Shown here in pieces: positions 1 through 64,000 of a stretch of 64,000 nucleotides of DNA. The translations under genes and the position numbers were made by a program. The stretch comes from Faecalibacterium sp. I4-1-79 (GTDB lineage Bacteria; Bacillota; Clostridia; Oscillospirales; Ruminococcaceae). The stretch lies in NCBI RefSeq assembly GCF_023347235.1, contig NZ_CP094467.1, positions 124,001 through 188,000 on the forward strand, in the 5' to 3' direction. The notes under the pieces are model-generated. The model saw nothing but the letters and a program-made list of their open reading frames with translations. It ran no database searches and was not told where the DNA came from. Each line of letters opens with the position of its first letter. Within the stretch, counting starts at the first letter, position 1.

Positions 1-1061
<1,061 letters not shown>

Positions 1062-1128
1062 TCATTTGCTTTTTACCAATGCAAAAATTCCGGGCCCTGG
1101 AATCTTTTCGATGGATTTATTATACGGT

Positions 1129-1268
1129 CATTCGTTCGTAAAATCAATGTTTTTCTGAACAAATGTTCGTTTTTGTCGTGCTGCACAAGAACATCCGTTT
1201 GTTTTTGTACACTATTTTTGGGAATTTCGATTGTTTTACTGCTCAATTCTGGACAATTGTTCGTTTTT
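1129..1268. promoter_or_regulatory. Divergent control region with repeated TGTTCGTTTTT motifs
   Basis: The 286-base gap between the PTS gene and the RpiR gene holds two exact copies of TGTTCGTTTTT (1164-1174 and 1258-1268). Each is the right half of an inverted sequence: GAACAAATGTTC at 1157-1168 and GGACAATTGTTC at 1251-1262. A looser third copy lies at about 1193-1206. Paired operators in a divergent promoter fit RpiR control; this role is inferred. Confidence 0.5.
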
Positions 1269-1335
1269 CGATTATACTTGAGATAATGATCCTTACCGAT
1301 ACCCCAATTTTTAGACTCCGATGGAGGTAATCTCT

Positions 1336-2082
1336 ATGACAGTTCTGGAAAATATGCAGGCTGTGCTACCCAGTCTCCCCAAAAACGAGCGCAAAGCCGC
1401 AGAATATCTGCTGAACTATCCGCACGATATCCAGCGCCGAAGCGCTGAGGTCATTGCACAGGATGCCGGCATCTCACGCAGTGCCATCGTTCGTTTATGC
1501 CAGAAACTCGGATATCAGGGATGGTCTGAGTTCAAATATGCCTATCTTCATGAACCGGCTCTGGCGGCTTCTGCACAGGAGCACAACATCCTGACCCGGT
1601 ACGAAAACATTATCCAAAAGCTCCGTCAAGGGGTCGCCGCTGATCAGCTTCAGACGATCGTTCAGATCATCCACCGGGCCAATCGCGTTATCACTCTTGG
1701 CAACTATCACTCTGGCATGTCTGCACAGCAGATGGCTTTTCGTCTGAACCGTTCCGGCATCGACAGCCACTTTATGAATGATACTTCGCAGATGGAATGC
1801 TATGTTTCCCTCATCCGATCTGATGACGTTGTATTTATTTTTTCTCTCAGCGGTGATCCGCTTTATGAATCCCTTGTGGAACAATATGTTCAACGAGGAG
1901 CATCGGTCATCCTCATCACCATGTCGACCCGTACCACTCTCGCAAAACTTGTTACCCAGACGGTTGTGCTTCCTTTCCTTAGCCACGAGCGATGCAATTA
2001 TCTTCTAGATGATGCGATTACTTTTTTCATATTTATTGAGATGATCATAGAAGCGCTTCATGAAGAAAGCTCTAAGCAGTAA
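1336..2082 (+). CDS. RpiR-family sugar-responsive transcriptional regulator
   Basis: A 248-residue protein with an N-terminal helix-turn-helix (about residues 1-77, with QDAGISRSAIVRLCQKLGY) and a C-terminal SIS sugar-isomerase-like domain (from about residue 105, with VITLGNYHSGMSAQQ). RpiR proteins sense phosphosugars through the SIS domain. ATG 1336 is preferred over ATG 1321 because GGAGGT at 1323-1328 is a well-placed ribosome binding site that would lie inside the longer reading frame. It is divergent from the PTS gene and 27 bases upstream of a radical SAM gene, so it probably regulates both sides. Confidence 0.88.
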   Translation: MTVLENMQAVLPSLPKNERKAAEYLLNYPHDIQRRSAEVIAQDAGISRSAIVRLCQKLGYQGWSEFKYAYLHEPALAASAQEHNILTRYENIIQKLRQGVAADQLQTIVQIIHRANRVITLGNYHSGMSAQQMAFRLNRSGIDSHFMNDTSQMECYVSLIRSDDVVFIFSLSGDPLYESLVEQYVQRGASVILITMSTRTTLAKLVTQTVVLPFLSHERCNYLLDDAITFFIFIEMIIEALHEESSKQ

Positions 2083-2109
2083 AATAGAAGATGTTAAGCT
2101 GAGGTAACA

Positions 2110-3237
2110 ATGAAAAATTTGAACTTTCTAATCAAACCGGCTTCAAGTCTGTGCAATATGCGTTGTCGCTACTGTTTTTATGAAGATGAAGCAGTCAATC
2201 GCACAGAAGCCAGCACTGGTCGAATGACGACTGAAACAGTCGATTGTTTGATTCAACAAGCCTTTGCTGCATTGGATAACAGGAACAGTAGCGTGACGTT
2301 CGCCTTTCAGGGAGGAGAACCAACACTTGCTGGGCTGGATTACTACCGTTATTTTGTTGAAAAGGTTTACCAGCATAACGCAAACCACGTCCACGTAAAT
2401 TTTGCAATTCAGACAAATGGCCTGATGATTGATGAACAGTGGGCTGTTTTTCTGGCAGCAAATCGCTTCCTAGTGGGAATCAGTATAGATGGCACAAAAG
2501 CTCTTCATGATGAATTACGCCCAGATGCTTTTGGAAGATCCACATGGGCTCGCGTGACAAAAGCACTTTCTCTTTTGCAAAAAAATAAAGTTGATACAAA
2601 CATCCTCTGTGTTGTTACACGGTCGTGTGCAAAAAGCCCTGTCAAAGTGTATCATACGCTTCAGAAACTTGGTGGTAACTATCTGCAATTTACGCCGTGT
2701 CTTGATCCATTAGGCAAACCTCGTGGCAGTATGCCATATTCCATTACACCGGAACTTTATGGACACTTTTTATGTGGGTTATTTGATGAATGGTATCGGG
2801 ATTGGCAAGCTGGTCAGTATACAAGCGTCCGTTTATTTGACGACTATATCTATCTTGCTATGGGAATGCCTGCAGGAACATGTGCCACAAGTGGAAGCTG
2901 TGGAAATTATCTTGTGGTGGAAGGAAACGGTTCTCTCTATCCTTGTGACTTTTACTGTTTAGACGAATGGAAACTGGGGGTAGTGAAGGATACGTCATTT
3001 GTCGAAATCATGCAATGCGATAAGGAGCGCCGTTTTTTAAAGGACGGAGCAGAACATCCTGCTGAGTGTAATTCATGCCGCTGGCGAAGAATGTGCTTCG
3101 GCGGCTGTAAACGGGATTGGTATGTAGATTCCACGGGAAATCATAACTATTTGTGTGGCGCTTTCCAGATGTTTTTTGAACATTCATTTCCCAGAATCGA
3201 ACAAATTGCAAAACAACAGAAAGCTTGTTTATATTGA
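2110..3237 (+). CDS. Radical SAM/SPASM enzyme, anaerobic sulfatase-maturase-like
   Basis: A 375-residue protein with the radical SAM motif C-x3-C-x2-C at the start (CNMRCRYCFY, Cys15/19/22). A C-terminal SPASM region carries many cysteines (GTCATSGSCGNY, YPCDFYC, CNSCRWRRMCFGGCKRDW), as in anaerobic sulfatase-maturing enzymes that oxidise a Ser or Cys to formylglycine. GAGGT at 2101-2105 precedes the start. It probably shares a transcript with the RpiR gene. No sulfatase or precursor peptide is visible in this window, so the substrate is unknown; a peptide-modifying SPASM enzyme is the alternative. Confidence 0.85.
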   Translation: MKNLNFLIKPASSLCNMRCRYCFYEDEAVNRTEASTGRMTTETVDCLIQQAFAALDNRNSSVTFAFQGGEPTLAGLDYYRYFVEKVYQHNANHVHVNFAIQTNGLMIDEQWAVFLAANRFLVGISIDGTKALHDELRPDAFGRSTWARVTKALSLLQKNKVDTNILCVVTRSCAKSPVKVYHTLQKLGGNYLQFTPCLDPLGKPRGSMPYSITPELYGHFLCGLFDEWYRDWQAGQYTSVRLFDDYIYLAMGMPAGTCATSGSCGNYLVVEGNGSLYPCDFYCLDEWKLGVVKDTSFVEIMQCDKERRFLKDGAEHPAECNSCRWRRMCFGGCKRDWYVDSTGNHNYLCGAFQMFFEHSFPRIEQIAKQQKACLY

Positions 3238-3264
3238 GATTTCTTGGATTTTTTTAGAAAGACC

Positions 3265-3293
3265 TTGCATTTATTGAAGTTGCGTGATATATT
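3265..3293 (+). promoter_or_regulatory. Putative sigma-A promoter of the recombinase gene
   Basis: TTGCAT (3265-3270) and TATATT (3288-3293) are separated by 17 bases, upstream of the recombinase start at 3358. Confidence 0.45.
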
Positions 3294-3357
3294 ATACGAA
3301 ATTAAAGATTGGCAAACGTATTATCGTTCAATGATGTATAAATGAGAGGTGCCCGCC

Positions 3358-5001
3358 ATGACCGCCGTGATCTACGCCCGCTATTCCAGCGACAACCAGC
3401 GTGAAGAATCCATCGAGGGTCAGATTCGTGAATGTACGGCGTATGCCGAGAAAAACGACATCACGATCGTTAAGCACTACATCGACCGTGCTATCTCTGC
3501 CAAAACGGACAACCGTCCGGAGTTCCAGCAGATGATTAAGGATAGCGACAAAAAGCTGTTTGATATTGTTCTGGTCTGGAAACTCGACCGTTTCGCCCGG
3601 AATCGTTACGACAGTGCCCGGTATAAGACCCAACTGAAGAAGAACGGTGTCAAGCTCATGTCTGCCACCGAGATCATCTCCGAGGGGCCGGAGGGCATCA
3701 TTCTGGAATCAGTGCTGGAGGGCTATGCGGAATACTACTCCGCTGACCTTGCCGAAAAGGTCGTCCGTGGACAGACGGAGAACATCCTGAAAGGCCGCTG
3801 CAACGGTGGTCGTGGAACGTTTGGCTACACGCTGGATTCTGAGCGGAAATTTCACATCGACCCGCTTGCATCCCCTTTCGTGCTGGAATCGTTCAAGAAG
3901 TATCGGGATGGCCTCACGATGAAAGAGATTCGGGATTGGCTGAATGAAAACGGCATCAAGAACCCGGTCGGCGGCGAATTTACTTACAACAGCGTAGAGC
4001 ATATGCTCAAAAACCGGCGTTACATCGGAGAACTGAAATTCCGGGATGTGGTCGTGCCGGATGCCATCCCGCCCATCGTTCCACTGGAACTGTTTGAGGA
4101 TGTGCAAGAAAAGATTGCCAAAAACAAGAAAGCCCCTGCCCGTAGAAAGGCAGAGGATGACTACCTGCTCACCACCAAGCTGTTCTGCGGCTACTGTGGG
4201 GCGTTGATGTTTGGCGAAAGCGGCACAAGCCGGACGGGTGAAGTCCACCGCTACTATAAATGTGCCACTGCCAAAAAGCACAAGGGCTGCAAGAAAAAGA
4301 CCGTCCGCAAACAGTGGCTGGAAGATCTGGTGGTCAACCAGACCATGCAGCTTGTGAAAGACGATGCCGCTATGGAATCCATCATCGCCAAGGTGATGGA
4401 ACTGCAAAACAAGGAGAATACCAACATTCCCCTTTATAAAAAGCAGCTCCGGGATGCAGAATCCGGTATCCAGAATATGCTCAATGCGATTCAGGCCGGT
4501 ATCCTGACCAGCTCCACCAAGGAGCGGTTGGAGCAGCTGGAAGAAACCAAGCGTGAGCTTGAAGCACGCATTGCGGAAGAAAAGCTGGCGAAGCCGAAAG
4601 TGACCGAAGAATTTATCAGGTTTTGGCTGCTGCGGTTCCGTAAGCTGGACATGAGCCTGAAAGACCAGCGGCAGGCACTAGTGGATACCTTCATCAATGC
4701 GATTTACCTGTATGATGATAAGGTTTTGATAACCTTCAACTATAAAGAAGGAACACAGACCGTCACCTTTGGGGAAGCGGCAGAAGCCGCATCAAAGGGA
4801 AATGGTTCGGATTTGGATTGCTTTACTGCACCAGAAAATGCCGTGAAATCGAAAGATTTCATGGCTTTTTTGTTTTGTAAGCCATGGGTGCACGGTTTCT
4901 GCACGGTTTCTGCACGGTCAGTGTTTTCCATGTCCGATGATGTAGGGCGCTGTATTGCATTGCAATCAGTGCCCTTTTTTTCATCAGGTGAGCAGAGCTA
5001 A
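3358..5001 (+). CDS. Large serine recombinase (site-specific integrase/resolvase)
   Basis: A 547-residue protein. The resolvase domain covers about residues 1-150 and carries the catalytic-serine context YARYSSDNQREESIEGQ. The recombinase domain follows (NENGIKNPVGGEFTYNSVEHMLKNRRYIG), then a zinc ribbon (LFCGYCGALM ... YKCATAKKHKGC) and a coiled coil at about residues 370-430. Such enzymes integrate or excise mobile elements through a transient Ser-DNA bond. ATG 3358 has GAGAGGT at the right distance; an in-frame GTG at 3349 overlaps that site and is less likely. The last 35 or so codons are odd: they contain an 11-base tandem repeat and a terminator-like hairpin before the stop. Confidence 0.9.
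   Translation: MTAVIYARYSSDNQREESIEGQIRECTAYAEKNDITIVKHYIDRAISAKTDNRPEFQQMIKDSDKKLFDIVLVWKLDRFARNRYDSARYKTQLKKNGVKLMSATEIISEGPEGIILESVLEGYAEYYSADLAEKVVRGQTENILKGRCNGGRGTFGYTLDSERKFHIDPLASPFVLESFKKYRDGLTMKEIRDWLNENGIKNPVGGEFTYNSVEHMLKNRRYIGELKFRDVVVPDAIPPIVPLELFEDVQEKIAKNKKAPARRKAEDDYLLTTKLFCGYCGALMFGESGTSRTGEVHRYYKCATAKKHKGCKKKTVRKQWLEDLVVNQTMQLVKDDAAMESIIAKVMELQNKENTNIPLYKKQLRDAESGIQNMLNAIQAGILTSSTKERLEQLEETKRELEARIAEEKLAKPKVTEEFIRFWLLRFRKLDMSLKDQRQALVDTFINAIYLYDDKVLITFNYKEGTQTVTFGEAAEAASKGNGSDLDCFTAPENAVKSKDFMAFLFCKPWVHGFCTVSARSVFSMSDDVGRCIALQSVPFFSSGEQS
4889..4918 (+). repeat. Tandem 11-base repeat TGCACGGTTTC
   Basis: TGCACGGTTTC occurs at 4889-4899 and 4900-4910, with a partial third copy (TGCACGGT) at 4911-4918. 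It lies inside the 3' end of the recombinase reading frame. It could mark an end or a binding site of the element. Confidence 0.75.
4944..4981 (+). terminator. Terminator-like hairpin inside the recombinase 3' end
   Basis: AGGGCGCTG (4944-4952) pairs with CAGTGCCCT (4967-4975), with one G-T pair, and is followed by a run of seven T (4975-4981). It comes 18 bases before the recombinase stop codon at 4999-5001. Confidence 0.55.
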
Positions 5002-5197
5002 GCGGAGCTTTGCCTTCATTTCCGGGTCGGCATCCTTGAGCAATTCCAAAAGAGCCGTCATGGAGATGGTGGGTTCGCCTGCGGCGGGTACAGCCTGCGG
5101 GCTGGGGGTGTCGGGCTTGGCATAGAAGCCGCTTTCAAACTTCTTGCCCAGCTCCACACGGGAGGACTGCTGGATATAAGCGGCGTACGAAGTGGTT
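4984..5197 (-). pseudogene. C-terminal remnant of an unidentified gene
   Basis: Read on the minus strand, an open stretch of about 70 codons ends at TGA 4984-4986 and encodes a natural-looking peptide (SYAAYIQQSSRVELGKKF ... ALLELLKDADPEMKAKLRL). There is a stop codon directly upstream at about 5200 and no start. The DNA is more GC-rich than the sequence to its right. It overlaps the recombinase tail, so it looks like an old gene end cut by insertion or deletion. The family is not recognised. Confidence 0.5.
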
Positions 5198-5380
5198 CTA
5201 TCGATTTATCCAAATGAAAAACATTGTGATTGTGCTATAAATTTTCTTGAAATTCATGTGCAGACACACAAACTTTTGGAAATTTATGGACGAACGAAAT
5301 AAATTGAGATTAAATTACGTTATTCCAATAAAGATATTTGAAATTATATCCTTTTCAGACGACCGGTAGGAGGGGTATTT

Positions 5381-5644
5381 ATGTTAGAGCAGTTTTTTAA
5401 ATCGCAAATCGCAACAGTTTCTGATCCTTACCAATGCAATCGCATTACGGATGCGTTGGCGGCTGCGGGAATCAAGTTCTATTGTAAAACGAAAGATGTC
5501 AATCGGCGTAATGCGTTCGATCAAGCAAGGATCGGAACGCTGGGGATAAAACCGAAGTATATCACGGAGGTATTTGTGGACAAAGAAAATGCGGAAATGG
5601 CATTCCATATCGTACACACCTTGCCCAATCAAGAAAATTTTTGA
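5381..5644 (+). CDS. Small cytoplasmic protein, DUF2007-like (weak)
   Basis: An 87-residue protein preceded by a strong site (AGGAGGGG 8 bases before ATG). The pattern of a short alpha/beta protein beginning with a position that selects between chains (RITDALAAAGIKFY ... EVFVDKENAEMAFHIV) recalls DUF2007 putative signal-transducing proteins, but the match is only by eye. It has no signal peptide or membrane segment. It lies 57 bases before a MerR-type gene and is likely linked to it in function. The AT-rich 180-base stretch upstream holds no other gene. Confidence 0.6.
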   Translation: MLEQFFKSQIATVSDPYQCNRITDALAAAGIKFYCKTKDVNRRNAFDQARIGTLGIKPKYITEVFVDKENAEMAFHIVHTLPNQENF

Positions 5645-5652
5645 AAAAGCTA

Positions 5653-5683
5653 TTGACTGTCCCCTTGGGGGTGGGCTTATCAT
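5653..5683 (+). promoter_or_regulatory. MerR-type promoter with 19-base spacer
   Basis: TTGACT (5653-5658) and TATCAT (5678-5683) are 19 bases apart, longer than the usual 17. The inverted sequence CCCCTTGGGG (5661-5670) lies in the spacer. Overlong spacers with a central dyad are the hallmark of promoters twisted open by MerR regulators, so autoregulation of the following gene is likely. Confidence 0.65.
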
Positions 5684-5701
5684 ACCAGTGGAGGCGATGA
5701 T

Positions 5702-6568
5702 ATGCTTATCAATGAAGTCTGCAAGAGATGTGGCCTTACAAAAAAGGCGATTGAGTATTATGAGGAACAAGGCTTAACTCGCCCTCAAATCATGGAAAAT
5801 GGTTACAGGGTGTTTTCAGAGGATGATGTCATCCAATTAAACAAAATCGCAGTTTTACGCGGGTTTGGAATATCAGTATCGGACATTAAAACGGTTTTGG
5901 CAGAGAATGACTATTTGTCTTTTCAAACTATATGCGACAAGAAAGAACTGGAAATTTCGGATATACAAGCGAAACAACAATTACTCCACATGCTTGCGAG
6001 AAACCAGAATTGGGAGGATGCCCGGGCGCAATTGAGTCGGCTCGAAATGAAGCGCTCTATTCTTTCAAGATTGCTTGACCGTTTTCCGGGATATTTCGGG
6101 AAATTTATCAGTCTCCATTTTGCACCGTACCTGAATGAGAGGGTTGCAACAGACGAACAGCAAGATGCATTTGAAACGATAATTGATTTTTTAGACGGTG
6201 TGAATATTGTTATCCCGGATGATTTGAAAGAATATCTCGACGATGCTGCGAAAACCATTGATCTTGTTGACGTGTCAAAAAAAGCTGCTGCAAGTGTTGC
6301 TGCTGCAATACAAGACCCTGAACAATATCTGAAAGATAATAGGGAGATGTTTGAGCGGTATAAGGAAGTCAAAGCATCTGACGCGTACAAAAACACTCCG
6401 GGTTACAGACTTCAAGAACTATTCGCACAGTTAAATCGAGAAAACGGGTACAATGATGTCTTTATCCCTGCTATGCGGCGATTGAGCAGTTCTTATCGTG
6501 AATACTATGAAAAGCTATTGAAAGCAAACGAAGTTTTCTTAAAAAGTTATCGCGGAGTTCGTTTTTAA
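5702..6568 (+). CDS. MerR-family transcriptional regulator with long C-terminal domain
   Basis: A 288-residue protein. Residues 1-70 form a typical MerR winged helix-turn-helix (LINEVCKRCGLTKKAIEYYEEQGL ... NGYRVFSEDDV). The remaining 218 residues include a helical linker and an unassigned effector domain, much longer than in metal-sensing MerR proteins. GGAGGCG precedes ATG 5702. Its own promoter has the 19-base spacer expected of MerR control. Codon use is AT-rich compared with most of the window, and the gene ends exactly where a minus-strand remnant begins, which suggests a transferred cassette. The inducer is unknown. Confidence 0.85.
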   Translation: MLINEVCKRCGLTKKAIEYYEEQGLTRPQIMENGYRVFSEDDVIQLNKIAVLRGFGISVSDIKTVLAENDYLSFQTICDKKELEISDIQAKQQLLHMLARNQNWEDARAQLSRLEMKRSILSRLLDRFPGYFGKFISLHFAPYLNERVATDEQQDAFETIIDFLDGVNIVIPDDLKEYLDDAAKTIDLVDVSKKAAASVAAAIQDPEQYLKDNREMFERYKEVKASDAYKNTPGYRLQELFAQLNRENGYNDVFIPAMRRLSSSYREYYEKLLKANEVFLKSYRGVRF

Positions 6569-6690
6569 TGCAAGCGTAGATCTGCTTTCGCAGCTTGTCC
6601 AGTTCAGTCTGATAGACGGTCTGGGTGGGCTGCTGCCCTTCGGCTTTCAGCCGAAAGTTCGTGAGTGCGGACACTACAACCTGCTTCTTT
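6565..6690 (-). pseudogene. Internal fragment of an unidentified gene
   Basis: The minus-strand frame reads QVVVSALTNFRLKAEGQQ then TQTVYQTELDKLRKQIYACIK, from about 6690 to 6565, and stops making sense where the MerR gene ends. An in-frame TGA lies just upstream. The composition matches the remnant at 4984-5197, also on the minus strand. The two could be parts of one gene split by the 5.2-6.57 kb cassette; this is a guess. Confidence 0.4.
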
Positions 6691-6920
6691 CAAGCACAAG
6701 AATAACACTTTGCGGTTGTGCAGTCAACAACCAAAAACAAATTTTGGAAGATTGAACAACTACATAAGATTTTATTTGTGAAAAAGAAAAATACCGCCCA
6801 CGCAGCGCAGCGATGATTTTGTCGGATGAAGTAAGCGGCAAAATAGATCGGGTGTGTTGCGGGGCGGTAAAAATTTTCATGGGGAATAAATCCTCGCCGT
6901 TCTGTACTTTTCTGAAAGTC

Positions 6921-7013
6921 CGCGTTTGCATAGCAATGAAAGCCCCAGTGGGGCTTTTAAGCGGCAGAGCGGTCTTGCGCAGCAAGATGGAGGGGCGTTG
7001 CCCCGACAAGCTC
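6921..7013 (+). repeat. Element D, copy 1 (about 93 bp dispersed repeat)
   Basis: This stretch is nearly identical to the reverse complement of 55811-55902. It includes the hairpin AAAGCCCCAGTGGGGCTTTT and the common ends GCGTTTGC and CCCCGACAAGCT. The flanking sequence TCTGAAAGTC before it resembles the left half of a type C hairpin. The rest of the 650-base gap (6569-7222) holds a gene remnant and a promoter, and no supported gene. Confidence 0.7.
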
Positions 7014-7146
7014 GGTGGGATTTGCGATAAAGAGCATTACGGATTGCAGCGAGCGCCAAGATGGTTTTGCAAATTTTATTGCAGTAAAGCAGTGACAGTA
7101 GGACTTATATTTAACACACGGCAAGAAACAATTTCCGTTTCGCACA

Positions 7147-7175
7147 TTGTAATGTTCGCAGAAAAAACTTATAAT
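7147..7175 (+). promoter_or_regulatory. Promoter of the two-component/ABC operon
   Basis: TTGTAA (7147-7152) and TATAAT (7170-7175) have a 17-base spacer, 47 bases before the response regulator start. Confidence 0.6.
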
Positions 7176-7222
7176 GCTTTTGAACCTGTAGGACACACAA
7201 AACGCGGAAAAGAGAGGGAATC

Positions 7223-7903
7223 ATGAGAAAACTGTTCCTTTTGGAAGATGATCTGAGCCTGATCAGTGGGCTGACCTTTGCATTCAAGAAACAGGGCTTT
7301 GCACTGGATACAGCCCGGACACTGGCAGAAGCCGAGGTGCTGTGGTCAGACAGAAAATATGACCTGCTGGTGCTGGATGTTTCCCTGCCGGATGGCTCTG
7401 GCTTCGATTTCTGCCAGAAGGTGCGGCGCACATCCAACGTGCCGATTCTGTTCCTGACTGCTTCGGATGAGGAAATGAATATCATCATGGGGCTGGAACT
7501 GGGCGGGGATGATTACCTGACCAAGCCGTTCAAGCTGGGTGTCCTGTTGTCGCGGGTCAATGCACTGCTTCGCCGTGCAAATGCGTCCAGCGCAGGAGAA
7601 CCCGTACTGGAATCGGGCAGCATCACCGTCCGGCTGTTGCAGGGGCAGGCATACAAAAACGGAGTATTGCTGGAACTGACCGGCGCAGAGTACAAGCTGC
7701 TCTGCTTCTTTATGCAGCATCCGAATGCCGTGCTATCCAAGGAACAAATTCTGGATGCACTGTGGGACTGCGATGGGGATTACATTGACAGCAGTGCCTT
7801 AACAGTGTACATCCGGCGGCTGCGGATGAAGATTGAGGACGACCCCGGCAAACCGCAGATGCTGCTGACTGTCCGCGGCATGGGCTATAAATGGAATGGG
7901 TAA
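7223..7903 (+). CDS. OmpR-family response regulator
   Basis: A 226-residue protein with a receiver domain (acidic pair Glu8/Asp9/Asp10, phospho-acceptor Asp52 in LLVLDVSLPDG, Lys in DDYLTKPFK) and a C-terminal winged helix (YKLLCFFMQHPNAVLSKEQIL ... VYIRRLRMKIEDDP). It should activate transcription when phosphorylated by the kinase encoded 9 bases downstream. The four-gene order (regulator, kinase, ATPase, FtsX-type permease) is that of peptide-antibiotic sensing and detoxification modules of the Bce type. AGAGGG precedes ATG 7223. Confidence 0.9.
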   Translation: MRKLFLLEDDLSLISGLTFAFKKQGFALDTARTLAEAEVLWSDRKYDLLVLDVSLPDGSGFDFCQKVRRTSNVPILFLTASDEEMNIIMGLELGGDDYLTKPFKLGVLLSRVNALLRRANASSAGEPVLESGSITVRLLQGQAYKNGVLLELTGAEYKLLCFFMQHPNAVLSKEQILDALWDCDGDYIDSSALTVYIRRLRMKIEDDPGKPQMLLTVRGMGYKWNG

Positions 7904-7912
7904 AGGTGCCGT

Positions 7913-8950
7913 ATGAAAGTATTCGCAAACCGGGAGATCCGAAATTTGTTCCAAGCCGTGCTGGCGGTCTGGGCGGTGGCATTGGCTCTCACGCAGGGCA
8001 TCGTATGGCATACGACGCATGTATTTTCTTTCGGGTTACCATTGGTTTTTCTGCTTCTGGGCGGTTGCCTCTGGGGCGTGCTTTTTCGCTATTTCCAAAG
8101 GCAGAGCGCGCTTCTGGAACAGGCAGTCCAGCAAATCCAAAGCTGTCTGGATGGCAACCCGGATGCACGACTGTGCTGCGACCGGGAGGGAGAATTTTAC
8201 CGTCTGTTTCACTCCGTTAATGCATTGGCGGCAGTTCTGAGCGCACACGCAGACAACGAGCAGCGGGAGAAGCGTTTTTTGAAAAATACCATTGCAGATA
8301 TTTCGCACCAGCTCAAAACACCGCTGGCGGCGTTGAATATCTACAACGGTCTGCTTCAGGACGAAGCTGTTTCGCCGTCGGAGGTCAAAGAGTTTGCAGA
8401 CCTGTCCGAACAGGAGTTGGACCGCATCGAAACGCTGGTGCAGAATCTGCTCAAAATCACCCGGCTGGATGCCGGTTCGGTCGTCTTGGAGAAGAAAAAC
8501 GAAAATGTTGCTGAAATGGTGCAGGACATCGCGCGGCAGTATCACTATCGTGCCAAGCAGGAACAGAAAAAGCTTGTTCTGTCCGGCTCAGAGGCGGTTA
8601 CACTTTGGTGCGACCGTGACTGGATGCAGGAAGCTGTGGACAATCTTGTAAAGAATGCCCTTGACCACACAAAGAGCGGAGATACGATTCAGGTAGAGTG
8701 GAATGCACTGCCGTCCATGGTTCAGATCAAAGTGCGCGACAACGGCAGCGGCATCCACCCGGAAGATTTGTACCATATCTTCAAACGGTTTTATCGCAGC
8801 CGCTTTTCACAGGATACACAGGGCATCGGGCTGGGTCTGCCGCTGGCAAAAGCCGTTGTGGAAGCCCATCACGGCACCATTGAAGTAGACAGCGAGCTGG
8901 GAAAGGGCACGACCTTTACGCTGAATTTTCCGATTCCTACAAAATTGTAG
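7913..8950 (+). CDS. Membrane sensor histidine kinase
   Basis: A 345-residue protein. Two membrane helices (about 14-32 and 40-58) leave almost no outside loop, as in intramembrane-sensing kinases that take their signal from a partner transporter. The H-box is SHQLKTPLAAL (His132), followed by N box (VDNLVKNALDH), G1 (DNGSGI) and G2 (GIGLGLPLAK) motifs. It should phosphorylate the preceding regulator. It is followed by an ABC transporter that is its likely sensor partner and target. Confidence 0.9.
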   Translation: MKVFANREIRNLFQAVLAVWAVALALTQGIVWHTTHVFSFGLPLVFLLLGGCLWGVLFRYFQRQSALLEQAVQQIQSCLDGNPDARLCCDREGEFYRLFHSVNALAAVLSAHADNEQREKRFLKNTIADISHQLKTPLAALNIYNGLLQDEAVSPSEVKEFADLSEQELDRIETLVQNLLKITRLDAGSVVLEKKNENVAEMVQDIARQYHYRAKQEQKKLVLSGSEAVTLWCDRDWMQEAVDNLVKNALDHTKSGDTIQVEWNALPSMVQIKVRDNGSGIHPEDLYHIFKRFYRSRFSQDTQGIGLGLPLAKAVVEAHHGTIEVDSELGKGTTFTLNFPIPTKL

Positions 8951-9051
8951 GCTGCGTGTAGGCTTGCAGTAAGGTTGACGTGTTATCCTTTTCTGCACAG
9001 ACAGAGAGAATCCGTCTGAATCGAAGGAACCTGCAAAGTGAGGGATACACT

Positions 9052-9735
9052 ATGGAACTATTAGAAGTCAACCATCTCTGCAAGACCTACGGCAGCGGAG
9101 AAACCGCTGTCCATGCGCTGAAAGATGTTAGCTTTTCCGTGCCGAAAGGCGAATATGTGGCGGTCGTTGGCGAATCCGGCTCCGGCAAAAGCACCCTGCT
9201 CAATCTGATTGGCGGACTGGATACGCCGACTTCCGGCAAGGTGCTGATTGATGGCAAGGATGTTTTTGCCATGAAAGACCGGAAGCTGACGATCTTCCGC
9301 CGCCGCAATATCGGTTTTATCTTTCAGGCATTCAACCTCATCCCGGAACTGACCGTAGAACAGAACATCCTGTTCCCGGTGCTGCTGGACTACCAAAAGC
9401 CGGACAGGGCATATCTGGAAGAACTGCTGACCGTGCTGAATCTGAAAGACCGTCGGAAGCATCTGCCAAGTCAGCTTTCCGGTGGGCAGCAGCAACGGGT
9501 AGCCATCGGCCGCGCCCTGATGACCCGCCCTTCCCTGATTTTGGCGGATGAGCCGACCGGCAATCTGGACACCCAGAACACCAGCGAGGTCATTGCCCTG
9601 CTAAAAGAAACATCCCGGAAATACGAGCAGACCATCCTGATGATCACCCACAACCGCAGCATTGCGCAGACGGCAGACCGGGTGCTGCAGGTATCGGACG
9701 GCTGCCTGACCGATTTTGGGAGGTGCCGGGAATGA
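9052..9735 (+). CDS. ABC transporter ATP-binding protein (MacB/BceA type)
   Basis: A 227-residue ATPase with Walker A GESGSGKST (residues 40-48), signature LSGGQQQR and Walker B LILADEPTG. ATG 9052 has GTGAGGG upstream and gives the usual family start (ELLEVNHLCKTYG); the longer frame from 8980 adds an unusual leader. It overlaps the permease start (ATGA at 9732-9735), indicating translational coupling. It powers the FtsX-type permease that follows. Confidence 0.92.
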   Translation: MELLEVNHLCKTYGSGETAVHALKDVSFSVPKGEYVAVVGESGSGKSTLLNLIGGLDTPTSGKVLIDGKDVFAMKDRKLTIFRRRNIGFIFQAFNLIPELTVEQNILFPVLLDYQKPDRAYLEELLTVLNLKDRRKHLPSQLSGGQQQRVAIGRALMTRPSLILADEPTGNLDTQNTSEVIALLKETSRKYEQTILMITHNRSIAQTADRVLQVSDGCLTDFGRCRE

Positions 9736-12086
9736 GCAGCACAGAAATGAAAAGCTATCTGAGCCTGATCCCGATTTCTGCCAAGGTACGCAGACGGCAG
9801 AACCGCATGACGATTTTGTGCATCGTCCTTGCGGTGTTTCTGGTCACGGCGGTGTTCAGTATGGCAGATATGGCGATTCGGATGGAAACCTCAAACCAGC
9901 TGAACAAAAACGGAAACTGGCATATCATGGTAAAGGACATCTCCCCGGAAACAGCCGCAGAGCTTGCCGCACAGGAGGATGTTGCTGCATTTTCGGCGTA
10001 TAGCGACATCAACGCTTCCCTTACGGAAAACTACTTTGCCGGAGATAAACGTGCCGCACTGGTAGGAGCAGATGATGCGATCCTTCAAATCTTTCCGGGA
10101 ATGCAGTGCAGCACTGCCCCGGCGGATGGCGAAGTGCTCGTGACAGCAAACATCCGGGATTGGCTGGATGTTACGGTCGGTACAGCGATTCCGCTGACGC
10201 TCCCGGATGGACAGACCATTTCGCTTACTGTCGCAGGTTTCAATGAGGATACCTCCGATGCGAACCAGTATGATGCTGTTGTGCTGGTGATGAACCGCAG
10301 TACATTTTCTCAGATTGCCGCACAGGCAGAAGAATCCTTTGAAACACAGTATTTCATCCAGTTCAAGCCACGTACCAATTTGCGGCAGTCCATTGTGAAC
10401 ATCGAAAACAAGTACGGAATTTCAGAAGAAAAAATCTCCGAAAATACTTACCTGATGGCGTTGAACGCAAGCAGCAACAGCGATTATATTGTAGGCTTAT
10501 ATGCGGTAGCGGCTGTGTTGGCTGGCATGGTCGTCCTTGCCGGAATTTTTATGATCACAGGCAGCATCAACAGCAATGTAGCGCAGCGTACCAGCTATTA
10601 TGGAATGCTGCGTTGTCTTGGGGCAGGAAAAAATCAGGTTCGGATGCTTGTCCGGCTGGAAGCCCTTTTCTGGTGTAAAACTGCTGTTCCAGCAGGATGT
10701 GTGCTGGGAATCGTTTCCACATGGGGATTGTGTTCCTTTCTGCGTGGATTTATCGGCGAGGAGTTCAGCTCTTTACCAGTGCTTGGCATCAGCCCGGTCG
10801 GTGTTCTCTGTGGTTCCGCGCTGGGACTTATCACGGTTTGGCTCGCGGCATCTTCTCCGGCACGGCGGGCGGCAAAAGCTTCTCCGATCACAGCAGCAAC
10901 TGGGAATGCGGTGGAAAATGCAGCGGCCTCTCCGTGTCATGCCCGGTTGTTTGGAAGTCGTGCAGAGCTTTCTCTGGGTGTGAGCCATGCAACCTCGTCC
11001 AAAAAGAACTTGCTTCTGATGACAGGTTCCTTTGCGTTAAGCATTCTCCTGTTTTTGAGCTTTTCGGTTTTGCTTCGATGGGTTGGATTTGCGCTGAATC
11101 CGTTGCAGCCCTACACACCGGACTTATCGGTGGCTGAAACATCCGGGCAAAATGTCCTTGACCCGGTGCTGGTGGAGCAGCTGGATGCTCTGCCGGAAGT
11201 CAAACACGCATTCGGGCGGATGTATTGCCCGCTCCCGGCGGAATATCAGGGAAAACAGGGGTCCATCGACCTGATTTCATACGATACGATACAGTTTGGC
11301 TGGGCGAAAAAAGACCTGATTGGCGGAACCCTTCCGCAGGAGCCGGAGGATGGCACATACCCTGTGCTGACGGTATTCGACAAAAGCAACTCCCTGACCG
11401 TGGGTGATACCATCCAGCTGGAGGATGCAAAGCTCACAGTCGTGGGTGTATTGAACGACAGCCCGTTCAGTAGTACCGATTCCCCGATTGTTATCTGCAC
11501 CGAAGAAACCTTCCATCAGCTGACCGGGCAAAACCGCTATGCGGTGATCGATATTCAACTAAAAGATACCACAGCAGACGCAGCCATTGCACAAATACAC
11601 ACCCTGCTGAGCGACACGTTAAACAAGCAGGTTGTTTTTTCCAACCGAATCGAAGGAAATCGGATGATACAAAGCACCTACTGGGCGTTCCATCTGGTGG
11701 TCTATGCGTTTCTCCTCGTGATTGCAGGAATCACCATTCTGAACATCGTCAACAGCATTTCCATGAGCGTGTCGGCACGAATGAAGCAGTATGGCATCCT
11801 GCGTGCCATCGGGATGGATGATGCACAGCTGAAACGCATGATCTCTGCCGAAGCTGGCACCTATGCGGTGTCCGGTCTTGTGGTGGGCATTGCGCTGGGT
11901 CTTGTGCTGAATCGGAAGCTGTATATCCTGCTCATCACCCATTATTTCGGTGCAGCGTGGCAGATGCCGTGGGGCTGTCTTGCCGTGATTGTCGTAGTCG
12001 TGCTGGCGGCTGTGGTGCTGGCAGTATATAACCCGGTCAGGCGAATCCTCATGCAGCCCATTACTGCAACCATCAGTGAATTATAA
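9732..12086 (+). CDS. ABC transporter permease with two FtsX domains
   Basis: A 784-residue membrane protein with duplicated architecture: one helix near residue 30, an outside domain, three helices at about 260-395, then a second helix near 440 (LLLMTGSFALSILLFLSFSVLL), an outside domain and three C-terminal helices. This is a two-FtsX arrangement. ATG 9732 follows GGGAGGTG; the GTG at 9723 overlaps that site. With the ATPase and two-component pair it probably exports or removes a membrane-active peptide. The substrate is not known. Confidence 0.88.
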   Translation: MSSTEMKSYLSLIPISAKVRRRQNRMTILCIVLAVFLVTAVFSMADMAIRMETSNQLNKNGNWHIMVKDISPETAAELAAQEDVAAFSAYSDINASLTENYFAGDKRAALVGADDAILQIFPGMQCSTAPADGEVLVTANIRDWLDVTVGTAIPLTLPDGQTISLTVAGFNEDTSDANQYDAVVLVMNRSTFSQIAAQAEESFETQYFIQFKPRTNLRQSIVNIENKYGISEEKISENTYLMALNASSNSDYIVGLYAVAAVLAGMVVLAGIFMITGSINSNVAQRTSYYGMLRCLGAGKNQVRMLVRLEALFWCKTAVPAGCVLGIVSTWGLCSFLRGFIGEEFSSLPVLGISPVGVLCGSALGLITVWLAASSPARRAAKASPITAATGNAVENAAASPCHARLFGSRAELSLGVSHATSSKKNLLLMTGSFALSILLFLSFSVLLRWVGFALNPLQPYTPDLSVAETSGQNVLDPVLVEQLDALPEVKHAFGRMYCPLPAEYQGKQGSIDLISYDTIQFGWAKKDLIGGTLPQEPEDGTYPVLTVFDKSNSLTVGDTIQLEDAKLTVVGVLNDSPFSSTDSPIVICTEETFHQLTGQNRYAVIDIQLKDTTADAAIAQIHTLLSDTLNKQVVFSNRIEGNRMIQSTYWAFHLVVYAFLLVIAGITILNIVNSISMSVSARMKQYGILRAIGMDDAQLKRMISAEAGTYAVSGLVVGIALGLVLNRKLYILLITHYFGAAWQMPWGCLAVIVVVVLAAVVLAVYNPVRRILMQPITATISEL

Positions 12087-12098
12087 GCCAGAACAACA

Positions 12099-12146
12099 GA
12101 TGCCCACCAGCTTATGGCGAAAACCATAGGTCGGTGGGCATCGTGT
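12099..12146 (+). terminator. Terminator of the two-component/ABC operon
   Basis: GATGCCCACC (12099-12108) pairs with GGTGGGCATC (12133-12142), with an inner TATGG/CCATA stem. Only a weak T-rich tail follows. Confidence 0.6.
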
Positions 12147-12159
12147 TCTTTATAGGGGC

Positions 12160-12345
12160 TTAATCTTCCAGTCTGCCGTGGTCACAGCCAAGTGACAGAT
12201 AACGCTCTATCTCCCCTCTCAGTACCATCTGTGCATACTCCAAGGGCTTATTATACAGCAGCCAGTCCAGCTCTGCCCGTTGTGCAGGGGTGTTGCCGTA
12301 CTCGTCCTCCACGGCACCGGGGTCGAGGATGCACTGGACGTGACC
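12160..12345 (-). pseudogene. C-terminal remnant of a mobile-element gene
   Basis: The minus-strand frame reads DPGAVEDEYGN, then TPAQRAELDWLLYNKPLEY, then AQMVLRGEIERYLSLG, ending at TAA 12160-12162. No start is visible and a stop lies about 10 codons further up. The peptide is clearly related to the plus-strand fragment next to it (AQRSELDYLAYNDPLGYADLIL). Small proteins of this kind are common on conjugative elements, but I cannot name the family. Confidence 0.5.
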
Positions 12346-12420
12346 ATGGCGCAGAGGTCGGAGTTAGACTATCTCGCCTATAATGACCCGCTGGGCTATG
12401 CGGATTTGATTCTGAATTCT
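12326..12420 (+). pseudogene. Plus-strand homologue of the neighbouring remnant
   Basis: The frame reads AQRSELDYLAYNDPLGYADLIL from about 12344. This matches AQRAELDWLLYNKPLEYAQMVL on the opposite strand 60 bases away. The reading frame then runs into unrelated sequence. The two fragments lie head to head and share the junction zone 12325-12345. Confidence 0.45.
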
Positions 12421-12508
12421 GGTCATCGACATGGTGCGTCGGCATCCCCTTGTGTCTGCTGGTTGTCTACGGGCTGCTGCGGGCTTTGCGCTGAAAATAC
12501 GCTGAAAA

Positions 12509-12538
12509 GAGGTCACCCCGCTCGGTGGCCTCTTTTTT
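12509..12538 (+). terminator. Intrinsic terminator
   Basis: GAGGTCACC (12509-12517) pairs with GGTGGCCTC (12524-12532), followed by six T. It probably closes the remnant-bearing accessory segment. Confidence 0.7.
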
Positions 12539-12667
12539 GCTGCCGCGAACTGTCTGGCTGCGGCAGCGGATAACAGCAATGTCCATTGCGCTTTGTTTTG
12601 CCCGGATGCGCACCCGCAGAAAGCGCTCCCTCGTCAAACTGCCCAAAACACGCCCTGAAAAGTCTAC

Positions 12668-12715
12668 TTGACGCAATTTTCAAATCAATATATAATTGGG
12701 TCAGAAACCAATTAT
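12668..12715 (+). promoter_or_regulatory. TetR-gene promoter with overlapping palindromic operator
   Basis: TTGACG (12668-12673), a 17-base spacer and TATAAT (12691-12696) form a near-consensus promoter. ATAATTGG (12692-12699) and CCAATTAT (12708-12715) form a perfect inverted repeat with an 8-base gap that overlaps the -10 box and the start site. This is the expected place for TetR autorepression. Confidence 0.75.
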
Positions 12716-12733
12716 AGAAAAGGATGATTTCCA

Positions 12734-13414
12734 ATGGCGCGCAGATACGACAGCAAAGAAGCAAAACGGCGGATCCTGACCGCCTGTGTCCGGCTTTTTC
12801 TGGAAAAAGGCTACACGAACACCAAGGTGGCAGAAATTTTAAAGGAAGCAGATGTTTCTGCCGGGTCGTTCCAGAATATTTTCCGCACCAAGGACGGTGT
12901 GCTGACCGAGCTGATCGGCATGATGTTCAGCAGGCAGTTCGGCGCGGTAAGGCCGCTGGCGGCAAACGCCCCCTCGCCGGTGTACCTCTACGCGGTGGAG
13001 ACGGCTTTGCAGCTGGCGATGACCGAGCTGAGCGAGAATCTGCGGGATATCTATGTGGAAGCGTACACCTTCCCCGCCACGGCGGAGATCATCCACCGCA
13101 GTACCACGGCAGAGCTGCAGGCGGCGTTCAGCGCGTATCTGCCCGGGTGCGCCGAGTGCGATTTCTACGAGATGGAGCTGGGCACGGCTGGCATGATGCG
13201 CGGCTACATGGCACGGCGGTGCGACCCCTACTTTACGCTGGAGCGCAAAATACGGCGGTTCCTGAGCATGAGCCTGAGTGCGCTGCAGGTCCCCGCGCAG
13301 GAGCGCGAGCAGGTCATCGCTTTTGTGGCGGAGATCGATATGCTTGCCCAGGCGCGGAAGGTGGTAGATGCCGTGCTTGCATCGCTGTCCGTGCAGTTTG
13401 ATCTGAAAGGATAA
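12734..13414 (+). CDS. TetR-family transcriptional regulator
   Basis: A 226-residue protein with the N-terminal TetR helix-turn-helix (AKRRILTACVRLFLEKGYTN, then TKVAEILKEADVSAGSFQNIF) and an all-helical ligand-binding domain. AGGATG upstream supports ATG 12734. It is 28 bases upstream of a secreted Cys-rich repeat protein and probably co-transcribed with it. A palindromic operator on its own promoter suggests autorepression. The ligand is unknown. Confidence 0.88.
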   Translation: MARRYDSKEAKRRILTACVRLFLEKGYTNTKVAEILKEADVSAGSFQNIFRTKDGVLTELIGMMFSRQFGAVRPLAANAPSPVYLYAVETALQLAMTELSENLRDIYVEAYTFPATAEIIHRSTTAELQAAFSAYLPGCAECDFYEMELGTAGMMRGYMARRCDPYFTLERKIRRFLSMSLSALQVPAQEREQVIAFVAEIDMLAQARKVVDAVLASLSVQFDLKG

Positions 13415-13442
13415 CAAGGTTTGATGATAAGGAGGGAACAAC

Positions 13443-15395
13443 ATGAAAAAATGGCTGATCGGGTGTTTGACGGTGCTGGCAATGGTGTGCCTGATACCGG
13501 GGATCATGTTAAAAGCGGCGGCAGAAACAGTCACGAAAAAATGCCCCTCCTGTGGGTATGATGGAGAATATGAGGTCATCGAATATAAACAATATGATTC
13601 AAAGCGCCATTCGATCATTGTAAAAAATGGATGCCCGAACTGCGAAATCCATTATAGGTTTGGTGAGAAACACTCCGGCGGCACCGGAACGTTCACCTGC
13701 ACCACAGGCAAAACCTGTGAAAAATGCGGCGCGGAATACGGCATTCTTGGTCACGACTGGGGCGCGTGGACGCCTAACTACGCCAGCAACGGCACGCACA
13801 CCCGCAGATGCAAGCGCTGCAACGCAGAAGAGACTGGAAGCTGCAGCGGCGGCTACGCGACCTGCGACACTCTGGGAATGTGCAATACTTGCGGAGGGAG
13901 TTACTACGGCGGTCACGCATGGGGCGAGTGGTCATCCGCCGGCAACGGCACGCACACCCGCAGCTGCACGAACTACTGCCGCGAAGTTGATACTGCAAAG
14001 TGTACCGGAGGCAAAGCAACCTGCACCACCAAAGCGGTCTGTGAGGTGTGTGATACGGAATACGGCGAAAAAGACCCAAATAACCATGATCTGGTGCATT
14101 TCCGTGCAAAAGCCCCCACCTGTACGGAAATCGGCTGGGACGCTTACGACCTCTGCGTCAGCTGCGGCTATACCACCTATACAGAGCTGCCCGCACAGCA
14201 TGATTTGAAGCAGCACGCAGCAAAAGCCCCCACCTGTACGAAACCCGGCTGGAACGCTTACGAAACCTGCTCCCGTTGTGACTATACCACCTATGCGGAA
14301 CTGCCCGCGCTGAACCATGATCTGGTGAATCACGATGCAAAAGCCCCTACCTGTACGGAAATCGGCTGGGATGCTTACAAAACCTGCTCCCGCTGCAACT
14401 ATACCACCTATGCGGAGCAGCCCGCACTGAACCATGATCTGGTGAATCACGACGCGCAAGCCCCCACCTGTACGGAAATCGGCTGGAATGCTTACAAAAC
14501 CTGCTCCCGCTGCGATTATACCACCTATGCGGAACTGCCCGCGCTGAACCATGCTCTGGTGCAGCACGCAGCAAAAGCTCCCACCTGTACGGAAAAGGGC
14601 TGGGATGCTTACAAAACCTGCTCCCGCTGCAACTATACCACCTATGCGGAACTGCCCGCGCTGAACCATGATCTGGTGAATCACGACGCGCAAGCTCCCA
14701 CCTGTACGGAACCCGGCTGGAATGCTTACGAAACCTGCTCCCGCTGCGACTATACCACCTATGCGGAACTGCCCGCACTGAAGCATGATTATCAGGCTGT
14801 TACCGTAGACCCCACCTGTGAAGCAGACGGCTACACCATCTTTACCTGCTCCCGCTGCAAAGACAGCTACACCGCAGACCCGACCGATAAGCTGGGACAC
14901 CAGTTCGGTGCATGGTCCCCGAACGGAACCGGCTCTCAGAGCGCCGATTGTCTGCGGCAGGGCTGCGCGCACACTGGCAGCACGGATTGCCGGAAGTTTA
15001 CTTTCCGCACTGCGGAAGGCGAAACGCTGACCTTCTGCCCCGTGTGCGGGCAGGCAGAAAACGCCGCGCAGCTGGAAATGATCGACGCCGCAACGGCATG
15101 GCCGCTCAGCGGCAGCCTTTCTGCGGAGGATGTGACTGCGCGGACGAATGGGGAATACCTGAGTGTGGCATTTGAGACCGCAGGCAGCCTGACGCAGCCC
15201 ACCGGCCGGGTAAGGCTCGCGCTGCCCGCCGGATTGCTGGAAGGCAAAACGCTTGTGCGCATTGCCCCGGACGGCACACAGACCGAGATGCCTTTTGAAA
15301 CAAAGCGCGGAAAGATCATCCTTACGCTGGATTTTGTAAACAGCGAGCTGCCCGTAATGCTCTTCCGGCTGGTACCCCAGACCGCCGCCCTCTGA
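13443..15395 (+). CDS. Secreted cysteine-rich repeat protein
   Basis: A 650-residue protein with a signal peptide (MKKWLIGCLTVLAMVCL ... AAA) and AAGGAGGG before the start. After two zinc-ribbon-like CxxC pairs it holds six units of about 39 residues (214-446; HDLVNHDAKAPTCTEIGW, then AYKTCSRCNYTTYAELPALN) and a degenerate seventh. Each unit carries one Cys in PTCT and a CSRC pair, which suggests metal binding or disulfides. The last 160 residues look like a beta-rich domain without an LPxTG sorting motif. Similar repeats occur in surface proteins of gut Clostridia. Function is unknown. The upstream TetR gene is its likely regulator. Confidence 0.8.
   Translation: MKKWLIGCLTVLAMVCLIPGIMLKAAAETVTKKCPSCGYDGEYEVIEYKQYDSKRHSIIVKNGCPNCEIHYRFGEKHSGGTGTFTCTTGKTCEKCGAEYGILGHDWGAWTPNYASNGTHTRRCKRCNAEETGSCSGGYATCDTLGMCNTCGGSYYGGHAWGEWSSAGNGTHTRSCTNYCREVDTAKCTGGKATCTTKAVCEVCDTEYGEKDPNNHDLVHFRAKAPTCTEIGWDAYDLCVSCGYTTYTELPAQHDLKQHAAKAPTCTKPGWNAYETCSRCDYTTYAELPALNHDLVNHDAKAPTCTEIGWDAYKTCSRCNYTTYAEQPALNHDLVNHDAQAPTCTEIGWNAYKTCSRCDYTTYAELPALNHALVQHAAKAPTCTEKGWDAYKTCSRCNYTTYAELPALNHDLVNHDAQAPTCTEPGWNAYETCSRCDYTTYAELPALKHDYQAVTVDPTCEADGYTIFTCSRCKDSYTADPTDKLGHQFGAWSPNGTGSQSADCLRQGCAHTGSTDCRKFTFRTAEGETLTFCPVCGQAENAAQLEMIDAATAWPLSGSLSAEDVTARTNGEYLSVAFETAGSLTQPTGRVRLALPAGLLEGKTLVRIAPDGTQTEMPFETKRGKIILTLDFVNSELPVMLFRLVPQTAAL
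14085..14783 (+). repeat. Six in-frame tandem repeats of about 117 bp
   Basis: Units of about 117 bases encode the PTCT...GW.AY.TCSRC.YTTYAELPAL motif. Units 3 to 6 are almost identical at the DNA level, which points to recent expansion by recombination. Confidence 0.9.
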
Positions 15396-15429
15396 ATGCT
15401 TTTACAGCGGCACGAACAATAAAACGCAA

Positions 15430-15477
15430 AATGCCCGCCCACCGTGGTTTTCCACAGCTGGGCGGGCATTCTTTTGT
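15430..15477 (+). terminator. Terminator of the repeat-protein gene
   Basis: AATGCCCGCCCA (15430-15441) pairs with TGGGCGGGCATT (15459-15470), followed by CTTTTGT. Confidence 0.85.
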
Positions 15478-15604
15478 GCCTTTTTGGCGTAAAAATACCC
15501 CCGGAGGATGCAGCGTTTTTTACGCTGTCTACTCTGGGGGCAGTATATCAAGCGCTGCGCGGCAGCTCCCGGAAGCGGACACTGTATCGCTGAAAAAGCA
15601 CTTC

Positions 15605-15720
15605 CTAGCGCTGCTCCTCCGGCGGGCAGCAGCTCTCCCGGGGGATGAGCTTATGCGGCACGATGATCTTTGTGGCCAGAAGGTTCGGGTTCTCAATGTG
15701 GTTGATGGTCTGGCTGGCGG
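15605..15720 (-). pseudogene. C-terminal remnant of a LacI-family regulator
   Basis: The minus-strand frame ends at TAG 15605-15607 and reads QTINHIENPNLLATKIIVPH, then KLIPRESCCPP. This matches the usual LacI-family tail (...ii.PH.LI.RESC). No upstream part of the gene is present. The rest of 15396-15914 contains a terminator and no supported gene. Confidence 0.5.
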
Positions 15721-15914
15721 CTGAAAAAGACCCAGCTGACCACCCGCTACGGCCGGAAGAACTGGGCGTAACCGCAAGAAACTTCAATACAAAGGGCAGG
15801 ACGGCCTGTGGGCTGCCCTGCCCTTTGTGCGGATGCCCCTTGGCAAACCGGACGGGATTGCGCTATAATAGAGCCGTAACAGTTCCACAAAGGTGTGGTA
15901 AGGGAGGTGCGGTC

Positions 15915-16625
15915 ATGATCCGGGTGGCGATCGTAGAGGATGACGCGGAGGTACAGGGGGTATTGCAGGAGTATGTCCGGCGGTATACCCGGCAGTACGG
16001 GACAGAATTTGAAGTGTCGGTCTTTGCGGACGGGGTGGACCTTCTGGAGGATTACCGCGCGGTCTACGATATTATTTTTCTGGATGTGGAGATGAAGCAT
16101 CTGGACGGCATGGCCACGGCAGAGCGCATCCGGCAGATGGATGCAGACGTCATCCTGATCTTTATCACCAACATGGCGCAGTACGCCATCCGGGGCTACT
16201 CGGTGGGGGCGCTGGACTATGTGCTGAAGCCGGTGCCCTACTTTGCCTTTTCGCAGCAGCTGCTCAAGGCCGTTACCCGGCTGGAAAAGCGGGCAAAGCG
16301 CTACCTCACTGTGCCGGTGGAGGGCGGGCTGCGCCGACTGAACACCGCAAGCATCTATTACTTGGAAAGTGAGGGGCACCGGGTACACTTTTACACCGAC
16401 GAGGGCGATTTTTCTGCCCCCGGCGCCCTCAAGACCTTTGAGGAAAAGCTGGCAGACTGCCCCTTTGCCCGGTGCAACAGCGGCTACCTGGTAAATCTGG
16501 CGCAGGTGCAGGCGGTGCAGCAGAACACGGTGCAGGTGGGACCCTATGAGCTGCAGATCAGCCGCCCCAAGCGCAAGGCCTTTCTTGCCGCCCTGACCGA
16601 TTACATCGGAGGTGAAGGCTCATGA
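15915..16625 (+). CDS. LytTR-family response regulator (AgrA-like)
   Basis: A 236-residue protein with a receiver domain (Asp57 in YDIIFLDVEM, Lys in LDYVLKPVPY) and a C-terminal LytTR DNA-binding domain (IYYLESEGHRVHFYT ... FARCNSGYLVNL). ATG 15915 has AGGGAGG in front; the much longer upstream frame lacks a site and is not used. The gene overlaps the kinase gene by ATGA. AgrA/AgrC pairs usually respond to peptide signals; no AgrB/AgrD is visible here. Confidence 0.9.
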   Translation: MIRVAIVEDDAEVQGVLQEYVRRYTRQYGTEFEVSVFADGVDLLEDYRAVYDIIFLDVEMKHLDGMATAERIRQMDADVILIFITNMAQYAIRGYSVGALDYVLKPVPYFAFSQQLLKAVTRLEKRAKRYLTVPVEGGLRRLNTASIYYLESEGHRVHFYTDEGDFSAPGALKTFEEKLADCPFARCNSGYLVNLAQVQAVQQNTVQVGPYELQISRPKRKAFLAALTDYIGGEGS

Positions 16626-17896
16626 CCGCGCTGCCGGATATCCCCCGGCTGTACACCGCCCTTGCCGAGTGTCTGGCGGTGCTGCTGGTCACCCCGGCGC
16701 TTGCACCCCGCTTTTCCAAGGCAGTTACCGTGGGGGTCACCCTGCTGTGGGCGGCGGTGCTGTCGGCCTTTCTGGGGCTGACCGGCAACGTGCCCGGCGG
16801 GTTCTGGATCCCCTGCATGGTGACGGCCATCGGGCTTTCCTACTTATACTTATGGGGTGTGTGGAGCATCACCCTGCTGGAGGCCGGGTATCACTGCGCC
16901 CGGGCGTTTATTCTGGCAGAGCTTGCCGCCAGCGTGGAGTGGCAGCTGCACTGCGCTCTCTGGCCTGCCCGCAGCCCGTGGGAGCCGCTGTCTTTGCTGC
17001 TGCTGGCGCTGGTGTACGGGGCGCTGTTCGGGGGGATGAGCTATCTGCTGCACATCAGACCCCAGCCTGCCGGGCATCTGGAGATCAGCGGCAGCGCCGC
17101 CCTGACGGCGGTCATGCTGGCGCTGACCGCCTTTGCGGTGAGCAATCTCGGCTTTTTGCCGGGCAGCGAGATCAACATGAGCATTTTTTCCATCCGCACT
17201 CTGGTGGATTTTTCCGGCGTGCTGATCCTGACCGTGCAGCACGAGCAGCTGCGGGAGAACGCTTTGCACAGCGAGCTTGCCGCCATGGATGAGGTGCTGC
17301 ACCGCCAGTACGAGCAGTACAAGCGCAGCAAGGAGGGCATCAACCTCATCAACCGGCGGTACCATGAACTGAAAGTCCAGCTTGCCCGCATCCGGGAGGA
17401 GCAGGATCAGACCAAGCAGAACGCCGCCATTGCCGCCATGGAGAAGAACATCCGCCAGTACGAGGCCGAGAACAAGACCGGCAACCCGGTGCTGGATACC
17501 CTGCTCACCGCCAAGACCATGGAATGCCAGCAGGAGAATATCACCATCACCAGCGTAGCGGACGGCAGGATGCTGGGCTTTCTCACCATCCGGGAGCTGT
17601 GTACCATCGTGGGCGTGGCGCTGGACAACGCCATTGCCGCCGTGCGCGCCGAGCCGGACCCCGAAAAGCGGCTCATCAAGGTGGCGGTGTACAGTCAGGG
17701 CGGCTTTGCCATGCTGCGGTTCGAGCACTATACAGAGACTGCCCCCGCACTGGATGCGGACGGCCTGCCGCAGCAGGGGTCGGACCTGAAAAGCGTCCGC
17801 ACCACCGTCGGGCAGCACGGCGGCAGCATGACGCTGCACTGGGAAAACAACTGGTGCACCCTGCGGATCTTATTTCCGCTGTCAAAAAACAAATGA
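16622..17896 (+). CDS. Sensor histidine kinase, AgrC-like (GHKL)
   Basis: A 424-residue protein with about six membrane helices in the first 215 residues, a coiled dimerisation region (NRRYHELKVQLARIREEQ) and a GHKL ATPase domain with N box VALDNAIAAV. The usual catalytic histidine is not obvious at the dimer region, which here reads RYHELK. It overlaps the regulator gene by four bases. Probably senses an extracellular peptide; cognate signal genes are not in the window. Confidence 0.85.
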   Translation: MTALPDIPRLYTALAECLAVLLVTPALAPRFSKAVTVGVTLLWAAVLSAFLGLTGNVPGGFWIPCMVTAIGLSYLYLWGVWSITLLEAGYHCARAFILAELAASVEWQLHCALWPARSPWEPLSLLLLALVYGALFGGMSYLLHIRPQPAGHLEISGSAALTAVMLALTAFAVSNLGFLPGSEINMSIFSIRTLVDFSGVLILTVQHEQLRENALHSELAAMDEVLHRQYEQYKRSKEGINLINRRYHELKVQLARIREEQDQTKQNAAIAAMEKNIRQYEAENKTGNPVLDTLLTAKTMECQQENITITSVADGRMLGFLTIRELCTIVGVALDNAIAAVRAEPDPEKRLIKVAVYSQGGFAMLRFEHYTETAPALDADGLPQQGSDLKSVRTTVGQHGGSMTLHWENNWCTLRILFPLSKNK

Positions 17897-17902
17897 ATTT
17901 TT

Positions 17903-17929
17903 ACGGCAGGTATCCCCTGCCGTTTTTTG
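17903..17929 (+). terminator. Terminator after the AgrC-like kinase gene
   Basis: ACGGCAGG (17903-17910) pairs with CCTGCCGT (17916-17923), then a T run. Confidence 0.85.
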
Positions 17930-17944
17930 TTGTCTGGCAGGGTG

Positions 17945-17971
17945 CACAAATATAATGCGGCAATATTTGTG
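17945..17971. promoter_or_regulatory. Inverted repeat upstream of the GH3 genes
   Basis: CACAAATAT (17945-17953) and ATATTTGTG (17963-17971) are perfect inverted copies with a 9-base gap, about 190 bases before the first GH3 gene. Both flanks extend into GTGCAC. It could be a regulator site for the glycosidase operon. No T-run follows, so it is unlikely to be a terminator. Confidence 0.4.
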
Positions 17972-18160
17972 TATGTGCACAATAAAATTTGAAACCTTAT
18001 TGTAACTTCTGCAAATTATGCATCCAAAACGACAGATTGTGCGGAGAACGGTTCGTTCTGCAGTATATATGATAAAATGACATCAAGCAAAGGAGCGGAC
18101 GCGCTCCGGAGAACAGCTATGAACCGGGTCGTGTACCCAAAAGAGAAGGAGTTAACAGTT

Positions 18161-21100
18161 ATGGCACAGAAAAAGAAGGACAGTAAGATGATGGGCAAGA
18201 TCATCAAAACTGTCGTTTCGGGTGTGTTGTGTGTCGCATTGGCGGGCGGTATAGTTGCGGCCAATGTGCTGATCCCGCCCAACGCCAGCAGCGTGCAGAG
18301 CATTTTGGGCCTGAAGAGCGGAGGCATCGACAACAGCAAGGCAAAGACCGAAGGCATCAACATGGAGTACGGCAAGCCCGGCTTTGACACAGAGGATGCG
18401 CTGGTTGAGGATGAGATCGCCCTGAACAAGCAGATCGCAGCAGAGGGCATCGTTCTGCTGAAAAACGACGCTGGCAAGATGCCGTACAGCACGGATACGA
18501 CCTTCAGTTTTGTCAGCCATTCTGCTGTCAGCTACATTGGCGGCAATAAGGTCGATATGAAAACTGCTTTTGAAGATGCAGGCTTTGGCGTTAACGAAGC
18601 ACTCTGGAAATTCTATTCCGAAGGCAACGGCAAGGACTACGGTCTGGGCGCCGGTTCTGTTTCCTACGGTGATGACGAGGACTTTTCCATCAACGAATGC
18701 CCCCTGTCTGTCATGAAAGCAGAGCCGGGTCTGACCGACTCCATGCAGGGCACTGTTCCCGTTTTTGTGTTCAGCCGTGTGGCTGGCGAGGGCCGCGATA
18801 TGCCGCGCTCCATGTACAACCACACCGATGTGGAAGAGGACAAGACCAAGACCTACCTCGAGCCGGATTCCGTGGAACTGGAGATTCTCCAGTACCTGAA
18901 CGACAACTTTGACGATGTCGTGCTGCTGCTCAACTCCAGTGCAGCGGTCGATCTGAGCTGGGTGGAGGATTATCCCAGCATCCACACGGTCATCTCGGCT
19001 CCTGCCATGGGCGACTACGGCCTGTGCTCTCTGGCAGAGATCTTCTCCGGCAAGGTCAATCCTTCCGGCCGCACCGTGGATACCTATGAAGTGGATGCCA
19101 TGAACAGCCCGGCGGCGCAGAACTTCGGCGACTTTGCCTACTACGATGAGAATGGCAACCTCACCAAGTACAACTACGTCAGCTACAAAGAGGGCATCTA
19201 TGTTGGCTACCGCTACTACGAGACCCGTTACGAGGATAAAGTCCTCGGTCAGGGCAATGCGGGCGATTACAACTACGACGATGCTGTGATGTACCCCTTC
19301 GGCTACGGCCTGTCCTACACGGATTTCGAGTGGTCTGATTACGATACCAGCTGGGATGGCGATACCTGCACTGTGACCGTCAAGGTCACCAACACCGGTT
19401 CTGTTGCAGGCAAGGACGTTGTGGAAGTCTACGCACAGAGCCCTTACACCGATTATGACAAGGCCAACAAGGTGGAAAAGGCTGCCGTTGAACTGGTCGG
19501 TTACGCCAAGACCTCGGAGCTGGCTCCCGGTGCAAGCGAGACCGTGACGGTCACCTTTGACCAGGAACAGCTGAAGTCCTACGACTACACCAACGCCAAG
19601 ACCTACATCCTGGATGCCGGTGACTACTACATCACCGCAGCTAAGAATGCACACGATGCTGTCAACAACATCCTTGCCGTCAAGGGCAAGACTGTGGAAG
19701 ATGGCATGACCGCCGATGGTGACGCCGGGTTTGTGGCGACCTATACCCCGGCCAACGGCACCGTGGATACCACGACCTATAAGAACGACACCACCACCGG
19801 CGTGGAGGTCACCAACCAGCTGGATCATGCAAACGGCGGGCTGCAGTATCTCTCCCGCAGTGACTGGACTGGCACCTGGCCGACCGTTGACGGCGAGGTC
19901 AGCGACCAGATCAGCACCTGGGGCAACCCCATCAACGGCACCGATGCAAACGGCAACCCCGCTTCCTATACTTACTATAAGACCATCAGCAGCGAGGATC
20001 TGGCAAAGCTGGATTCCTTCGATTCCCTGAACCCCACCGATCCTTCTACCCTGACCGATGAGCTTGTCTACGGCAAGGACAACGGCCTCGGCCTGATCGA
20101 TATGCGTGGTCTGGATTACAACGACCCCAAGTGGAACGACCTGCTCGACCAGCTGACCCCCAGCGATTACCAGACCCTGATCACCCAGTCCGGCTATGGT
20201 ACGGCAGCCATCAAGTCGGTGGATAAGCCCTCCGCGACCGACCGAGATACTGCCACCGGCCTGATCAACTTCGGTTTCGATGCAAGCGGCAACCTCTACT
20301 TCAAGGGCAACATCACGCACTGCGGCGTGATCGTTCTGGCACAGACCTACAACGATGATCTGGCCACTCACTACGGCGAGAACATTGGCGACGAGTCCTA
20401 CTATCTGGATGTCGATGGCTGGTATGCACCGGCAGTCAACATGCACCGCACTGCATTCTCCGGCCGCAACAGCGAGTATTACTCCGAGGATCCGTTCATC
20501 GGCGGTCACATTGCTTCCCTCGAGTGTGAGGGTGTCGCCTCCCGCGGTATGTATGTCTTTGTCAAGCATTACGCCATCAACGATCAGGAGGACCACCGCG
20601 GCGACCGTGAAGGCCAGTACAGCATTGCGACCTTCCTGAACGAGCAGGCGGCCCGCGAGATCTACCTCAAGCCCTTTGAGATGTGCGTCAAGTCTGATAA
20701 GGTCGAGATGAACTATGCAAAGGACAACGGCGACGGCACTTACAGCAATGCCACCACCGAGATCCCGTCCGTCACCGGCATCATGACCTCCTTCAACCGC
20801 GTTGGCTATACCTGGGCCGGCGGCAACTACAACATGATCACCGGCCTGCTGCGCAACGAGTGGGGCTTCCACGGCTTTATCATCACCGACAACGCAAACA
20901 CCGGTGTCTTTATGGACGCTGGCCAGATGATCCAGGCCGGTGCAGACGGCAAGCTGACCAACCTGCCCACCGGCGCACGTTATACCTTCAATAAGAATGA
21001 TGTTTCGGATTATCACTATGGCCGTGAGGCAGTTCACAATATCCTGTACACCATTGCAAACTCCAAGGCAATGAACGGCGGTATGCCGGGCAGCCGTTAT

Positions 21101-21232
21101 CTGGCAAAGGTCGAGCCTTACCAGAAGGTCATCTACGCAGTGGATGGTGTCTGCGGCGGTCTGATCGTGGTTCTGGCCGTTCTGACGATCCTCCGCTTCC
21201 GCAAAAAGAAAGAGGACGTAAAAACCGTCTGA
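18161..21232 (+). CDS. Membrane-anchored GH3 beta-glycosidase with permuted domains
   Basis: A 1023-residue protein. ATG 18161 with GAAGGAG in front is chosen over earlier in-frame starts. One helix lies at about residues 17-35 and one at the C-terminus (GGLIVVLAVLTILRF followed by basic residues). The domain order is swapped relative to most GH3 enzymes: GH3 C-terminal domain first (AAEGIVLLKNDAGKMP), then fibronectin-like (PFGYGLSYTDFEW ... TNTGSVAGKDVVEVY), then the catalytic barrel (GRNSEYYSEDPFIGG, FVKHYAINDQE). A swapped order is known in some rumen GH3 enzymes. The nucleophile region reads GFIITDNANTG, not the common SDW/TDW form. Probably acts on short glycans outside the membrane. 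Confidence 0.88.
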   Translation: MAQKKKDSKMMGKIIKTVVSGVLCVALAGGIVAANVLIPPNASSVQSILGLKSGGIDNSKAKTEGINMEYGKPGFDTEDALVEDEIALNKQIAAEGIVLLKNDAGKMPYSTDTTFSFVSHSAVSYIGGNKVDMKTAFEDAGFGVNEALWKFYSEGNGKDYGLGAGSVSYGDDEDFSINECPLSVMKAEPGLTDSMQGTVPVFVFSRVAGEGRDMPRSMYNHTDVEEDKTKTYLEPDSVELEILQYLNDNFDDVVLLLNSSAAVDLSWVEDYPSIHTVISAPAMGDYGLCSLAEIFSGKVNPSGRTVDTYEVDAMNSPAAQNFGDFAYYDENGNLTKYNYVSYKEGIYVGYRYYETRYEDKVLGQGNAGDYNYDDAVMYPFGYGLSYTDFEWSDYDTSWDGDTCTVTVKVTNTGSVAGKDVVEVYAQSPYTDYDKANKVEKAAVELVGYAKTSELAPGASETVTVTFDQEQLKSYDYTNAKTYILDAGDYYITAAKNAHDAVNNILAVKGKTVEDGMTADGDAGFVATYTPANGTVDTTTYKNDTTTGVEVTNQLDHANGGLQYLSRSDWTGTWPTVDGEVSDQISTWGNPINGTDANGNPASYTYYKTISSEDLAKLDSFDSLNPTDPSTLTDELVYGKDNGLGLIDMRGLDYNDPKWNDLLDQLTPSDYQTLITQSGYGTAAIKSVDKPSATDRDTATGLINFGFDASGNLYFKGNITHCGVIVLAQTYNDDLATHYGENIGDESYYLDVDGWYAPAVNMHRTAFSGRNSEYYSEDPFIGGHIASLECEGVASRGMYVFVKHYAINDQEDHRGDREGQYSIATFLNEQAAREIYLKPFEMCVKSDKVEMNYAKDNGDGTYSNATTEIPSVTGIMTSFNRVGYTWAGGNYNMITGLLRNEWGFHGFIITDNANTGVFMDAGQMIQAGADGKLTNLPTGARYTFNKNDVSDYHYGREAVHNILYTIANSKAMNGGMPGSRYLAKVEPYQKVIYAVDGVCGGLIVVLAVLTILRFRKKKEDVKTV

Positions 21233-21251
21233 TCAACACATAGGAACAGAA

Positions 21252-21285
21252 GGGGCGGCGGGCAAACGCCCGCCCCCTTTTTTTT
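21252..21285 (+). terminator. Terminator between the two GH3 genes
   Basis: GGCGGGC (21257-21263) pairs with GCCCGCC (21268-21274), extended by a G-rich/C-rich outer stem, and is followed by eight T. It may only partly stop transcription into the next GH3 gene. Confidence 0.8.
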
Positions 21286-21303
21286 GATTGTCAGGAGAGA
21301 CCC

Positions 21304-23721
21304 ATGAAACACACAGATATCATCAAGAGCTTGTCTCTGGAACAGAAATGCGCCCTGCTGAGCGGCGGCACGGTGTTCACAACCCGGGCGCTGCCGGGCA
21401 AGGGCATCTCGGCCATTACCCTGTCGGACGGCCCTAACGGCGTGCGCAAGCAGGCGGGCGCAGCCGACCATCTGGGCCTGAACCCCAGTGTGCCCGCCAC
21501 CTGCTTCCCTACCTCGGCTACCGTGGCCAACAGCTGGGACCCCGCGCTGGGCGAGGCTGTGGGCGCAGCCATGGGCGAAGAAGCAGCGGCACAGGGCGTG
21601 TCGGTGCTGCTGGGCCCCGGCCTGAACATCAAGCGCAGCCCCCTGTGCGGCCGCAACTTCGAGTATTTCTCGGAGGATCCCTACCTTGCCGGTAAGATGG
21701 CGGCGGCCTACGTCCGCGGCATCCAGAAAAACGGCATTGCCGCCTGCCCCAAACACTTTGCCGTGAACAGTCAGGAGCTGCGCCGCATGGCCTCGGATTC
21801 CATCGTGGACGAGCGCACCCTGCGGGAAATTTACCTGACCGGCTTCGAGATGGTGGTCAAGGAGGCACAGCCCAAGACCATCATGTCCGCCTATAACCTT
21901 GTCAACGGCACCTACGCCAACGAGAACGCCCACCTGCTCATGGATATCCTGCGCAGGGACTGGGGCTTTGACGGCGCGGTGGTCACCGACTGGGGCGGCA
22001 GCAACGACCACGCCTTGGGCGTAAAGAACGGCTCTACGCTGGAAATGCCTGCCCCCGGCGGGGACGCCATCCGGGAGCTGATGAAGGCGGTGCAGACCGG
22101 CAAGATCACCGAAGCGGACGTGGACGCCCGGCTGGAGGAGCTGCTGGAACTGGTGTTTACCACCAAGGCGGCGGTGGACGCCGCACCCGGCAAGTTCGAT
22201 GCCGACGCCCACCACGCACTGGCACGCCGGGCTGCTGCCCAGAGCATCGTGCTGCTGAAGAACGAAAACAGCCTGCTGCCCCTTGCAAAAGGGGAAAAGG
22301 TGGCGGTCATCGGCGACTTTGCCGAGACCCCCCGCTATCAGGGTGCAGGCTCCAGCGCCGTCAACTCCATCAAGGTGGATTCCTTTCTGGACTGCCTTGC
22401 CGAAAGCGGCCTGAACAGCGTCGGCTACGCCAAGGGCTTTGACCGGCAGGGCAAGCCCGATGGGGCACTGAAAGCCGAGGCGGTGCTGCTGGCAAAGAAC
22501 GCCAATGTGGTGCTGCTGTGCATGGGTCTGGACGAGATCAAGGAGAGCGAGGGCATCGACCGCGCCGACATGAAGCTGGCAGAGAACCAGCTGGAACTGC
22601 TGGCAGCTGTGGCGGCGGCAAACCCCAACGTGGTGGTGCTGCTGAGTGCAGGCTCCTCGCTGGAAAGCGCATGGGTCAAGGACTGCAAGGCGCTGGTCTA
22701 CGGCTGTCTGGGCGGTCAGGCCGGTGCGGGCGCACTGGTCGAGGTGCTCACCGGCGCGCAGAACCCCTGCGGTAAGCTGGCTGAGACCTGGGCGCGCAGC
22801 TACGCCGACACCCCCGCAAAGGCGCATTTCGGCGGCGACGGCCCCACTGTGGAGTACCGCGAGGGTCTGTATGTGGGCTACCGCTACTACGACACCGCCG
22901 GTGTGCCCACCGCCTTCCCCTTCGGCTACGGCCTGAGCTACACTAGCTTTGCGTACAGTGACCTGAAAGCAGACGAAAAGGGCGTGACCCTGACTGTCAC
23001 CAACACCGGCAGCTGTGCAGGTGCCGAGGTGGTGCAGCTGTATGTGGCAAAGCCGGATGCAAAGGTTTTCCGCCCCGTCAAGGAGCTGAAGGGCTTTACC
23101 AAGGTGCAGCTGGAAGCCGGAGAGAGCAAGACCGTCGCCATCCCGCTGGACGATAAGGCGTTCCGCTACTGGAACGTCAAGACCGACCGCTGGGAGGTGG
23201 AGGGCGGCAGCTATCAGCTGCTGGTGGGCGCTTCCAGCGCCGATATCCGCTTGACTGCCGCTGTCACGGTGGCGGGCACCGGCGCACCCGACCCCTATGC
23301 GGGCAAAAATCTGGAGCATTACCGCACCGCGCAGGTGCAGAACGTGCCGGACGCGGAGTTTGAAGCGCTGCTGGGCCATGCCATCCCGGAGAACAAAGTG
23401 CACATCGACCGCAACATGACGCTGGGCGAGATGGGACACGGACGCAGCCCCATCGGCTGGCTGGCAGCGGCGGTACTGGGTGCCCTGCTGCGCCGCAGCA
23501 TCAAAAAAGGCAAGCCCGACCTGAACATCCTGTTCCAGTACAATATGCCTCTGCGTGCGCTGGCCAAAATGACCAACGGCGCTATCAGCATGGGCATGGT
23601 GGACGGCATCGTGATGGAGCTGCAGGGCTTCTGGATCATCGGCCTTGTGCGGGTGATCGTGGAGGCCGTGAAGAACCTTGTGCTGAACAGCCGCATGGAA
23701 GAGCGTCTGAAAAACAGCTGA
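21304..23721 (+). CDS. GH3 beta-glucosidase, conventional domain order
   Basis: An 805-residue enzyme. Catalytic barrel first (SDGPNGVRKQ, GRNFEYFSEDPYLAGKM, CPKHFAVNSQE, nucleophile Asp in GAVVTDWGG), then the C-terminal domain (AAAQSIVLLKNENSLLPL) and fibronectin-like domain (FPFGYGLSYTSFAYSD ... VTNTGSCAGAEVVQLYV). About 100 extra residues at the end contain hydrophobic stretches, perhaps a membrane association. There is no signal peptide, so it is probably intracellular. CAGGAGAG precedes ATG. It follows the permuted GH3 gene and precedes a GtrA-like gene by 13 bases. Confidence 0.93.
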   Translation: MKHTDIIKSLSLEQKCALLSGGTVFTTRALPGKGISAITLSDGPNGVRKQAGAADHLGLNPSVPATCFPTSATVANSWDPALGEAVGAAMGEEAAAQGVSVLLGPGLNIKRSPLCGRNFEYFSEDPYLAGKMAAAYVRGIQKNGIAACPKHFAVNSQELRRMASDSIVDERTLREIYLTGFEMVVKEAQPKTIMSAYNLVNGTYANENAHLLMDILRRDWGFDGAVVTDWGGSNDHALGVKNGSTLEMPAPGGDAIRELMKAVQTGKITEADVDARLEELLELVFTTKAAVDAAPGKFDADAHHALARRAAAQSIVLLKNENSLLPLAKGEKVAVIGDFAETPRYQGAGSSAVNSIKVDSFLDCLAESGLNSVGYAKGFDRQGKPDGALKAEAVLLAKNANVVLLCMGLDEIKESEGIDRADMKLAENQLELLAAVAAANPNVVVLLSAGSSLESAWVKDCKALVYGCLGGQAGAGALVEVLTGAQNPCGKLAETWARSYADTPAKAHFGGDGPTVEYREGLYVGYRYYDTAGVPTAFPFGYGLSYTSFAYSDLKADEKGVTLTVTNTGSCAGAEVVQLYVAKPDAKVFRPVKELKGFTKVQLEAGESKTVAIPLDDKAFRYWNVKTDRWEVEGGSYQLLVGASSADIRLTAAVTVAGTGAPDPYAGKNLEHYRTAQVQNVPDAEFEALLGHAIPENKVHIDRNMTLGEMGHGRSPIGWLAAAVLGALLRRSIKKGKPDLNILFQYNMPLRALAKMTNGAISMGMVDGIVMELQGFWIIGLVRVIVEAVKNLVLNSRMEERLKNS

Positions 23722-23734
23722 AAGGAAGCAGGCT

Positions 23735-24289
23735 ATGAATTTCTGGAATAACTTCGCGGCAAAGCACCCCGCCGCTGCCAAGTGGGTGCGCGAGGGCGGT
23801 CTGTTCGTCATCGTGTCCAACCTCATCACTGTGTTCAAGTACCTGCTGCTGCAGTTTCTGCCCAAGGCCTTTGCAAGCCTGCCGGTGGTGGATTTCGGCT
23901 GGCCGGGCATCGACATTACCCTGTTCGGCGAGACCTTCAAGTGGAATATCCTCGGCTACGATGCCGCCCACGGCGGTCTGCCCTACTTCTGCGCCTACAT
24001 GATCGCCATGGTCATCGGCGAGTGCATCAACTTCCCCATCCAGCGTAACTTTGTGTTCCGCAGCAAGGGCAATCTGGCAAAGCAGATCGGCTGGTATGTG
24101 CTGGCGTTCTGCATCATCACCTGCATCGTCAACTCCATCAACTGCATCTGGGTGGCGGTGGCAGGCCTGCTGGTGCCGGACTTCATCTACAACATCGGCA
24201 CCACCGTCCTCAACGGCGGTATCTCCATGGTCATCTTCTTCTTTGTGAATAAGATCATCTTCCCGGAGGGCGAAAAAGCCGCCAAATAA
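23735..24289 (+). CDS. GtrA-like four-helix membrane protein
   Basis: A 184-residue protein with four predicted membrane helices and the family motif INFPIQRNFVFRSKG between helices two and three. GtrA-like proteins are thought to move lipid-linked sugars or to assist cell-surface polysaccharide synthesis. AAAGGAAG precedes the start and the gene sits 13 bases after the GH3 gene, so they form one transcript. The N-terminal part is longer than in short GtrA proteins. Confidence 0.75.
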   Translation: MNFWNNFAAKHPAAAKWVREGGLFVIVSNLITVFKYLLLQFLPKAFASLPVVDFGWPGIDITLFGETFKWNILGYDAAHGGLPYFCAYMIAMVIGECINFPIQRNFVFRSKGNLAKQIGWYVLAFCIITCIVNSINCIWVAVAGLLVPDFIYNIGTTVLNGGISMVIFFFVNKIIFPEGEKAAK

Positions 24290-24330
24290 TAAGCCATTCT
24301 CCTTCATTTTCTTCTTTTCATCATAAGCCG

Positions 24331-24366
24331 AAAGGGCTGCTCCGTTACCCGGGGCAGCCCTTTTGG
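24331..24366 (+). terminator. Terminator of the GH3 operon
   Basis: AAAGGGCTGC (24331-24340) pairs with GCAGCCCTTT (24354-24363) and ends in T. Confidence 0.85.
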
Positions 24367-24443
24367 TTTGGGGGGGGGTGCCTGCCGCAGCCGTCTTATT
24401 TTTGTTTTTCTGCACAAAATGTTCTGCGGGCAGGGTTTTCCTC

Positions 24444-24472
24444 TTGACAAGCGGGCAAATGTTTCGTACTAT
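24444..24472 (+). promoter_or_regulatory. Promoter of rny
   Basis: TTGACA (24444-24449) and TACTAT (24467-24472) are 17 bases apart. Confidence 0.75.
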
Positions 24473-24479
24473 ATTTAGT

Positions 24480-24742
24480 AGTATGGAATCAAAGACGCTG
24501 TACGCAGGTTTCAGTGTGACCCTGTACCCGTTTCAGGCAAAGCGTGCCTGTTTGATATAAAATGGAACCGTAAAGAGAAAAGCCGTATGCTTTTGCCCGT
24601 GCCGCCGGTTTTGGGCGGTGCGTATGCTTTTGGTGTCACTTTTTGGATTGAAAGCTCTTTCTATATCATTGCCCGTGTCCTGCTGCGCAGCGTCTCCTGC
24701 TTTTAATTTTGCATTGAATTGAAACAAAGGAGAGTGAACGCA
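24480..24742 (+). other. Long 5' leader of rny
   Basis: About 260 bases lie between the predicted start site and the rny ATG with no supported reading frame. AAAAGC...GCTTTT at about 24577-24633 brackets a GCCGCC/GGGCGGT hairpin. This may be a control region, for example for cleavage of the mRNA by the enzyme itself (inference). Confidence 0.35.
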
Positions 24743-26314
24743 ATGACCGCGATCGGAGTGATCGTGGCCTTGATCGTTGCTGTTGTCGGTGTGGCTGCGG
24801 GCTATTTTATTGGTTACAACAACCGTAAAAAGACCGCTGAAGCCCAGATCGGCAGCGCCGAGGCCGAGGCTACCCGGCTGGTGAACGAGGCGATCAAGAC
24901 CGCCGACCAGAAGCGCAAGGAAGCGGTTCTGGAAGCAAAGGACGAGGCTTTCCGTCTGAAAGCCGAGGTCGATGCCCAGAAGGCAGAGGCCGACAAGGAA
25001 ATCAAGCAGCGCCGTGCGGAGATCAGCCGTCAGGAGAACCGCATCGACCAGAAGGAAACGGCGCTGGACCGCAAGACCGAAGCGCTGGAAAAGAAGGAAG
25101 AAGAGCTGAAAAAGCGCGCTGCCGAGGCCGAGGAGCGTCTGGCAGAGATCGATGCTTTGCGCGCCAAGGAGATGGAGCGTCTGGAAACGCTGGCCGGCCT
25201 GAGCCAGGAGGACGCCCGCGAGGTGCTGCTGCACAAGGTGGACGAGGAGCTGACCCACGAAAAGGCCGTGCGCGTTGCCGCCTACGAGACCGACCTGAAG
25301 GAAAACTGCGATAACATCGCCCGCAACCTCATCGGACAGGCCGTCAGCCGCTGCGCTGCCGACCATTGCAGCGAGACCACCGTCAGCGTGGTGCCGCTGC
25401 CCAGCGATGAAATGAAGGGCCGCATCATCGGCCGCGAGGGCCGCAACATCCGCGCACTGGAAACCGCTACCGGCGTGGATCTGATCATCGACGATACCCC
25501 GGAGGCCATTACCCTGTCCTCCTTCGACCAGACCCGCCGCGAGGTGGCCCGCATGACGCTGGAGCGCCTGATCGGCGATGGCCGCATCCACCCCGCCCGC
25601 ATCGAGGAGACGGTGGAAAAGTGCCGCCACGATCTGGAACTGCAGATGAAGCGTGAGGGCGAGCGTGCGGTGATGGAGCTGGGCATCCACGGCCTGCACC
25701 CGGATCTGATCAAGCTGATCGGTCGGCTGAAGTACCGCACCAGCTTTGGCCAGAACGCCCTGACCCACAGCATGGAAGTGGCTTGGGTGGCCGGTCTGCT
25801 GGCAGGCGAGATGGGCGTGAACGTCACCATGGCACGCCGCGCCGGTCTGCTGCATGATATCGGCAAGGCACTGGATCACGAGATCGAGGGCAGCCACGTC
25901 CAGATCGGCGTGGACATCTGCCGCAAGTACAAGGAGAACACCCAGATCATCCACGCCATTGAGGCACACCACGGCGACGTGGAGCCCAAGACCCCGCTGG
26001 CCTTCATCATTCAGGCTGCCGACGCCATCAGCGCCGCCCGCCCGGGTGCCCGCCGCGAGAACGTGGAAAGCTACGTCAAGCGCCTTGAAAATCTGGAGGA
26101 GATCTCCTCCGGCTTCGAGGGCGTGGAGCAGGCCTTTGCCGTACAGGCAGGCCGCGAGGTGCGAATTCTGGTCAAGCCCGACGTCATCAGCGACGATCAG
26201 GTCATCCTGCTGGCACGCGCTATCGCAAAAAAGATCGAGGATACGCTGGATTACCCCGGCCAGATCAAGGTCAACGTCATCCGCGAGAGCCGCGCTGTGG
26301 AGTACGCAAAATAA
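24743..26314 (+). CDS. rny: Ribonuclease Y
   Basis: A 523-residue endoribonuclease that starts mRNA decay at the membrane. N-terminal membrane helix ([21 protein letters not shown]), long coiled coil (about residues 30-200), KH domain ([15 protein letters not shown]) and HD domain ([12 protein letters not shown]). AAAGGAGAG precedes ATG 24743; the frame from 24719 lacks a site. Length is typical. It is transcribed alone from a strong promoter and closed by a strong terminator. Confidence 0.97.
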
Positions 26315-26325
26315 AGCCTTTTCCG

Positions 26326-26362
26326 CAGGCTGCCGTGTTTTTTGCACGGCAGCCTGTTTTTT
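26326..26362 (+). terminator. Terminator of rny
   Basis: CAGGCTGCCGTG (26326-26337) pairs perfectly with CACGGCAGCCTG (26345-26356), followed by six T. Confidence 0.92.
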
Positions 26363-26485
26363 ACGCCGAAACGATTGCATTTCCTGTTAAAAAAAGGTAT
26401 CATGGATGCAGAAGAAAGCAAAAAGAACTGCGTCCGTGCGGATGCAGACCCGCAACGACCCCGGAACGGAAAGGAGCATCGTTTT

Positions 26486-27028
26486 ATGAAAAACTGGAAA
26501 AAACTGCTGGCCTGCCTGCTGGTCAGCCTGATGGCACTGACCGTGTTCACCGCCTGCGATGCCAGCGTGGGTGCGCCCATGGTGCCGAAGCGCTCCACTG
26601 CTGAAAGCGCAAAGGCGCTGTGCGATAGATTCAAGGTGAGCTACAGCGAGGAGCTGAGCGACAAAGCCTATACCATCGCAAGCTGGGTCACCGACTCTTC
26701 GGTGTCCTGCGATACGAGCAAGGACAAGGACAAGACCGAGCTTTACCGCTGGGCCCATGTAGACAATGTTGTAAAAACCTATCTGGAGAAGAAGAGCTAC
26801 GCCACTGCGTTTGAAAACATGGGCATGGGCATTCTGGGCACTGATACCTTTACCCCGGGCTTTGACTGGAAGCCGGACGCCGACGACCCCTCGGACATTA
26901 TCTTTGTCCTGCCGAAGGACGGCACTTATCCCGAAGCTATGACCAAAGCGGCAGAGGGCAAAACCAAGCTGGGCGTTGCCTACGTGGTAAAGGACGGCGT
27001 AAGATACGCCGTGGTGCTGTTTGGGTAA
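26486..27028 (+). CDS. Small lipoprotein of unknown function
   Basis: A 180-residue protein with a lipoprotein signal (KKLLACLLVSLMALTVFTAC; cleavage before Cys). The mature part is rich in Lys and Asp and has no domain I recognise. AAAGGAG sits 12 bases before ATG 26486. It follows rny but lies behind a terminator, so it has its own promoter. No close partner gene is visible. Confidence 0.75.
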   Translation: MKNWKKLLACLLVSLMALTVFTACDASVGAPMVPKRSTAESAKALCDRFKVSYSEELSDKAYTIASWVTDSSVSCDTSKDKDKTELYRWAHVDNVVKTYLEKKSYATAFENMGMGILGTDTFTPGFDWKPDADDPSDIIFVLPKDGTYPEAMTKAAEGKTKLGVAYVVKDGVRYAVVLFG

Positions 27029-27039
27029 AACCATTTTAA

Positions 27040-27125
27040 ATGTGCGCCGCGTTCGCTATGCACATCAATAGCGGAAGTATGATTTAAATTTTGGGGAGCG
27101 GAACGTCTGCGGACGTTCCGCTCCC
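27040..27125 (+). repeat. Element C, copy 1 (dual hairpin)
   Basis: Stem P1 is ATGTGC (27040-27045) with GCACAT (27060-27065). After a 28-base linker with AATAGCGGAAG comes stem P2, a perfect 14-bp stem (27094-27107 with 27112-27125) closed by the loop TGCG. The usual tail TCACGGGAGGG is displaced to 27384-27394 by an inserted element. Confidence 0.75.
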
Positions 27126-27132
27126 TTGTTTT

Positions 27133-27383
27133 GGGTAGCTTGAGCGAGCGACAACCACCAGCTCCGCTGGTGGAGTAGAAAATGCTTTAGCTATAAGATT
27201 CGAGCGAAGAGAGATGACAAAGAAATTGTCATCTTAGAAGATGCACTTTGCAACATAGCTCGTTAGAGCGGTAGGGCAGGTAATGCAGATGAAAGATGCT
27301 TGCTCGTGGCCCCTTAAGGGGCTTTGCTAGTATTATGCCCTTCTAGGGCTTACTCAAGCCACCGGCTCAGCCGGTGGTTTTGA
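27133..27383 (+). mobile_element. Hairpin-rich non-autonomous element, IS200/IS605-like
   Basis: About 250 bases without a reading frame hold CCACCAG-CTCCG-CTGGTGG (27155-27173), GATGACAA/TTGTCATC (27213-27233), GCCCC-TTAA-GGGGC (27309-27322), GCCCT/AGGGC (27337-27349) and CCACCGGCT-C-AGCCGGTGG (27359-27377). GCTTGAG (27138-27144) and CTCAAGC (27353-27359) could close the whole fold. Subterminal hairpins with no target duplication are typical of IS200/IS605 derivatives. It interrupts the tail of element C copy 1. A structured RNA is the alternative reading. Confidence 0.5.
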
Positions 27384-27580
27384 CTCACGGGAGGGAGCCT
27401 TTGGCATGGCGGGAAAGTTTGCGGCGGGGGAATTACCCCCTCAGGCTCACTACGTTCGCCAGCTCCCCCAAGGGGACGCCTTTTGGCAATGCCGTAAAGT
27501 TACCCGTCACCGCTGAAGCCGTCCCCTTGGGGAAGGTGGCATCGCCGCAGGCGATGACGGAAGGGGTTCCCCACCCGTGA
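27384..27580. repeat. Repeat family A copy, mosaic of small hairpins
   Basis: It contains the family A blocks GGGAGGGAGCCTTTGGCA, GGCGGGAAAGTTTGCG, CAAGGGGACGCCTTTTGG and AAGCCGTCCCCTTGGGG, shared with copies at 29.2-29.4, 37.6, 51.7 and 60.6-60.85 kb. Internal stems include ATCGCC/GGCGAT. The whole gap 27029-27746 has no supported gene. Confidence 0.7.
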
Positions 27581-27685
27581 AAAAGTGGCTCAGAAACGCC
27601 CGCAGGCGTTTCTGAGCCACAAATTATAATAATCTTTCCGCTGATTATGCGCAAAGCAACGCGGAGCGCATTCAAAATCGTCCCA
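27571..27685 (-). repeat. Element C, copy 2 (dual hairpin)
   Basis: On the minus strand: P1 ATGCGC/GCGCAT (27647-27671) and, after a conserved linker with CAGCGGAAA, P2, a perfect 16-bp stem (27585-27600 with 27605-27620) around TGCG. The tail TTTTTCACGGGTGGGG follows. Confidence 0.8.
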
Positions 27686-27746
27686 CGCAAAAAGCAGCCG
27701 CCGCACTTTCTCGTGCAGCGGCTGCTTTGTTTGTGCTATGATGCGA

Positions 27747-28994
27747 TCAGACCTTCAGGAAAGCCGGCAGGGGCTTGCCTTCCTTGAGCCACTGGTGATA
27801 CTCGGCGGTGGCGGCAAATTCCACGTCACCGGCAGAGTTCAGGGCAGTTTCCACCGAGTCCTGCACCACGCCGATGATGAAGCCCACGCCCACCATCTGC
27901 ATGGCGATGTCGTTGGAGATGCCAAACAGCGAGCAGGCCATGGGGATCAGCAGCAGGGAGCCGCCAGCCACGCCGGAAGCGCCGCAGGCGCCCAGAGCGC
28001 TCATGGCGCTCAGCACGATGGCGGCGGGCAGGGACACCTGAATGCCCAGCGTATTGGCCGCTGCCAGCGTCATGATGGTAATGGTGATGGCGGCACCATC
28101 CATGTTGATGGTGGCGCCCAGCGGGATGGACACGGAGTACATATCCTTGTCCAGACCCAGCTTTTCACACAGGGACATATTCACGGGGATGTTGGCGGCA
28201 GAGCTGCGGGTGAAGAAAGCGGTCAGGCCGGACTCCTTCAGGCAGCGGAATACCAGCGGGTACGGGTTGCGGCGCAGGTAAACGAACATGATAAAGGGGG
28301 AAACGATCAGCGCCATGAACAGCATGGTGCCCACCAGCAGCGCCAGCAGCTTGCCGTACTGGGTAAAGATGGCAAGACCGTTGCCGGAAACGTTGGTGTA
28401 CACCAGACCCATGATGCCGAAGGGTGCCAGATTGATGATCCAGCGCACGATCTGAGAAACGGCATCGGCGGTGTTTGCCAGAAAGACCTTGGTGCTCTCT
28501 GCGCCGATGTTCTTCATGGCAATGCCGAACATACAGGCCCAGAACAGGATGCCGATGTAGTTGCCGTTCATCAGGGCGCTGACGGGGTTGGCCACAAAGT
28601 TGGTCAGCAGGGTGCTCAGCACCTCGCCCAAGCCCTGCGGGATCACGTCAGACTGTGCCGCGTCGGCCAGCACCACCGTGACCGGGAACATAAAGCTGGT
28701 GACGACCGCAATGGCTGCCGCCAGAAAGGTGGTGAGCATGTACAGCCAGATCACGGTGCCAAAGCGGCGGTCCAGCTTGGACGAGCCCTGTGCCAGTGCG
28801 CTTGCCACAATGACGAACACCAGCACCGGGGCAATGCCCTTCAGCGCACCGACGAACAGGCTGCCCAGCTCGCCTACCCAACCCGCGCCCGGCGCAACAA
28901 GCGCCAGCACCGAACCGACTGCCAGGCCGATCAGGATGCGCAGAATCAGGCTGGTCTGGTTGTATTTTGCTACAACCGCTTTCAAGGTTTTCAT
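27747..28994 (-). CDS. sstT: Serine/threonine:sodium symporter
   Basis: A 415-residue dicarboxylate/amino-acid:cation symporter family protein that takes up Ser and Thr with Na+. Eight or more membrane helices plus re-entrant loops; family motifs include the Ser-rich loop GGSLLLIPMACSLFG and NMDGAAITITIMTLAAANTLG. AGGAGTG precedes ATG 28994. It is a single-gene transcript between repeat fields. Confidence 0.93.
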   Translation of the reverse strand: MKTLKAVVAKYNQTSLILRILIGLAVGSVLALVAPGAGWVGELGSLFVGALKGIAPVLVFVIVASALAQGSSKLDRRFGTVIWLYMLTTFLAAAIAVVTSFMFPVTVVLADAAQSDVIPQGLGEVLSTLLTNFVANPVSALMNGNYIGILFWACMFGIAMKNIGAESTKVFLANTADAVSQIVRWIINLAPFGIMGLVYTNVSGNGLAIFTQYGKLLALLVGTMLFMALIVSPFIMFVYLRRNPYPLVFRCLKESGLTAFFTRSSAANIPVNMSLCEKLGLDKDMYSVSIPLGATINMDGAAITITIMTLAAANTLGIQVSLPAAIVLSAMSALGACGASGVAGGSLLLIPMACSLFGISNDIAMQMVGVGFIIGVVQDSVETALNSAGDVEFAATAEYHQWLKEGKPLPAFLKV

Positions 28995-29065
28995 ATCGTA
29001 ACACTCCTCTTACACTGTACGCCCAGCGCGTACATTTTCCTGTTTCTTATACAAGAACAGTTGTC

Positions 29066-29075
29066 ATTATAGCAC
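29066..29075 (-). promoter_or_regulatory. Extended -10 promoter of sstT
   Basis: On the minus strand TGCTATAAT (TATAAT at 29066-29071) is an extended -10 box; no good -35 box is seen. Confidence 0.45.
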
Positions 29076-29194
29076 ATACGGCAAAAAAGAGGAAGTGTTT
29101 TCAGGCATTTTGACGCCTCAAATCACGTTTTTTGTAACCTTTTGCAAAATTGCCTTGAAAACTGTACTTGTATAAAATACAGTTTTGCGGTTTT

Positions 29195-29402
29195 GACGAG
29201 GGAAACCCTCTCAGTCATCGCTGCGCGATGCCAGCTCCTCCGAGGGGGGAGCTTTAACTCCCTCAGTCAAAACCTATCGGTTTTGACAGCTCCCTCTGGG
29301 AGGGAGCCTTTGGCACGGCGGGAAAGTTTGCGCCTGAAGTGCAAAGCTTGCGGGCGTGTCTGCTCCCCCTTGGGGGAGCTGTCGCGCAGCGACTGAGGGG
29401 CT
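29195..29402. repeat. Repeat family A copies
   Basis: Two head-to-tail blocks with GCTGCGCGATG, CTCCCTCTGGGAGGGAGCC and CCCCTTGGGGGAGCTGTCGC. They are similar to 37583-37645 and 51720-51768. A separate hairpin AAAACTGTA/TACAGTTTT lies just before (29158-29186). No gene is supported between 28995 and 29851. Confidence 0.65.
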
Positions 29403-29404
29403 AC

Positions 29405-29745
29405 GAATGGAGAAGCGAAAAAAGCGTTAAAGCGATAGCGCCGACTGGCGCAGCGCTAGCTTTTTTGTGCTTCGACTTCTTCTTTAGGATTGTCAAGGGC
29501 GTGCAGCCCTTGGAAACGGGTTGCGGCACCCAGCATCCGCTTCGTGCCTTGGGCGGCACTCGCGTCTTGCTGGCCGCTGCCCCAACAACTCCTCCCTGTT
29601 TCCGCCGCTGGCGGCGGTCGTCGTCGTTGCTGTTGCGGGGTGGGTGGAGTCCAGAGGTAGGGAGGGGGGAGTCGGAACACCCCTCCCTGCCTCTGGCCCA
29701 GCGGAGCGTCCTTGCACGCTGACGGCAGGCAGAAAGTTGCCATAG
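29405..29745 (+). repeat. Repeat family B, copy 1, with inserted 114-bp module
   Basis: The outer parts (29405-29517 and 29632-29745) match the reverse complement of 51499-51716, where they are contiguous. Here they are split by the module at 29518-29631. Confidence 0.8.
29518..29631 (+). mobile_element. 114-bp module B2, copy 1
   Basis: From GGGTTGCGGC to GTCGTTGCT, 114 bases. It matches 51900-52013 in inverse orientation at equal length with only a couple of differences that I can find. It contains the palindrome CCGCCGCTGGCGGCGG. It has no coding capacity of note. Confidence 0.75.
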
Positions 29746-29779
29746 CAGCAACGCTGCAACTGCCGTTCACCGTTACGAC

Positions 29780-29830
29780 CCCACCCATGAAAAAAGGTTC
29801 TGAAAAGCCCGCAGACTTTTCAGAACCACA
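29780..29830 (-). repeat. Element C, copy 3 (P2 and tail only)
   Basis: On the minus strand GGTTCTGAAAAGTC (29814-29827) - TGCG - GGCTTTTCAGAACC (29796-29809) form P2 with a G-T pair near the loop. The tail TTTTTTCATGGGTGGGG follows. The P1 half is missing; the GNAT gene ends there. Confidence 0.65.
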
Positions 29831-29851
29831 AAATTAAAATTATTTTCCCGC

Positions 29852-30364
29852 TTACCCCAGCTGGCTCTGGGTCAGGGACATCCGCTGGTAGGCAATGCGC
29901 GGGGTGCCGTCCGCCACATGGATGATGCCGCAGCGGGTAAAGCCCTCGCTTTCCAGCAGGTGCTGCATCACCGTGTTGTCGGCGTGGGTGTCGGCGCGCA
30001 GGCTCTCGCAGTGCTCCAGACACCACTCCACCACTGCTTTGCCCACGCCCTTGCTCTCGCCCGCCGAAGCCAGCCGGTGCAGCGTGCCGTAGGGCAGGGT
30101 GTCGTTGAGCCACTGCCCGTCCTCAATGACCTTGTAGGTGGGGTCCTCGCCAAGGACAAAGGCAAACACCGCCTGCATCTGGCCGTTTACCATGTACACG
30201 AACAGCCGGTTGGTGTCGATATCCTCTTCCAGCAGCTCCGGGCTGGGGTAGTTGTCCCCCCACTGGGTGGGGTTGCCGTTTTTCGCCATGAAATCCCGCG
30301 CACGGGCATAGACTTCAAGGATCTTTGCCATATCCGCTCTTACTGCTCCGCGAAACATATCCAC
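29852..30364 (-). CDS. GNAT-family N-acetyltransferase
   Basis: A 170-residue GNAT fold protein: N-terminal RGAVRADMAKILEVYARAR, acetyl-CoA loop region RLASAGESKGVGKAVVEWCLEHC (central part of motif A) and C-terminal ESEGFTRCGIIHV. It transfers an acetyl group to an amine on an unknown small molecule or protein. GGATGAG precedes ATG 30364. A type C repeat abuts its stop codon. Confidence 0.85.
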   Translation of the reverse strand: MDMFRGAVRADMAKILEVYARARDFMAKNGNPTQWGDNYPSPELLEEDIDTNRLFVYMVNGQMQAVFAFVLGEDPTYKVIEDGQWLNDTLPYGTLHRLASAGESKGVGKAVVEWCLEHCESLRADTHADNTVMQHLLESEGFTRCGIIHVADGTPRIAYQRMSLTQSQLG

Positions 30365-30460
30365 TCATCCTCTCTTGCCCGCGCCCTGCCGCGCGGGGTA
30401 CATTTATTTCAGTATAACACAATTTTCCATAAAGCACCAGATTTTTCTCCATTTTGCGGC

Positions 30461-30500
30461 AAAAACAGACCGCCGTGCGCGGGGCGGCAGCACGGCGGTC
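30461..30500 (-). terminator. Terminator of the AraC-type gene
   Basis: GACCGCCGTGC (30468-30478) pairs with GCACGGCGGTC (30490-30500). On the minus strand it ends in TGTTTTT. Confidence 0.75.
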
Positions 30501-30525
30501 GGGGGCGGCAAATCAAAAGAGGGCT

Positions 30526-30924
30526 TCATGCGGTGGGGCGGCGAGGAGCGACGCCGGTGCGCACCAGCCGGTACTCCCGGGGGCTCAGGCCGTAGCGCTC
30601 GTGGAACAGGCGGTAGAAGTAGCTGGTGTTCTCGTATCCCACCTGCGCAATGATCTGCTGGATGTTCAGATCGCTGCGGCGCAGCAGCCGCGCGGCAGTT
30701 TCCATGCGGTGCTTTTGCAGCAGTTCCTTGTAGGTGCGCCCGGTCTGGGCGCGCACGCACTCGCTGACATACGCCAGCGAAACACCATAAGCCCTTGCCA
30801 CATTGGAAAGGCTGGCCTCACGATAATTTTGGGTGATCTCCTGCAGCGCCGCCTGCACCAGTGCATCGCGGCTCACAGCCTCCATGCGGGCGGGCTGCGG
30901 GGAGCGTTCAAGCTTTGCCATCAT
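30526..30924 (-). CDS. Minimal AraC-family DNA-binding protein
   Basis: A 132-residue protein made almost only of the two-helix-turn-helix AraC domain (SNVARAYGVSLAYVSECVRA ... IIAQVGYENTSYFYRLFHE). Most family members carry an extra sensing domain, so this one is either a stand-alone regulator of the SoxS size or a truncated gene. GGAGGA 8 bases before ATG 30924 supports the start; the longer frame to 30990 is Pro-rich and has no site. Targets are unknown. Confidence 0.8.
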   Translation of the reverse strand: MMAKLERSPQPARMEAVSRDALVQAALQEITQNYREASLSNVARAYGVSLAYVSECVRAQTGRTYKELLQKHRMETAARLLRRSDLNIQQIIAQVGYENTSYFYRLFHERYGLSPREYRLVRTGVAPRRPTA

Positions 30925-31106
30925 TGTATCTGTCCTCCGTAACGGTGCGGCTGGCGGGGGACTGGGGGAAGCCGGAACCACCCGCCGCACGATAACTGCG
31001 GAGCCCTTTCCGGGCTCTTATACCTTGAATACGAATCACCCGCCGCAAACATTGCAGAAAAGATAAAAATTTTTTAGTCAATTTTCGTTGTAGAGGGAAA
31101 GAGGAC

Positions 31107-31225
31107 GATTTTGAATGCGCTCCGCGTTGATCTGCGCATCAATAGCGGAAGAATTATTTTAAATTTCGGGTTTCAGGAAAGTCTGCGGACTTTCCTGAAA
31201 CCCATTTTCACGGGAGGGGTTCCCA
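31107..31225 (+). repeat. Element C, copy 4 (complete)
   Basis: The cleanest copy. P1 ATGCGC (31115-31120)/GCGCAT (31134-31139); linker CAATAGCGGAAG then an A/T-rich run; P2 a perfect 16-bp stem (31168-31183 with 31188-31203) closed by TGCG; tail TTTTCACGGGAGGGG. No gene lies in the gap 30925-31310. Confidence 0.85.
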
Positions 31226-31228
31226 CAG

Positions 31229-31264
31229 AAAAAGGCTGCCCGCCAATTGGCAGACAGCCTTTTT
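31229..31264 (-). terminator. Terminator of the pst-phoU operon
   Basis: AAAAAGGCTG (31229-31238) pairs with CAGCCTTTTT (31255-31264); it can work in both directions and closes phoU on the minus strand. Confidence 0.8.
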
Positions 31265-31310
31265 CAGAAGAAAATAAGGAAAACACGCGCCCAAAGGGGC
31301 AGAGTGAGTA

Positions 31311-31979
31311 TCAGAACATGCTTTCGTCCTTGTAGCGCCCGGTGCGCACGAACTGCACCCACTCGGCTACATTCACGGCGTGGTCGCCGATGCGTTCCAG
31401 ATACTTGATGACCATGAGCAGATCCAGCGCGGCGTCCACCTTGGCGGGGTCGGCGGCGATCTCCTGTGCCAGCGTGTGCTTGATGGCGTTGAAGTCGTAG
31501 TCCACGGCGTCGTCTGCGGCGATGACGCGGCGGGCGGCGATCTCATCCTCGGCGGTCAGGGCATCCATGGCGTCTAAGATCATCTGGTAGGCCTTGCGTC
31601 CCATGGCAATAGCCTGACTGACAGCGGGGTCGCCCTCCTTGCGCACGGTGACGAGATGCGGGATGATCTCCGCGATATCCGAGGCGTGGTCGCCCATACG
31701 CTCGATGTCGGTGACTACCTTCATGGCGGTGGAAATGTGGCGCAGATCGCCCGCCACCGGCTGCTGGCGCAGCAGCAAGGTCATGCAGCGGTGCTCAATG
31801 TCCCGCTCCATGTTGTTGATGCGGTCATCCCCCTGCACGATCTTCTGGGCGGCTGCGGTGTCGGCGGTGCACAGCGCTTCCAGCGCGTTCTCCACGGCCT
31901 CGGCGGCGTTCTGCCCCATCTCCACCAGCGCGGCCTTAAGAGACTCCAGATCGCTGTCGTATTGTTTGCGAATGCTCAT
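31311..31979 (-). CDS. phoU: Phosphate transport regulator PhoU
   Basis: A 222-residue protein of two PhoU three-helix repeats (ERDIEHRCMTLLLRQQPVAGDL and YLERIGDHAVNVAEW mark the two metal-binding halves). It links the Pst transporter to the phosphate two-component system and limits uptake. GGAGGAAC precedes ATG 31979; the longer frame to 32075 overlaps pstB. Last gene of the operon, 19 bases after pstB. Confidence 0.95.
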   Translation of the reverse strand: MSIRKQYDSDLESLKAALVEMGQNAAEAVENALEALCTADTAAAQKIVQGDDRINNMERDIEHRCMTLLLRQQPVAGDLRHISTAMKVVTDIERMGDHASDIAEIIPHLVTVRKEGDPAVSQAIAMGRKAYQMILDAMDALTAEDEIAARRVIAADDAVDYDFNAIKHTLAQEIAADPAKVDAALDLLMVIKYLERIGDHAVNVAEWVQFVRTGRYKDESMF

Positions 31980-31998
31980 TGCTTTGTTCCTCCCTGCA

Positions 31999-32766
31999 TT
32001 AACCGAACCGACCGGAGATGTAGTCCTCGGTGCGCTTGTCCCGGGGCGTGCTGAAGATCTGGTTCGTGGGGCCAACTTCCACCAGCTCCCCCAGCAGGAA
32101 GAAGGCGGTGCGGTCGCTGATACGGGCCGCCTGCTGCATATTGTGGGTAACGATGACCACGGTGTAGTTCTTTTTCAGTTCGTTCATCAACTCCTCCACC
32201 TTCATGGTAGAGCCGGGGTCCAGTGCGCTGGTGGGCTCGTCCATCAGCAGCACCTCGGGCTTGACCGCCAATGCCCGGGCGATGCAAAGACGCTGCTGCT
32301 GCCCGCCGGAAAGGCCAAGGGCGCTTTTTTTCAGGCGATCCTTCACCTCGTCCCACAGGGCTGCGCCCCGCAGAGAGGTTTCTACCAGCTCGTCCAGCTC
32401 GGCCTTATTGCGCACGCCGTGCAGCTTGGGGCCGTAAGTGATGTTGTCGTAGATGCTCATGGGGAAGGGGTTTGCCTTCTGGAACACCATGCCCACGCGG
32501 CGGCGCAGGTCGGTCAGCTCCATCTCGCGGGCAAAGATGTCCTCGCCCTTCAGCCGTACATCGCCCTCGATGCGCACGCCCGGCACAAGGTCGTTCATGC
32601 GGTTCAGGGTCTTTAAAAAGGTGGACTTGCCGCAGCCGGAGGGGCCGATCAGTGCGGTGATCTCCCGCTCGCCCACATCCAGCGAAATGCTCTTCAGCGC
32701 CTTGAAGTCGCCGTACCAGAGGTTCAGATCCTTTGCCGATATCACCGGCACATTCGTGTTTTCCAT
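31999..32766 (-). CDS. pstB: Phosphate ABC transporter ATPase
   Basis: A 255-residue ATPase with Walker [10 protein letters not shown], signature LSGGQQQR and Walker [10 protein letters not shown]. It drives high-affinity phosphate import with PstSCA. ATG 32766 with AGAGGT in front is used; the longer frame runs into pstA. Length and order are canonical. Confidence 0.97.
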
Positions 32767-32783
32767 AGAGTACCTCTTTATTT

Positions 32784-33641
32784 TTACTGCTTCTGTTTCA
32801 GTTTCGTTTTCGCCAGCCGTGCTGCCAGATTGATCAGCAGCACCAGCACCAGCAGCACTGCGCCGATGCCCCATGCGGAGGTGAAATCGCCGTCCTCAAA
32901 GGCGCGCAGGTACAGCAGCACCGACAGGGTAGCGCCATTGGAGGTGTAGGCTTTGAACACGCTCTTGGCGATCACCTCTGCCGCACCGGCGGTGAACAGC
33001 AGCGCAGCGCTTTCGCCCACGATGCGTCCCACAGCCAGAATGCAGCCGGTGACGATGCCGTCAATGCTGCAAGGCAGCACGATAGTGCGGATGATGTGCC
33101 ACTTGCCCGCACCCAGACCCATAGCACCCTCACGGTAGCCCTGCGGCACCGTTTTCAGGGATTCCTGTGTGGTGCGGATGATGGTGGGCAGGTTCATCAC
33201 CACCAGCGTCAGACTGCCGGACAAAAGACAGGTCTGGAAGCCCAGCGCCTGACTGAACACCAGCATACCCACCAAGCCGTAGATGATGCTGGGGATACCG
33301 GCCAGCGTTTCGTTGGTGAACTCAATGACCTCGATGAGCCGCCGGTTGGAGGCGTATTCGGTCAGGTAGACCGCCGCACCCACGCCCAGCGGCAATACGA
33401 TGAGTAATGTCAGCACAATGACATACAGGGTGTTGAGGATGGCGGGCAGAATGCCGTCCGTCTTTTTCAGCACACTGGCGGTGGTGGAAAGGAATTTCCA
33501 GCTGATGTGGGGGATGCCCCGCACCAGCACCATGCCGATGATCCCGGCCACCAGAATCATCACCAGCACTGCGCTTGCCCAGACCAGCACGGTCATCACC
33601 CGGTTCCATGCCCGGCGGGAGGGCGAAAAGCCGTTATTCAT
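32784..33641 (-). CDS. pstA: Phosphate ABC transporter permease PstA
   Basis: A 285-residue permease with six membrane helices and the inner-membrane coupling loop [21 protein letters not shown]. Its start overlaps the pstC stop by eight bases, so translation is coupled. It forms the channel with PstC. Confidence 0.95.
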
Positions 33642-34548
33642 CGTGGTTTCCTCCCTTCAGTACCACATTCAGCACAACGTTGATAAGCATGATGAACACG
33701 AACAGCACCAGCGCGATGCTGAACAGTGCCTGCCGCTGCAAGCCGCCGGCGTAGCTCATTTCCTTGGCAATGGCGGTGGTCAGCAAAGTAACGCTGCGGA
33801 ACAGGCTGTCCGGCATATTGGGGCTGTTGCCCGCCACCATCATCACAGCCATGGCCTCGCCGATGGCGCGGCCGATGCCCAGCACAACGCCTGCGGCAAT
33901 GCCGCTTTTCGCCGCCGGGATGCTGATCTTGAACCATGTTTCGGTGTCGGTGGCACCCAGCGCAAGACTTCCCTGCTCATACTCCGGCGGCACGGCGTTG
34001 AGCGCCGTCACCGACACGGATACGATGCTGGGTAAGATCATGATGGAAAGCACCACGATGGCGCTGAGCAGGCAGGCACCGGAGGCCTTGCCGAAAGCTT
34101 TTGCCACGGCGGGCACCAGCACCTGCATACCCAAAAGGCCGAACACCACGCTGGGGATGCCGGACAGCAGCTCGATGGCGGTGACCACCACGGTGCGCAG
34201 TTTGGGATTTGCGGCCTTGGAGAGGAACACTGCCGTCAGCAGGCCGATGGGCACGCCGAGGATGGTGGCGCCCATCGTGCCGTAGACACTGGACAGGATG
34301 AAGGGCAGGATGCCGAACAGCGGCTCTGCCGCGGTGGACGCCCATTTTGTGCCGAACAGGAACTTGAACAGGCCAATTTTATGGATAGCCGGCACGCCGG
34401 AGACCACCATGTACACCGAGATGAGCACCACACAGCACACCGCCAGCATTCCGCACAGGAAGAAGATGAAATTCATCACCGCTTCCAGCCAGTCGGCGGG
34501 GGTGCGGGGCAGCCGCACCCGGCGCAGAGAAGAGGTTGTATTTTTCAT
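33634..34548 (-). CDS. pstC: Phosphate ABC transporter permease PstC
   Basis: A 304-residue permease with six membrane helices and coupling loop EQGSLALGATDTETWFKISIP. It pairs with PstA. It is preceded by a hairpin-rich 208-base gap after pstS, which may lower its expression relative to the binding protein. Confidence 0.95.
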   Translation of the reverse strand: MKNTTSSLRRVRLPRTPADWLEAVMNFIFFLCGMLAVCCVVLISVYMVVSGVPAIHKIGLFKFLFGTKWASTAAEPLFGILPFILSSVYGTMGATILGVPIGLLTAVFLSKAANPKLRTVVVTAIELLSGIPSVVFGLLGMQVLVPAVAKAFGKASGACLLSAIVVLSIMILPSIVSVSVTALNAVPPEYEQGSLALGATDTETWFKISIPAAKSGIAAGVVLGIGRAIGEAMAVMMVAGNSPNMPDSLFRSVTLLTTAIAKEMSYAGGLQRQALFSIALVLFVFIMLINVVLNVVLKGGNHDE

Positions 34549-34756
34549 AACGCGATCCTATAAAAAGCCGCACCAGCCCAGCCTTTTAGGGCAGGCCGAC
34601 GCGGCAGTTCTCTTGTTCAGATGCGGGGTGGGCGGTTCACCGGGGAGCTTTCCCCGCGAAATTCGGGGCTTCCAGCTCCCGCCCTATTGCCTGCGGCAAC
34701 AGGGTCCCACCCTCGGATCATTCGCTGGGGAAACTCCCCGGCAAACCACCCGGTAA
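34549..34756 (-). other. Hairpin-rich spacer between pstS and pstC
   Basis: Several short stems are visible: CGGGGAG/CTTTCCCCG, CCCCG/CGGGG and TTGCC-TGC-GGCAA. GGTGGGCGGTT and AACCACCC near the two ends could pair. No T-run or gene is present. It may stabilise the pstS message or dampen read-through. Confidence 0.4.
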
Positions 34757-35650
34757 TTACTCGTTCACGGGCACAGCGCCTGCGGTGCGGATGAGGTCGG
34801 CAGCGTCCTTGCTGGTGGCAAAGTCCACAAAGGCCTGCGCCTGCTCAGAAAGGGCAACGCTCTTGTTGGTAACGAACACGAAGGGACGCTGGATCTTGTA
34901 GCTGCCGTCCTTCACGGTATCCTCGCTGCACTCCACACCCTCCACGGTGACCATGGCAACGGTGTCGCCCACAGCGGACAGAGAAGCGTAGCCGATGGCC
35001 AGCGGGTTTGCCTCCACGGCGCTGATGACAGCGCCGGTAGCGGTCAGCTCCTGTGCGTACTTGCAGCTGTCCTTCACGTCCACGATGCTCTCAAAGCCAT
35101 CGCGGGTGCCGGAACCGGCCTCACGGCCCACCAGAACGATCTCGCCGTCGTCGCCGCCGACCTCCTTCCAGTTGGTGATCTCGCCGGTGAACATCTTCTT
35201 CAGCTGCTCCACAGTCAGGTCGGCGACCTTGCTGTCCTTGCTCACGATGATGGCGATGCCGTCCAGCGCCACGGTGGTGCCGTCCACATCGTTCTTCTCC
35301 TCGTCCTTCAGGGCGCGGGAGGACAGGCCGATGTCCAGCGTCTTGTCGGTAGCGCCGGTGATGCCTGCGCCGGAACCGGTGGGGTCGTAGCTGACGGTGA
35401 CGCCCGGCTCGACCTCGGCAAAGCCCTCGGTCAGGGCAGCGATGACGTTCTTCATGGAAGTAGAACCGCCGGTAGCAACGTTGCCGCTCAGGGTGCCGGC
35501 TGCCTGCTCGGCAGCGGAAGAAGCGGTGATGGAAACAGAAGCAGCGGTGCTGGATGCAGAAGAAGCAGAACCGCCGCAGGCAGTCAGGGCGGCAGCCGCA
35601 GCAGCTGCACCGCAAACGGTCAGAAATGAACGACGAGAGATCTTTTTCAT
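34757..35650 (-). CDS. pstS: Phosphate-binding lipoprotein PstS
   Basis: A 297-residue binding protein. The signal KKISRRSFLTVCGAAAAAAA ends in the lipobox LTAC. The mature part has the phosphate-binding pattern (GGSTSMKNVIAAL, DPTGSGAGITG, GREAGSGTRDGFE). It delivers phosphate to PstCA. The SRRSFL sequence resembles a twin-arginine export motif. GGAGG upstream supports ATG 35650. First gene of the operon. Confidence 0.96.
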   Translation of the reverse strand: MKKISRRSFLTVCGAAAAAAALTACGGSASSASSTAASVSITASSAAEQAAGTLSGNVATGGSTSMKNVIAALTEGFAEVEPGVTVSYDPTGSGAGITGATDKTLDIGLSSRALKDEEKNDVDGTTVALDGIAIIVSKDSKVADLTVEQLKKMFTGEITNWKEVGGDDGEIVLVGREAGSGTRDGFESIVDVKDSCKYAQELTATGAVISAVEANPLAIGYASLSAVGDTVAMVTVEGVECSEDTVKDGSYKIQRPFVFVTNKSVALSEQAQAFVDFATSKDAADLIRTAGAVPVNE

Positions 35651-35830
35651 GATAGAATTTCCTCCATTAAAAACCCGGGCTCCCGCCCGGCACTGTCTTT
35701 TTGTGTTTTCCTTGGGAACGGCCTTATTCTACCGCTTTGCCGCCCTTGCCGCGACCATGGACGTGCAAAAAGTGCGTAAAACTTTGTGCACAATGCCAGC
35801 CCCAATGTAAAGAACAGGTAACGCGGCACA

Positions 35831-35877
35831 AAACAAAAAGCCGCCGGGCGCTCCTGTTTCCAGAAGTGCCCGGCGGC
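35831..35877 (-). terminator. Terminator after the 35.9-kb lipoprotein gene
   Basis: GCCGCCGGGC (35840-35849) pairs with GCCCGGCGGC (35868-35877). On the minus strand it is followed by TTTTTGTTTT. Confidence 0.85.
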
Positions 35878-35892
35878 GGGGTGTATTCGGTT

Positions 35893-36408
35893 TTACTCTA
35901 CGCTGCCTGTTACGTTTTTGCCGTTGTTCCCGTAGAGGAACACAGCGGTTTGACCATTGTAGCGCACACGCAGTTCATAAGTGCCGGTGCTGTTCTTTTC
36001 CGGCACAGGTTCCTTGGTTTCCAGATAGAACGCTTTCTTGCCGTTAGTGCCGGTATAGACAGCTGTCTGACCCGGATCTGCGACCAGTTCGTTCCGCTTG
36101 AAATACAGCGTTTCCTTGGTGTCCGCCTCCCGGAAGATGCAGGTGATGTCCTCCGGTTTGATGACTACCTTTTCGATGGTGCTGTGATTCTGGATGGTGA
36201 ACTGTGTCCAGTAGGTCAGCTGCCTGACTATGCCGTCGCCCAGGCCGCCGCCCAGAAACGGCGTTGTACAGATAAAGGTGACATCACCGATCTTCGCCAC
36301 ACCGCTGGTCTTGTCGATCACAGTATCCCCGCAGCCGGTCAAAGCCCCTGCGGCGGTCAGCACCAGTGCCCCGGCGCTGAGCTTGAGAAATGTTCTGCGG
36401 TCGATCAT
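35893..36408 (-). CDS. Lipoprotein with immunoglobulin-like domain, unknown function
   Basis: A 171-residue protein with signal DRRTFLKLSAGALVLTAA and lipobox LTGC. The mature part alternates beta strands (ICTTPFLGGG, YWTQFTIQNHSTIEKVVIK), like small Ig-like lipoproteins. The DRRTFLK start resembles a twin-arginine motif. It follows a second lipoprotein gene of similar size 37 bases upstream on the same strand; they probably share a transcript. Confidence 0.7.
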   Translation of the reverse strand: MIDRRTFLKLSAGALVLTAAGALTGCGDTVIDKTSGVAKIGDVTFICTTPFLGGGLGDGIVRQLTYWTQFTIQNHSTIEKVVIKPEDITCIFREADTKETLYFKRNELVADPGQTAVYTGTNGKKAFYLETKEPVPEKNSTGTYELRVRYNGQTAVFLYGNNGKNVTGSVE

Positions 36409-36445
36409 AGCAATGCACCTCCTGTATTAGGCTGTTTGGGTTCAA

Positions 36446-36973
36446 TTATGCAAGTTTGGAATCCTTCTTAAAGGTATAGCCTTCATAAACACCGGTATAG
36501 GTCTCGGTGGGGTCTACGCCAACCCTAAGCTTGATATCTGCGGTTTGAGCTTCCATTGCCTGATAGAGATTTTTCTGGCTCTCATCCAGACGGAAGGTCA
36601 GCACACCCGTTTTGCGCTCGCCCTTTTTCATGACCAGCGTGATATTGCTCAGCAGATTTCCGCCCTGCAGCGCGACTTTCTGACCGTCGATCTTAAGCAC
36701 AAACACGGATTTTGCGGGGAAACTGAAGCCATTGGAATTATCCAGATTATGAACGCGCACAGTCACTGCGAAATCTGCATACCAGGATTTCCCGGTACCT
36801 ATGCCCTGATCATGAGGGACGGCACTCCATTCACCCACAGCAACCGTAAAGCCACCCAGATCGGTGCCGCTGTCACTTTCACCGCAGCCGCCCAGCAGTC
36901 CGGTCATGGATACTGCCACTGCCACCGCAGCAGAGGTCTTTAAAAACGCACGACGATCCATTTTCATAGCCAT
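36446..36973 (-). CDS. Lipoprotein with DUF4352-like fold, unknown function
   Basis: A 175-residue protein. ATG 36973 with GGAGGG 8 bases upstream is the best start; the frame to 37018 has no site. Signal MDRRAFLKTSAAVAVAVSM and lipobox LGGC. The mature part looks like an Ig-like DUF4352 domain (WYADFAVTVRVHNLDNSNG ... VLTFRLDESQKN). The DRRAFLK motif is twin-arginine-like, as in its neighbour and PstS. Function is unknown. Confidence 0.7.
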   Translation of the reverse strand: MAMKMDRRAFLKTSAAVAVAVSMTGLLGGCGESDSGTDLGGFTVAVGEWSAVPHDQGIGTGKSWYADFAVTVRVHNLDNSNGFSFPAKSVFVLKIDGQKVALQGGNLLSNITLVMKKGERKTGVLTFRLDESQKNLYQAMEAQTADIKLRVGVDPTETYTGVYEGYTFKKDSKLA

Positions 36974-37173
36974 AATACAAACCCTCCTCAAATGCTTTTT
37001 GCACCCTAAGAGTACCACATTTTACCACATTGTCAACTATCGGAACTTAGGTTTCACCATTTTATCGTTCCTTTATAGTAGATATCGCAGCGCGGCAGCG
37101 GGCGCAGTGTCTGCCGCCGTTCCGGGGCTGCGGCGAAAATTTTACTTTTTTCCAATAAAATCGAAATTTGCTG

Positions 37174-37202
37174 TTGACAAAGGGCACCCGGTATGCTAAA
37201 AT
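37174..37202 (+). promoter_or_regulatory. Promoter of the tRNA operon
   Basis: TTGACA (37174-37179), 17 bases, TAAAAT (37197-37202), 42 bases before tRNA-Glu. Confidence 0.85.
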
Positions 37203-37243
37203 AGCCAAGTCGGGTGCGAACACCTGATGCAAAATGGACGTAT

Positions 37244-37318
37244 GGCCCGTTGGTCAAGCGGTTAAGACAGAGGCCTCTCACGCCTTTAACATCGGTTCGA
37301 TTCCGGTACGGGTCACCA
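37244..37318 (+). tRNA. tRNA-Glu (anticodon CTC)
   Basis: A 75-base cloverleaf: acceptor GGCCCGT pairs with ACGGGTC; D-arm GTCAAGCGGTTAAGAC; anticodon loop CTCTCAC with CTC; T-loop GGTTCGATTCC; encoded CCA. Confidence 0.92.
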
Positions 37319-37359
37319 TTTTATAGTAGTAAAACGGCTGTATGCCGTTTTATATAGAT

Positions 37360-37436
37360 GCCTCTTTAGCTCAGTCGGTTAGAGCACCTGACTGTTAATC
37401 AGGGTGTCGCCTGTTCGAGTCAGGCAAGAGGCGCCA
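37360..37436 (+). tRNA. tRNA-Asn (anticodon GTT)
   Basis: A 77-base cloverleaf: acceptor GCCTCTT with AAGAGGC; D-arm AGCTCAGTCGGTTAGAGC; anticodon GTT in CTGTTAA; T-arm CTGTTCGAGTCAG; encoded CCA. A hairpin AAAACGGC-TGTAT-GCCGTTTT (37331-37351) between the tRNAs may guide processing. Confidence 0.95.
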
Positions 37437-37438
37437 GT

Positions 37439-37470
37439 AAAGCGATGGAAAATTTCCATCGCTTTTTTCT
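37439..37470 (+). terminator. Terminator of the tRNA operon
   Basis: AAAGCGATGGAAA pairs with TTTCCATCGCTTT, followed by a T run. Confidence 0.9.
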
Positions 37471-37486
37471 TTTTCCGGCAGTCTTG

Positions 37487-37515
37487 TTGACAGCACCGCC
37501 CCGGGGGGCTATACT
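37487..37515 (+). promoter_or_regulatory. Promoter of trpS
   Basis: TTGACA (37487-37492), 17 bases, TATACT (37510-37515). The 140-base leader contains a family A mini-repeat (37583-37645) with CAATGCC/GGCATTG and is too short for a T-box. Confidence 0.8.
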
Positions 37516-37656
37516 TAACACACTATAAAGTATAAAAGGAACCTCCTGCCGCGCAGCTTTACGGTGCAGTAAGGCGAAAAGGCGCCCCCTTGGGGGAGCT
37601 GGCAATGCCGCAAGGCATTGACGGAGGGGGTCAAACCCTTGACAAAGGAGAACATC

Positions 37657-38718
37657 ATGAAAAAAGTTATTCTGACCGGCGACCGTCCCACCGGCCGCCT
37701 GCACGTTGGCCACTATGTCGGCTCTCTGAAGGAGCGGGTGCGGCTGCAGAATACCGGCGAATATGACGAGATCTTTATCATGATCGCCGACGCGCAGGCG
37801 CTGACCGACAACGCCGACAACCCGGAGAAGGTGCGCCAGAACATTCTGCAGGTGGCACTGGACTATCTGGCCTGCGGTCTGGACCCCAACAAGGTGCACA
37901 TCTTCATCCAGTCCATGGTGCCCCAGCTGACCGAGCTGAGCTTCTACTACCAGAATCTGGTCACCGTCAGCCGTCTGCAGCGCAACCCCACCGTGAAGAG
38001 CGAGATCCAGATGCGCAACTTCGAAGCCAGCATCCCGGTGGGCTTCTTCTGCTACCCCATCAGTCAGGCAGCCGATATCACCGCCTTTAAGGCTACCACC
38101 GTGCCCGCCGGTGAGGATCAGAAGCCCATGATCGAGCAGTGCTGCGAGATCGTGCACAAGTTCAACTCTGTCTACGGCGAAACGCTGGTAGAGCCCGAGA
38201 TCGTTCTGCCCCAGAACGCCGCCTGCCTGCGTCTGCCCGGCATTGACGGCAAGGCCAAGATGAGCAAGAGCCTTGGCAACTGCATCTATCTGTCCGAGGA
38301 GCCGGAGGAGATCGAGAAGAAGGTCAAGTCCATGTTTACCGACCCCAACCACCTGCGTGTGCAGGACCCCGGCAAGGTGGAGGGCAACCCGGTGTTCATC
38401 TATCTGGACGCCTTCTGCCGCCCGGAGCACTTTGCCGAGTTCTGGCCGGAGTACCAGAATCTGGACGAGGTCAAGGCGCACTATCAGCGCGGTGGTCTTG
38501 GCGATATGAAGGTGAAAAAGTTCCTGAACAGCGTCATGCAGGCTGAGCTGGAGCCCATCCGCACCCGCCGCAAGGAGTGGGAGCAGCGCCTGCCCGAAGT
38601 GGTGGAGATCCTCAAGGAGGGCAGCGCCTACGCCGAAAAGACTGCTGCCGCCACACTGGACGAGGTGCGCAAGGCCATGCGCATCGACTACTTCGACAAC
38701 GATAACCTGCTGAAATAA
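37657..38718 (+). CDS. trpS: Tryptophanyl-tRNA synthetase
   Basis: A 353-residue class I synthetase that charges tRNA-Trp. HIGH-like motif HVGH (residues 15-18) after GDRPTGRL, and KMSKS in KAKMSKSLGN. AAAGGAG precedes ATG 37657; the frame from 37618 uses repeat sequence. The gene is monocistronic. Confidence 0.97.
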   Translation: MKKVILTGDRPTGRLHVGHYVGSLKERVRLQNTGEYDEIFIMIADAQALTDNADNPEKVRQNILQVALDYLACGLDPNKVHIFIQSMVPQLTELSFYYQNLVTVSRLQRNPTVKSEIQMRNFEASIPVGFFCYPISQAADITAFKATTVPAGEDQKPMIEQCCEIVHKFNSVYGETLVEPEIVLPQNAACLRLPGIDGKAKMSKSLGNCIYLSEEPEEIEKKVKSMFTDPNHLRVQDPGKVEGNPVFIYLDAFCRPEHFAEFWPEYQNLDEVKAHYQRGGLGDMKVKKFLNSVMQAELEPIRTRRKEWEQRLPEVVEILKEGSAYAEKTAAATLDEVRKAMRIDYFDNDNLLK

Positions 38719-38727
38719 TATTTATGA

Positions 38728-38766
38728 GAGAGCCCGAAACGCCTGTGGCGTTTCGGGTTCTCTTTT
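38728..38766 (+). terminator. Terminator of trpS
   Basis: GAGAGCCCGAAACGCC (38728-38743) pairs with GGCGTTTCGGGTTCTC (38747-38762), with one G-T pair, then TTTT. Confidence 0.92.
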
Positions 38767-38870
38767 GCATCGTTTACGAAAATTGCATAGAAAATGCGGT
38801 CAAACTATGCTAAAATAGCGGCAACAAGTACAGAAAGCCCCGTTTGGGGGCGAAAAAAAGGAGAACCACC

Positions 38871-39644
38871 ATGCAAAAGACCATCTGGATCACCGGAGCA
38901 AGTTCCGGCATCGGCCGGGAGTTTGCCCGCCGGTACGCCGCCATGGGCTGTCGGCTCATCCTGACTGCCCGCCGCGCCGACCGTTTGCAGGCTCTTGCCA
39001 AGGAGCTGCACGCAGCCCACGGCACCGAATGCCGCATCGAGACCGCCGACCTCTCCCGCGCCGAGGAGTGCAGCCGCCTGTGCGAGGTGCTGGCTGATGA
39101 GCACATCGACATCTTCATCAACAACGCCGGTTTTGGCGTCTGCGGCAGCATTCTGGAAACGGAGGAAGCCCGCGAGGAAGAGATGATCCAAGTGAACGTA
39201 GCCGCCATGGCGCGGCTGTTCCGCGCCGTGGTGCGCAAGATGCACGCGCAGGGCGGCGGCACCATCCTGAATGTGGCGTCCTCTGCGGGGCTTCTGCCCG
39301 GCGGGCCCTATATGGCGGGCTACTACGCCAGCAAAGCCTATGTGGTCAGCATGACCCGCGGCGTGGCCGAGGAGCTGCGGGAGATGCACAGCCCGGTCTA
39401 CGTCTGCGCCCTCTGCCCCGGCCCGGTGGATACCGAGTTCAACGACCACGCCGGGGTGGTGTTTGCCCTGCGGGGCATCACGCCGGAGCTGTGCGTGGAG
39501 GAAGCTCTGCTGGGCATGATGCACCGCAAGACCATCATTGTGCCTTCTGCCTTTATGCGGCTGTGTACCAGCGCCCAGCGCCTTGTGCCCATTCCCCTGC
39601 TGATGCCCATCGTGGCGCGCCAGCAGAAGAAAAAGCTGGGGTAA
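38871..39644 (+). CDS. Short-chain dehydrogenase/reductase
   Basis: A 257-residue SDR with cofactor motif TGASSGIG near the N-terminus, NNAGFG, catalytic Ser in NVASSAGLL and YYASKAY (Tyr-x3-Lys). It is of the DltE/YdfG-like type with a C-terminal basic tail. Substrate is not known. AAAGGAG supports ATG 38871. It has no strong link to neighbours. Confidence 0.88.
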   Translation: MQKTIWITGASSGIGREFARRYAAMGCRLILTARRADRLQALAKELHAAHGTECRIETADLSRAEECSRLCEVLADEHIDIFINNAGFGVCGSILETEEAREEEMIQVNVAAMARLFRAVVRKMHAQGGGTILNVASSAGLLPGGPYMAGYYASKAYVVSMTRGVAEELREMHSPVYVCALCPGPVDTEFNDHAGVVFALRGITPELCVEEALLGMMHRKTIIVPSAFMRLCTSAQRLVPIPLLMPIVARQQKKKLG

Positions 39645-39739
39645 AAGCCAAAGGTCGCCCAAACTTGTCAACAAGCCCAAATTAAGCCGGGATATCTTGT
39701 GCACCGTGACAAGGCACGTCAGCCTGCACAAATTGATGA

Positions 39740-39773
39740 CCGAAAAACAGCAGTCTGACGTGCTGTTTTTCGG
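39740..39773. terminator. 13-bp hairpin after the SDR gene
   Basis: CCGAAAAACAGCA (39740-39752) pairs perfectly with TGCTGTTTTTCGG (39761-39773). The run of T lies inside the stem, so termination strength is uncertain. Confidence 0.5.
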
Positions 39774-39825
39774 CAAAAAAGCGGAAATCTAAAGAAAGTA
39801 CAACAAAACTTCACAAGAATGTGCC

Positions 39826-39864
39826 TTGACACTTCCTGCAAAGGATGCTAGACTGGTATACAAG
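39826..39864 (+). promoter_or_regulatory. Promoter and GntR-like operator of the uronate genes
   Basis: TTGACA (39826-39831), 17 bases, TAGACT (39849-39854). Directly on the start-site region lies CTGGTATACAAG (39853-39864), close to the TTGTATACAA palindromes bound by GntR/FadR-type uronate regulators. The operator role is inferred. Confidence 0.55.
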
Positions 39865-39967
39865 TAAGAGCGCGCTCCGGCACGGCCGGATACGACGCGC
39901 TTTGCAAAGCAGCACGGTGCGGTTTTGCTCCGTGTAAAATATGGTTTTTTGACAGGAGGACTTTATT

Positions 39968-40777
39968 ATGGCACAGTGCACTCCCAAATCTTTTGACCTG
40001 ACCGGCAAGGTGGCGCTGATCACCGGCGCATCCTACGGCATCGGCATGGCAATTGCAAAGGCTATGGCAGCCAACGGCGCTACCATCGTGTTCAATGATA
40101 TCAAGCAGGAGCTGGTGGATAAGGGTCTGGCTTCCTATGCAGAGGCTGGCATCAAGGCTCACGGCTACGTCTGCGACGTCACCGATGAGGACGCCGTCAA
40201 CGCCATGGTGGCAAAGATCACCGAGGAAGTCGGCCACATCAACATTCTGGTCAACAACGCCGGTATCATCAAGCGCATCCCCATGACCGAGATGAGCGCT
40301 GCCCAGTTCCGTCAGGTCATCGACGTGGATTTGAACGCTCCCTTCATCGTGGCAAAGGCCATCATCCCCGATATGATCGCACAGGGCGGCGGCAAGATCA
40401 TCAACATCTGCTCCATGATGAGCGAGCTGGGCCGTGAGACCGTTTCTGCTTATGCAGCAGCAAAGGGCGGCCTGAAGATGCTGACCAAGAACATTGCTTC
40501 CGAGTACGGTGCTTACAACATCCAGTGCAACGGCATCGGCCCCGGCTACATTGCTACCCCGCAGACCGCACCGCTGCGCGAGATCCAGCCCGACGGCAGC
40601 CGTCACCCCTTCGACCAGTTCATCGTTGCCAAGACCCCCGCAGGCCGCTGGGGCGAGGCCGAGGATCTGGGCGGACCCGCTGTGTTCCTGGCATCTGAGG
40701 CTTCTGACTTTGTCAACGGCCTGATCCTGTATGTGGACGGCGGCATTCTGGCCTACATCGGCAAGCAGCCCCAGTAA
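39968..40777 (+). CDS. SDR oxidoreductase, gluconate 5-dehydrogenase/DhuD/KduD-like
   Basis: A 269-residue SDR with TGASYGIGMA, NNAGIIKR, Ser in NICSMMSEL and YAAAKGG. It resembles gluconate 5-dehydrogenase and the KduD/DhuD reductases that reduce a 2,5-diketo acid in uronate breakdown. Next to a KdgF-like cupin and an RpiB-like isomerase, the DhuD role (reducing the isomerised unsaturated uronate product) is the best fit. AGGAGGA precedes ATG. It has its own promoter and is followed by a terminator. Confidence 0.85.
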   Translation: MAQCTPKSFDLTGKVALITGASYGIGMAIAKAMAANGATIVFNDIKQELVDKGLASYAEAGIKAHGYVCDVTDEDAVNAMVAKITEEVGHINILVNNAGIIKRIPMTEMSAAQFRQVIDVDLNAPFIVAKAIIPDMIAQGGGKIINICSMMSELGRETVSAYAAAKGGLKMLTKNIASEYGAYNIQCNGIGPGYIATPQTAPLREIQPDGSRHPFDQFIVAKTPAGRWGEAEDLGGPAVFLASEASDFVNGLILYVDGGILAYIGKQPQ

Positions 40778-40807
40778 ACGCTGAGGGCACTCCGCAGTTC
40801 TGGACCC

Positions 40808-40845
40808 GGGGACTGCCGCACAGCGTTGTGTGGCAGTCCCCTTTT
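40808..40845 (+). terminator. Terminator between the SDR and cupin genes
   Basis: GGGGACTGCC (40808-40817) pairs with GGCAGTCCCC (40832-40841), with inner CACA/TGTG, then TTTT. Confidence 0.85.
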
Positions 40846-40847
40846 GT

Positions 40848-40876
40848 TTGTACGGGAAAGGATGTTATGCTATAAT
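40848..40876 (+). promoter_or_regulatory. Promoter overlapping the cupin start
   Basis: TTGTAC (40848-40853), 17 bases, TATAAT (40871-40876). The -10 box overlaps the cupin ATG at 40875, so a transcript from here would lack the start codon and would serve the genes after it. Confidence 0.5.
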
Positions 40877-41219
40877 GGAAAAAACACATCAGGATCTCCC
40901 TTGGGTGCCCCATGCCGAGATTGCCCCGGAGCCCTGCGGCCCCGGGGTGCAGCGCCGCGTGCTGGCCTACAGCAAGGACGCCATGTGTGTGGAAAACACC
41001 TTTGAAACCGGCGGCGTGGGCGCCATGCACTGCCACCCCCACACCCAGATCACCTATATCGTCTCCGGGCGATACCGCTTTACCATCGGGGACGAGACCC
41101 GGGAGGTAGGCCCCGGCGACACCCTGCTCAAGCAGAACGGCGTGATGCACGGCTGTGTCTGTCTGGAGGGCGGCGTGATGCTGGATTTCTTTACCCCCAT
41201 GCGGGAGGACTTTGTATAA
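40875..41219 (+). CDS. kdgF: KdgF-like cupin, unsaturated uronate ring-opening
   Basis: A 114-residue single cupin with metal-ligand motif MHCHPHTQITYIVSG and HG in MHGCVCLEGG, ending TPMREDFV. Size and motifs fit KdgF, which speeds conversion of cyclic unsaturated galacturonate/guluronate to the linear ketone. AAAGGA lies 13 bases before ATG 40875, a weak distance; the next in-frame ATG would lose conserved residues. It lies between a DhuD-like and an RpiB-like gene, which supports the role. A hairpin CCCTGCG-TAC-CGCAGGG follows the stop. Confidence 0.75.
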   Translation: MEKTHQDLPWVPHAEIAPEPCGPGVQRRVLAYSKDAMCVENTFETGGVGAMHCHPHTQITYIVSGRYRFTIGDETREVGPGDTLLKQNGVMHGCVCLEGGVMLDFFTPMREDFV

Positions 41220-41262
41220 TCCCTGCGTACCGCAGGGAAAAATAAGAAGGAGAACCATTGTT

Positions 41263-41898
41263 ATGAAGATCGCACTTATCAACGAGAACAGTCAGGCCGC
41301 CAAGAACGGCATCATTGAAGCCGCCCTGAAAAAGGTGGTGGAGCCCATGGGTCATGAGGTGGTCAACTACGGCATGTACGCCGCCGACGATGCTGCACAG
41401 CTGACCTATGTGCAGTGCGGCATTCTGGCTGCTATCCTGCTGAACAGCGGCGCTGCGGACTACGTTGTTACCGGCTGCGGCACCGGCGAGGGCGCCATGC
41501 TGGCACTGAACAGCTTCCCCGGCGTTATCTGCGGCCATGTGGAGGACCCCGTGGATGCCTACACCTTTGCCCACGTCAACGACGGCAACGCCGTTGCCAT
41601 GCCCTTTGCCAAGGGCTTCGGCTGGGGCGGCGAGCTGAACCTCGAGTACTGCTTCGAGAAGCTGTTCGGCTTCGGCCACGGTCAGGGCTACCCCAAGGAG
41701 CGCGTTGTGCCCGAGCAGCGCAACAAGAAGATTTTGGACGGCGTGCGCGCCGCCACCTTCAAGCCCCTCATCGAGTGCCTGAAGAGCATCGATCAGGAGC
41801 TGCTGAAGGGCGCTGTGGCCGGTGCAAAGTTCTCTGAGCTGTTCTTCGCCTCCTGCAAGGACGAGGAACTGGCCGCCTACGTCAAGACCCTGCTGTAA
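41263..41898 (+). CDS. RpiB/LacAB-family isomerase, DhuI-like
   Basis: A 211-residue RpiB-family protein (ALINENSQAAKNG, VTGCGTGEGAMLALNSFPGV with the anion-binding loop). It is longer than ribose-5-phosphate isomerase B (about 150) and close to the family that includes DhuI, which isomerises 4-deoxy-hexosulose uronate. Neighbouring DhuD- and KdgF-like genes support this. AGAAGGAG before ATG 41263 fixes the start. Confidence 0.78.
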   Translation: MKIALINENSQAAKNGIIEAALKKVVEPMGHEVVNYGMYAADDAAQLTYVQCGILAAILLNSGAADYVVTGCGTGEGAMLALNSFPGVICGHVEDPVDAYTFAHVNDGNAVAMPFAKGFGWGGELNLEYCFEKLFGFGHGQGYPKERVVPEQRNKKILDGVRAATFKPLIECLKSIDQELLKGAVAGAKFSELFFASCKDEELAAYVKTLL

Positions 41899-41913
41899 GC
41901 TGCGGAGGAGATC

Positions 41914-42330
41914 ATGCAAGGACTGACCCTGTTCAACCTGAACCTCACCCACCTGTTGGATGCCTTTCTGGAAACTGCAGTGCCCATGATCGCCGGTCTT
42001 GCGGAGGTGGTGGGTCTGTTCATCATCATCACCAGTCTGGCCAAGGCCACTTTTTACTATGTCCGCGCCACCTTCTTCAACGACCACCGGGACTTCCACC
42101 ATGAAATGAGCAGCGGCCTGACCACCGCGCTGGAATTTCTGATGTCGGCAGAGATCGCCAAGACCTTTTTGCTGCAAAATCTGGAGTCGGTGGTGCCGCT
42201 GGCGGCTACCTTTGCGCTGCGCGCTCTGATGAGTATGCTGCTGCACTGGGAGATGGAGGGCGGCCACCGCCCGGCAAACGCCAAGGAAAAGGACAAGTCC
42301 GGCTCCCCGAAGGACGGCAAAAACGGCTGA
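41914..42330 (+). CDS. DUF1622 membrane protein
   Basis: A 138-residue protein with three membrane helices (MIAGLAEVVGLFIIITSLAK first) and the DUF1622 region LTTALEFLMSAEIAKTFLLQ; charged C-terminal tail. Function unknown. GCGGAGGAG precedes ATG 41914, 15 bases after the isomerase, so it is probably co-transcribed. Confidence 0.8.
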   Translation: MQGLTLFNLNLTHLLDAFLETAVPMIAGLAEVVGLFIIITSLAKATFYYVRATFFNDHRDFHHEMSSGLTTALEFLMSAEIAKTFLLQNLESVVPLAATFALRALMSMLLHWEMEGGHRPANAKEKDKSGSPKDGKNG

Positions 42331-42408
42331 CAGGCAAAAGATTTGCCAAACTTTAGCAGGGCAGAGTTTCACCGTGTTGTGAAAAACGTAAAACCTTGAG
42401 ATGAATAC

Positions 42409-42437
42409 TTGACAGGTTTGCACAAAGAGACTATACT
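42409..42437 (+). promoter_or_regulatory. Promoter of the amt gene
   Basis: TTGACA (42409-42414), 17 bases, TATACT (42432-42437). Confidence 0.85.
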
Positions 42438-42452
42438 CGTGCCATCGAAAGC

Positions 42453-42491
42453 AAAGGCGCTGACGGAAGCAATTCCGCCAGCGCCTTTTGT
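42453..42491 (+). terminator. Leader terminator (attenuator) before amt
   Basis: AAAGGCGCTG (42453-42462) pairs with CAGCGCCTTT (42479-42488), with inner CGGAA/TTCCG, then TTTTGTGTTTT. It starts about 10 bases after the expected start site and lies 76 bases before the ATG, so transcription must pass it to express amt. Confidence 0.75.
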
Positions 42492-42567
42492 GTTTTCGGG
42501 GATACTGCCGCACGGAGAGAATAGAGGGCTCCCTGTGCAAAAAAACGACCGTAGGAGGTAGGAAAGT

Positions 42568-44307
42568 ATGTTTAGCTCCGTCAACACCTGCTGGACGCTC
42601 GTAGGAGCGTTTCTAGTGTACTTCATGCAGGCCGGATTTGCCTTGTGCGAAGCCGGCTTCACCCGGGCAAAGAACACCGGCAACATCCTGATGAAAAACA
42701 TGATGGATTTCTGCATCGGCACGCCCTGTTACTGGCTCATCGGCTTCGGCCTGATGTTCGGCGGCACCGGCGCACTGATCGGCGGTTTCGATCCCTTCAT
42801 TCAGGGCGATTACAGCCATCTGGGTCTGGATATCCCCCTGTGGGTGTACATCGTGTTCCAGACCGTGTTCTGCGCTACGGCAGCCACTATCGTCTCCGGC
42901 TCCATGGCCGAACGCACCAACTTCAAGGCCTACTGCGTGTACTCCGCCGCCATCTCGCTGGTGGTGTACCCCATCTGCGGCCACTGGATGTGGGGCGGCG
43001 GCTGGCTGCAGAGCATGGGCTTCCACGATTTTGCAGGCTCCGCAGCCGTGCATAACGTGGGCGGCGTCATCGCTCTGCTGGGCGCTTGGATGCTTGGCCC
43101 CCGTATTGGCAAGTACGATAAGGACGGCAACCCCCACGCCATCCCCGGTCACAACCTGACCGCCGGTGCTCTGGGCGTGTTCATCCTGTGGTTCTGCTGG
43201 TTCGGCTTCAACGGCGGCTCTTCCCTGAGCCTGTCCACCGATGCTACCATGACCCTGACCGGTCTGGTCTGCTTCAACACCAACCTTGCCGCAGCCGTTG
43301 CCACCTGCGTGACCATGATCTTCACTTGGCTGCGCTACGGCAAGCCGGATGTCTCCATGACCCTGAACGGTTCTCTGGCTGGCCTTGTGGCCATTACCGC
43401 AGGCTGCGATACCGTCTCCCCCTTCGGCGCTTTCTTCATCGGCTTTGTGGCCGGTATCCTTGTAGTGCTGAGCGTGGAATTCTTCGATAAGATCGCCAAG
43501 GTGGATGACCCCGTAGGTGCTGTTTCCGTCCACTTTGCAAACGGCGTCTGGGGCACCATTGCGGTGGGTCTGTTCTCCACCGGCTCCAACACCGCCCATG
43601 CCGGTCTGTTCTACGGCGGCGGTCTGGCACAGCTGGGCACCCAGCTGCTGGGTCTGGTCTGCGTGGATGTCTATGTTGTGATCGTGATGTTCATCATCTT
43701 CAAGATCATTGATAAGACCCTTGGCCTGCGTGTGCCCGCCGAGGTGGAGATCGACGGTCTGGACATCCACGAGCACGGTCTGGCTTCCGCTTATGCAGGC
43801 TTTGCCATCTCGGATGCAAACTCCGCTGCCATGACCCCCAACGAGAACACTGATCTGGGCGAGGACGACATCACCAAGGCTTCGGCAAAGCAGATGGATG
43901 CTGCCGTGCCGGTGGTGCGCGAGCCTGTGATCCACGATGGCGTCTACGACACCGGTATGCATAAGGTGTCCATCATTGCAAAGCTGGCAAAGTTTGATCA
44001 GCTCAAGACCGCCCTGAATGATCTGGGTGTCACCGGCATGACCGTAACGCAGGTCATGGGCTGCGGCATCCAGAAGGGCACGCCTGAAAAGTACCGTGGC
44101 GTGCCGGTGGATACTACCCTGCTGCCTAAGATCAAGGTGGAGGTCATCGTCTCCCGCATCAGCGTGGACGCTGTGGTGGAAGCTGCCAAGAAGGCGCTGT
44201 ACACCGGCCACATCGGCGATGGCAAGATCTTTGTCTACAACGTGACCCGCGTGGTCAAGATCCGCACCGGCGAGGAAGATTACGCCGCGCTGCAGGATGT
44301 GGAGTAA
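42568..44307 (+). CDS. amt: Ammonium transporter fused to a PII domain
   Basis: A 579-residue fusion. Residues 1 to about 400 are an 11-helix Amt channel (GWQS-type region IDFAGSAAVHNVGGV, SVHFANGVWGTIAVGLF). A linker precedes a complete PII (GlnB/GlnK) domain from about residue 465 (HKVSIIAKLAKFDQLKTALN ... GDGKIFVYNVTRVVKIRTGE). The PII T-loop reads KYRGVPVDTTLLPK and has no tyrosine at the usual uridylylation position. PII normally gates Amt according to energy and 2-oxoglutarate; fusion fixes one regulator per subunit. GTAGGAGGT precedes ATG. Confidence 0.95.
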   Translation: MFSSVNTCWTLVGAFLVYFMQAGFALCEAGFTRAKNTGNILMKNMMDFCIGTPCYWLIGFGLMFGGTGALIGGFDPFIQGDYSHLGLDIPLWVYIVFQTVFCATAATIVSGSMAERTNFKAYCVYSAAISLVVYPICGHWMWGGGWLQSMGFHDFAGSAAVHNVGGVIALLGAWMLGPRIGKYDKDGNPHAIPGHNLTAGALGVFILWFCWFGFNGGSSLSLSTDATMTLTGLVCFNTNLAAAVATCVTMIFTWLRYGKPDVSMTLNGSLAGLVAITAGCDTVSPFGAFFIGFVAGILVVLSVEFFDKIAKVDDPVGAVSVHFANGVWGTIAVGLFSTGSNTAHAGLFYGGGLAQLGTQLLGLVCVDVYVVIVMFIIFKIIDKTLGLRVPAEVEIDGLDIHEHGLASAYAGFAISDANSAAMTPNENTDLGEDDITKASAKQMDAAVPVVREPVIHDGVYDTGMHKVSIIAKLAKFDQLKTALNDLGVTGMTVTQVMGCGIQKGTPEKYRGVPVDTTLLPKIKVEVIVSRISVDAVVEAAKKALYTGHIGDGKIFVYNVTRVVKIRTGEEDYAALQDVE

Positions 44308-44440
44308 CCCTCCACAAGTTTCTCCGCTGTTCCCGCTGCGGCGGTAACCCGGCTGCTCCGACACAGTCCCCGCCGCCCGGCGTGACAGATAGATCGTTCT
44401 CCTTTTTCCTTTTCCTTTTTTTGTTCGAGTCAGTAAGTCG

Positions 44441-44477
44441 AAAGCCCCGCTCCTGCGCACAAGGGAGCGGGGCTTTT
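44441..44477 (+). terminator. Terminator of amt
   Basis: AAAGCCCCGCTCC (44441-44453) pairs with GGAGCGGGGCTTT (44464-44476). Confidence 0.9.
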
Positions 44478-44509
44478 GCTGTGCCGCAAATTTGTAAATT
44501 TTATGTGCA

Positions 44510-44543
44510 GTGTATTGCAATCTTCGTGCAATGCACTTATAAT
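44510..44543 (+). promoter_or_regulatory. Toxin-antitoxin promoter with operator
   Basis: TTGCAA (44515-44520), 17 bases, TATAAT (44538-44543). GTGTATTGCA (44510-44519) and TGCAATGCAC (44527-44536) form a 10-base inverted repeat (one mismatch) covering the -35 box and spacer, as expected for antitoxin autorepression. Confidence 0.75.
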
Positions 44544-44566
44544 AAAGGCGAAAGGAGCTGATCTGT

Positions 44567-44839
44567 ATGGCAACTACCAATGTCAGCATTCGGATGGATG
44601 CAGACCTGAAGGCGCAGGCCGATGCCCTGTTTGCAGAACTGGGCATGAACCTTTCCACCGCATTCAACATCTTTGTGCGGCAGTCCTTGCGGGAGGGCGG
44701 TATTCCCTTCGAGATCCGCACCGAGCGCCCGAACAAGGAGACCGTGGCCGCTATGCTGGAAGCAGAGCATATCGCGGCAGACCCGAAGGCAAAGAAGTAT
44801 CGGGATCTGGATGAGCTGTTTGCGGATCTGGAAAAATGA
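44567..44839 (+). CDS. RelB/DinJ-family antitoxin
   Basis: A 90-residue protein with an N-terminal ribbon-helix-helix (TTNVSIRMDADLKAQADALF, then AELGMNLSTAFNIF) and a C-terminal toxin-binding tail. It should neutralise the next gene product and repress the operon. AAAGGAG precedes ATG. It overlaps the toxin gene by ATGA. Confidence 0.9.
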   Translation: MATTNVSIRMDADLKAQADALFAELGMNLSTAFNIFVRQSLREGGIPFEIRTERPNKETVAAMLEAEHIAADPKAKKYRDLDELFADLEK

Positions 44840-45126
44840 GAGAAACAAAGCTGACCATCATCCCCACCACTCAGTTCCGCAAGGACTATAAGCTGGCCAG
44901 AAAACGGGGACTAAAAATTGAACTGCTGCAGGATGTGATCGCTTGCCTTGCAATGGGAGAGCCGCTGCCGGAAAAGAACCGCGACCATGCCCTGACGGGT
45001 GATTGGGTCGGACACCGGGAGTGTCATATCCAGCCGGACTGGCTACTGGTCTATCGGGTGCAGAACGATGTTCTGGTGCTGACCTTGACCCGCACTGGCA
45101 CCCATAGTGATCTGTTTGGGAAGTAA
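44836..45126 (+). CDS. YafQ-family mRNA interferase toxin
   Basis: A 96-residue RelE-fold toxin with the YafQ pattern (FRKDYKLARKRG, DHALTGDWVGHRECHIQPDW, LLVYRV, TRTGTHSDLF). Conserved His in DHAL, RECHI and GTHSDLF fit the ribosome-dependent mRNA cleavage site. It is coupled to the antitoxin by a four-base overlap. All key residues look intact. Confidence 0.92.
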   Translation: MRETKLTIIPTTQFRKDYKLARKRGLKIELLQDVIACLAMGEPLPEKNRDHALTGDWVGHRECHIQPDWLLVYRVQNDVLVLTLTRTGTHSDLFGK

Positions 45127-45150
45127 ATCTCTTTTCTCTGTAATCAAAAA

Positions 45151-45188
45151 ACGAGGGCGCTGCACAAAATGCTGTGCAGCGCCCTCGT
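45151..45188. terminator. Bidirectional terminator between toxin and thrS
   Basis: ACGAGGGCGCTGCACA (45151-45166) pairs perfectly with TGTGCAGCGCCCTCGT (45173-45188). Both strands have T-rich tails, so it can serve both convergent units. Confidence 0.92.
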
Positions 45189-45202
45189 TCTTATATTATA
45201 TC

Positions 45203-46987
45203 TTACAGGCTGCGGGTGCGGATCTCGGTGGTGACCTTGGCGATGAAGTCCTCAAGGTTCATCTCGGTGGTCTCGCCCTTGCGGTCGCGCACGGAGATGT
45301 TGCCGGCCTCGGCTTCCTTGGCGCCCAGCACCAGCATATAGGGCACGCGGTCTACCTGCTGTGCGGCACGGATCTTGTAGCCGATCTTCTGGTTGTCGTC
45401 ATCCAGCACAACGCGGATACCGGCATCAGACAGCTTCTCGGTCACATCCTGTGCGTACTCCAGCGTCTTTTCGGACACGGGCAGCACCTTGACCTGCGTG
45501 GGAGCCAGCCAGGTGGGGAACTTGCCCTTGGTCTCCTCGATCAGGTAGGCCATGAAGCGGTCCAGAGAGCCCAGAATTGCGCGGTGCAGCACCACAGGGG
45601 TCTTTTCGGAGCCGTCCTTGTCCACATAGGTCAGGTGGAACTTTGCGGGCAGGCAGAAGTCCAGCTGGCAGGTGGACAGGGTGTACTCGGCACCCACGGC
45701 GGGCTTCACGTTTACGTCCAGCTTCGGGCCGTAGAAGGCAGCCTCGCCGATCTCCTCGGTGAAGTGGATGCCCAGCTCGGTCAGCACTTCGCGCAGGGCC
45801 TGCTCTGCATGGTTCCACATGGCATCGTCGTCGTGGTACTTCTTCTTATCGGCAGGATCACGCAGGCTCAGCACGCAGCGGTAATCGGTGATGTTGAAGT
45901 CCTTGTACACCTCAAAGATCAGGTCGCACACGTTTGCGACCTCGCTCTTGATCTGCTCCGGGGTGCAGAACAGGTGAGCGTCGTTCTGGCAGAAGTGACG
46001 GCCGCGCTCGATGCCCTTCAGGGTGCCGGAGGACTCGTAACGGAAATCGTGGGCGATCTCACCGATGCGCATGGGCAGGTCACGGTAAGAATGGGGACGA
46101 TTTGCGTAGATCATCATGTGGTGGGGGCAGTTCATCGGGCGCAGCACATAGCTTTCGCCCTCCATCTCCATGGCGGGGAACATGTTCTCACGGTAGTGAT
46201 CCCAGTGACCGGAGGTCTTGTACAGGTTCACGGTGCCGATGCAGGGAGTCATCACGTGCAGGTAGCCGCGTGCACGCTCCTTCTCCTTGATATAGTTCTC
46301 CAGCTCCTGCCAGACGGTGTAGCCTGCGGGCAGGAACATGGGCAGGCCGCGGCCCACCAGATCATCGGTCATGAACAGGCCCATCTCCTTGCCGATCTTG
46401 CGGTGATCGCGCTCACGGGCCTCCTGCTGCTCCTTCTCCCATGCGTCCAGCTCCTCCTGATTGCGGAAGGCCACGCCGTTGATACGGGTCAGCATCTTGT
46501 TTTCCTTGTCGTTCTTCCAGTATGCGCCGGACTGCTGGGTGATCTTGAAGGCCTTCAGTGCCTTGGTGTAGGTCAGGTGAGGTCCGATGCACATATCCAC
46601 GTACTCGCCCTGCTGGAAGAAGCTGAACTCGGTCTCGTCAGCAAGATCTGCCATGTGCTCGATCTTGTAGTTCTCCTTGCGCTCTTCCATCAGCTTCACG
46701 GCCTCGGCACGGGGCAGGATGAAGGGCTTGATGGGCAGGTTCTCCTTGACGATCTTGCGCATCTCTTTTTCGATGTTGGCCAGATCCTCGTCGCTCAGCT
46801 TCTGGTCGCCCAGATCGACGTCGTAGTAGAAGCCGTTCTCGGTGGCAGGGCCGAAGGCAAAATCAGCCTGCGGATACAGGCGCTTGATGGCCTGTGCCAT
46901 AACGTGAGCAGCGGTGTGACGGATAACGTGCAGCTCCTGATCCTGCGGGCACTCGTCCACATGACCGTCCTTGTAGATGACCTTCAT
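45203..46987 (-). CDS. thrS: Threonyl-tRNA synthetase lacking the TGS domain
   Basis: A 594-residue class II synthetase. The usual TGS domain of about 60 residues is absent: the protein goes almost directly into the editing domain (HVIRHTAAHVMAQA), then catalytic motifs (RPMNCPHHMMIY with the zinc Cys, RYESSGTLKGIERGRHF, AILGSLDRFMAYL) and the anticodon-binding domain. AAAGGAGAA precedes ATG 46987. It is controlled by a T-box leader. Confidence 0.95.
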   Translation of the reverse strand: MKVIYKDGHVDECPQDQELHVIRHTAAHVMAQAIKRLYPQADFAFGPATENGFYYDVDLGDQKLSDEDLANIEKEMRKIVKENLPIKPFILPRAEAVKLMEERKENYKIEHMADLADETEFSFFQQGEYVDMCIGPHLTYTKALKAFKITQQSGAYWKNDKENKMLTRINGVAFRNQEELDAWEKEQQEARERDHRKIGKEMGLFMTDDLVGRGLPMFLPAGYTVWQELENYIKEKERARGYLHVMTPCIGTVNLYKTSGHWDHYRENMFPAMEMEGESYVLRPMNCPHHMMIYANRPHSYRDLPMRIGEIAHDFRYESSGTLKGIERGRHFCQNDAHLFCTPEQIKSEVANVCDLIFEVYKDFNITDYRCVLSLRDPADKKKYHDDDAMWNHAEQALREVLTELGIHFTEEIGEAAFYGPKLDVNVKPAVGAEYTLSTCQLDFCLPAKFHLTYVDKDGSEKTPVVLHRAILGSLDRFMAYLIEETKGKFPTWLAPTQVKVLPVSEKTLEYAQDVTEKLSDAGIRVVLDDDNQKIGYKIRAAQQVDRVPYMLVLGAKEAEAGNISVRDRKGETTEMNLEDFIAKVTTEIRTRSL

Positions 46988-47031
46988 AGTAGATTCTCCT
47001 TTGACAATGCGGTTTTGAACAAAAATAAAAA

Positions 47032-47308
47032 GCGCTTCACCCCGTAAAACGCACGGGATGAAGCGCCGATCAAATGTCTGCGTTCCACGGTTCCACCCGA
47101 ATTGCGCGCTCCCCGGCGGGGAAACGCGCCCCTCGCAGTGCTGTAACGGGCACGCCCGGCAGAGGTTCGCCTCTGCACTCTGCGGTGGTAGAAGCCGGGG
47201 TCATGGCAGGCTGCTTGCAGCACCCGGAAACCCGGGGCAGCCCTCTCTGCGGCATGAAAAGCGGGGCTTCAGTTTGTCCGCATCAATGTTTTGGACAGGA
47301 TGAAACTA
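47032..47308 (-). promoter_or_regulatory. T-box leader of thrS
   Basis: On the minus strand the T-box sequence GGGTGGAACCGTGG (47085-47098) is followed by the terminator stem GCGCTTCA...(47053-47066 with 47032-47045) and TTTTTATTTTT. Upstream, about 200 bases form the Stem I region; tandem ACC (Thr) triplets at 47184-47189 are candidate specifier codons. Uncharged tRNA-Thr should favour antitermination. Confidence 0.9.
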
Positions 47309-47313
47309 CGCTG

Positions 47314-47342
47314 ATTGTAGCACGCCGGAACAAAAAAATCAA
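47314..47342 (-). promoter_or_regulatory. Promoter of thrS
   Basis: On the minus strand TTGATT (47337-47342), 17 bases, TACAAT (47314-47319). Confidence 0.8.
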
Positions 47343-47386
47343 GGGATAGCGGCAGAAATGTATAAAATCGTTCTCCCCTCTGCACC

Positions 47387-47415
47387 TTGCCACAGGCGGC
47401 GAAGCAGTGTATAAT
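47387..47415 (+). promoter_or_regulatory. Promoter of the nucleotidyltransferase gene
   Basis: TTGCCA (47387-47392), 17 bases, TATAAT (47410-47415). Confidence 0.75.
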
Positions 47416-47469
47416 AGCCTCAGAACGCTACAACGCCGGAACCCCCGGCAGATACAGGAGGAAATGAAG

Positions 47470-48390
47470 ATGAATAAACCGGTACTGGTCGTCATGGCTG
47501 CCGGCATGGGCAGCCGCTACGGCGGCATGAAGCAGATCGACCCGGTGGGCCCCAACGGACAGGTCATTATGGACTATTCTCTCTACGACGCCCGCCGCGC
47601 CGGCTTTGAGACCGTGATCTTTGTCATCAAGCACGAGATCGAGGACGCCTTCAAAGCTGCCATCGGTGACCGCGTGGCCAAAGCAATGAACGTGAAGTAC
47701 GCTTTTCAGCAGCTGGAAGAGCTGCCCGCCGGCTTTGCCGTGCCGGAAGGCCGTGTAAAGCCTTGGGGCACCTGCCATGCCGTGCTGGCTGCAAAGCCCC
47801 TGATCGACGGCCCCTTTGCGGTCATCAATGCGGACGACTACTACGGCCCGGAGGCCTTTCAGGTGATGTACGATTACCTGTCCACCCACGCCGATGATGA
47901 TTTCTACCGCTACTGCATGGTCAGCTACCTGTTGAAGAACACCCTGTCCGAGAACGGCAGCGTGGCACGCGGCGTGTGCATCAAAAACGAGGACGGCACC
48001 CTGCAGAGCGTGACCGAGCGCACCCGCATCGAGCCCTGCGATGGCGGCGCACACTACACCGAGGACGGCGGTGAGAGCTGGGTGGATCTGCCCGGCGACA
48101 CCCCCGTGAGCATGAACCTGTGGGGCTTCGGCAAGAGCTTTCTGGACGAAGCTGAGCAGCGCTTTGCGGGCTGGCTGACCGAGAATCTGCCGGTGAACCC
48201 CCTGAAGTGCGAGTATTTCCTGCCGCTGGTGGTGACCGAGCTGATCGAGGAAAACAAGGCGAAAATTCAGGTGCTGCGCAGCACGGATAAGTGGTTCGGC
48301 GTCACCTACCGGGAGGATAAGCCTTTGGTGGTGGATGCCATCGCCCGCAAGACCGCCGAGGGTCAGTACCCCGAAAACCTGTGGAAGTAA
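47470..48390 (+). CDS. NDP-sugar pyrophosphorylase-like nucleotidyltransferase
   Basis: A 306-residue protein with the nucleotidyltransferase signature AAGMGSRYGGMKQ near the start and the metal-binding NADDYYG. It probably joins a sugar phosphate to an NTP, though the substrate is unknown. ATG 47470 sits 7 bases after AGGAGGA; the ATG at 47464 is too close to that site. It is divergent from thrS and transcribed alone. Confidence 0.85.
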   Translation: MNKPVLVVMAAGMGSRYGGMKQIDPVGPNGQVIMDYSLYDARRAGFETVIFVIKHEIEDAFKAAIGDRVAKAMNVKYAFQQLEELPAGFAVPEGRVKPWGTCHAVLAAKPLIDGPFAVINADDYYGPEAFQVMYDYLSTHADDDFYRYCMVSYLLKNTLSENGSVARGVCIKNEDGTLQSVTERTRIEPCDGGAHYTEDGGESWVDLPGDTPVSMNLWGFGKSFLDEAEQRFAGWLTENLPVNPLKCEYFLPLVVTELIEENKAKIQVLRSTDKWFGVTYREDKPLVVDAIARKTAEGQYPENLWK

Positions 48391-48426
48391 ATGCTTCCTG
48401 ATCGCGTAAAATTATTTTGACAAAAC

Positions 48427-48460
48427 CAAAGACGGGCAGCCTGCGGGCTGCCCGTCTTTG
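48427..48460 (+). terminator. Terminator with TGCG tetraloop
   Basis: CAAAGACGGGCAGCC (48427-48441) pairs with GGCTGCCCGTCTTTG (48446-48460) around TGCG, the same C(TGCG)G cap seen in element C. Confidence 0.85.
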
Positions 48461-48473
48461 CGTTTTATCGTTC

Positions 48474-48929
48474 TTATTCCCCGCCTTTTTTCAGGATGTC
48501 CAGTTCCGGCATCAGCTCGGTGCTCACGATGGTAAGCATCTGTTCCAGCTTAGCGCATTCCTCGGGGGTAAAGCGCTGCCGGGCACGCTCCACTACGGTG
48601 TGCAGATACGAGTAGCTGATGTTGTAGTAGTCGATATACTTCTGGGTGGGGCGCAGATGGTACTCCCGCCGGTCGGTGGTGGACTGGATCTTTTCCACAT
48701 AGCCCTTTTTCACCAGACTGCCGATCTTGTACGCCGCATTGGGGGTGGAGATCTGCATCATGCGGGAAAACTCCGCAATGGTGGGCTCGCCCATCGCCAT
48801 GATGCCCTCCATGCAGAAGGACTCCACCGTGGTCAGGGTAGCCTCACGGGTGGCAAAGCGCTGGAACACGTTCTGATAAAAATGCAGCTTGAATTTGGTA
48901 TAGACGTCCTGAAAAGCTTTTTCCAGCAT
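48474..48929 (-). CDS. MarR-family transcriptional regulator
   Basis: A 151-residue winged-helix protein (TIAEFSRMMQISTPNAAYKI as recognition region, VKKGYVEKIQSTTDRREYHLR as wing). MarR proteins usually repress transport or stress genes. It lies 81 bases downstream of an NhaC-type antiporter gene on the same strand and may regulate it. GGAGGCG precedes ATG 48929. Confidence 0.85.
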   Translation of the reverse strand: MLEKAFQDVYTKFKLHFYQNVFQRFATREATLTTVESFCMEGIMAMGEPTIAEFSRMMQISTPNAAYKIGSLVKKGYVEKIQSTTDRREYHLRPTQKYIDYYNISYSYLHTVVERARQRFTPEECAKLEQMLTIVSTELMPELDILKKGGE

Positions 48930-49010
48930 GGGTCATGCGCCTCCGATGCTTTAGTTTTCTTGCTATACGGCTAGTATACCACGAAAATGCCCCGCTGCAT
49001 AGCGGAATTT

Positions 49011-50684
49011 TTACACAGCATCCCCGGAATTTTTTGCCCGGGTGCGGGCGCGGATGACACCGAGCACCGCCAGTTCCAGCACGATGGCAACCACCAGCAG
49101 CACCAGCGAGGTGACAAGGCTTGCGCGGCTGCCCAGCACTGCCTGTGCAAGGCCGGTGATGATGTAGCACACCGCCGAGCAGGCCGCTGCCGTAATGGCG
49201 TAGGGCAGCTGGGTGGAAACGTGGTTCACATGGCTGCAATGTGCGCCCGCCGAAGCCATGATGGTGGTATCCGAGATGGGAGAGCAGTGGTCGCCGCATA
49301 CCGCGCCGGACAGGCAGGCGGCAATGGACACCACCAGCATCTCGCCGTCCGGGAAGGCCTGACAGACGATGGGGATCAGGATGGAGAAGGTGCCCCAGGA
49401 AGTGCCGGTGGCAAAGGCAAGGAACACTGCCACAAGGAAGATGATGAACGGCAGCAGATACTGCAAAGCCGCCGCAGAGCTGCCCAGCAGGTTTGCCACA
49501 TAATACTTTGCACCCAGCAGGCCAGTCATGCCGGACAGCGTCCATGCAAGGGACAAAATCAGCATGGGGCTGACCATGGCCTTGAAGCCCTCGGGGATGC
49601 AGGCGGCAAAGTCCTGAAAGGTCATCACGCCGCGTACCCGGTAAAATACAAAGGTGAACAGCAAAGCGATGCTGCTGCCCAGCACCAGACCCGCCGAGGC
49701 GTTGCAGTCCGCAAAGGCGGTGATGAAGTCCACGCCCTCAAAGAAGCCGCCGGTGTACACCATGCCGAAGATACAGGCCGCGATCAGCACCAGCACCGGC
49801 GCGATCAGGTCGATGACATGGCCGTTGGTATCATTCCCATCGTCCACATCGTCGCCGTAGGGACGGTCGGCGGTGGTAAACAGGTCGCCGTTCTTGGCGT
49901 TGTCCTCGTTCAGCTTCATGGGGCCGAACTCTGCCCCGGTAAAGATGAGGAACAGGCTCATCACAACGGTCATGACGGCGTAATAGTTATAAGGAATGGT
50001 GCGCAGGAACATGGTAAAGCCGTTGATGCCGGAACCCGCCGGGACGCTGGAAGTGACCGCAGCCGCCCAGCTGGACACCGGCGCAATGATGCAGATGGGT
50101 GCGGCGGTGGAATCGATCAGGTAAGCCAGCTTTGCGCGGGACACCTTCTGCCGGTCGGTCACCGGGCGCATCACCGAGCCCACGGTCAGGCAGTTGAAGT
50201 AGTCATCCACAAAGATCATCACGCCCAGCAGCAGGGTGGCAAACTGTGCGCCTGCCCGGCTGTGGATGTGGGTGGACGCCCAGCGACCGAAGGCTGCCGA
50301 TCCGCCCGCCTTGTTCATCAGCGCCACCAGAATGCCCAGCATCACCAGAAAGGCCAGAATGCCCACGTTGCCGGAGTCCGACAGCTTGGTGATCATGCCG
50401 CCGTCCTCGTTGAAGAACAGGGTGTTCAGCGCCAATTCAAGGTTGCCGTTGGCGTACAGCAGCGCGCCGGAGGCAATGCCCACCAGCAGTGAGGTGTACA
50501 CCTCCTTGGTGTTCAGCGCCAGCACGATGGCAATGACCGGCGGCAGCAGGGAAAAGAAGGTGCTGTACACCGCACAGGTGTAGGTGGCGGGGTCGGCCAC
50601 CTTGCCGGGGGTTACCGCCGTGCACCACAGCAGCAGGGCAAAGACGAACAGCGCCCCCACCCAGGAAAGGTTTTTGTTTTTCAT
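49011..50684 (-). CDS. NhaC-family Na+/H+ antiporter
   Basis: A 557-residue membrane protein with about 12 helices and NhaC-family segments (CLSGAVCGDHCSPISDTTIM, LGVMIFVDDYFNCLTVGSVM). It exchanges Na+ (or an organic anion pair such as malate/lactate in some relatives) for H+. A long acidic cytoplasmic loop (DRPYGDDVDDGNDTNG) is in the middle. ATGAGGAG precedes ATG 50684. A MarR gene follows. Confidence 0.9.
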   Translation of the reverse strand: MKNKNLSWVGALFVFALLLWCTAVTPGKVADPATYTCAVYSTFFSLLPPVIAIVLALNTKEVYTSLLVGIASGALLYANGNLELALNTLFFNEDGGMITKLSDSGNVGILAFLVMLGILVALMNKAGGSAAFGRWASTHIHSRAGAQFATLLLGVMIFVDDYFNCLTVGSVMRPVTDRQKVSRAKLAYLIDSTAAPICIIAPVSSWAAAVTSSVPAGSGINGFTMFLRTIPYNYYAVMTVVMSLFLIFTGAEFGPMKLNEDNAKNGDLFTTADRPYGDDVDDGNDTNGHVIDLIAPVLVLIAACIFGMVYTGGFFEGVDFITAFADCNASAGLVLGSSIALLFTFVFYRVRGVMTFQDFAACIPEGFKAMVSPMLILSLAWTLSGMTGLLGAKYYVANLLGSSAAALQYLLPFIIFLVAVFLAFATGTSWGTFSILIPIVCQAFPDGEMLVVSIAACLSGAVCGDHCSPISDTTIMASAGAHCSHVNHVSTQLPYAITAAACSAVCYIITGLAQAVLGSRASLVTSLVLLVVAIVLELAVLGVIRARTRAKNSGDAV

Positions 50685-50791
50685 AAGCTCCTCATATCAG
50701 GTGTCAATCATTGTCTGCGGGGTTCGTCCGGCGTATCGGGGCGCAGGCTGCGGGGCAGACTACCCACAGAAATGCAAAGGGGGTGTGCACC

Positions 50792-50947
50792 GTGCCGGAT
50801 TATAAGGCTATGTACTTTGAACTGTTCCGTGCCAGTGTGCAGGCTGTGCAGCTTTTGCAGGACGCGCAGACCCGCGCCGAGCAGCAGCTGCTGGCTGCAG
50901 ACTTGCCGCCGCTGCGGCTGGACGAAACAGAACCGGACGATCCTTAG
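50792..50947 (+). CDS. Conserved small protein (51 residues)
   Basis: A GTG start at 50792 with AAAGGGGGTG in front encodes a 51-residue acidic protein (MPDYKAMYFELFRASVQAVQ, then a helical LLQDAQTRAEQQLLAADLP and DETEPDDP tail). Similar small proteins occur in many Clostridia as helical proteins of unknown role. Its stop overlaps the end of the convergent thioesterase gene by four bases. Confidence 0.6.
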   Translation: MPDYKAMYFELFRASVQAVQLLQDAQTRAEQQLLAADLPPLRLDETEPDDP

Positions 50948-51333
50948 CCCTTTTTGGCCTCGGCCTTAGCGGCAAACTTTTCCTCAAAGATGACAAAGCG
51001 CTCGTGAGTGCCGCCGCCCACAGGGCCTTTCTCGTCCGCAAGCGTCACCTTGAAGGTCAGCTTGCGGCCTTCCACAGCCACCAGCTCACTGTGGCAGGTC
51101 ACGGTCATGCCCACAGGGGTGGGTGCGGTGTGCTCCAGCTCCAGCTTGGTGCCCACGGTGCCGCTGCCCGCTTCCAGCGCAGGGGCAACGCTCTGCCAGC
51201 AGGTCTTTTCGGCCAGTGCCACCAGTGCGGGGGTAGCAAACACGTCCAGCGTGCCGCTGCCCATGGTCTTTGCAGTGTTCTCTGCGCTCACGCACACGCT
51301 CTGCTCGCCGCAGATTCCGGTTTCCAACTTCAT
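50944..51333 (-). CDS. Thioesterase-family protein (fluoroacetyl-CoA thioesterase-like)
   Basis: A 129-residue hotdog-fold protein (MGSGTLDVFATPALVALAEKT, THERFVIFEEKF). The catalytic pattern Thr/Glu/His of the FlK-like family is plausible, with Thr in GTLDV, Glu in AEK and His in GTHERF. It would hydrolyse a small acyl-CoA; the substrate is unknown. AGGAGGAA precedes ATG 51333. Confidence 0.8.
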   Translation of the reverse strand: MKLETGICGEQSVCVSAENTAKTMGSGTLDVFATPALVALAEKTCWQSVAPALEAGSGTVGTKLELEHTAPTPVGMTVTCHSELVAVEGRKLTFKVTLADEKGPVGGGTHERFVIFEEKFAAKAEAKKG

Positions 51334-51498
51334 ATACAGTTCCTCCTTATGCGTCCTTTGGACGCAGTTGTGTTATTTGTGGTTACACACCTTTATAAGA
51401 TATCACAAAACGCGCCGGAATGCACTATTTTTTGCATATTTTTTCAGGGAAGCGCCCGGAAAGCGGGAGGACTGGAAGCGTGTCGCGCTCCGCGGGGA

Positions 51499-51716
51499 AC
51501 GTTTCTGCCTGCCTTCAGCGTGCAGGGACGCTCCGCTGGGCCAGAGGCAGGGAGGGGTGTTCCGATTCCCCCCTCCCTACCTCTGGACTCCACCCACCCC
51601 GCAACGGGCCAAGGGCTGCTCGCCCTTGACAATCCTAAAGAAGAAGTCGAAGCACAAAAAAGCTAGCGCTGCGCCAGTCGGCGCTATCGCTTTAACGCTT
51701 TTTTCGCTTCTCCATT
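51499..51716 (-). repeat. Repeat family B, copy 2 (uninterrupted)
   Basis: The reverse complement matches 29405-29517 joined directly to 29632-29745, so the 114-bp module is absent here. Neither copy has a reading frame that looks coding. Confidence 0.8.
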
Positions 51717-51719
51717 AAA

Positions 51720-51768
51720 AGCCCCTCAGTCGCTGCGCGACAGCTCCCCCGAGGGGGAGCGAGCGCCC
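51720..51768 (-). repeat. Repeat family A mini-copy
   Basis: CAGTCGCTGCGCGACAGCTC followed by CCCGAGGGGGAGC matches the reverse complement of 29365-29400. Confidence 0.7.
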
Positions 51769-51824
51769 GCCCGCAGCGCTGCGCTTTCGCAGAAAGCGGC
51801 GCTGCAAATGCCGTTTCCCTCTAC

Positions 51825-52045
51825 GACCCCTCCCGTGAAAATAGCGTTTGGAGCGCTCCAAACGCGAAAATATAAATATTATTTCCGCTGAACATGGCTA
51901 GCAACGACGACGACCGCCGCCAGCGGCGGAAACAGGGAGGAGTTGTTGGGGCAGCGGCCAGCAAGACGCGCGTGCCGCCCAAGGCACGATGCGGATGCTG
52001 GGTGCCGCAACCCGGAAGAAGCGGAAGCCATTCCAAATCGTTTTG
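51825..52045 (-). repeat. Element C, copy 5, with 114-bp module in the P1 loop
   Basis: On the minus strand P1 is ATGGCT/AGCCAT (52026-52031 with 51894-51899), separated by a short loop plus the 114-bp module. After CAGCGGAAA comes P2 as a 22-base palindrome (GCGTTTGGAG/CTCCAAACGC, loop GC core and no TGCG), then the tail TTTTCACGGGAGGGG. The whole gap 51334-52228 holds repeats and no supported gene. Confidence 0.75.
51900..52013 (-). mobile_element. 114-bp module B2, copy 2
   Basis: Inverse orientation and same length as 29518-29631 with only a couple of differences. It sits inside the P1 loop of element C copy 5. Confidence 0.75.
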
Positions 52046-52151
52046 CCTGTCCAACCCGCACCCAATTTGCAAATTAAATTTGCATCTTTTTTGCGTTTTA
52101 CGGCGATTTTCAGCAATTTTGCGGGGATGTAAAAAACTTTGCGGATTTTGC

Positions 52152-52202
52152 TTGACAGGGGGCTGTCTGCGTGTTATCATGAACACATGAACAGATGCTC
52201 AT
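52152..52202 (+). promoter_or_regulatory. Promoter and operator of the metal-efflux genes
   Basis: TTGACA (52152-52157), 17 bases, TATCAT (52175-52180). ATGAACA-GA-TGCTCAT (52187-52202) is an inverted repeat with one mismatch just after the -10 box, of the kind bound by ArsR/SmtB repressors. Confidence 0.75.
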
Positions 52203-52228
52203 ATATCAAAACGAAAGGAGAGGACAGC

Positions 52229-52564
52229 ATGACCGGGCTAGAACAGACTGCACCGGAAAAGGAAAAACAGCCGGTAGAGATGCCGGACGATGAGGTGCTG
52301 TACGAACTGGCAGACCTGTTCCGCGTGTTCGGCGATTCCACCCGCATCAAAATTCTGTACGCCTTGCATGACAGCGAACTTTGCGTGCAGGATATCGCGG
52401 ACGCCGTGCAGCTGAGCCAGTCTGCCGTCAGCCACCAGCTGCGGGTGCTCAAGGACTCCAAGCTTGTGCGCTTCCGGCGGGAAGGCAAAACTGTTTTCTA
52501 CGCACTGGACGATGACCATGTGCGCAGCATCCTTTCCATGGGAATGGACCATATCGAAGAGTAA
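52229..52564 (+). CDS. ArsR/SmtB-family metal-sensing repressor
   Basis: A 111-residue winged-helix protein (FRVFGDSTRIKILYALHD, SELCVQDIADAVQLSQSAVS HQLRVLK region) with Cys in ELCVQD and acidic/His residues in the last helix (DDDHVRSILSMGMDHIEE), as in CadC/CzrA sensors of Zn, Cd or Pb. AAAGGAGAGG precedes ATG 52229. It begins an operon with an HMA protein and a P-type ATPase. Confidence 0.9.
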   Translation: MTGLEQTAPEKEKQPVEMPDDEVLYELADLFRVFGDSTRIKILYALHDSELCVQDIADAVQLSQSAVSHQLRVLKDSKLVRFRREGKTVFYALDDDHVRSILSMGMDHIEE

Positions 52565-52605
52565 CCGGGCACATGCCCGCACAAAAAGAAAGGCTGGTAC
52601 TTATT

Positions 52606-52827
52606 ATGAAAAAGACCTACAAGATCGAAGTGGACTGCGCCAATTGCGCCCAGAAGATGGAGGATGCCGCCAACACCGTTTCTGGTGTGGAAAAGGCGAC
52701 CGTCAGCTTTATGACCCAGAAGATGAAGGTGGAGTTTGCCGAGGGTGCCGACCCCCACGCCACCATGGAGAATGTGCTGTCTGCCTGCAAGAAGGTAGAG
52801 GACGACTGCGAGATCTTTGATATCTGA
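52606..52827 (+). CDS. Stand-alone heavy-metal-associated (HMA) domain protein
   Basis: A 73-residue ferredoxin-like fold protein with the metal motif DCANCAQKMED (Cys-x2-Cys). It would carry Zn/Cd to the ATPase encoded next, which lacks its own HMA domain. The start at 52606 follows GAAAGG. A terminator-like hairpin comes right after the stop. Confidence 0.88.
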   Translation: MKKTYKIEVDCANCAQKMEDAANTVSGVEKATVSFMTQKMKVEFAEGADPHATMENVLSACKKVEDDCEIFDI

Positions 52828-52839
52828 TGTGCGGCAAAG

Positions 52840-52872
52840 CTCTCCCGGTCGGTACGGACTGGGAGAGTTTTT
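52840..52872 (+). terminator. Terminator after the HMA gene
   Basis: CTCTCCC (52840-52846) pairs with GGGAGAG (52861-52867), followed by five T. It separates the HMA gene from the ATPase gene. Confidence 0.8.
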
Positions 52873-52873
52873 C

Positions 52874-53040
52874 TGTGGAAAAATCCGCCACTTTTCAACA
52901 ATTTCCACCGGGTTTTCAACAGGTTTCGTGAGGAAAACGAAAAAGAAGCGTGAAAAAGAGCTTTTCTGCCGGAAAACTGTGTGGAAAACCCGGGTAAAAC
53001 TGTGGAATACCCATTTTTTTGCCGAAAAACTTGTGGAAAA
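52874..53040 (+). other. Cluster of DnaA-box-like TGTGGAAAA sites
   Basis: TGTGGAAAA occurs at 52874-52882, 52980-52988 and 53032-53040, and TGTGGAATA at 53001-53009. Read on the other strand these are TTTTCCACA and TATTCCACA, one step from the DnaA box TTATCCACA. The stretch has no supported gene. Confidence 0.4.
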
Positions 53041-53086
53041 CCACCCGTTTTTCATCCGCTGCACCGCAAAATGAGGAGCGTTGCTT

Positions 53087-54970
53087 ATGAACAAGAAACA
53101 AAAAAAGACCCTTGAGCGCATTCTGATCGCCGTGGCGTTGGTGATCGTGCTCAAGCTTTTGCCCGCCTTGCCCATGCCGGTTGAGCTGGCGCTCTACTGC
53201 ATCCCCTACCTTGTGGTGGGCTGGGATGTGCTGCGCAAGGCGCTGAAGGGCATCAAGAACCGTCAGCCCTTTGACGAGTGCTTCCTGATGGCAGTTGCCA
53301 CCGTGGGTGCGTTTGCACTGGGCGATTATGTGGAGGGCTGCGCCGTTATCATCTTCTACCAGATCGGCGAGCTGTTCCAGAGCGTCGCCGTGGGCAAAAG
53401 CCGCCAGAGCATTGCCAGCCTGATGGACATTCGCCCGGACTACGCCAACATCGAGGGCGAGGACGGCAAGCTGGAACAGGTGGACCCGGATGAGGTCGAG
53501 GTGGGCACCGTCATCGTGGTGCAGCCCGGCGAGCGGGTGCCCATTGACGGCGTCATCGTGGAGGGTGCATCTGCCCTGAACACCGCCGCCCTGACCGGCG
53601 AAAGCCTGCCCCGGGACGTGAACGCCGGGGATGAAGTCATCAGCGGCTGCGTGAACATGACCGGCCTGCTGAAAGTGCGCACCACCAAGGAATTTGGCGA
53701 GTCCACCGTCTCTAAAATTCTCGACCTTGTGGAAAATTCCAGCATGAAAAAAGCCCGGGCAGAAAACTTTATCACCCGCTTTGCCCGGGTGTACACCCCC
53801 GCTGTCTGCTACGGCGCACTGGCGCTGGCGCTTCTGCCGCCGGTGGTGCTGCTGCTTATGGGACAGCCCGCCCGCTTTGGCGACTGGGTCTACCGCGCCC
53901 TGACCTTCCTTGTCATCAGCTGCCCCTGTGCGCTGGTCATCTCCATCCCGCTGAGCTTTTTCGGCGGCATCGGCGGCGCTTCCGCCTGCGGCATCCTCAT
54001 AAAAGGCTCTACTTATCTGGAAGAGCTGGCAAACACCGGCGTTGTGGTGTTCGATAAGACCGGCACCCTGACGCAGGGCACCTTTAAGGTCACCGGCATC
54101 CATCCCGCCGAGGGCGTGACCGACACCGCACTGGTGGAAGCCGCTGCGCTGGCGGAAAGCTGGTCAAAGCACCCCATCTCCCTGAGCATCAAAGCTGCCT
54201 ACGGCAAGCCCATTGACGCCGCCCGGGTCACGGATGTGCAGGAGCTTGGCGGTCATGGCGTGACCGCGAAGGTGGACGGCAAGAGCGTTGCCGCCGGTAA
54301 CGCCCGCCTGATGGAAAAGCTGGGGCTGACCGTGCCCGCCGTGGACGGCGTGGGCACCATCGTGCACGTTGCCGTGGAGGGCAGCTACGCGGGCTATCTG
54401 CTGATTTCGGACGTGGTAAAGCCCCACAGCGCCGATGCCATCCGCGCTTTGAAGGCTTCCGGCGTGCGCAAGACGGTCATGCTGACCGGCGATGCACAGC
54501 CGGTGGCACAGGCGGTAGCGCAGCAGCTGGGTCTGGACGAGTACCACGCCGGTCTTTTGCCCGGCGACAAGGTGGACCAGATCGAAAAGCTGCTTGCCGC
54601 AAAGCAGCCTAAGGAGAACCTTGCCTTTGTGGGTGACGGCATCAACGATGCGCCGGTGCTGTCCCGCGCAGACGTGGGCATTGCCATGGGTGCGCTGGGT
54701 TCGGACGCTGCCATCGAGGCCGCAGACGTGGTGCTGATGGACGACGACCCCGCCAAGATCGCGCTTGCCATGCGCATTGCCCGCCGCACCCTGCGCATCG
54801 TGCACCAGAACATCGTGTTTGCGCTGGGCATCAAGGCGCTGTGCCTGCTGCTGGGCGCACTGGGTATTGCCGGAATGTGGGCAGCCATCTTTGCAGATGT
54901 GGGCGTGATGGTCATTGCCGTGCTCAACGCCACCCGCGCACTATATACCAAAGACCTGACCGAAAACTGA
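53087..54970 (+). CDS. Heavy-metal P1B-type ATPase (Zn/Cd/Pb exporter type)
   Basis: A 627-residue pump. Membrane metal site CPC (ISCPCALVISIPLSFFGG), actuator TGES, phosphorylation motif DKTGTLT, HP locus (SWSKHPIS) and GDGINDAP. It is short because no N-terminal HMA domain is present; the HMA is a separate gene 260 bases upstream. AGGAGCG precedes ATG 53087. By family it exports Zn/Cd/Pb. It is the likely target of the ArsR repressor. Confidence 0.94.
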   Translation: MNKKQKKTLERILIAVALVIVLKLLPALPMPVELALYCIPYLVVGWDVLRKALKGIKNRQPFDECFLMAVATVGAFALGDYVEGCAVIIFYQIGELFQSVAVGKSRQSIASLMDIRPDYANIEGEDGKLEQVDPDEVEVGTVIVVQPGERVPIDGVIVEGASALNTAALTGESLPRDVNAGDEVISGCVNMTGLLKVRTTKEFGESTVSKILDLVENSSMKKARAENFITRFARVYTPAVCYGALALALLPPVVLLLMGQPARFGDWVYRALTFLVISCPCALVISIPLSFFGGIGGASACGILIKGSTYLEELANTGVVVFDKTGTLTQGTFKVTGIHPAEGVTDTALVEAAALAESWSKHPISLSIKAAYGKPIDAARVTDVQELGGHGVTAKVDGKSVAAGNARLMEKLGLTVPAVDGVGTIVHVAVEGSYAGYLLISDVVKPHSADAIRALKASGVRKTVMLTGDAQPVAQAVAQQLGLDEYHAGLLPGDKVDQIEKLLAAKQPKENLAFVGDGINDAPVLSRADVGIAMGALGSDAAIEAADVVLMDDDPAKIALAMRIARRTLRIVHQNIVFALGIKALCLLLGALGIAGMWAAIFADVGVMVIAVLNATRALYTKDLTEN

Positions 54971-54980
54971 CATAAACGCA

Positions 54981-55017
54981 AAACAGCCAGACCGGCACTG
55001 CCGGTCTGGCTGTTTTT
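54981..55017. terminator. Bidirectional terminator, ATPase/mtnN
   Basis: AAACAGCCAGACCGGC (54981-54996) pairs with GCCGGTCTGGCTGTTT (55000-55015), then T. Confidence 0.9.
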
Positions 55018-55029
55018 GTTTCAAGACTT

Positions 55030-55713
55030 TTACAGCTTTTCCACCATCGCTGCCACGATCTTGGTGGCGGTGGCGACATACTCGCTGATGCTGAACTTCT
55101 TCACCACCAGAACTTCGTGGCCGTCCTCGTCGGCGTTGTCGCTCATGGCGCGCAGAATGACGCAGGGCACGCCGTTCTTGGCGGCGATCTGACTTACCGC
55201 AGCGCCCTCCATCTCTACGCAGTCCGGGGCGCACTTGGCTTCAATAGCGGCTTTGGTCTCGCTGTCGCCCACGAACAAATCGCCGGTGGCAATTTTGCCC
55301 ACCAGTGCCTTGACCCCGGCTTCGGCGCAGGCGGCTTCGGCGGCGGCGATCAGTGCCGGGTCGCCGGTGTATTCCTTCAGGAACGGCGGGTTCTGGCAGA
55401 TCATATCCAGCTGAGCGTCGTGGTACAGCACCGTCTTGCCAATGACCACATCCCCGATGCCGATCTTGCTGGTCATGTTGCCTGCAATGCCGGAGAAGAT
55501 GATCTTCTCCGCGCCAAACTTGGTAATGAGCACCTGCGTGGTAGCGGCGGCGTTGGCCTTGCCCATACCGGCGCAGCACACCACCACCTGCTTGCCGGCC
55601 AGCGTACCCTTGTGGTACTCCACGCCGCCGTAGGGCTCAACGGTGACATTTTCCAGCTTTGCACACAGCTGGTCTACTTCATCGGGCATAGCGCCCATAA
55701 TACCCAAGATCAT
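55030..55713 (-). CDS. mtnN: 5'-methylthioadenosine/S-adenosylhomocysteine nucleosidase
   Basis: A 227-residue enzyme that hydrolyses MTA and SAH for sulfur and methyl recycling. Family motifs: ILGIMGAMPDEVDQL, CCAGMGKANAAATTQ, SGIAGNM, MEGAAVSQIA and the catalytic Asp in RAMSDNADED. AAGGAG upstream supports ATG 55713. It is transcribed toward the P-type ATPase gene. Confidence 0.95.
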   Translation of the reverse strand: MILGIMGAMPDEVDQLCAKLENVTVEPYGGVEYHKGTLAGKQVVVCCAGMGKANAAATTQVLITKFGAEKIIFSGIAGNMTSKIGIGDVVIGKTVLYHDAQLDMICQNPPFLKEYTGDPALIAAAEAACAEAGVKALVGKIATGDLFVGDSETKAAIEAKCAPDCVEMEGAAVSQIAAKNGVPCVILRAMSDNADEDGHEVLVVKKFSISEYVATATKIVAAMVEKL

Positions 55714-55729
55714 GGTAAGCTCCTTTTAC

Positions 55730-55935
55730 GATCAAAAATGGCCGCCGCGTGCGCTTTGGCCATATTCAGAGGAATGATTCTTTTTAATTCAGGAACCCGA
55801 ACCGCCTGCGGAGCTTGTCGGGGTAAAACCCCTCCATCTGCTTACGCAGACCGCTCTGCCACTTAAAAGCCCCACTGGGGCTTTCATTGCTGCGCAAACG
55901 CGGGCATTTCGGGTTCCACTTTTCACGGGAAGGAC
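55730..55935 (+). repeat. Element C, copy 6, with element D in the P2 loop
   Basis: P1 ATGGCC (55738-55743)/GGCCAT (55758-55763). P2 arms GGAACCCGAA (55792-55801) and TTCGGGTTCC (55908-55917), with GCCTGCG and GGGC at the inner edge. Element D (55811-55902) lies exactly where the loop should be. The tail ACTTTTCACGGGAAGG follows. Confidence 0.75.
55811..55902 (-). mobile_element. Element D, copy 2
   Basis: The reverse complement matches 6921-7013 with a few changes. It carries AAAGCCCCAGTGGGGCTTTT and is bounded by the P2 stem of element C copy 6. Confidence 0.7.
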
Positions 55936-55936
55936 T

Positions 55937-57070
55937 TTAAACATTAAACAGGAACTCGATGACATCGCCATCGTGCACAACATACTCCTTGCCCTCGGTG
56001 CGCTGCAGGCCCTTGGCCTTGACGGCGGCGTAGTCGAAGTTGTTGGCTTCCAGATCGTTATAGCCGATGACGCTGGCGCGGATGAAGCCGCGCTCGAAGT
56101 CGCTGTGGATCTTACCGGCAGCCTGCGGAGCCTTGGTGCCCTTGCGGATGGTCCATGCGCGGCACTCCTTCTTGCCGTCGGTCAGGAAGGAGATCAGTCC
56201 CAGCAGGTCGTAGCTGGCGGTGATCAGGTTGTCCAGACCGCTGGCCTCGATGCCCATCTCGGCCAGGAACGCCTTCTTTTCCTCGGGGCTGTAATCCGCG
56301 ATATCCTCCTCGGTCTTGGCACAGATGGGGATGTAGCGGGCGCCCTCTTCCTTGGCGCGGGCAGCCACCAGCGGGACGTACTTGTTGTTCTCGATGCCCT
56401 CCATCAGGTCGTCCTCGCCCACGTTGCAGGCGTACAGCACCGGCTTTGCGCTCAGCAGACCCATCTCGTGCAGAACGGTCTGCTGCTCGGTGTCGGCGGG
56501 GTCAAAATCGAAGCTGCGGGCGGGCTTGCCGGTGCTCAGGTGGTCGGCCAGCTGCTGCAGCCAAGCGGCCTCGGCGGCAGCGCCCTTGTTGTTGCCGCTC
56601 TTGGCAGCCTTTGCCATGCGGCCAGCGCGGTTCTGCACCACCTCAAGGTCGGAGAGGATCAGCTCGTAGTCGATGGCGTCAATATCGGCAATGGGGTCCA
56701 CGGCCTCGGCCTTGGTCACGTCCTCCACCACATGGATGATGTTGTCATCGTCAAAGCAGCGTACAACGTGCACGATGGCGTCGCACTCGCGGATATGGCC
56801 AAGGAACTTGTTGCCAAGGCCGGCACCCTGACTTGCGCCCTTCACAAGACCGGCAATGTCCACGAACTCCACGATGGCGGGGGTCTTTTTGTTGGTCTGC
56901 CAGATCTCGGCCAGCTTGTCCAGCCGCTTGTCCGGCACTGCCACGATGCCGGAGTTCGGCTCGATGGTGCAGAAGGGATAGTTTTCAGCCTCCGCGTTCT
57001 TGGTGGAGGTGATGGCGTTGAACAGAGTGGACTTGCCCACGTTGGGCAGGCCGACGATACCTAACTTCAT
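55937..57070 (-). CDS. ychF: Ribosome-associated ATPase YchF
   Basis: A 377-residue Obg-family protein with G1 [10 protein letters not shown]3 [19 protein letters not shown], the NVGE motif in place of NKxD (ATP preference) and a C-terminal TGS domain ([18 protein letters not shown]). It binds the ribosome and affects stress tolerance. AAGGAG precedes ATG 57070; the longer frame to 57112 is not supported. Confidence 0.96.
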
Positions 57071-57156
57071 ATAAAATACGCTCCTTACACGTTTTTTGGC
57101 ATAACGATACATCTACCATTATACGCGATGAACCCCGCCAGCGCAAGGGGGCGGGG

Positions 57157-58053
57157 CTATCTTGAATAAGGAATCCTGAAATAATCCAGAACTGCCTTGA
57201 ACTGATCCTGCGCGGTCAGGCAGGTGTCCAGCAGATACCCGCGTTCAGTTTTCCACTCGTGCAGACCCCGATAGTAGAACATTTTGAGGTCATCCGTGAT
57301 AATAAACGGCACGATGTTGCTCCGCAGGCATTCCTTGAAGAGCAGAAGCCGCCCAACACGGCCATTTCCATCCTGAAACGGATGGATGGATTCAAAGGCA
57401 TAGTGAAATTCCAGCAGGTCTTCCAGCGACTTGGCAGGATTTTGATTGTACGCAGATAAAAGCTCTTTCATCTGTGGGGCAACCAGTTCTGGCGCAGTGG
57501 TGCTTCTGCCTCCGACCTCGTTCGGAAGCTTTTTATATTCACCGACAGCAAACCAGTCTTTGCGGGAATCGCTGGTGCCGCTTTTCAGGGTAAGGTGCAG
57601 CTTTTTAATAAACGCTTCGCTGATGGGTTTCTTTGCATCCCGGATGACAAGGTCAATGCACCTGAAGTGATTGGCTGTTTCGACCACATCATCCACATTG
57701 ACAATACCATTCTCCATGCCGATGGTATTGGTCTCGTAGATATACCGTGTCTGGTCATGGGTCAGGCGGTTGCCCTCAATATGGTTGGAGTTATAGGTAA
57801 GGTCGATCTGGATTTTGTGGTAGATGCCGCCCTTGACCTGCCCGGTCATCTCGTTCTGCAAAACATCCAGCAGGGTTCTGGGTGCTTCTAGCTTTTTGTT
57901 GGTGCGCGCCGGGCGCTTTGCATCCTGCGGAATGTTCCAAGTCTTGCCGGTAAGCACTGCGCCCGGGATCTTGCCGGTAGCACAGTAGTTGCGGACAGTT
58001 CGTTCTGAAATATTCCATAATTTTGCCGTATCAGCGACAGAATGGTACTTCAT
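57157..58053 (-). CDS. Fic-family AMP-transferase with N-terminal DNA-binding domain
   Basis: A 298-residue protein. Residues 1-45 form a MerR/Xis-like helix-turn-helix (HSVADTAKLWNISERTVRNY). The Fic domain carries the full active-site motif HPFQDGNGRVGR, and an upstream inhibitory helix SNHIEG (S-x3-E-G), so this is a self-inhibited class II Fic protein. It would transfer AMP to a target protein. GGGAGG precedes ATG 58053. Its promoter holds two large inverted operators, so it may regulate itself. The C-terminal part of many such proteins has a further winged helix; here it is short. Confidence 0.9.
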   Translation of the reverse strand: MKYHSVADTAKLWNISERTVRNYCATGKIPGAVLTGKTWNIPQDAKRPARTNKKLEAPRTLLDVLQNEMTGQVKGGIYHKIQIDLTYNSNHIEGNRLTHDQTRYIYETNTIGMENGIVNVDDVVETANHFRCIDLVIRDAKKPISEAFIKKLHLTLKSGTSDSRKDWFAVGEYKKLPNEVGGRSTTAPELVAPQMKELLSAYNQNPAKSLEDLLEFHYAFESIHPFQDGNGRVGRLLLFKECLRSNIVPFIITDDLKMFYYRGLHEWKTERGYLLDTCLTAQDQFKAVLDYFRIPYSR

Positions 58054-58075
58054 GATAACACCTCCCAGTAAAACG

Positions 58076-58141
58076 ATTATACCATTTTATCGGCAAGAAA
58101 TCAAATTTTGGAGGTTCCATTGTGAACGTTTCTTGCCGATA
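58076..58141 (-). promoter_or_regulatory. Fic promoter with 13-bp inverted operators
   Basis: On the minus strand TTGATT (58099-58104), 17 bases, TATAAT (58076-58081). TATCGGCAAGAAA (58088-58100) and TTTCTTGCCGATA (58129-58141) are perfect 13-base inverted copies 28 bases apart, one in the spacer and one just upstream of -35. Confidence 0.8.
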
Positions 58142-58305
58142 GCGCGGCTGCGTAAGGTGCACCCTAGGCAGAAATGTGAAAAAAACTACACTTCCTTCTT
58201 TATTTTGTCATAACTGTCCCGTATAATAGAAAGGAAAGAGCCTGTCAAAACGCCCGGAAGGGCTGAAGATACAGCAAAAACCTGCATAAAAGGGGAGGAA
58301 AACTT

Positions 58306-59004
58306 ATGGCAAACGAAAAGATCCTTGTGGTGGATGACGACGCCAACATCTGCGAGCTGCTGCGGCTGTACCTGACCAAGGAGGGCTATCAGGTCACTGT
58401 GGCCAACGATGGCGAAGAAGGTCTGGAAAAGTTCAACGCGGTCAAGCCGGACATGGTGCTGCTGGACGTGATGATGCCCCGCATGGACGGCCTTGAGGTC
58501 TGCCGCCGCATCCGCAAGGCGGGCAACACCCCGGTAATGATGCTTACCGCCAAAGGCGAGACCTTTGACAAGGTGCTGGGGCTGGAGCTTGGCGCGGACG
58601 ATTACATGGTAAAGCCCTTTGACGCCAAGGAAGTGGTGGCCCGCATCAAGGCGGTGCTGCGCCGCTGCCAGACTACCTCCGCTGCCGCCGAGAGCACCGA
58701 GGGCGTCATCGAGTTCGACAACCTCCGTCTGGATATGAACAGCTACGAGCTGCGGGTCAAGGGCAAGGTGGTGGAAGCTCCCCCCAAGGAGCTGGAACTG
58801 CTCAACTGTCTGGCTTCCCACCCCAACCGCGTGTACACCCGCGACCAGCTGCTGGACGAGGTGTGGGGCTTTGAGTACTACGGCGACAGCCGCACCATTG
58901 ACGTCCACGTCAAGCGCCTGCGCGAAAAGCTGGCCGGGGCTTCCGATAAGTGGGAGCTGAAAACCGTCTGGGGCGTGGGCTATAAGTTCGAGGTGCGTCA
59001 GTAA
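58306..59004 (+). CDS. OmpR/PhoB-family response regulator
   Basis: A 232-residue protein with receiver domain (Asp10/11/12, phospho-acceptor Asp54 in MVLLDVMMPRMDG, Lys in YMVKPFDAK) and winged helix (ELELLNCLASHPNRVYTRDQ, HVKRLREKL). AGGGGAGG precedes ATG. The next gene is its kinase, with TAATG overlap. The input signal is unknown. Confidence 0.93.
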   Translation: MANEKILVVDDDANICELLRLYLTKEGYQVTVANDGEEGLEKFNAVKPDMVLLDVMMPRMDGLEVCRRIRKAGNTPVMMLTAKGETFDKVLGLELGADDYMVKPFDAKEVVARIKAVLRRCQTTSAAAESTEGVIEFDNLRLDMNSYELRVKGKVVEAPPKELELLNCLASHPNRVYTRDQLLDEVWGFEYYGDSRTIDVHVKRLREKLAGASDKWELKTVWGVGYKFEVRQ

Positions 59005-60533
59005 TGCGTAAAAGTATCTCCACAGCCTTTTTCTCCATGGTGTCCACCCTGATGGTGCTGGGCATCGTGCTGATGGGCTGCTCGGAGTGGGTGCTGTTCA
59101 AAAATTATTTTGCGAAGGATCGCTACGAAACACTGGATCAGGTGGTAAGCGTTGCCAAGCGCACCGCAGAATATCTGGTAAACAGCGAGACCATGCCGCA
59201 GGGCGCAGAGCTGGACGCTTTGAACACCAAGCTGGAGATCATCGGCGAGAGCGCCGAGGCGTATCTGTTTTTCACCGACCGGCAGGGCAATGTGCTCATT
59301 GCCTCCGACCCGGAAAAGCTTACCACCGACACCGTGCCGCTGGATATCTGCCAGCGCGCCAATGCAGTGGCTGACCCGGACGCCCGGCACTACCACGCTT
59401 TCGGCGATTTGGGCGGTGCCCTGACCGAAAAAAGCTATATCGCGGCGGTGGAGACCATCGACGACCAGAGCCTGTTCAGCGGCTGGCTGTTTTTGTGCTC
59501 CTCCGGCGCGCAGCTCACCGACTTCAAGCAGCAGTTCTGGTCCAACTTCCTCATGTCCGCCTGTGTGATGCTGCTGTGCGCCAGCGTGCTGACCCGCCTG
59601 CTGATGCGTCAGCTCACCGACCCGCTGCAAAAGGTCACCGATGCCGCCCAGCGCTTTGGCGGCGGCGACCTCTCCGTCCGCGTGGAGGGCGTGGAGGGCG
59701 ATGGCGAGGTGGCAGACCTTGCCCGCACCTTTAACCAGATGGCGGAGAATATCCAGTCCAATGATAACTCCCGGGGGCAGTTCATGGGCAACATCGCCCA
59801 TGAGCTGCGCACCCCCATGACCACCATCAAGGGCTTTGTGGACGGCATTCTGGACGGCACCATCCCGCCCGAGATGCAGAACCACTATCTGCAGCTGGTC
59901 AGCGAGGAGACCGGGCGCCTTGCGCGGCTCATCCAGAATATGCTGGATCTCTCCAAACTGGAAAGCGGCGAGTATCAGGTGAACGCCCGGATGTTCAATA
60001 TCTGGGAGACTTTGACCGGCGTGGCGCTGGCGGCAGAGCAGCGCATCAATGATGGCATGATCGAGCTGGAAGGTTTGACCATGGACGAAAAGGTGCTGGT
60101 CTACGCAGACCCCGACCTGATCCATCAGGTGGCGTATAACCTGCTGGACAACGCCATCAAGTTCACCCCGGCGGGCGGCACCATCCGCTTCAGCGTGGAA
60201 AAGCTTGGCCCCGAAGCCGAGATCTCCATCTGGAACTCCGGGCAGGGCATCAGCCCGGAGGCGCTGCCCTATGTGTTCGAGCGGTTCTACAAGGAGGATC
60301 GCTCCCGCGGCCTGCACGCCCGTGGTTCCGGCCTTGGGCTGAACATCTGCAAGGTGCTGGTCAATCTGTCCGGCGGGCAGATCCGCGTGGAGAGCCAGCA
60401 GGGCGAGTGGTGCCGCTTTGTGTTCACCCTGCCCACCTGTTCCCCCAATCCCGGCGGCATGAAGCGCCTGCCGGACGCCGCCGGTCAGCCCGGCGCAGTA
60501 GAGGACCCCGCCAGCATGAAGCCGGTAGAATAA
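59004..60533 (+). CDS. Sensor histidine kinase with outside sensor domain
   Basis: A 509-residue kinase. Membrane helix 8-27, outside domain about 30-175 (single-Cache-like), helix 182-200, HAMP (QLTDPLQKVTDAAQRFGGG), H-box NIAHELRTPMTTIKG (His266), N box NLLDNAIKF, G boxes SGQGIS and GSGLGLNI. It overlaps the regulator gene by one base. The two form a PhoR/ResE-like system. Confidence 0.93.
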   Translation: MRKSISTAFFSMVSTLMVLGIVLMGCSEWVLFKNYFAKDRYETLDQVVSVAKRTAEYLVNSETMPQGAELDALNTKLEIIGESAEAYLFFTDRQGNVLIASDPEKLTTDTVPLDICQRANAVADPDARHYHAFGDLGGALTEKSYIAAVETIDDQSLFSGWLFLCSSGAQLTDFKQQFWSNFLMSACVMLLCASVLTRLLMRQLTDPLQKVTDAAQRFGGGDLSVRVEGVEGDGEVADLARTFNQMAENIQSNDNSRGQFMGNIAHELRTPMTTIKGFVDGILDGTIPPEMQNHYLQLVSEETGRLARLIQNMLDLSKLESGEYQVNARMFNIWETLTGVALAAEQRINDGMIELEGLTMDEKVLVYADPDLIHQVAYNLLDNAIKFTPAGGTIRFSVEKLGPEAEISIWNSGQGISPEALPYVFERFYKEDRSRGLHARGSGLGLNICKVLVNLSGGQIRVESQQGEWCRFVFTLPTCSPNPGGMKRLPDAAGQPGAVEDPASMKPVE

Positions 60534-60539
60534 GACCCC

Positions 60540-60577
60540 GCAGCCAGACTGCCCCGCCCGGGCGGTCTGGCTGCTTT
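60540..60577 (+). terminator. Terminator of the two-component operon
   Basis: GCAGCCAGACTGCC (60540-60553) pairs with GGCGGTCTGGCTGC (60561-60574), with one G-T pair, then TTT. Confidence 0.85.
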
Positions 60578-60589
60578 GGCGTTGTTGCC

Positions 60590-60850
60590 CTCTCAGTACC
60601 CCCTCAGTCACGGCTTGCGCCGTGCCAGATTCCCCTTTTTGTCACCTGCGGTGACATCTTCCCCCGGAGCGGGGGAAGTCTTTCCTCAAGGGGACGCCTT
60701 TGGACTATGCCAGAAACTTTACCGCTACCGCCAAAAGCCGTCCCCTTGGACAGACTCTCCCCGGCCGGGGAGAGATGTCGCGTCAGCGACAGAGTGGGGA
60801 ACGAGTGGCAAAGCCGTAGGCTTTGACGGAAGGGGTACTCCCCGCGCCCC
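60590..60850. repeat. Repeat family A, long copy
   Basis: A string of small stems: GTCACC-TGC-GGTGAC, CTTCCCCCG-GAG-CGGGGGAAG, CTCTCCCCGG-CCGGGGAGAG and TGTCGC/GCGACA, with AGGGGACGCCTTTGG and AAAGCCGTCCCCTTGG shared with 27.45-27.55 kb. No gene is supported in 60534-61036. Confidence 0.7.
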
Positions 60851-61036
60851 GGATGGACTTTTTGCGCCATTTACGACTTTTCGGTGAAAAAAACGGCTGC
60901 GGGTTTGATTTTTTGGCCGTTTTCATGTAAACTAAAAGATAACCATGCCCGCGTATTTTTTGCCCGGCAGAACCCTGCAAAACGCGCAACGCATGGGATA
61001 AAAATTGCTAAAAATAACGGAGCGTAATGAAATATT

Positions 61037-61687
61037 ATGGCCATCGTAAGTCCTTCGATTCTTTCTGCTGATTTTGGCAAGCTGGGTGCAGACTGCCGCA
61101 TGGTGCTGGACGCCGGCGCACAGATGCTGCACTACGACGTGATGGACGGGCATTTTGTGCCCAACATCAGCTTTGGCGTGCCGGTGCTCAAAAGCCTGCA
61201 CAAGGCGCTGCCGGATGCCTTTTATGACGTGCACCTGATGATCAGCCACCCGCTGCAATACGCCGAGCCCTTCATCAAGGCCGGTGCGACCCTGTATAAC
61301 TTCCATCTGGAGTGCGAAGATGATATTCAGGCCACCATTGACGCCGTGCGTGCGCTGGGCTGCAAGGTGGGTCTGACCATCAAGCCCGGCACCCCGGCCG
61401 AGGCGCTGGCACCGTGGCTGGAGCAGCTGGATCTGGTGCTGGTGATGAGCGTGGAGCCCGGCTTCGGCGGGCAGAAGTTCATGCCCTCGGCGCTGGATAA
61501 GCTACGCTGGCTCAAGGCAGAGCGGGGAGCACGCGGCCTTTCCTACCTGTTGGAGGTGGACGGCGGCGTGGATGCCGCCACCGCACCCCTGTGCGTAGAA
61601 GCCGGTGCCGACGTGCTGGTGGCGGGCAGCGCCGTGTTCGGCGCGGCCGACCCCGCTGCGGCTGTGGGCGCACTGGCCAGCCTGTAA
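61037..61687 (+). CDS. rpe: Ribulose-phosphate 3-epimerase
   Basis: A 216-residue TIM barrel that interconverts ribulose-5-P and xylulose-5-P. Motifs: SPSILSADFGKLG, HYDVMDGHFVPNISFG (metal His/Asp), DVHLMI, MSVEPGFGGQKFMP, EVDGGV. The ribosome site is weak (GGAG about 14 bases upstream). It is followed by Rnf-like genes 12 bases on. Confidence 0.96.
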   Translation: MAIVSPSILSADFGKLGADCRMVLDAGAQMLHYDVMDGHFVPNISFGVPVLKSLHKALPDAFYDVHLMISHPLQYAEPFIKAGATLYNFHLECEDDIQATIDAVRALGCKVGLTIKPGTPAEALAPWLEQLDLVLVMSVEPGFGGQKFMPSALDKLRWLKAERGARGLSYLLEVDGGVDAATAPLCVEAGADVLVAGSAVFGAADPAAAVGALASL

Positions 61688-61699
61688 GGAGGGCTGTAT

Positions 61700-62719
61700 A
61701 TGGATGAAGCTTTGATCCAGGAGCAGGAACGACAGCTGCAAAAGACCGGCCGGTACTACGAGCACGTTTTCTGGCTGTGTGTGCCGCTGCTGTGCATGGC
61801 CTGCTATTTCTACGGCGCACGTCCGCTGCTGCTGTGCGGCATCGCCCTGCTTACCGGCAACCTGTGCGACCGTCTGGTGGCGCTGCTGCGCCATCGGGTG
61901 TACACCAATAAAGATCTCTCCAACGAGAGTTTCAGCCTGATCATCGCCCTGCTCATGCCCGCCACCGTGGACATCTATGTGCTGGTGGTGGCGGTGCTGG
62001 CGGGCGTGCTCATCGGCAAGGAGGTCTTTGGCGGCTACGGCAGCTACCCCTTCAACCCCGCTGCCGTGGGCTACGCCGTGGCGGCGGTATCGTGGCCGGA
62101 GCAGGTGGTGCGCTACCCGCAGCCCTATACGCCGCTGCCCCTGTGGAACGCCTCTGCCGTGCCGGTGAGCAGCACCATCGAGGATACCCTGCGCAGCGGC
62201 GGTATCCTGAACCTGAACGCCCTCGCCATCGCGCTGGGCGAGTTTGCCGCCCCCATGGGCACCGGCGCAGCGCTGGTCATTCTGGCCTGCGGCCTTGTGC
62301 TGTGGACCCAGAAGGACGTGCACATCGGCGCATCAGCGAGCTTTCTCATCACCTGCGGGCTCATCGCTTTCTTCTTCCCGCGGCAGGTAGGTCTGGCAGA
62401 CAGCACCCTCTTCAGCAGCCTGATGCCCCGCTTGCAGGGCATCCGGGACGAGCTGCACACCGGTGCAATGCTGTTCTGCGCGGTGTTCCTGCTCAACGAG
62501 CCATACACCTGTGCCCATCACCGGCTTGGGCGCATCCTGTACGGCGCACTGGTGGGCATCGCCACCATGGGCTTCCGCTATTTCGGCGTGTACGAGACCG
62601 GCGTCTGCTTTGCACTGCTGGCAGTCAACAGTGTGTCCGCGCTCATTGACCGCACCGAGGAGCGGCTGTACCGTCTGCTGCACCGTCTGCCGTCCGAACG
62701 AAAGGAGGCTGCGGAATGA
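61700..62719 (+). CDS. rnfD: RnfD-like membrane subunit
   Basis: A 339-residue membrane protein of the RnfD/NqrB family with about nine helices (GGYGSYPFNPAAVGYAVAAVS is the family signature FNPAA). RnfD takes part in ferredoxin:NAD+ electron transfer coupled to ion pumping. The covalent-FMN Ser-Gly-Ala-Thr motif is not obvious; VPVSSTIED is at the expected place, so FMN attachment is uncertain. GGAGGG precedes ATG. It overlaps the next gene by ATGA. Confidence 0.85.
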   Translation: MDEALIQEQERQLQKTGRYYEHVFWLCVPLLCMACYFYGARPLLLCGIALLTGNLCDRLVALLRHRVYTNKDLSNESFSLIIALLMPATVDIYVLVVAVLAGVLIGKEVFGGYGSYPFNPAAVGYAVAAVSWPEQVVRYPQPYTPLPLWNASAVPVSSTIEDTLRSGGILNLNALAIALGEFAAPMGTGAALVILACGLVLWTQKDVHIGASASFLITCGLIAFFFPRQVGLADSTLFSSLMPRLQGIRDELHTGAMLFCAVFLLNEPYTCAHHRLGRILYGALVGIATMGFRYFGVYETGVCFALLAVNSVSALIDRTEERLYRLLHRLPSERKEAAE

Positions 62720-63441
62720 AAAAGCGTACTGCGGAGCTGATTTTAAAAGATCCCGAAAAGTTTGCCCATCACGACCGCGTGTTCCTGAATAACCCGGTGG
62801 TCATGCAGGGCATGGGTCTGGCACCGCTGGTGGTCGTGGCCACCACCGGCCAGAACAGTCTGACGCTGGCGGCGGCGGTGGCGCTGCTGCTGGTGCCCTC
62901 CCGCGTGCTGGCCTGCCTGCTCAGCCGCCTTGTGCCCCTGCGGGATGAGGAGCCTTCGCCCGCGCAGCTGCAAAAAAAGCTGCTGCCGCGTGCCATTCTG
63001 TATGCAGCCAGCGCCGCTGTGGTGTATCTGGCGGCGTATCCCATTTTGAACTTCGTGTTCGGCACTGGTCTTTTGAACCTTGGCATCTACCTGCCCATGC
63101 TGGTGGTGGAGCCGCTTCTGACCTACCGCTTCGGCCGCGTGCAGGAGACGGTGCATAAGGCTGTTTCCAAGGGCGTGCGCATCACCGTGGGCTACGCGCT
63201 GCTGCTGCTCGTGATCGGCATGGTGCGCGAGTGGCTCAGCCTTGGCACCGTGTTTGGTGCCCCGGTAGGGCGCTGGGCGCTGCTGCCGCTGGCTAAGATG
63301 CCGGCGGGCGGCTTTATCGTGCTGGGCATCCTGTGCGCCATCTGGCGCGCTGCCGCTGCAAAGCGCAAGGAATATCTGCAAAAGGAAGCGCGGGATACCC
63401 TGACCGTGCACTACCAGAAGGAGGCGGACCGCGAACCGTGA
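62716..63441 (+). CDS. rnfE: RnfE-like membrane subunit
   Basis: A 241-residue, about six-helix protein. LNNPVVMQGMGLAPLVVVAT matches the RnfE/NqrD start (NPv..q.LGlcP) with Cys missing. It would form the RnfA/RnfE pair that holds an iron-sulfur centre within the membrane. Start and stop overlap both neighbours by four bases, so the genes are translationally coupled. Confidence 0.8.
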   Translation: MKKRTAELILKDPEKFAHHDRVFLNNPVVMQGMGLAPLVVVATTGQNSLTLAAAVALLLVPSRVLACLLSRLVPLRDEEPSPAQLQKKLLPRAILYAASAAVVYLAAYPILNFVFGTGLLNLGIYLPMLVVEPLLTYRFGRVQETVHKAVSKGVRITVGYALLLLVIGMVREWLSLGTVFGAPVGRWALLPLAKMPAGGFIVLGILCAIWRAAAAKRKEYLQKEARDTLTVHYQKEADREP

Positions 63442-64000
63442 AAGAAGTTGTAAGCAGTTCGGCAGTGTTTTTCAGCTATGCACTGCTGGCTATTTTTGCA
63501 CAGAACGCTGTCTTTACCCGTGCACTGGGCGTGTCCCGCATGGTGCAGCTGGTGGGGGACGACCGCACCAGCAGCGCCTTGTTCGGCATGATGCTGTGTA
63601 TCACGCAGGTGCTGGTGGCACCGGTGGCTTTCTTTGCCGGGCGGTGGTTCATTGCCCCGCTGGATAACCGCGCCCAGCTGCGCCCGCTGGTGTATATCGC
63701 CAGCATTGCCGTGGTGTGTCTGGCAGAGCATCTGGTGCTGTGGCTGCTGCGCAGCCTGCCCCGCCGCGCCCAGCTGCTGCGCATCGTGCCGCTGGCCGCG
63801 CTGAACAGCGGCGTGCTGGGCACGGTGCTGGTGGAGCGCACCCAGACCTTTACCCTTGGCGAAAGCCTTGGCTTTGGCCTTGGCAGCGGCCTTGGCTATG
63901 TGCTGGCGGTGCTGCTGGTCACCGAGGCGCGTCACCGCCTGCGCAGCAAAGCGATCCCCAAAGCATTCCGCGGCCTGCCCATCACGCTGGTGTATATCGG
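63438..64000 (+). CDS. rnfA: RnfA-like membrane subunit (3' end outside window)
   Basis: A GTG start at 63438 overlaps the rnfE stop (GTGA). The first 187 residues contain hydrophobic helices and FAQNAVFTRALGVSR, close to the RnfA motif (..NNFVL.rflGiCp). The Cys of the family motif appears replaced here. The gene runs past the window end. Confidence 0.78.
   Translation, partial: MKEVVSSSAVFFSYALLAIFAQNAVFTRALGVSRMVQLVGDDRTSSALFGMMLCITQVLVAPVAFFAGRWFIAPLDNRAQLRPLVYIASIAVVCLAEHLVLWLLRSLPRRAQLLRIVPLAALNSGVLGTVLVERTQTFTLGESLGFGLGSGLGYVLAVLLVTEARHRLRSKAIPKAFRGLPITLVYI

Follow-up and report, generated by a model that had tools for sequence, protein, structure and literature searches.

A dispersed two-hairpin repeat of Faecalibacterium whose hairpins differ as whole units at matched sites

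Introduction

How can a repeat keep its stems paired while the bases of those stems change from copy to copy? The question is raised by a locus in Faecalibacterium sp. I4-1-79. We analysed a stretch of 64 kb (the window, G000:C1:124001-188000), where G000 is the organism's own genome, a single contig of 3,227,950 bases. A preliminary description had reported a dispersed element with two hairpins there and had read its paired changes as selection on folded RNA. We argue that the fold is maintained, and that whole hairpins may well be the units that change.

Structure of the element

The unit reads, in order, a GACGATTT end, a first hairpin (P1), an A/T linker, a second hairpin (P2) and a TTTTCACGGG tail, about 118-145 bp in all. 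P1 is a hairpin of 6 bp. P2 has about 16 bp and usually a UNCG-type TGCG cap. The covariance model of the element has 117 positions and both hairpins. An alignment of 29 own-genome copies mostly has (G/A)ACGATTT at the 5' end and TTTTCACGGGAGGGG on the 3' side of P2. Its P1 types are ATGCGC/GCGCAT, ATGGCT/AGCCAT, ATGCCC/GGGCAT and ATGTGC/GCACAT, to which the wider set adds ATGGCC/GGCCAT. The P1 loop contains CCGC, and the linker is AGCGGAA followed by A/T-rich DNA.

All six copies reported for the window are recovered by the covariance model, with corrected coordinates (Table 1). The matches of copies 5 and 6 themselves span 51826-51927(-) and 55727-55814(+). Copies 1 and 2 belong together as a tail-to-tail pair whose halves are separated by about 430 bp of other repeats, and the linker of copy 3 begins at the stop codon of the neighbouring gene. 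Some statements of the preliminary description need adjusting. It listed copy 3 with the other dual-hairpin copies, and this copy has no P1. It took the P2 arms to be unrelated in each copy, while P2 types do recur: there are 86 distinct left arms in 116 rows, and the commonest is used 8 times. Its TGCG cap is indeed shared by most copies (98 of 116 rows), with the P2 of copy 5 as an exception. The window has one extra match, at 38686, which resembles a terminator hairpin, either an ordinary one or a decayed one.

Table 1. Copies of the two-hairpin element in the window, with the two hairpins of the type copy
Feature	Position	Strand	Remark
Type copy of the dual-hairpin element	31104..31220	+	Covariance match, 138.7 bits
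P1 hairpin of the type copy, ATGCGC/GCGCAT, loop TCCGCGTTGATCT	31115..31139	+	Pair counts
P2 hairpin of the type copy, GGGTTTCAGGAAAGTC-TGCG-GACTTTCCTGAAACCC, then ATTTTCACGGG	31168..31203	+	
Copy 1, left half of a tail-to-tail pair	27029..27141	+	Immediately 3' of stop codon TAA
Copy 2, right half of the 27029 pair	27568..27682	-	P1 and P2 unlike those of the left half
Copy 3, P1-less (linker, P2 and tail)	29778..29882	-	Abuts the stop codon of ORF 29852-30364(-)
Copy 5, other repeat in the P1 loop	51826..52045	-	P2 is a cap-less perfect palindrome
Copy 6, other repeat inserted in the P2 apex	55727..55935	+	

When 4 window copies were folded as RNA, every one formed P2, and the best structure of only 1 contained P1 (z-scores -4.8, -5.0, -5.1 and -1.8). 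Other pairings of the CCGC/GCGG stretches compete in these folds. One can imagine a pseudoknot between the P1 loop (TCCGC) and the linker (GCGGA). The exact combination occurs in 121 of 196 copies, yet 23 of the 196 tabulated copies have GCCGC/GCGGA and 13 have TCCGC/AAGGA. Since these variants are not compensated and the covariation test finds no double change in this pairing, the pseudoknot is unsupported.

Pairs and nested repeats

Single copies are the majority. Tail-to-tail pairs account for 26 of the 126 own-genome copies, which makes 13 pairs, each with under 700 bp from start to start. In the 10 pairs listed the ends are inverted (GACGATTT...AAATCGTC, with variants), and several of these pairs have a central GGGGTCGTAA/TTACGACCCC-like stem. 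The two halves never share the same P2 in the 9 pairs scored in G000 or the 13 in G006, which is unsurprising given the diversity of P2.

Two other repeat families sit inside the hairpins. The first (..GCAATGAAAGCCCCAGTGGGGCTTTTAAGCGGCAGAGCGG..) is about 105 bp long, and 7 of its 9 contexts place it in the P2 apex; one of the others is unreadable because the locus ends, and one is elsewhere. We see it at about 55806-55905 in the window and at L171, L190, L035, L198, L202 and L219. At one matched site the P2 of G006 has the insert and that of G000 is uninterrupted. An element that targets hairpin apices is a possible reading of this repeat. The second family ends in GGCGGCGGTCGTCGTCGTTGC. In 7 of 10 contexts its junction with the element falls in the P1 loop or right arm, and in one further context (L168) it falls at the linker. 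It is seen at about 51906-52020 in the window and at L127, L133, L004, L029, L172 and L197. Besides these, abundant nested repeats, one of them long and marked by GGAGAAGCGAAAAAAGCGTTAAAGCGATAGCGCC and another reading ..CCCTCTCAGTC..GCCAGCTCCCCC.., come after the element or break into it at 27320-27570, 29600-29780 and 51700-51820 of the window and at many fetched loci. The intergenic DNA around the element is a mosaic of repeats.

The gene adjoining copy 31107 is PhoU (Pfam PhoU), and relatives were collected through it, which gave mostly Faecalibacterium records. The site of this copy is empty in G026 (L148). In G006 and G030 it holds another repeat family (L146, L153), and in G003 (L150) a copy with another P2 together with other repeats. 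Across these four genomes the site is a local insertion hot spot.

Copy number and spread

BLAST with the 31107 copy gives 48 rows in its own genome. The covariance model gives at least 147 matches there at E<=0.01 among the best 150 candidates scored, the weakest of which are partial or doubtful. A second profile search, of the fetched DNA, has 126 copies in the own genome and 117 in G006. The preliminary description had proposed to run a covariance model built from the copies against Faecalibacterium and relatives, and this does find many further copies. At E<=0.001, with the best 60 candidates of each genome and stricter filters, 14 of 61 genomes have a match. At least 60 copies are present in 8 of the 31 Faecalibacterium genomes searched, 4 more have 1-4 matches and 19 have none. 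Among the low counts, G007 and G021 have real copies, and the single matches of G016 and G025 are P2-only remnants. Two matches outside the genus (G042, G053) look like chance terminator hairpins. A survey of 197 genomes of the family, drawn evenly, with the best 18 candidates each at E<=1e-6, matches only the own genome and G007. That is 1 of 125 genera, with three own-genus genomes among the rows listed. Neither the 61-genome nor the 197-genome search has a credible copy in another genus. This distribution implies that the element is restricted to one clade and expanded in one part of the genus.

It must be noted that a region with element remnants (L127, G000:2219860-2223510, with L068 and L070) is about 97% identical between G000 and G016 or G025. 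This is far above the other stretches compared, and the region looks horizontally shared.

The preliminary description knew no named family with this shape, and Rfam has no match to it either. At the gathering score the 64-kb window matches two tRNAs only. At E up to 1 the stretch 26900-31400 has 9 matches, all below the gathering score and all to eukaryotic or cyanobacterial families. Open-licence literature on Faecalibacterium palindromes, MITEs, RNA motifs and repeats holds no description of the repeat among the matches listed.

Position behind genes

Several features of the element belong to one strand. A TNCG loop is found in 185 of 197 good copies, and its antisense mirror CGNA in 0 of 197. 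TTTT stands behind P2 in 184 of these copies, TTTTT in only 61. Copies lie behind genes: in 51 of 126 no more than 30 nt separate the start of the copy from a co-oriented stop codon, or the two overlap, and a further terminator ahead of P2 would find little space there. By a simple codon-usage gene caller, of which only the distances to stop codons are dependable, the called upstream gene is co-oriented at 82 of 123 copies, at a median of 12.5 nt from the stop. The same caller puts 43 of 118 copies in convergent context against 7 of 53 in the window (p 0.002), and 8 of 118 in divergent context against 7 of 53 (p 0.24).

In its letters and place, P2 has the form of an intrinsic terminator: a stable stem-loop, a U run and a position behind genes. 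Many copies behind genes probably end transcription. A pure terminator role would predict an orientation bias between co-directional genes, and the single copies there have none (34 sense, 33 antisense). One site between convergent genes holds a tail-to-tail pair in G028 and one half with another repeat in G030, and in G010, G012 and G007 a plain terminator-like hairpin stands there. P2-like hairpins occur at 14 of 39 sites without a full copy, a count that includes some full copies and that we do not use as proof.

Covariation of the two stems

The covariation set is 29 own-genome copies, which are the 30 BLAST loci minus L022, where P1 is broken. Two of them (L001, L018) are window copies. 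Of its 781 pair cells 98.2% are standard pairs, and 500 shuffles give 80.0%. The pairs that change on both sides number 17 against 11.7 shuffled, and the cells with such a change 143 against 41.8. Double changes affect 3 pairs of P1, 14 of P2 and 0 of the loop-linker pairing. Four of the five measures are reached by none of the 500 shuffles. The fifth, further pair types, is unexceptional (29 against 28.3, reached by 226 of 500 shuffles). Structures slid along the alignment have only 33-47% standard pairs.

P1 and P2 both covary, as expected from the earlier claim that the stems keep pairing while their bases change. Changes no more paired than chance would have counted against that claim, and the 98.2% lies well above the shuffled figure. 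It is well supported that in P1 and P2 the fold is maintained rather than the sequence. The stronger part of the claim was selection on folded RNA, and for RNA as the form under selection the support is only partial. The one-strand UNCG-type loop, the TTTT behind P2 and the position behind stop codons argue for RNA. The few G-U pairs argue against a purely base-by-base RNA account. Moreover, much of the apparent compensation consists of whole-hairpin changes to types that other copies also have, so the copies are not independent witnesses of pair-by-pair covariation.

Hairpin differences at matched sites

Copies in G000 and G006, both complete genomes, were matched by up to 400 bp of upstream flank, and these flanks are about 95% identical. 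There are 42 full pairs, of which the 39 with P2 on both sides were scored and 3 were dropped. An earlier scoring by exact strings (69 matched pairs, 8 without P2) let the arm length vary and so overstated the differences. It is replaced here for G000-G006.

The distances between P2 left arms are bimodal. Over 14 positions the distance is 0 in 21 pairs, 1-2 in 7 and 5-12 in 11, with none at 3-4. Where P2 is wholly different (11 pairs), the right-arm changes mirror those of the left arm, exactly in 9 pairs and with one position off in 2. P1 also differs on both arms in 11 of 39 pairs, at 2-3 left-arm positions and at least 2 right-arm positions. Both hairpins differ at 4 of the 18 differing sites, P2 only at 7 and P1 only at 7, so that in 14 of 39 pairs one hairpin differs without the other. 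Two of the 7 P1-only sites also carry one compensated P2 pair. Differences of this kind, hairpin by hairpin at matched sites, are new here.

Sites with a swapped P2 are alike in their 5' parts, down to private variants (G000:2870479 with G006:411043), and G003.61:76613 shares the private variants of the kept part and agrees with G000:2870479. Sites with a swapped P1 agree over P2, and this agreement runs on downstream in 6 of the 7 that were aligned. The P2-only sites 2535655 and 2401455 are ambiguous. At site 2407001 G006 has an extra linker-P2-tail module ahead of the P2 that G000 has alone, and this difference is an addition or loss in which the old P2 remains. At 9 of the 11 P2-swapped sites, one or both of the P2 types are seen again in a further fetched copy of the genome that carries them. 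We infer that the differences at matched sites arose by exchange.

Linkage within the element was examined for the four main P1 types, with 72 copies in G000 and 74 in G006. P1 has no association with the inner half of P2 (p 0.59 in G000, 0.68 in G006), the outer half gives p 0.28 and 0.36, and the first three P2 bases give p 0.53 and 0.048. An earlier run agrees. Linkage does hold between P1 and its own loop and the adjoining four bases (p 0.0032 or less), between the inner and the outer half of P2 (0 of 5000 shuffles reach it) and between P2 and its neighbouring bases (p 0.0002 to 0.026). The P1 and P2 types are statistically unlinked in both genomes though the hairpins are about 30 bp apart.

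Route of hairpin change

We lean towards the view that the element is a BIME/MITE-like repeat with a terminator-type P2, and that exchange over short tracts, or template switching, renews its hairpins. It would be a dispersed, intergenic, non-coding palindromic repeat of one Faecalibacterium clade that occurs singly or in tail-to-tail pairs. P2, with its UNCG-type cap and T run, would terminate the gene whose stop codon adjoins upstream. Copies would trade whole hairpins (both arms, and for P1 also the loop), with tracts some tens of bases long. The route may be template switching during replication or ectopic gene conversion over short tracts, and stems with a mismatch would be restored to full pairing. 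A change that fits such repair is the lone C-G to G-C double transversion that separates the P2 of G028.66:36433 from that of G030:307715. Independent point compensation would then not be the main mode of hairpin evolution. Termination activity, the enzymes involved and past transposition are parts of this scenario that we infer. Speaking against it are the shortness of the T run (TTTTT in fewer than a third of good copies) and the finding that P1 is in the best RNA fold of only one copy in four.

The first rival is an ordinary structured-RNA or terminator family under base-by-base selection, where a mutation is followed by its compensation and no exchange is needed. There are changes of just this kind. 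Single compensated pairs occur at two matched sites (G000:2896670/G006:385535 and G000:2589513/G006:2396793). One site has three states, C-G in G030, C.C in G000 and G-C in G006, which look like repair in progress; the C.C mismatch is the intermediate that this rival expects. The loop and T run are also strand-specific, as it would have them. The bimodal P2 distances, with their gap at 3-4 of 14, do not fit it, and nor does the linkage of the P1 loop to the P1 arms.

G-U pairs also count against it: they are rarer than in ordinary terminator-like hairpins. The 1540 P2 cells of the 197 good copies (110 distinct P2s) comprise 1522 Watson-Crick, 6 G-U, 7 A-C and 5 other cells, and P1 and P2 together have 12 G-U and 15 A-C; the P2 finder for good copies demands near-perfect stems, which biases these mismatch counts low. 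A broader set of 116 distinct rows, from the best 118 of 150 aligned, has 1764 Watson-Crick, 18 G-U, 10 A-C and 27 other cells in P2 (1819) and 643, 12, 6 and 13 in P1. The control is 78 distinct ordinary terminator-like hairpins from the same loci, with 33 G-U and 13 A-C in 940 cells. The G-U rate is 0.4% in good copies and 1.0% in the broader set against 3.5% in the controls (Fisher p 2e-9 and 8e-6), where the filters differ between sets in that control hairpins have at most one non-pair and other repeats were not filtered from them. The rarity of G-U in the element is supported.

The ratio of G-U to its antisense mirror A-C is 12:15 in good copies against 33:13 in controls (p 0.026). In the broader set it is 30:16, which does not differ from the controls (p 0.65) and by itself leans towards G-U (p 0.054), a point in favour of the base-by-base account. 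A sense-strand bias of G-U over A-C is therefore possible. The preliminary description had pointed to a G-T pair in copy 3 that pairs on the sense strand only. That pair exists (T.G beside the cap), and as a rule for the whole set such a bias is possible rather than demonstrated. A DNA-level cause of the pairing is likewise no more than possible. Taking these points together, we consider base-by-base selection rather unlikely as the whole account.

A second rival is independent re-insertion. Sites adjoining stop codons would be hot spots that receive different copies of a mobile element in each lineage. The site of copy 31107, empty or differently filled among four genomes, fits this, and so do the 4 of 39 pairs in which both hairpins differ. 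Parallel insertion may explain those 4. It does not explain the 14 pairs that keep one hairpin while the other differs, nor why P1-swapped pairs are alike over P2 and mostly beyond it. As a general explanation re-insertion is unlikely. No clear target-site duplication is visible by eye at the compared sites, several of which are not truly empty.

Third, a structure-specific process on single-stranded DNA (HUH/Y1-type or similar) could cut and join at the feet of the hairpins and so move P1 and P2 as cassettes, rather as in attC recombination. Whole hairpins with both arms do differ, G006:2175770 has an extra linker-P2-tail module before the P2 that G000 has alone, and two other repeat families sit in the apices of P1 and P2. 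Against this, no enzyme is linked to the element, and no core resembling that of attC was noticed. The Y1 transposase (PF01797) is absent from G006 and G030, each with at least 60 copies, so it was rejected as the driver. It is present in 10 of 21 genomes, some of them without the element. We find this process quite improbable. An IS200-like Y1 transposase match does lie at G000:C1:2540218-2540574 (L235), a few hundred bases from copy 2540817, with no sign of linkage to the element.

A bolder version, a genome-wide pool of hairpin cassettes in which a dedicated structure-recognising process moves P1 or P2 among more than 100 intergenic sites, is a long shot. If it were true, a site would keep its terminator-type fold while its sequence turned over far faster than by point mutation, and the genus would have an integron-like shuffling system for non-coding hairpins.

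Relation to known repeats

Exchange or template switching in a BIME/MITE-like repeat has to be compared with what is known of such repeats. REP, BIME and REPIN repeats, including the CGTC-tagged kind, are described as high-copy intergenic palindromes, often inverted dimers and also with unlike halves. They favour convergent and downstream positions, and the CGTC kind has no dedicated transposase (PMC3733652). The element resembles them in being high-copy, intergenic and palindromic, in its inverted dimers (26/126) and in favouring convergent sites (43/118 vs 7/53). Its outer end is mostly (G/A)ACG, or CGT(C/T) on the other strand, several bases from P1 (84 copies). That it reads CGTC/CGTT there and that P1 starts with AT/AT pairs may recall the CGTC kind. 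Unlike that kind, its CGTC is several bases off the stem, its P2 is UNCG-capped and its hairpin types are interchangeable. A REP unit has 20-40 bp and one hairpin, against about 118-145 bp and two hairpins here. Faecalibacterium and Firmicutes are absent from the main text of PMC3733652. The GTAG kind of REP has a linked RAYT/Y1 transposase, and none is tied to the element.

MITEs are short, non-coding elements with inverted ends, inserted between genes. The element is likewise short, non-coding and intergenic, and in paired form it has terminal inverted repeats. It differs in that no clear target-site duplication is seen and no parent transposon is found, its ends are about 8 bp and singles predominate.

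Template switching is a published route by which RNA hairpins are made and repaired (PMC8794818). It could account for perfect stems, multi-base compensation and few G-U intermediates. In PMC8794818 it is deduced within the histories of RNA genes, whereas the hairpin types of the element also recur across dispersed copies. Finally, bcr1 of Bacillus cereus and BOX of Streptococcus pneumoniae are listed as stem-loop families in PMC2267715. They too are intergenic repeats with conserved folds, and we liken them to the element by description, not by sequence. BOX is modular. We know of no whole-hairpin exchange at matched sites for either. Because its unit size, its double hairpin and its hairpin-wise exchange differ, and Y1 is missing from two high-copy genomes, the element is not a member of a named family.

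Implications

Hairpin turnover can be traced here at dozens of matched sites between genomes that are about 95% alike. The same set of sites offers hairpins that differ outright, mutations on one side only and repaired pairs. It has long been argued whether two-arm changes of perfect stems come from slow compensation, template switching or conversion, and this becomes directly testable. At the very least, strong covariation is no sure sign of base-by-base selection on RNA when the repeat is dispersed. In Faecalibacterium, a main genus of the human gut, many gene ends are probably provided by the repeat family described here.
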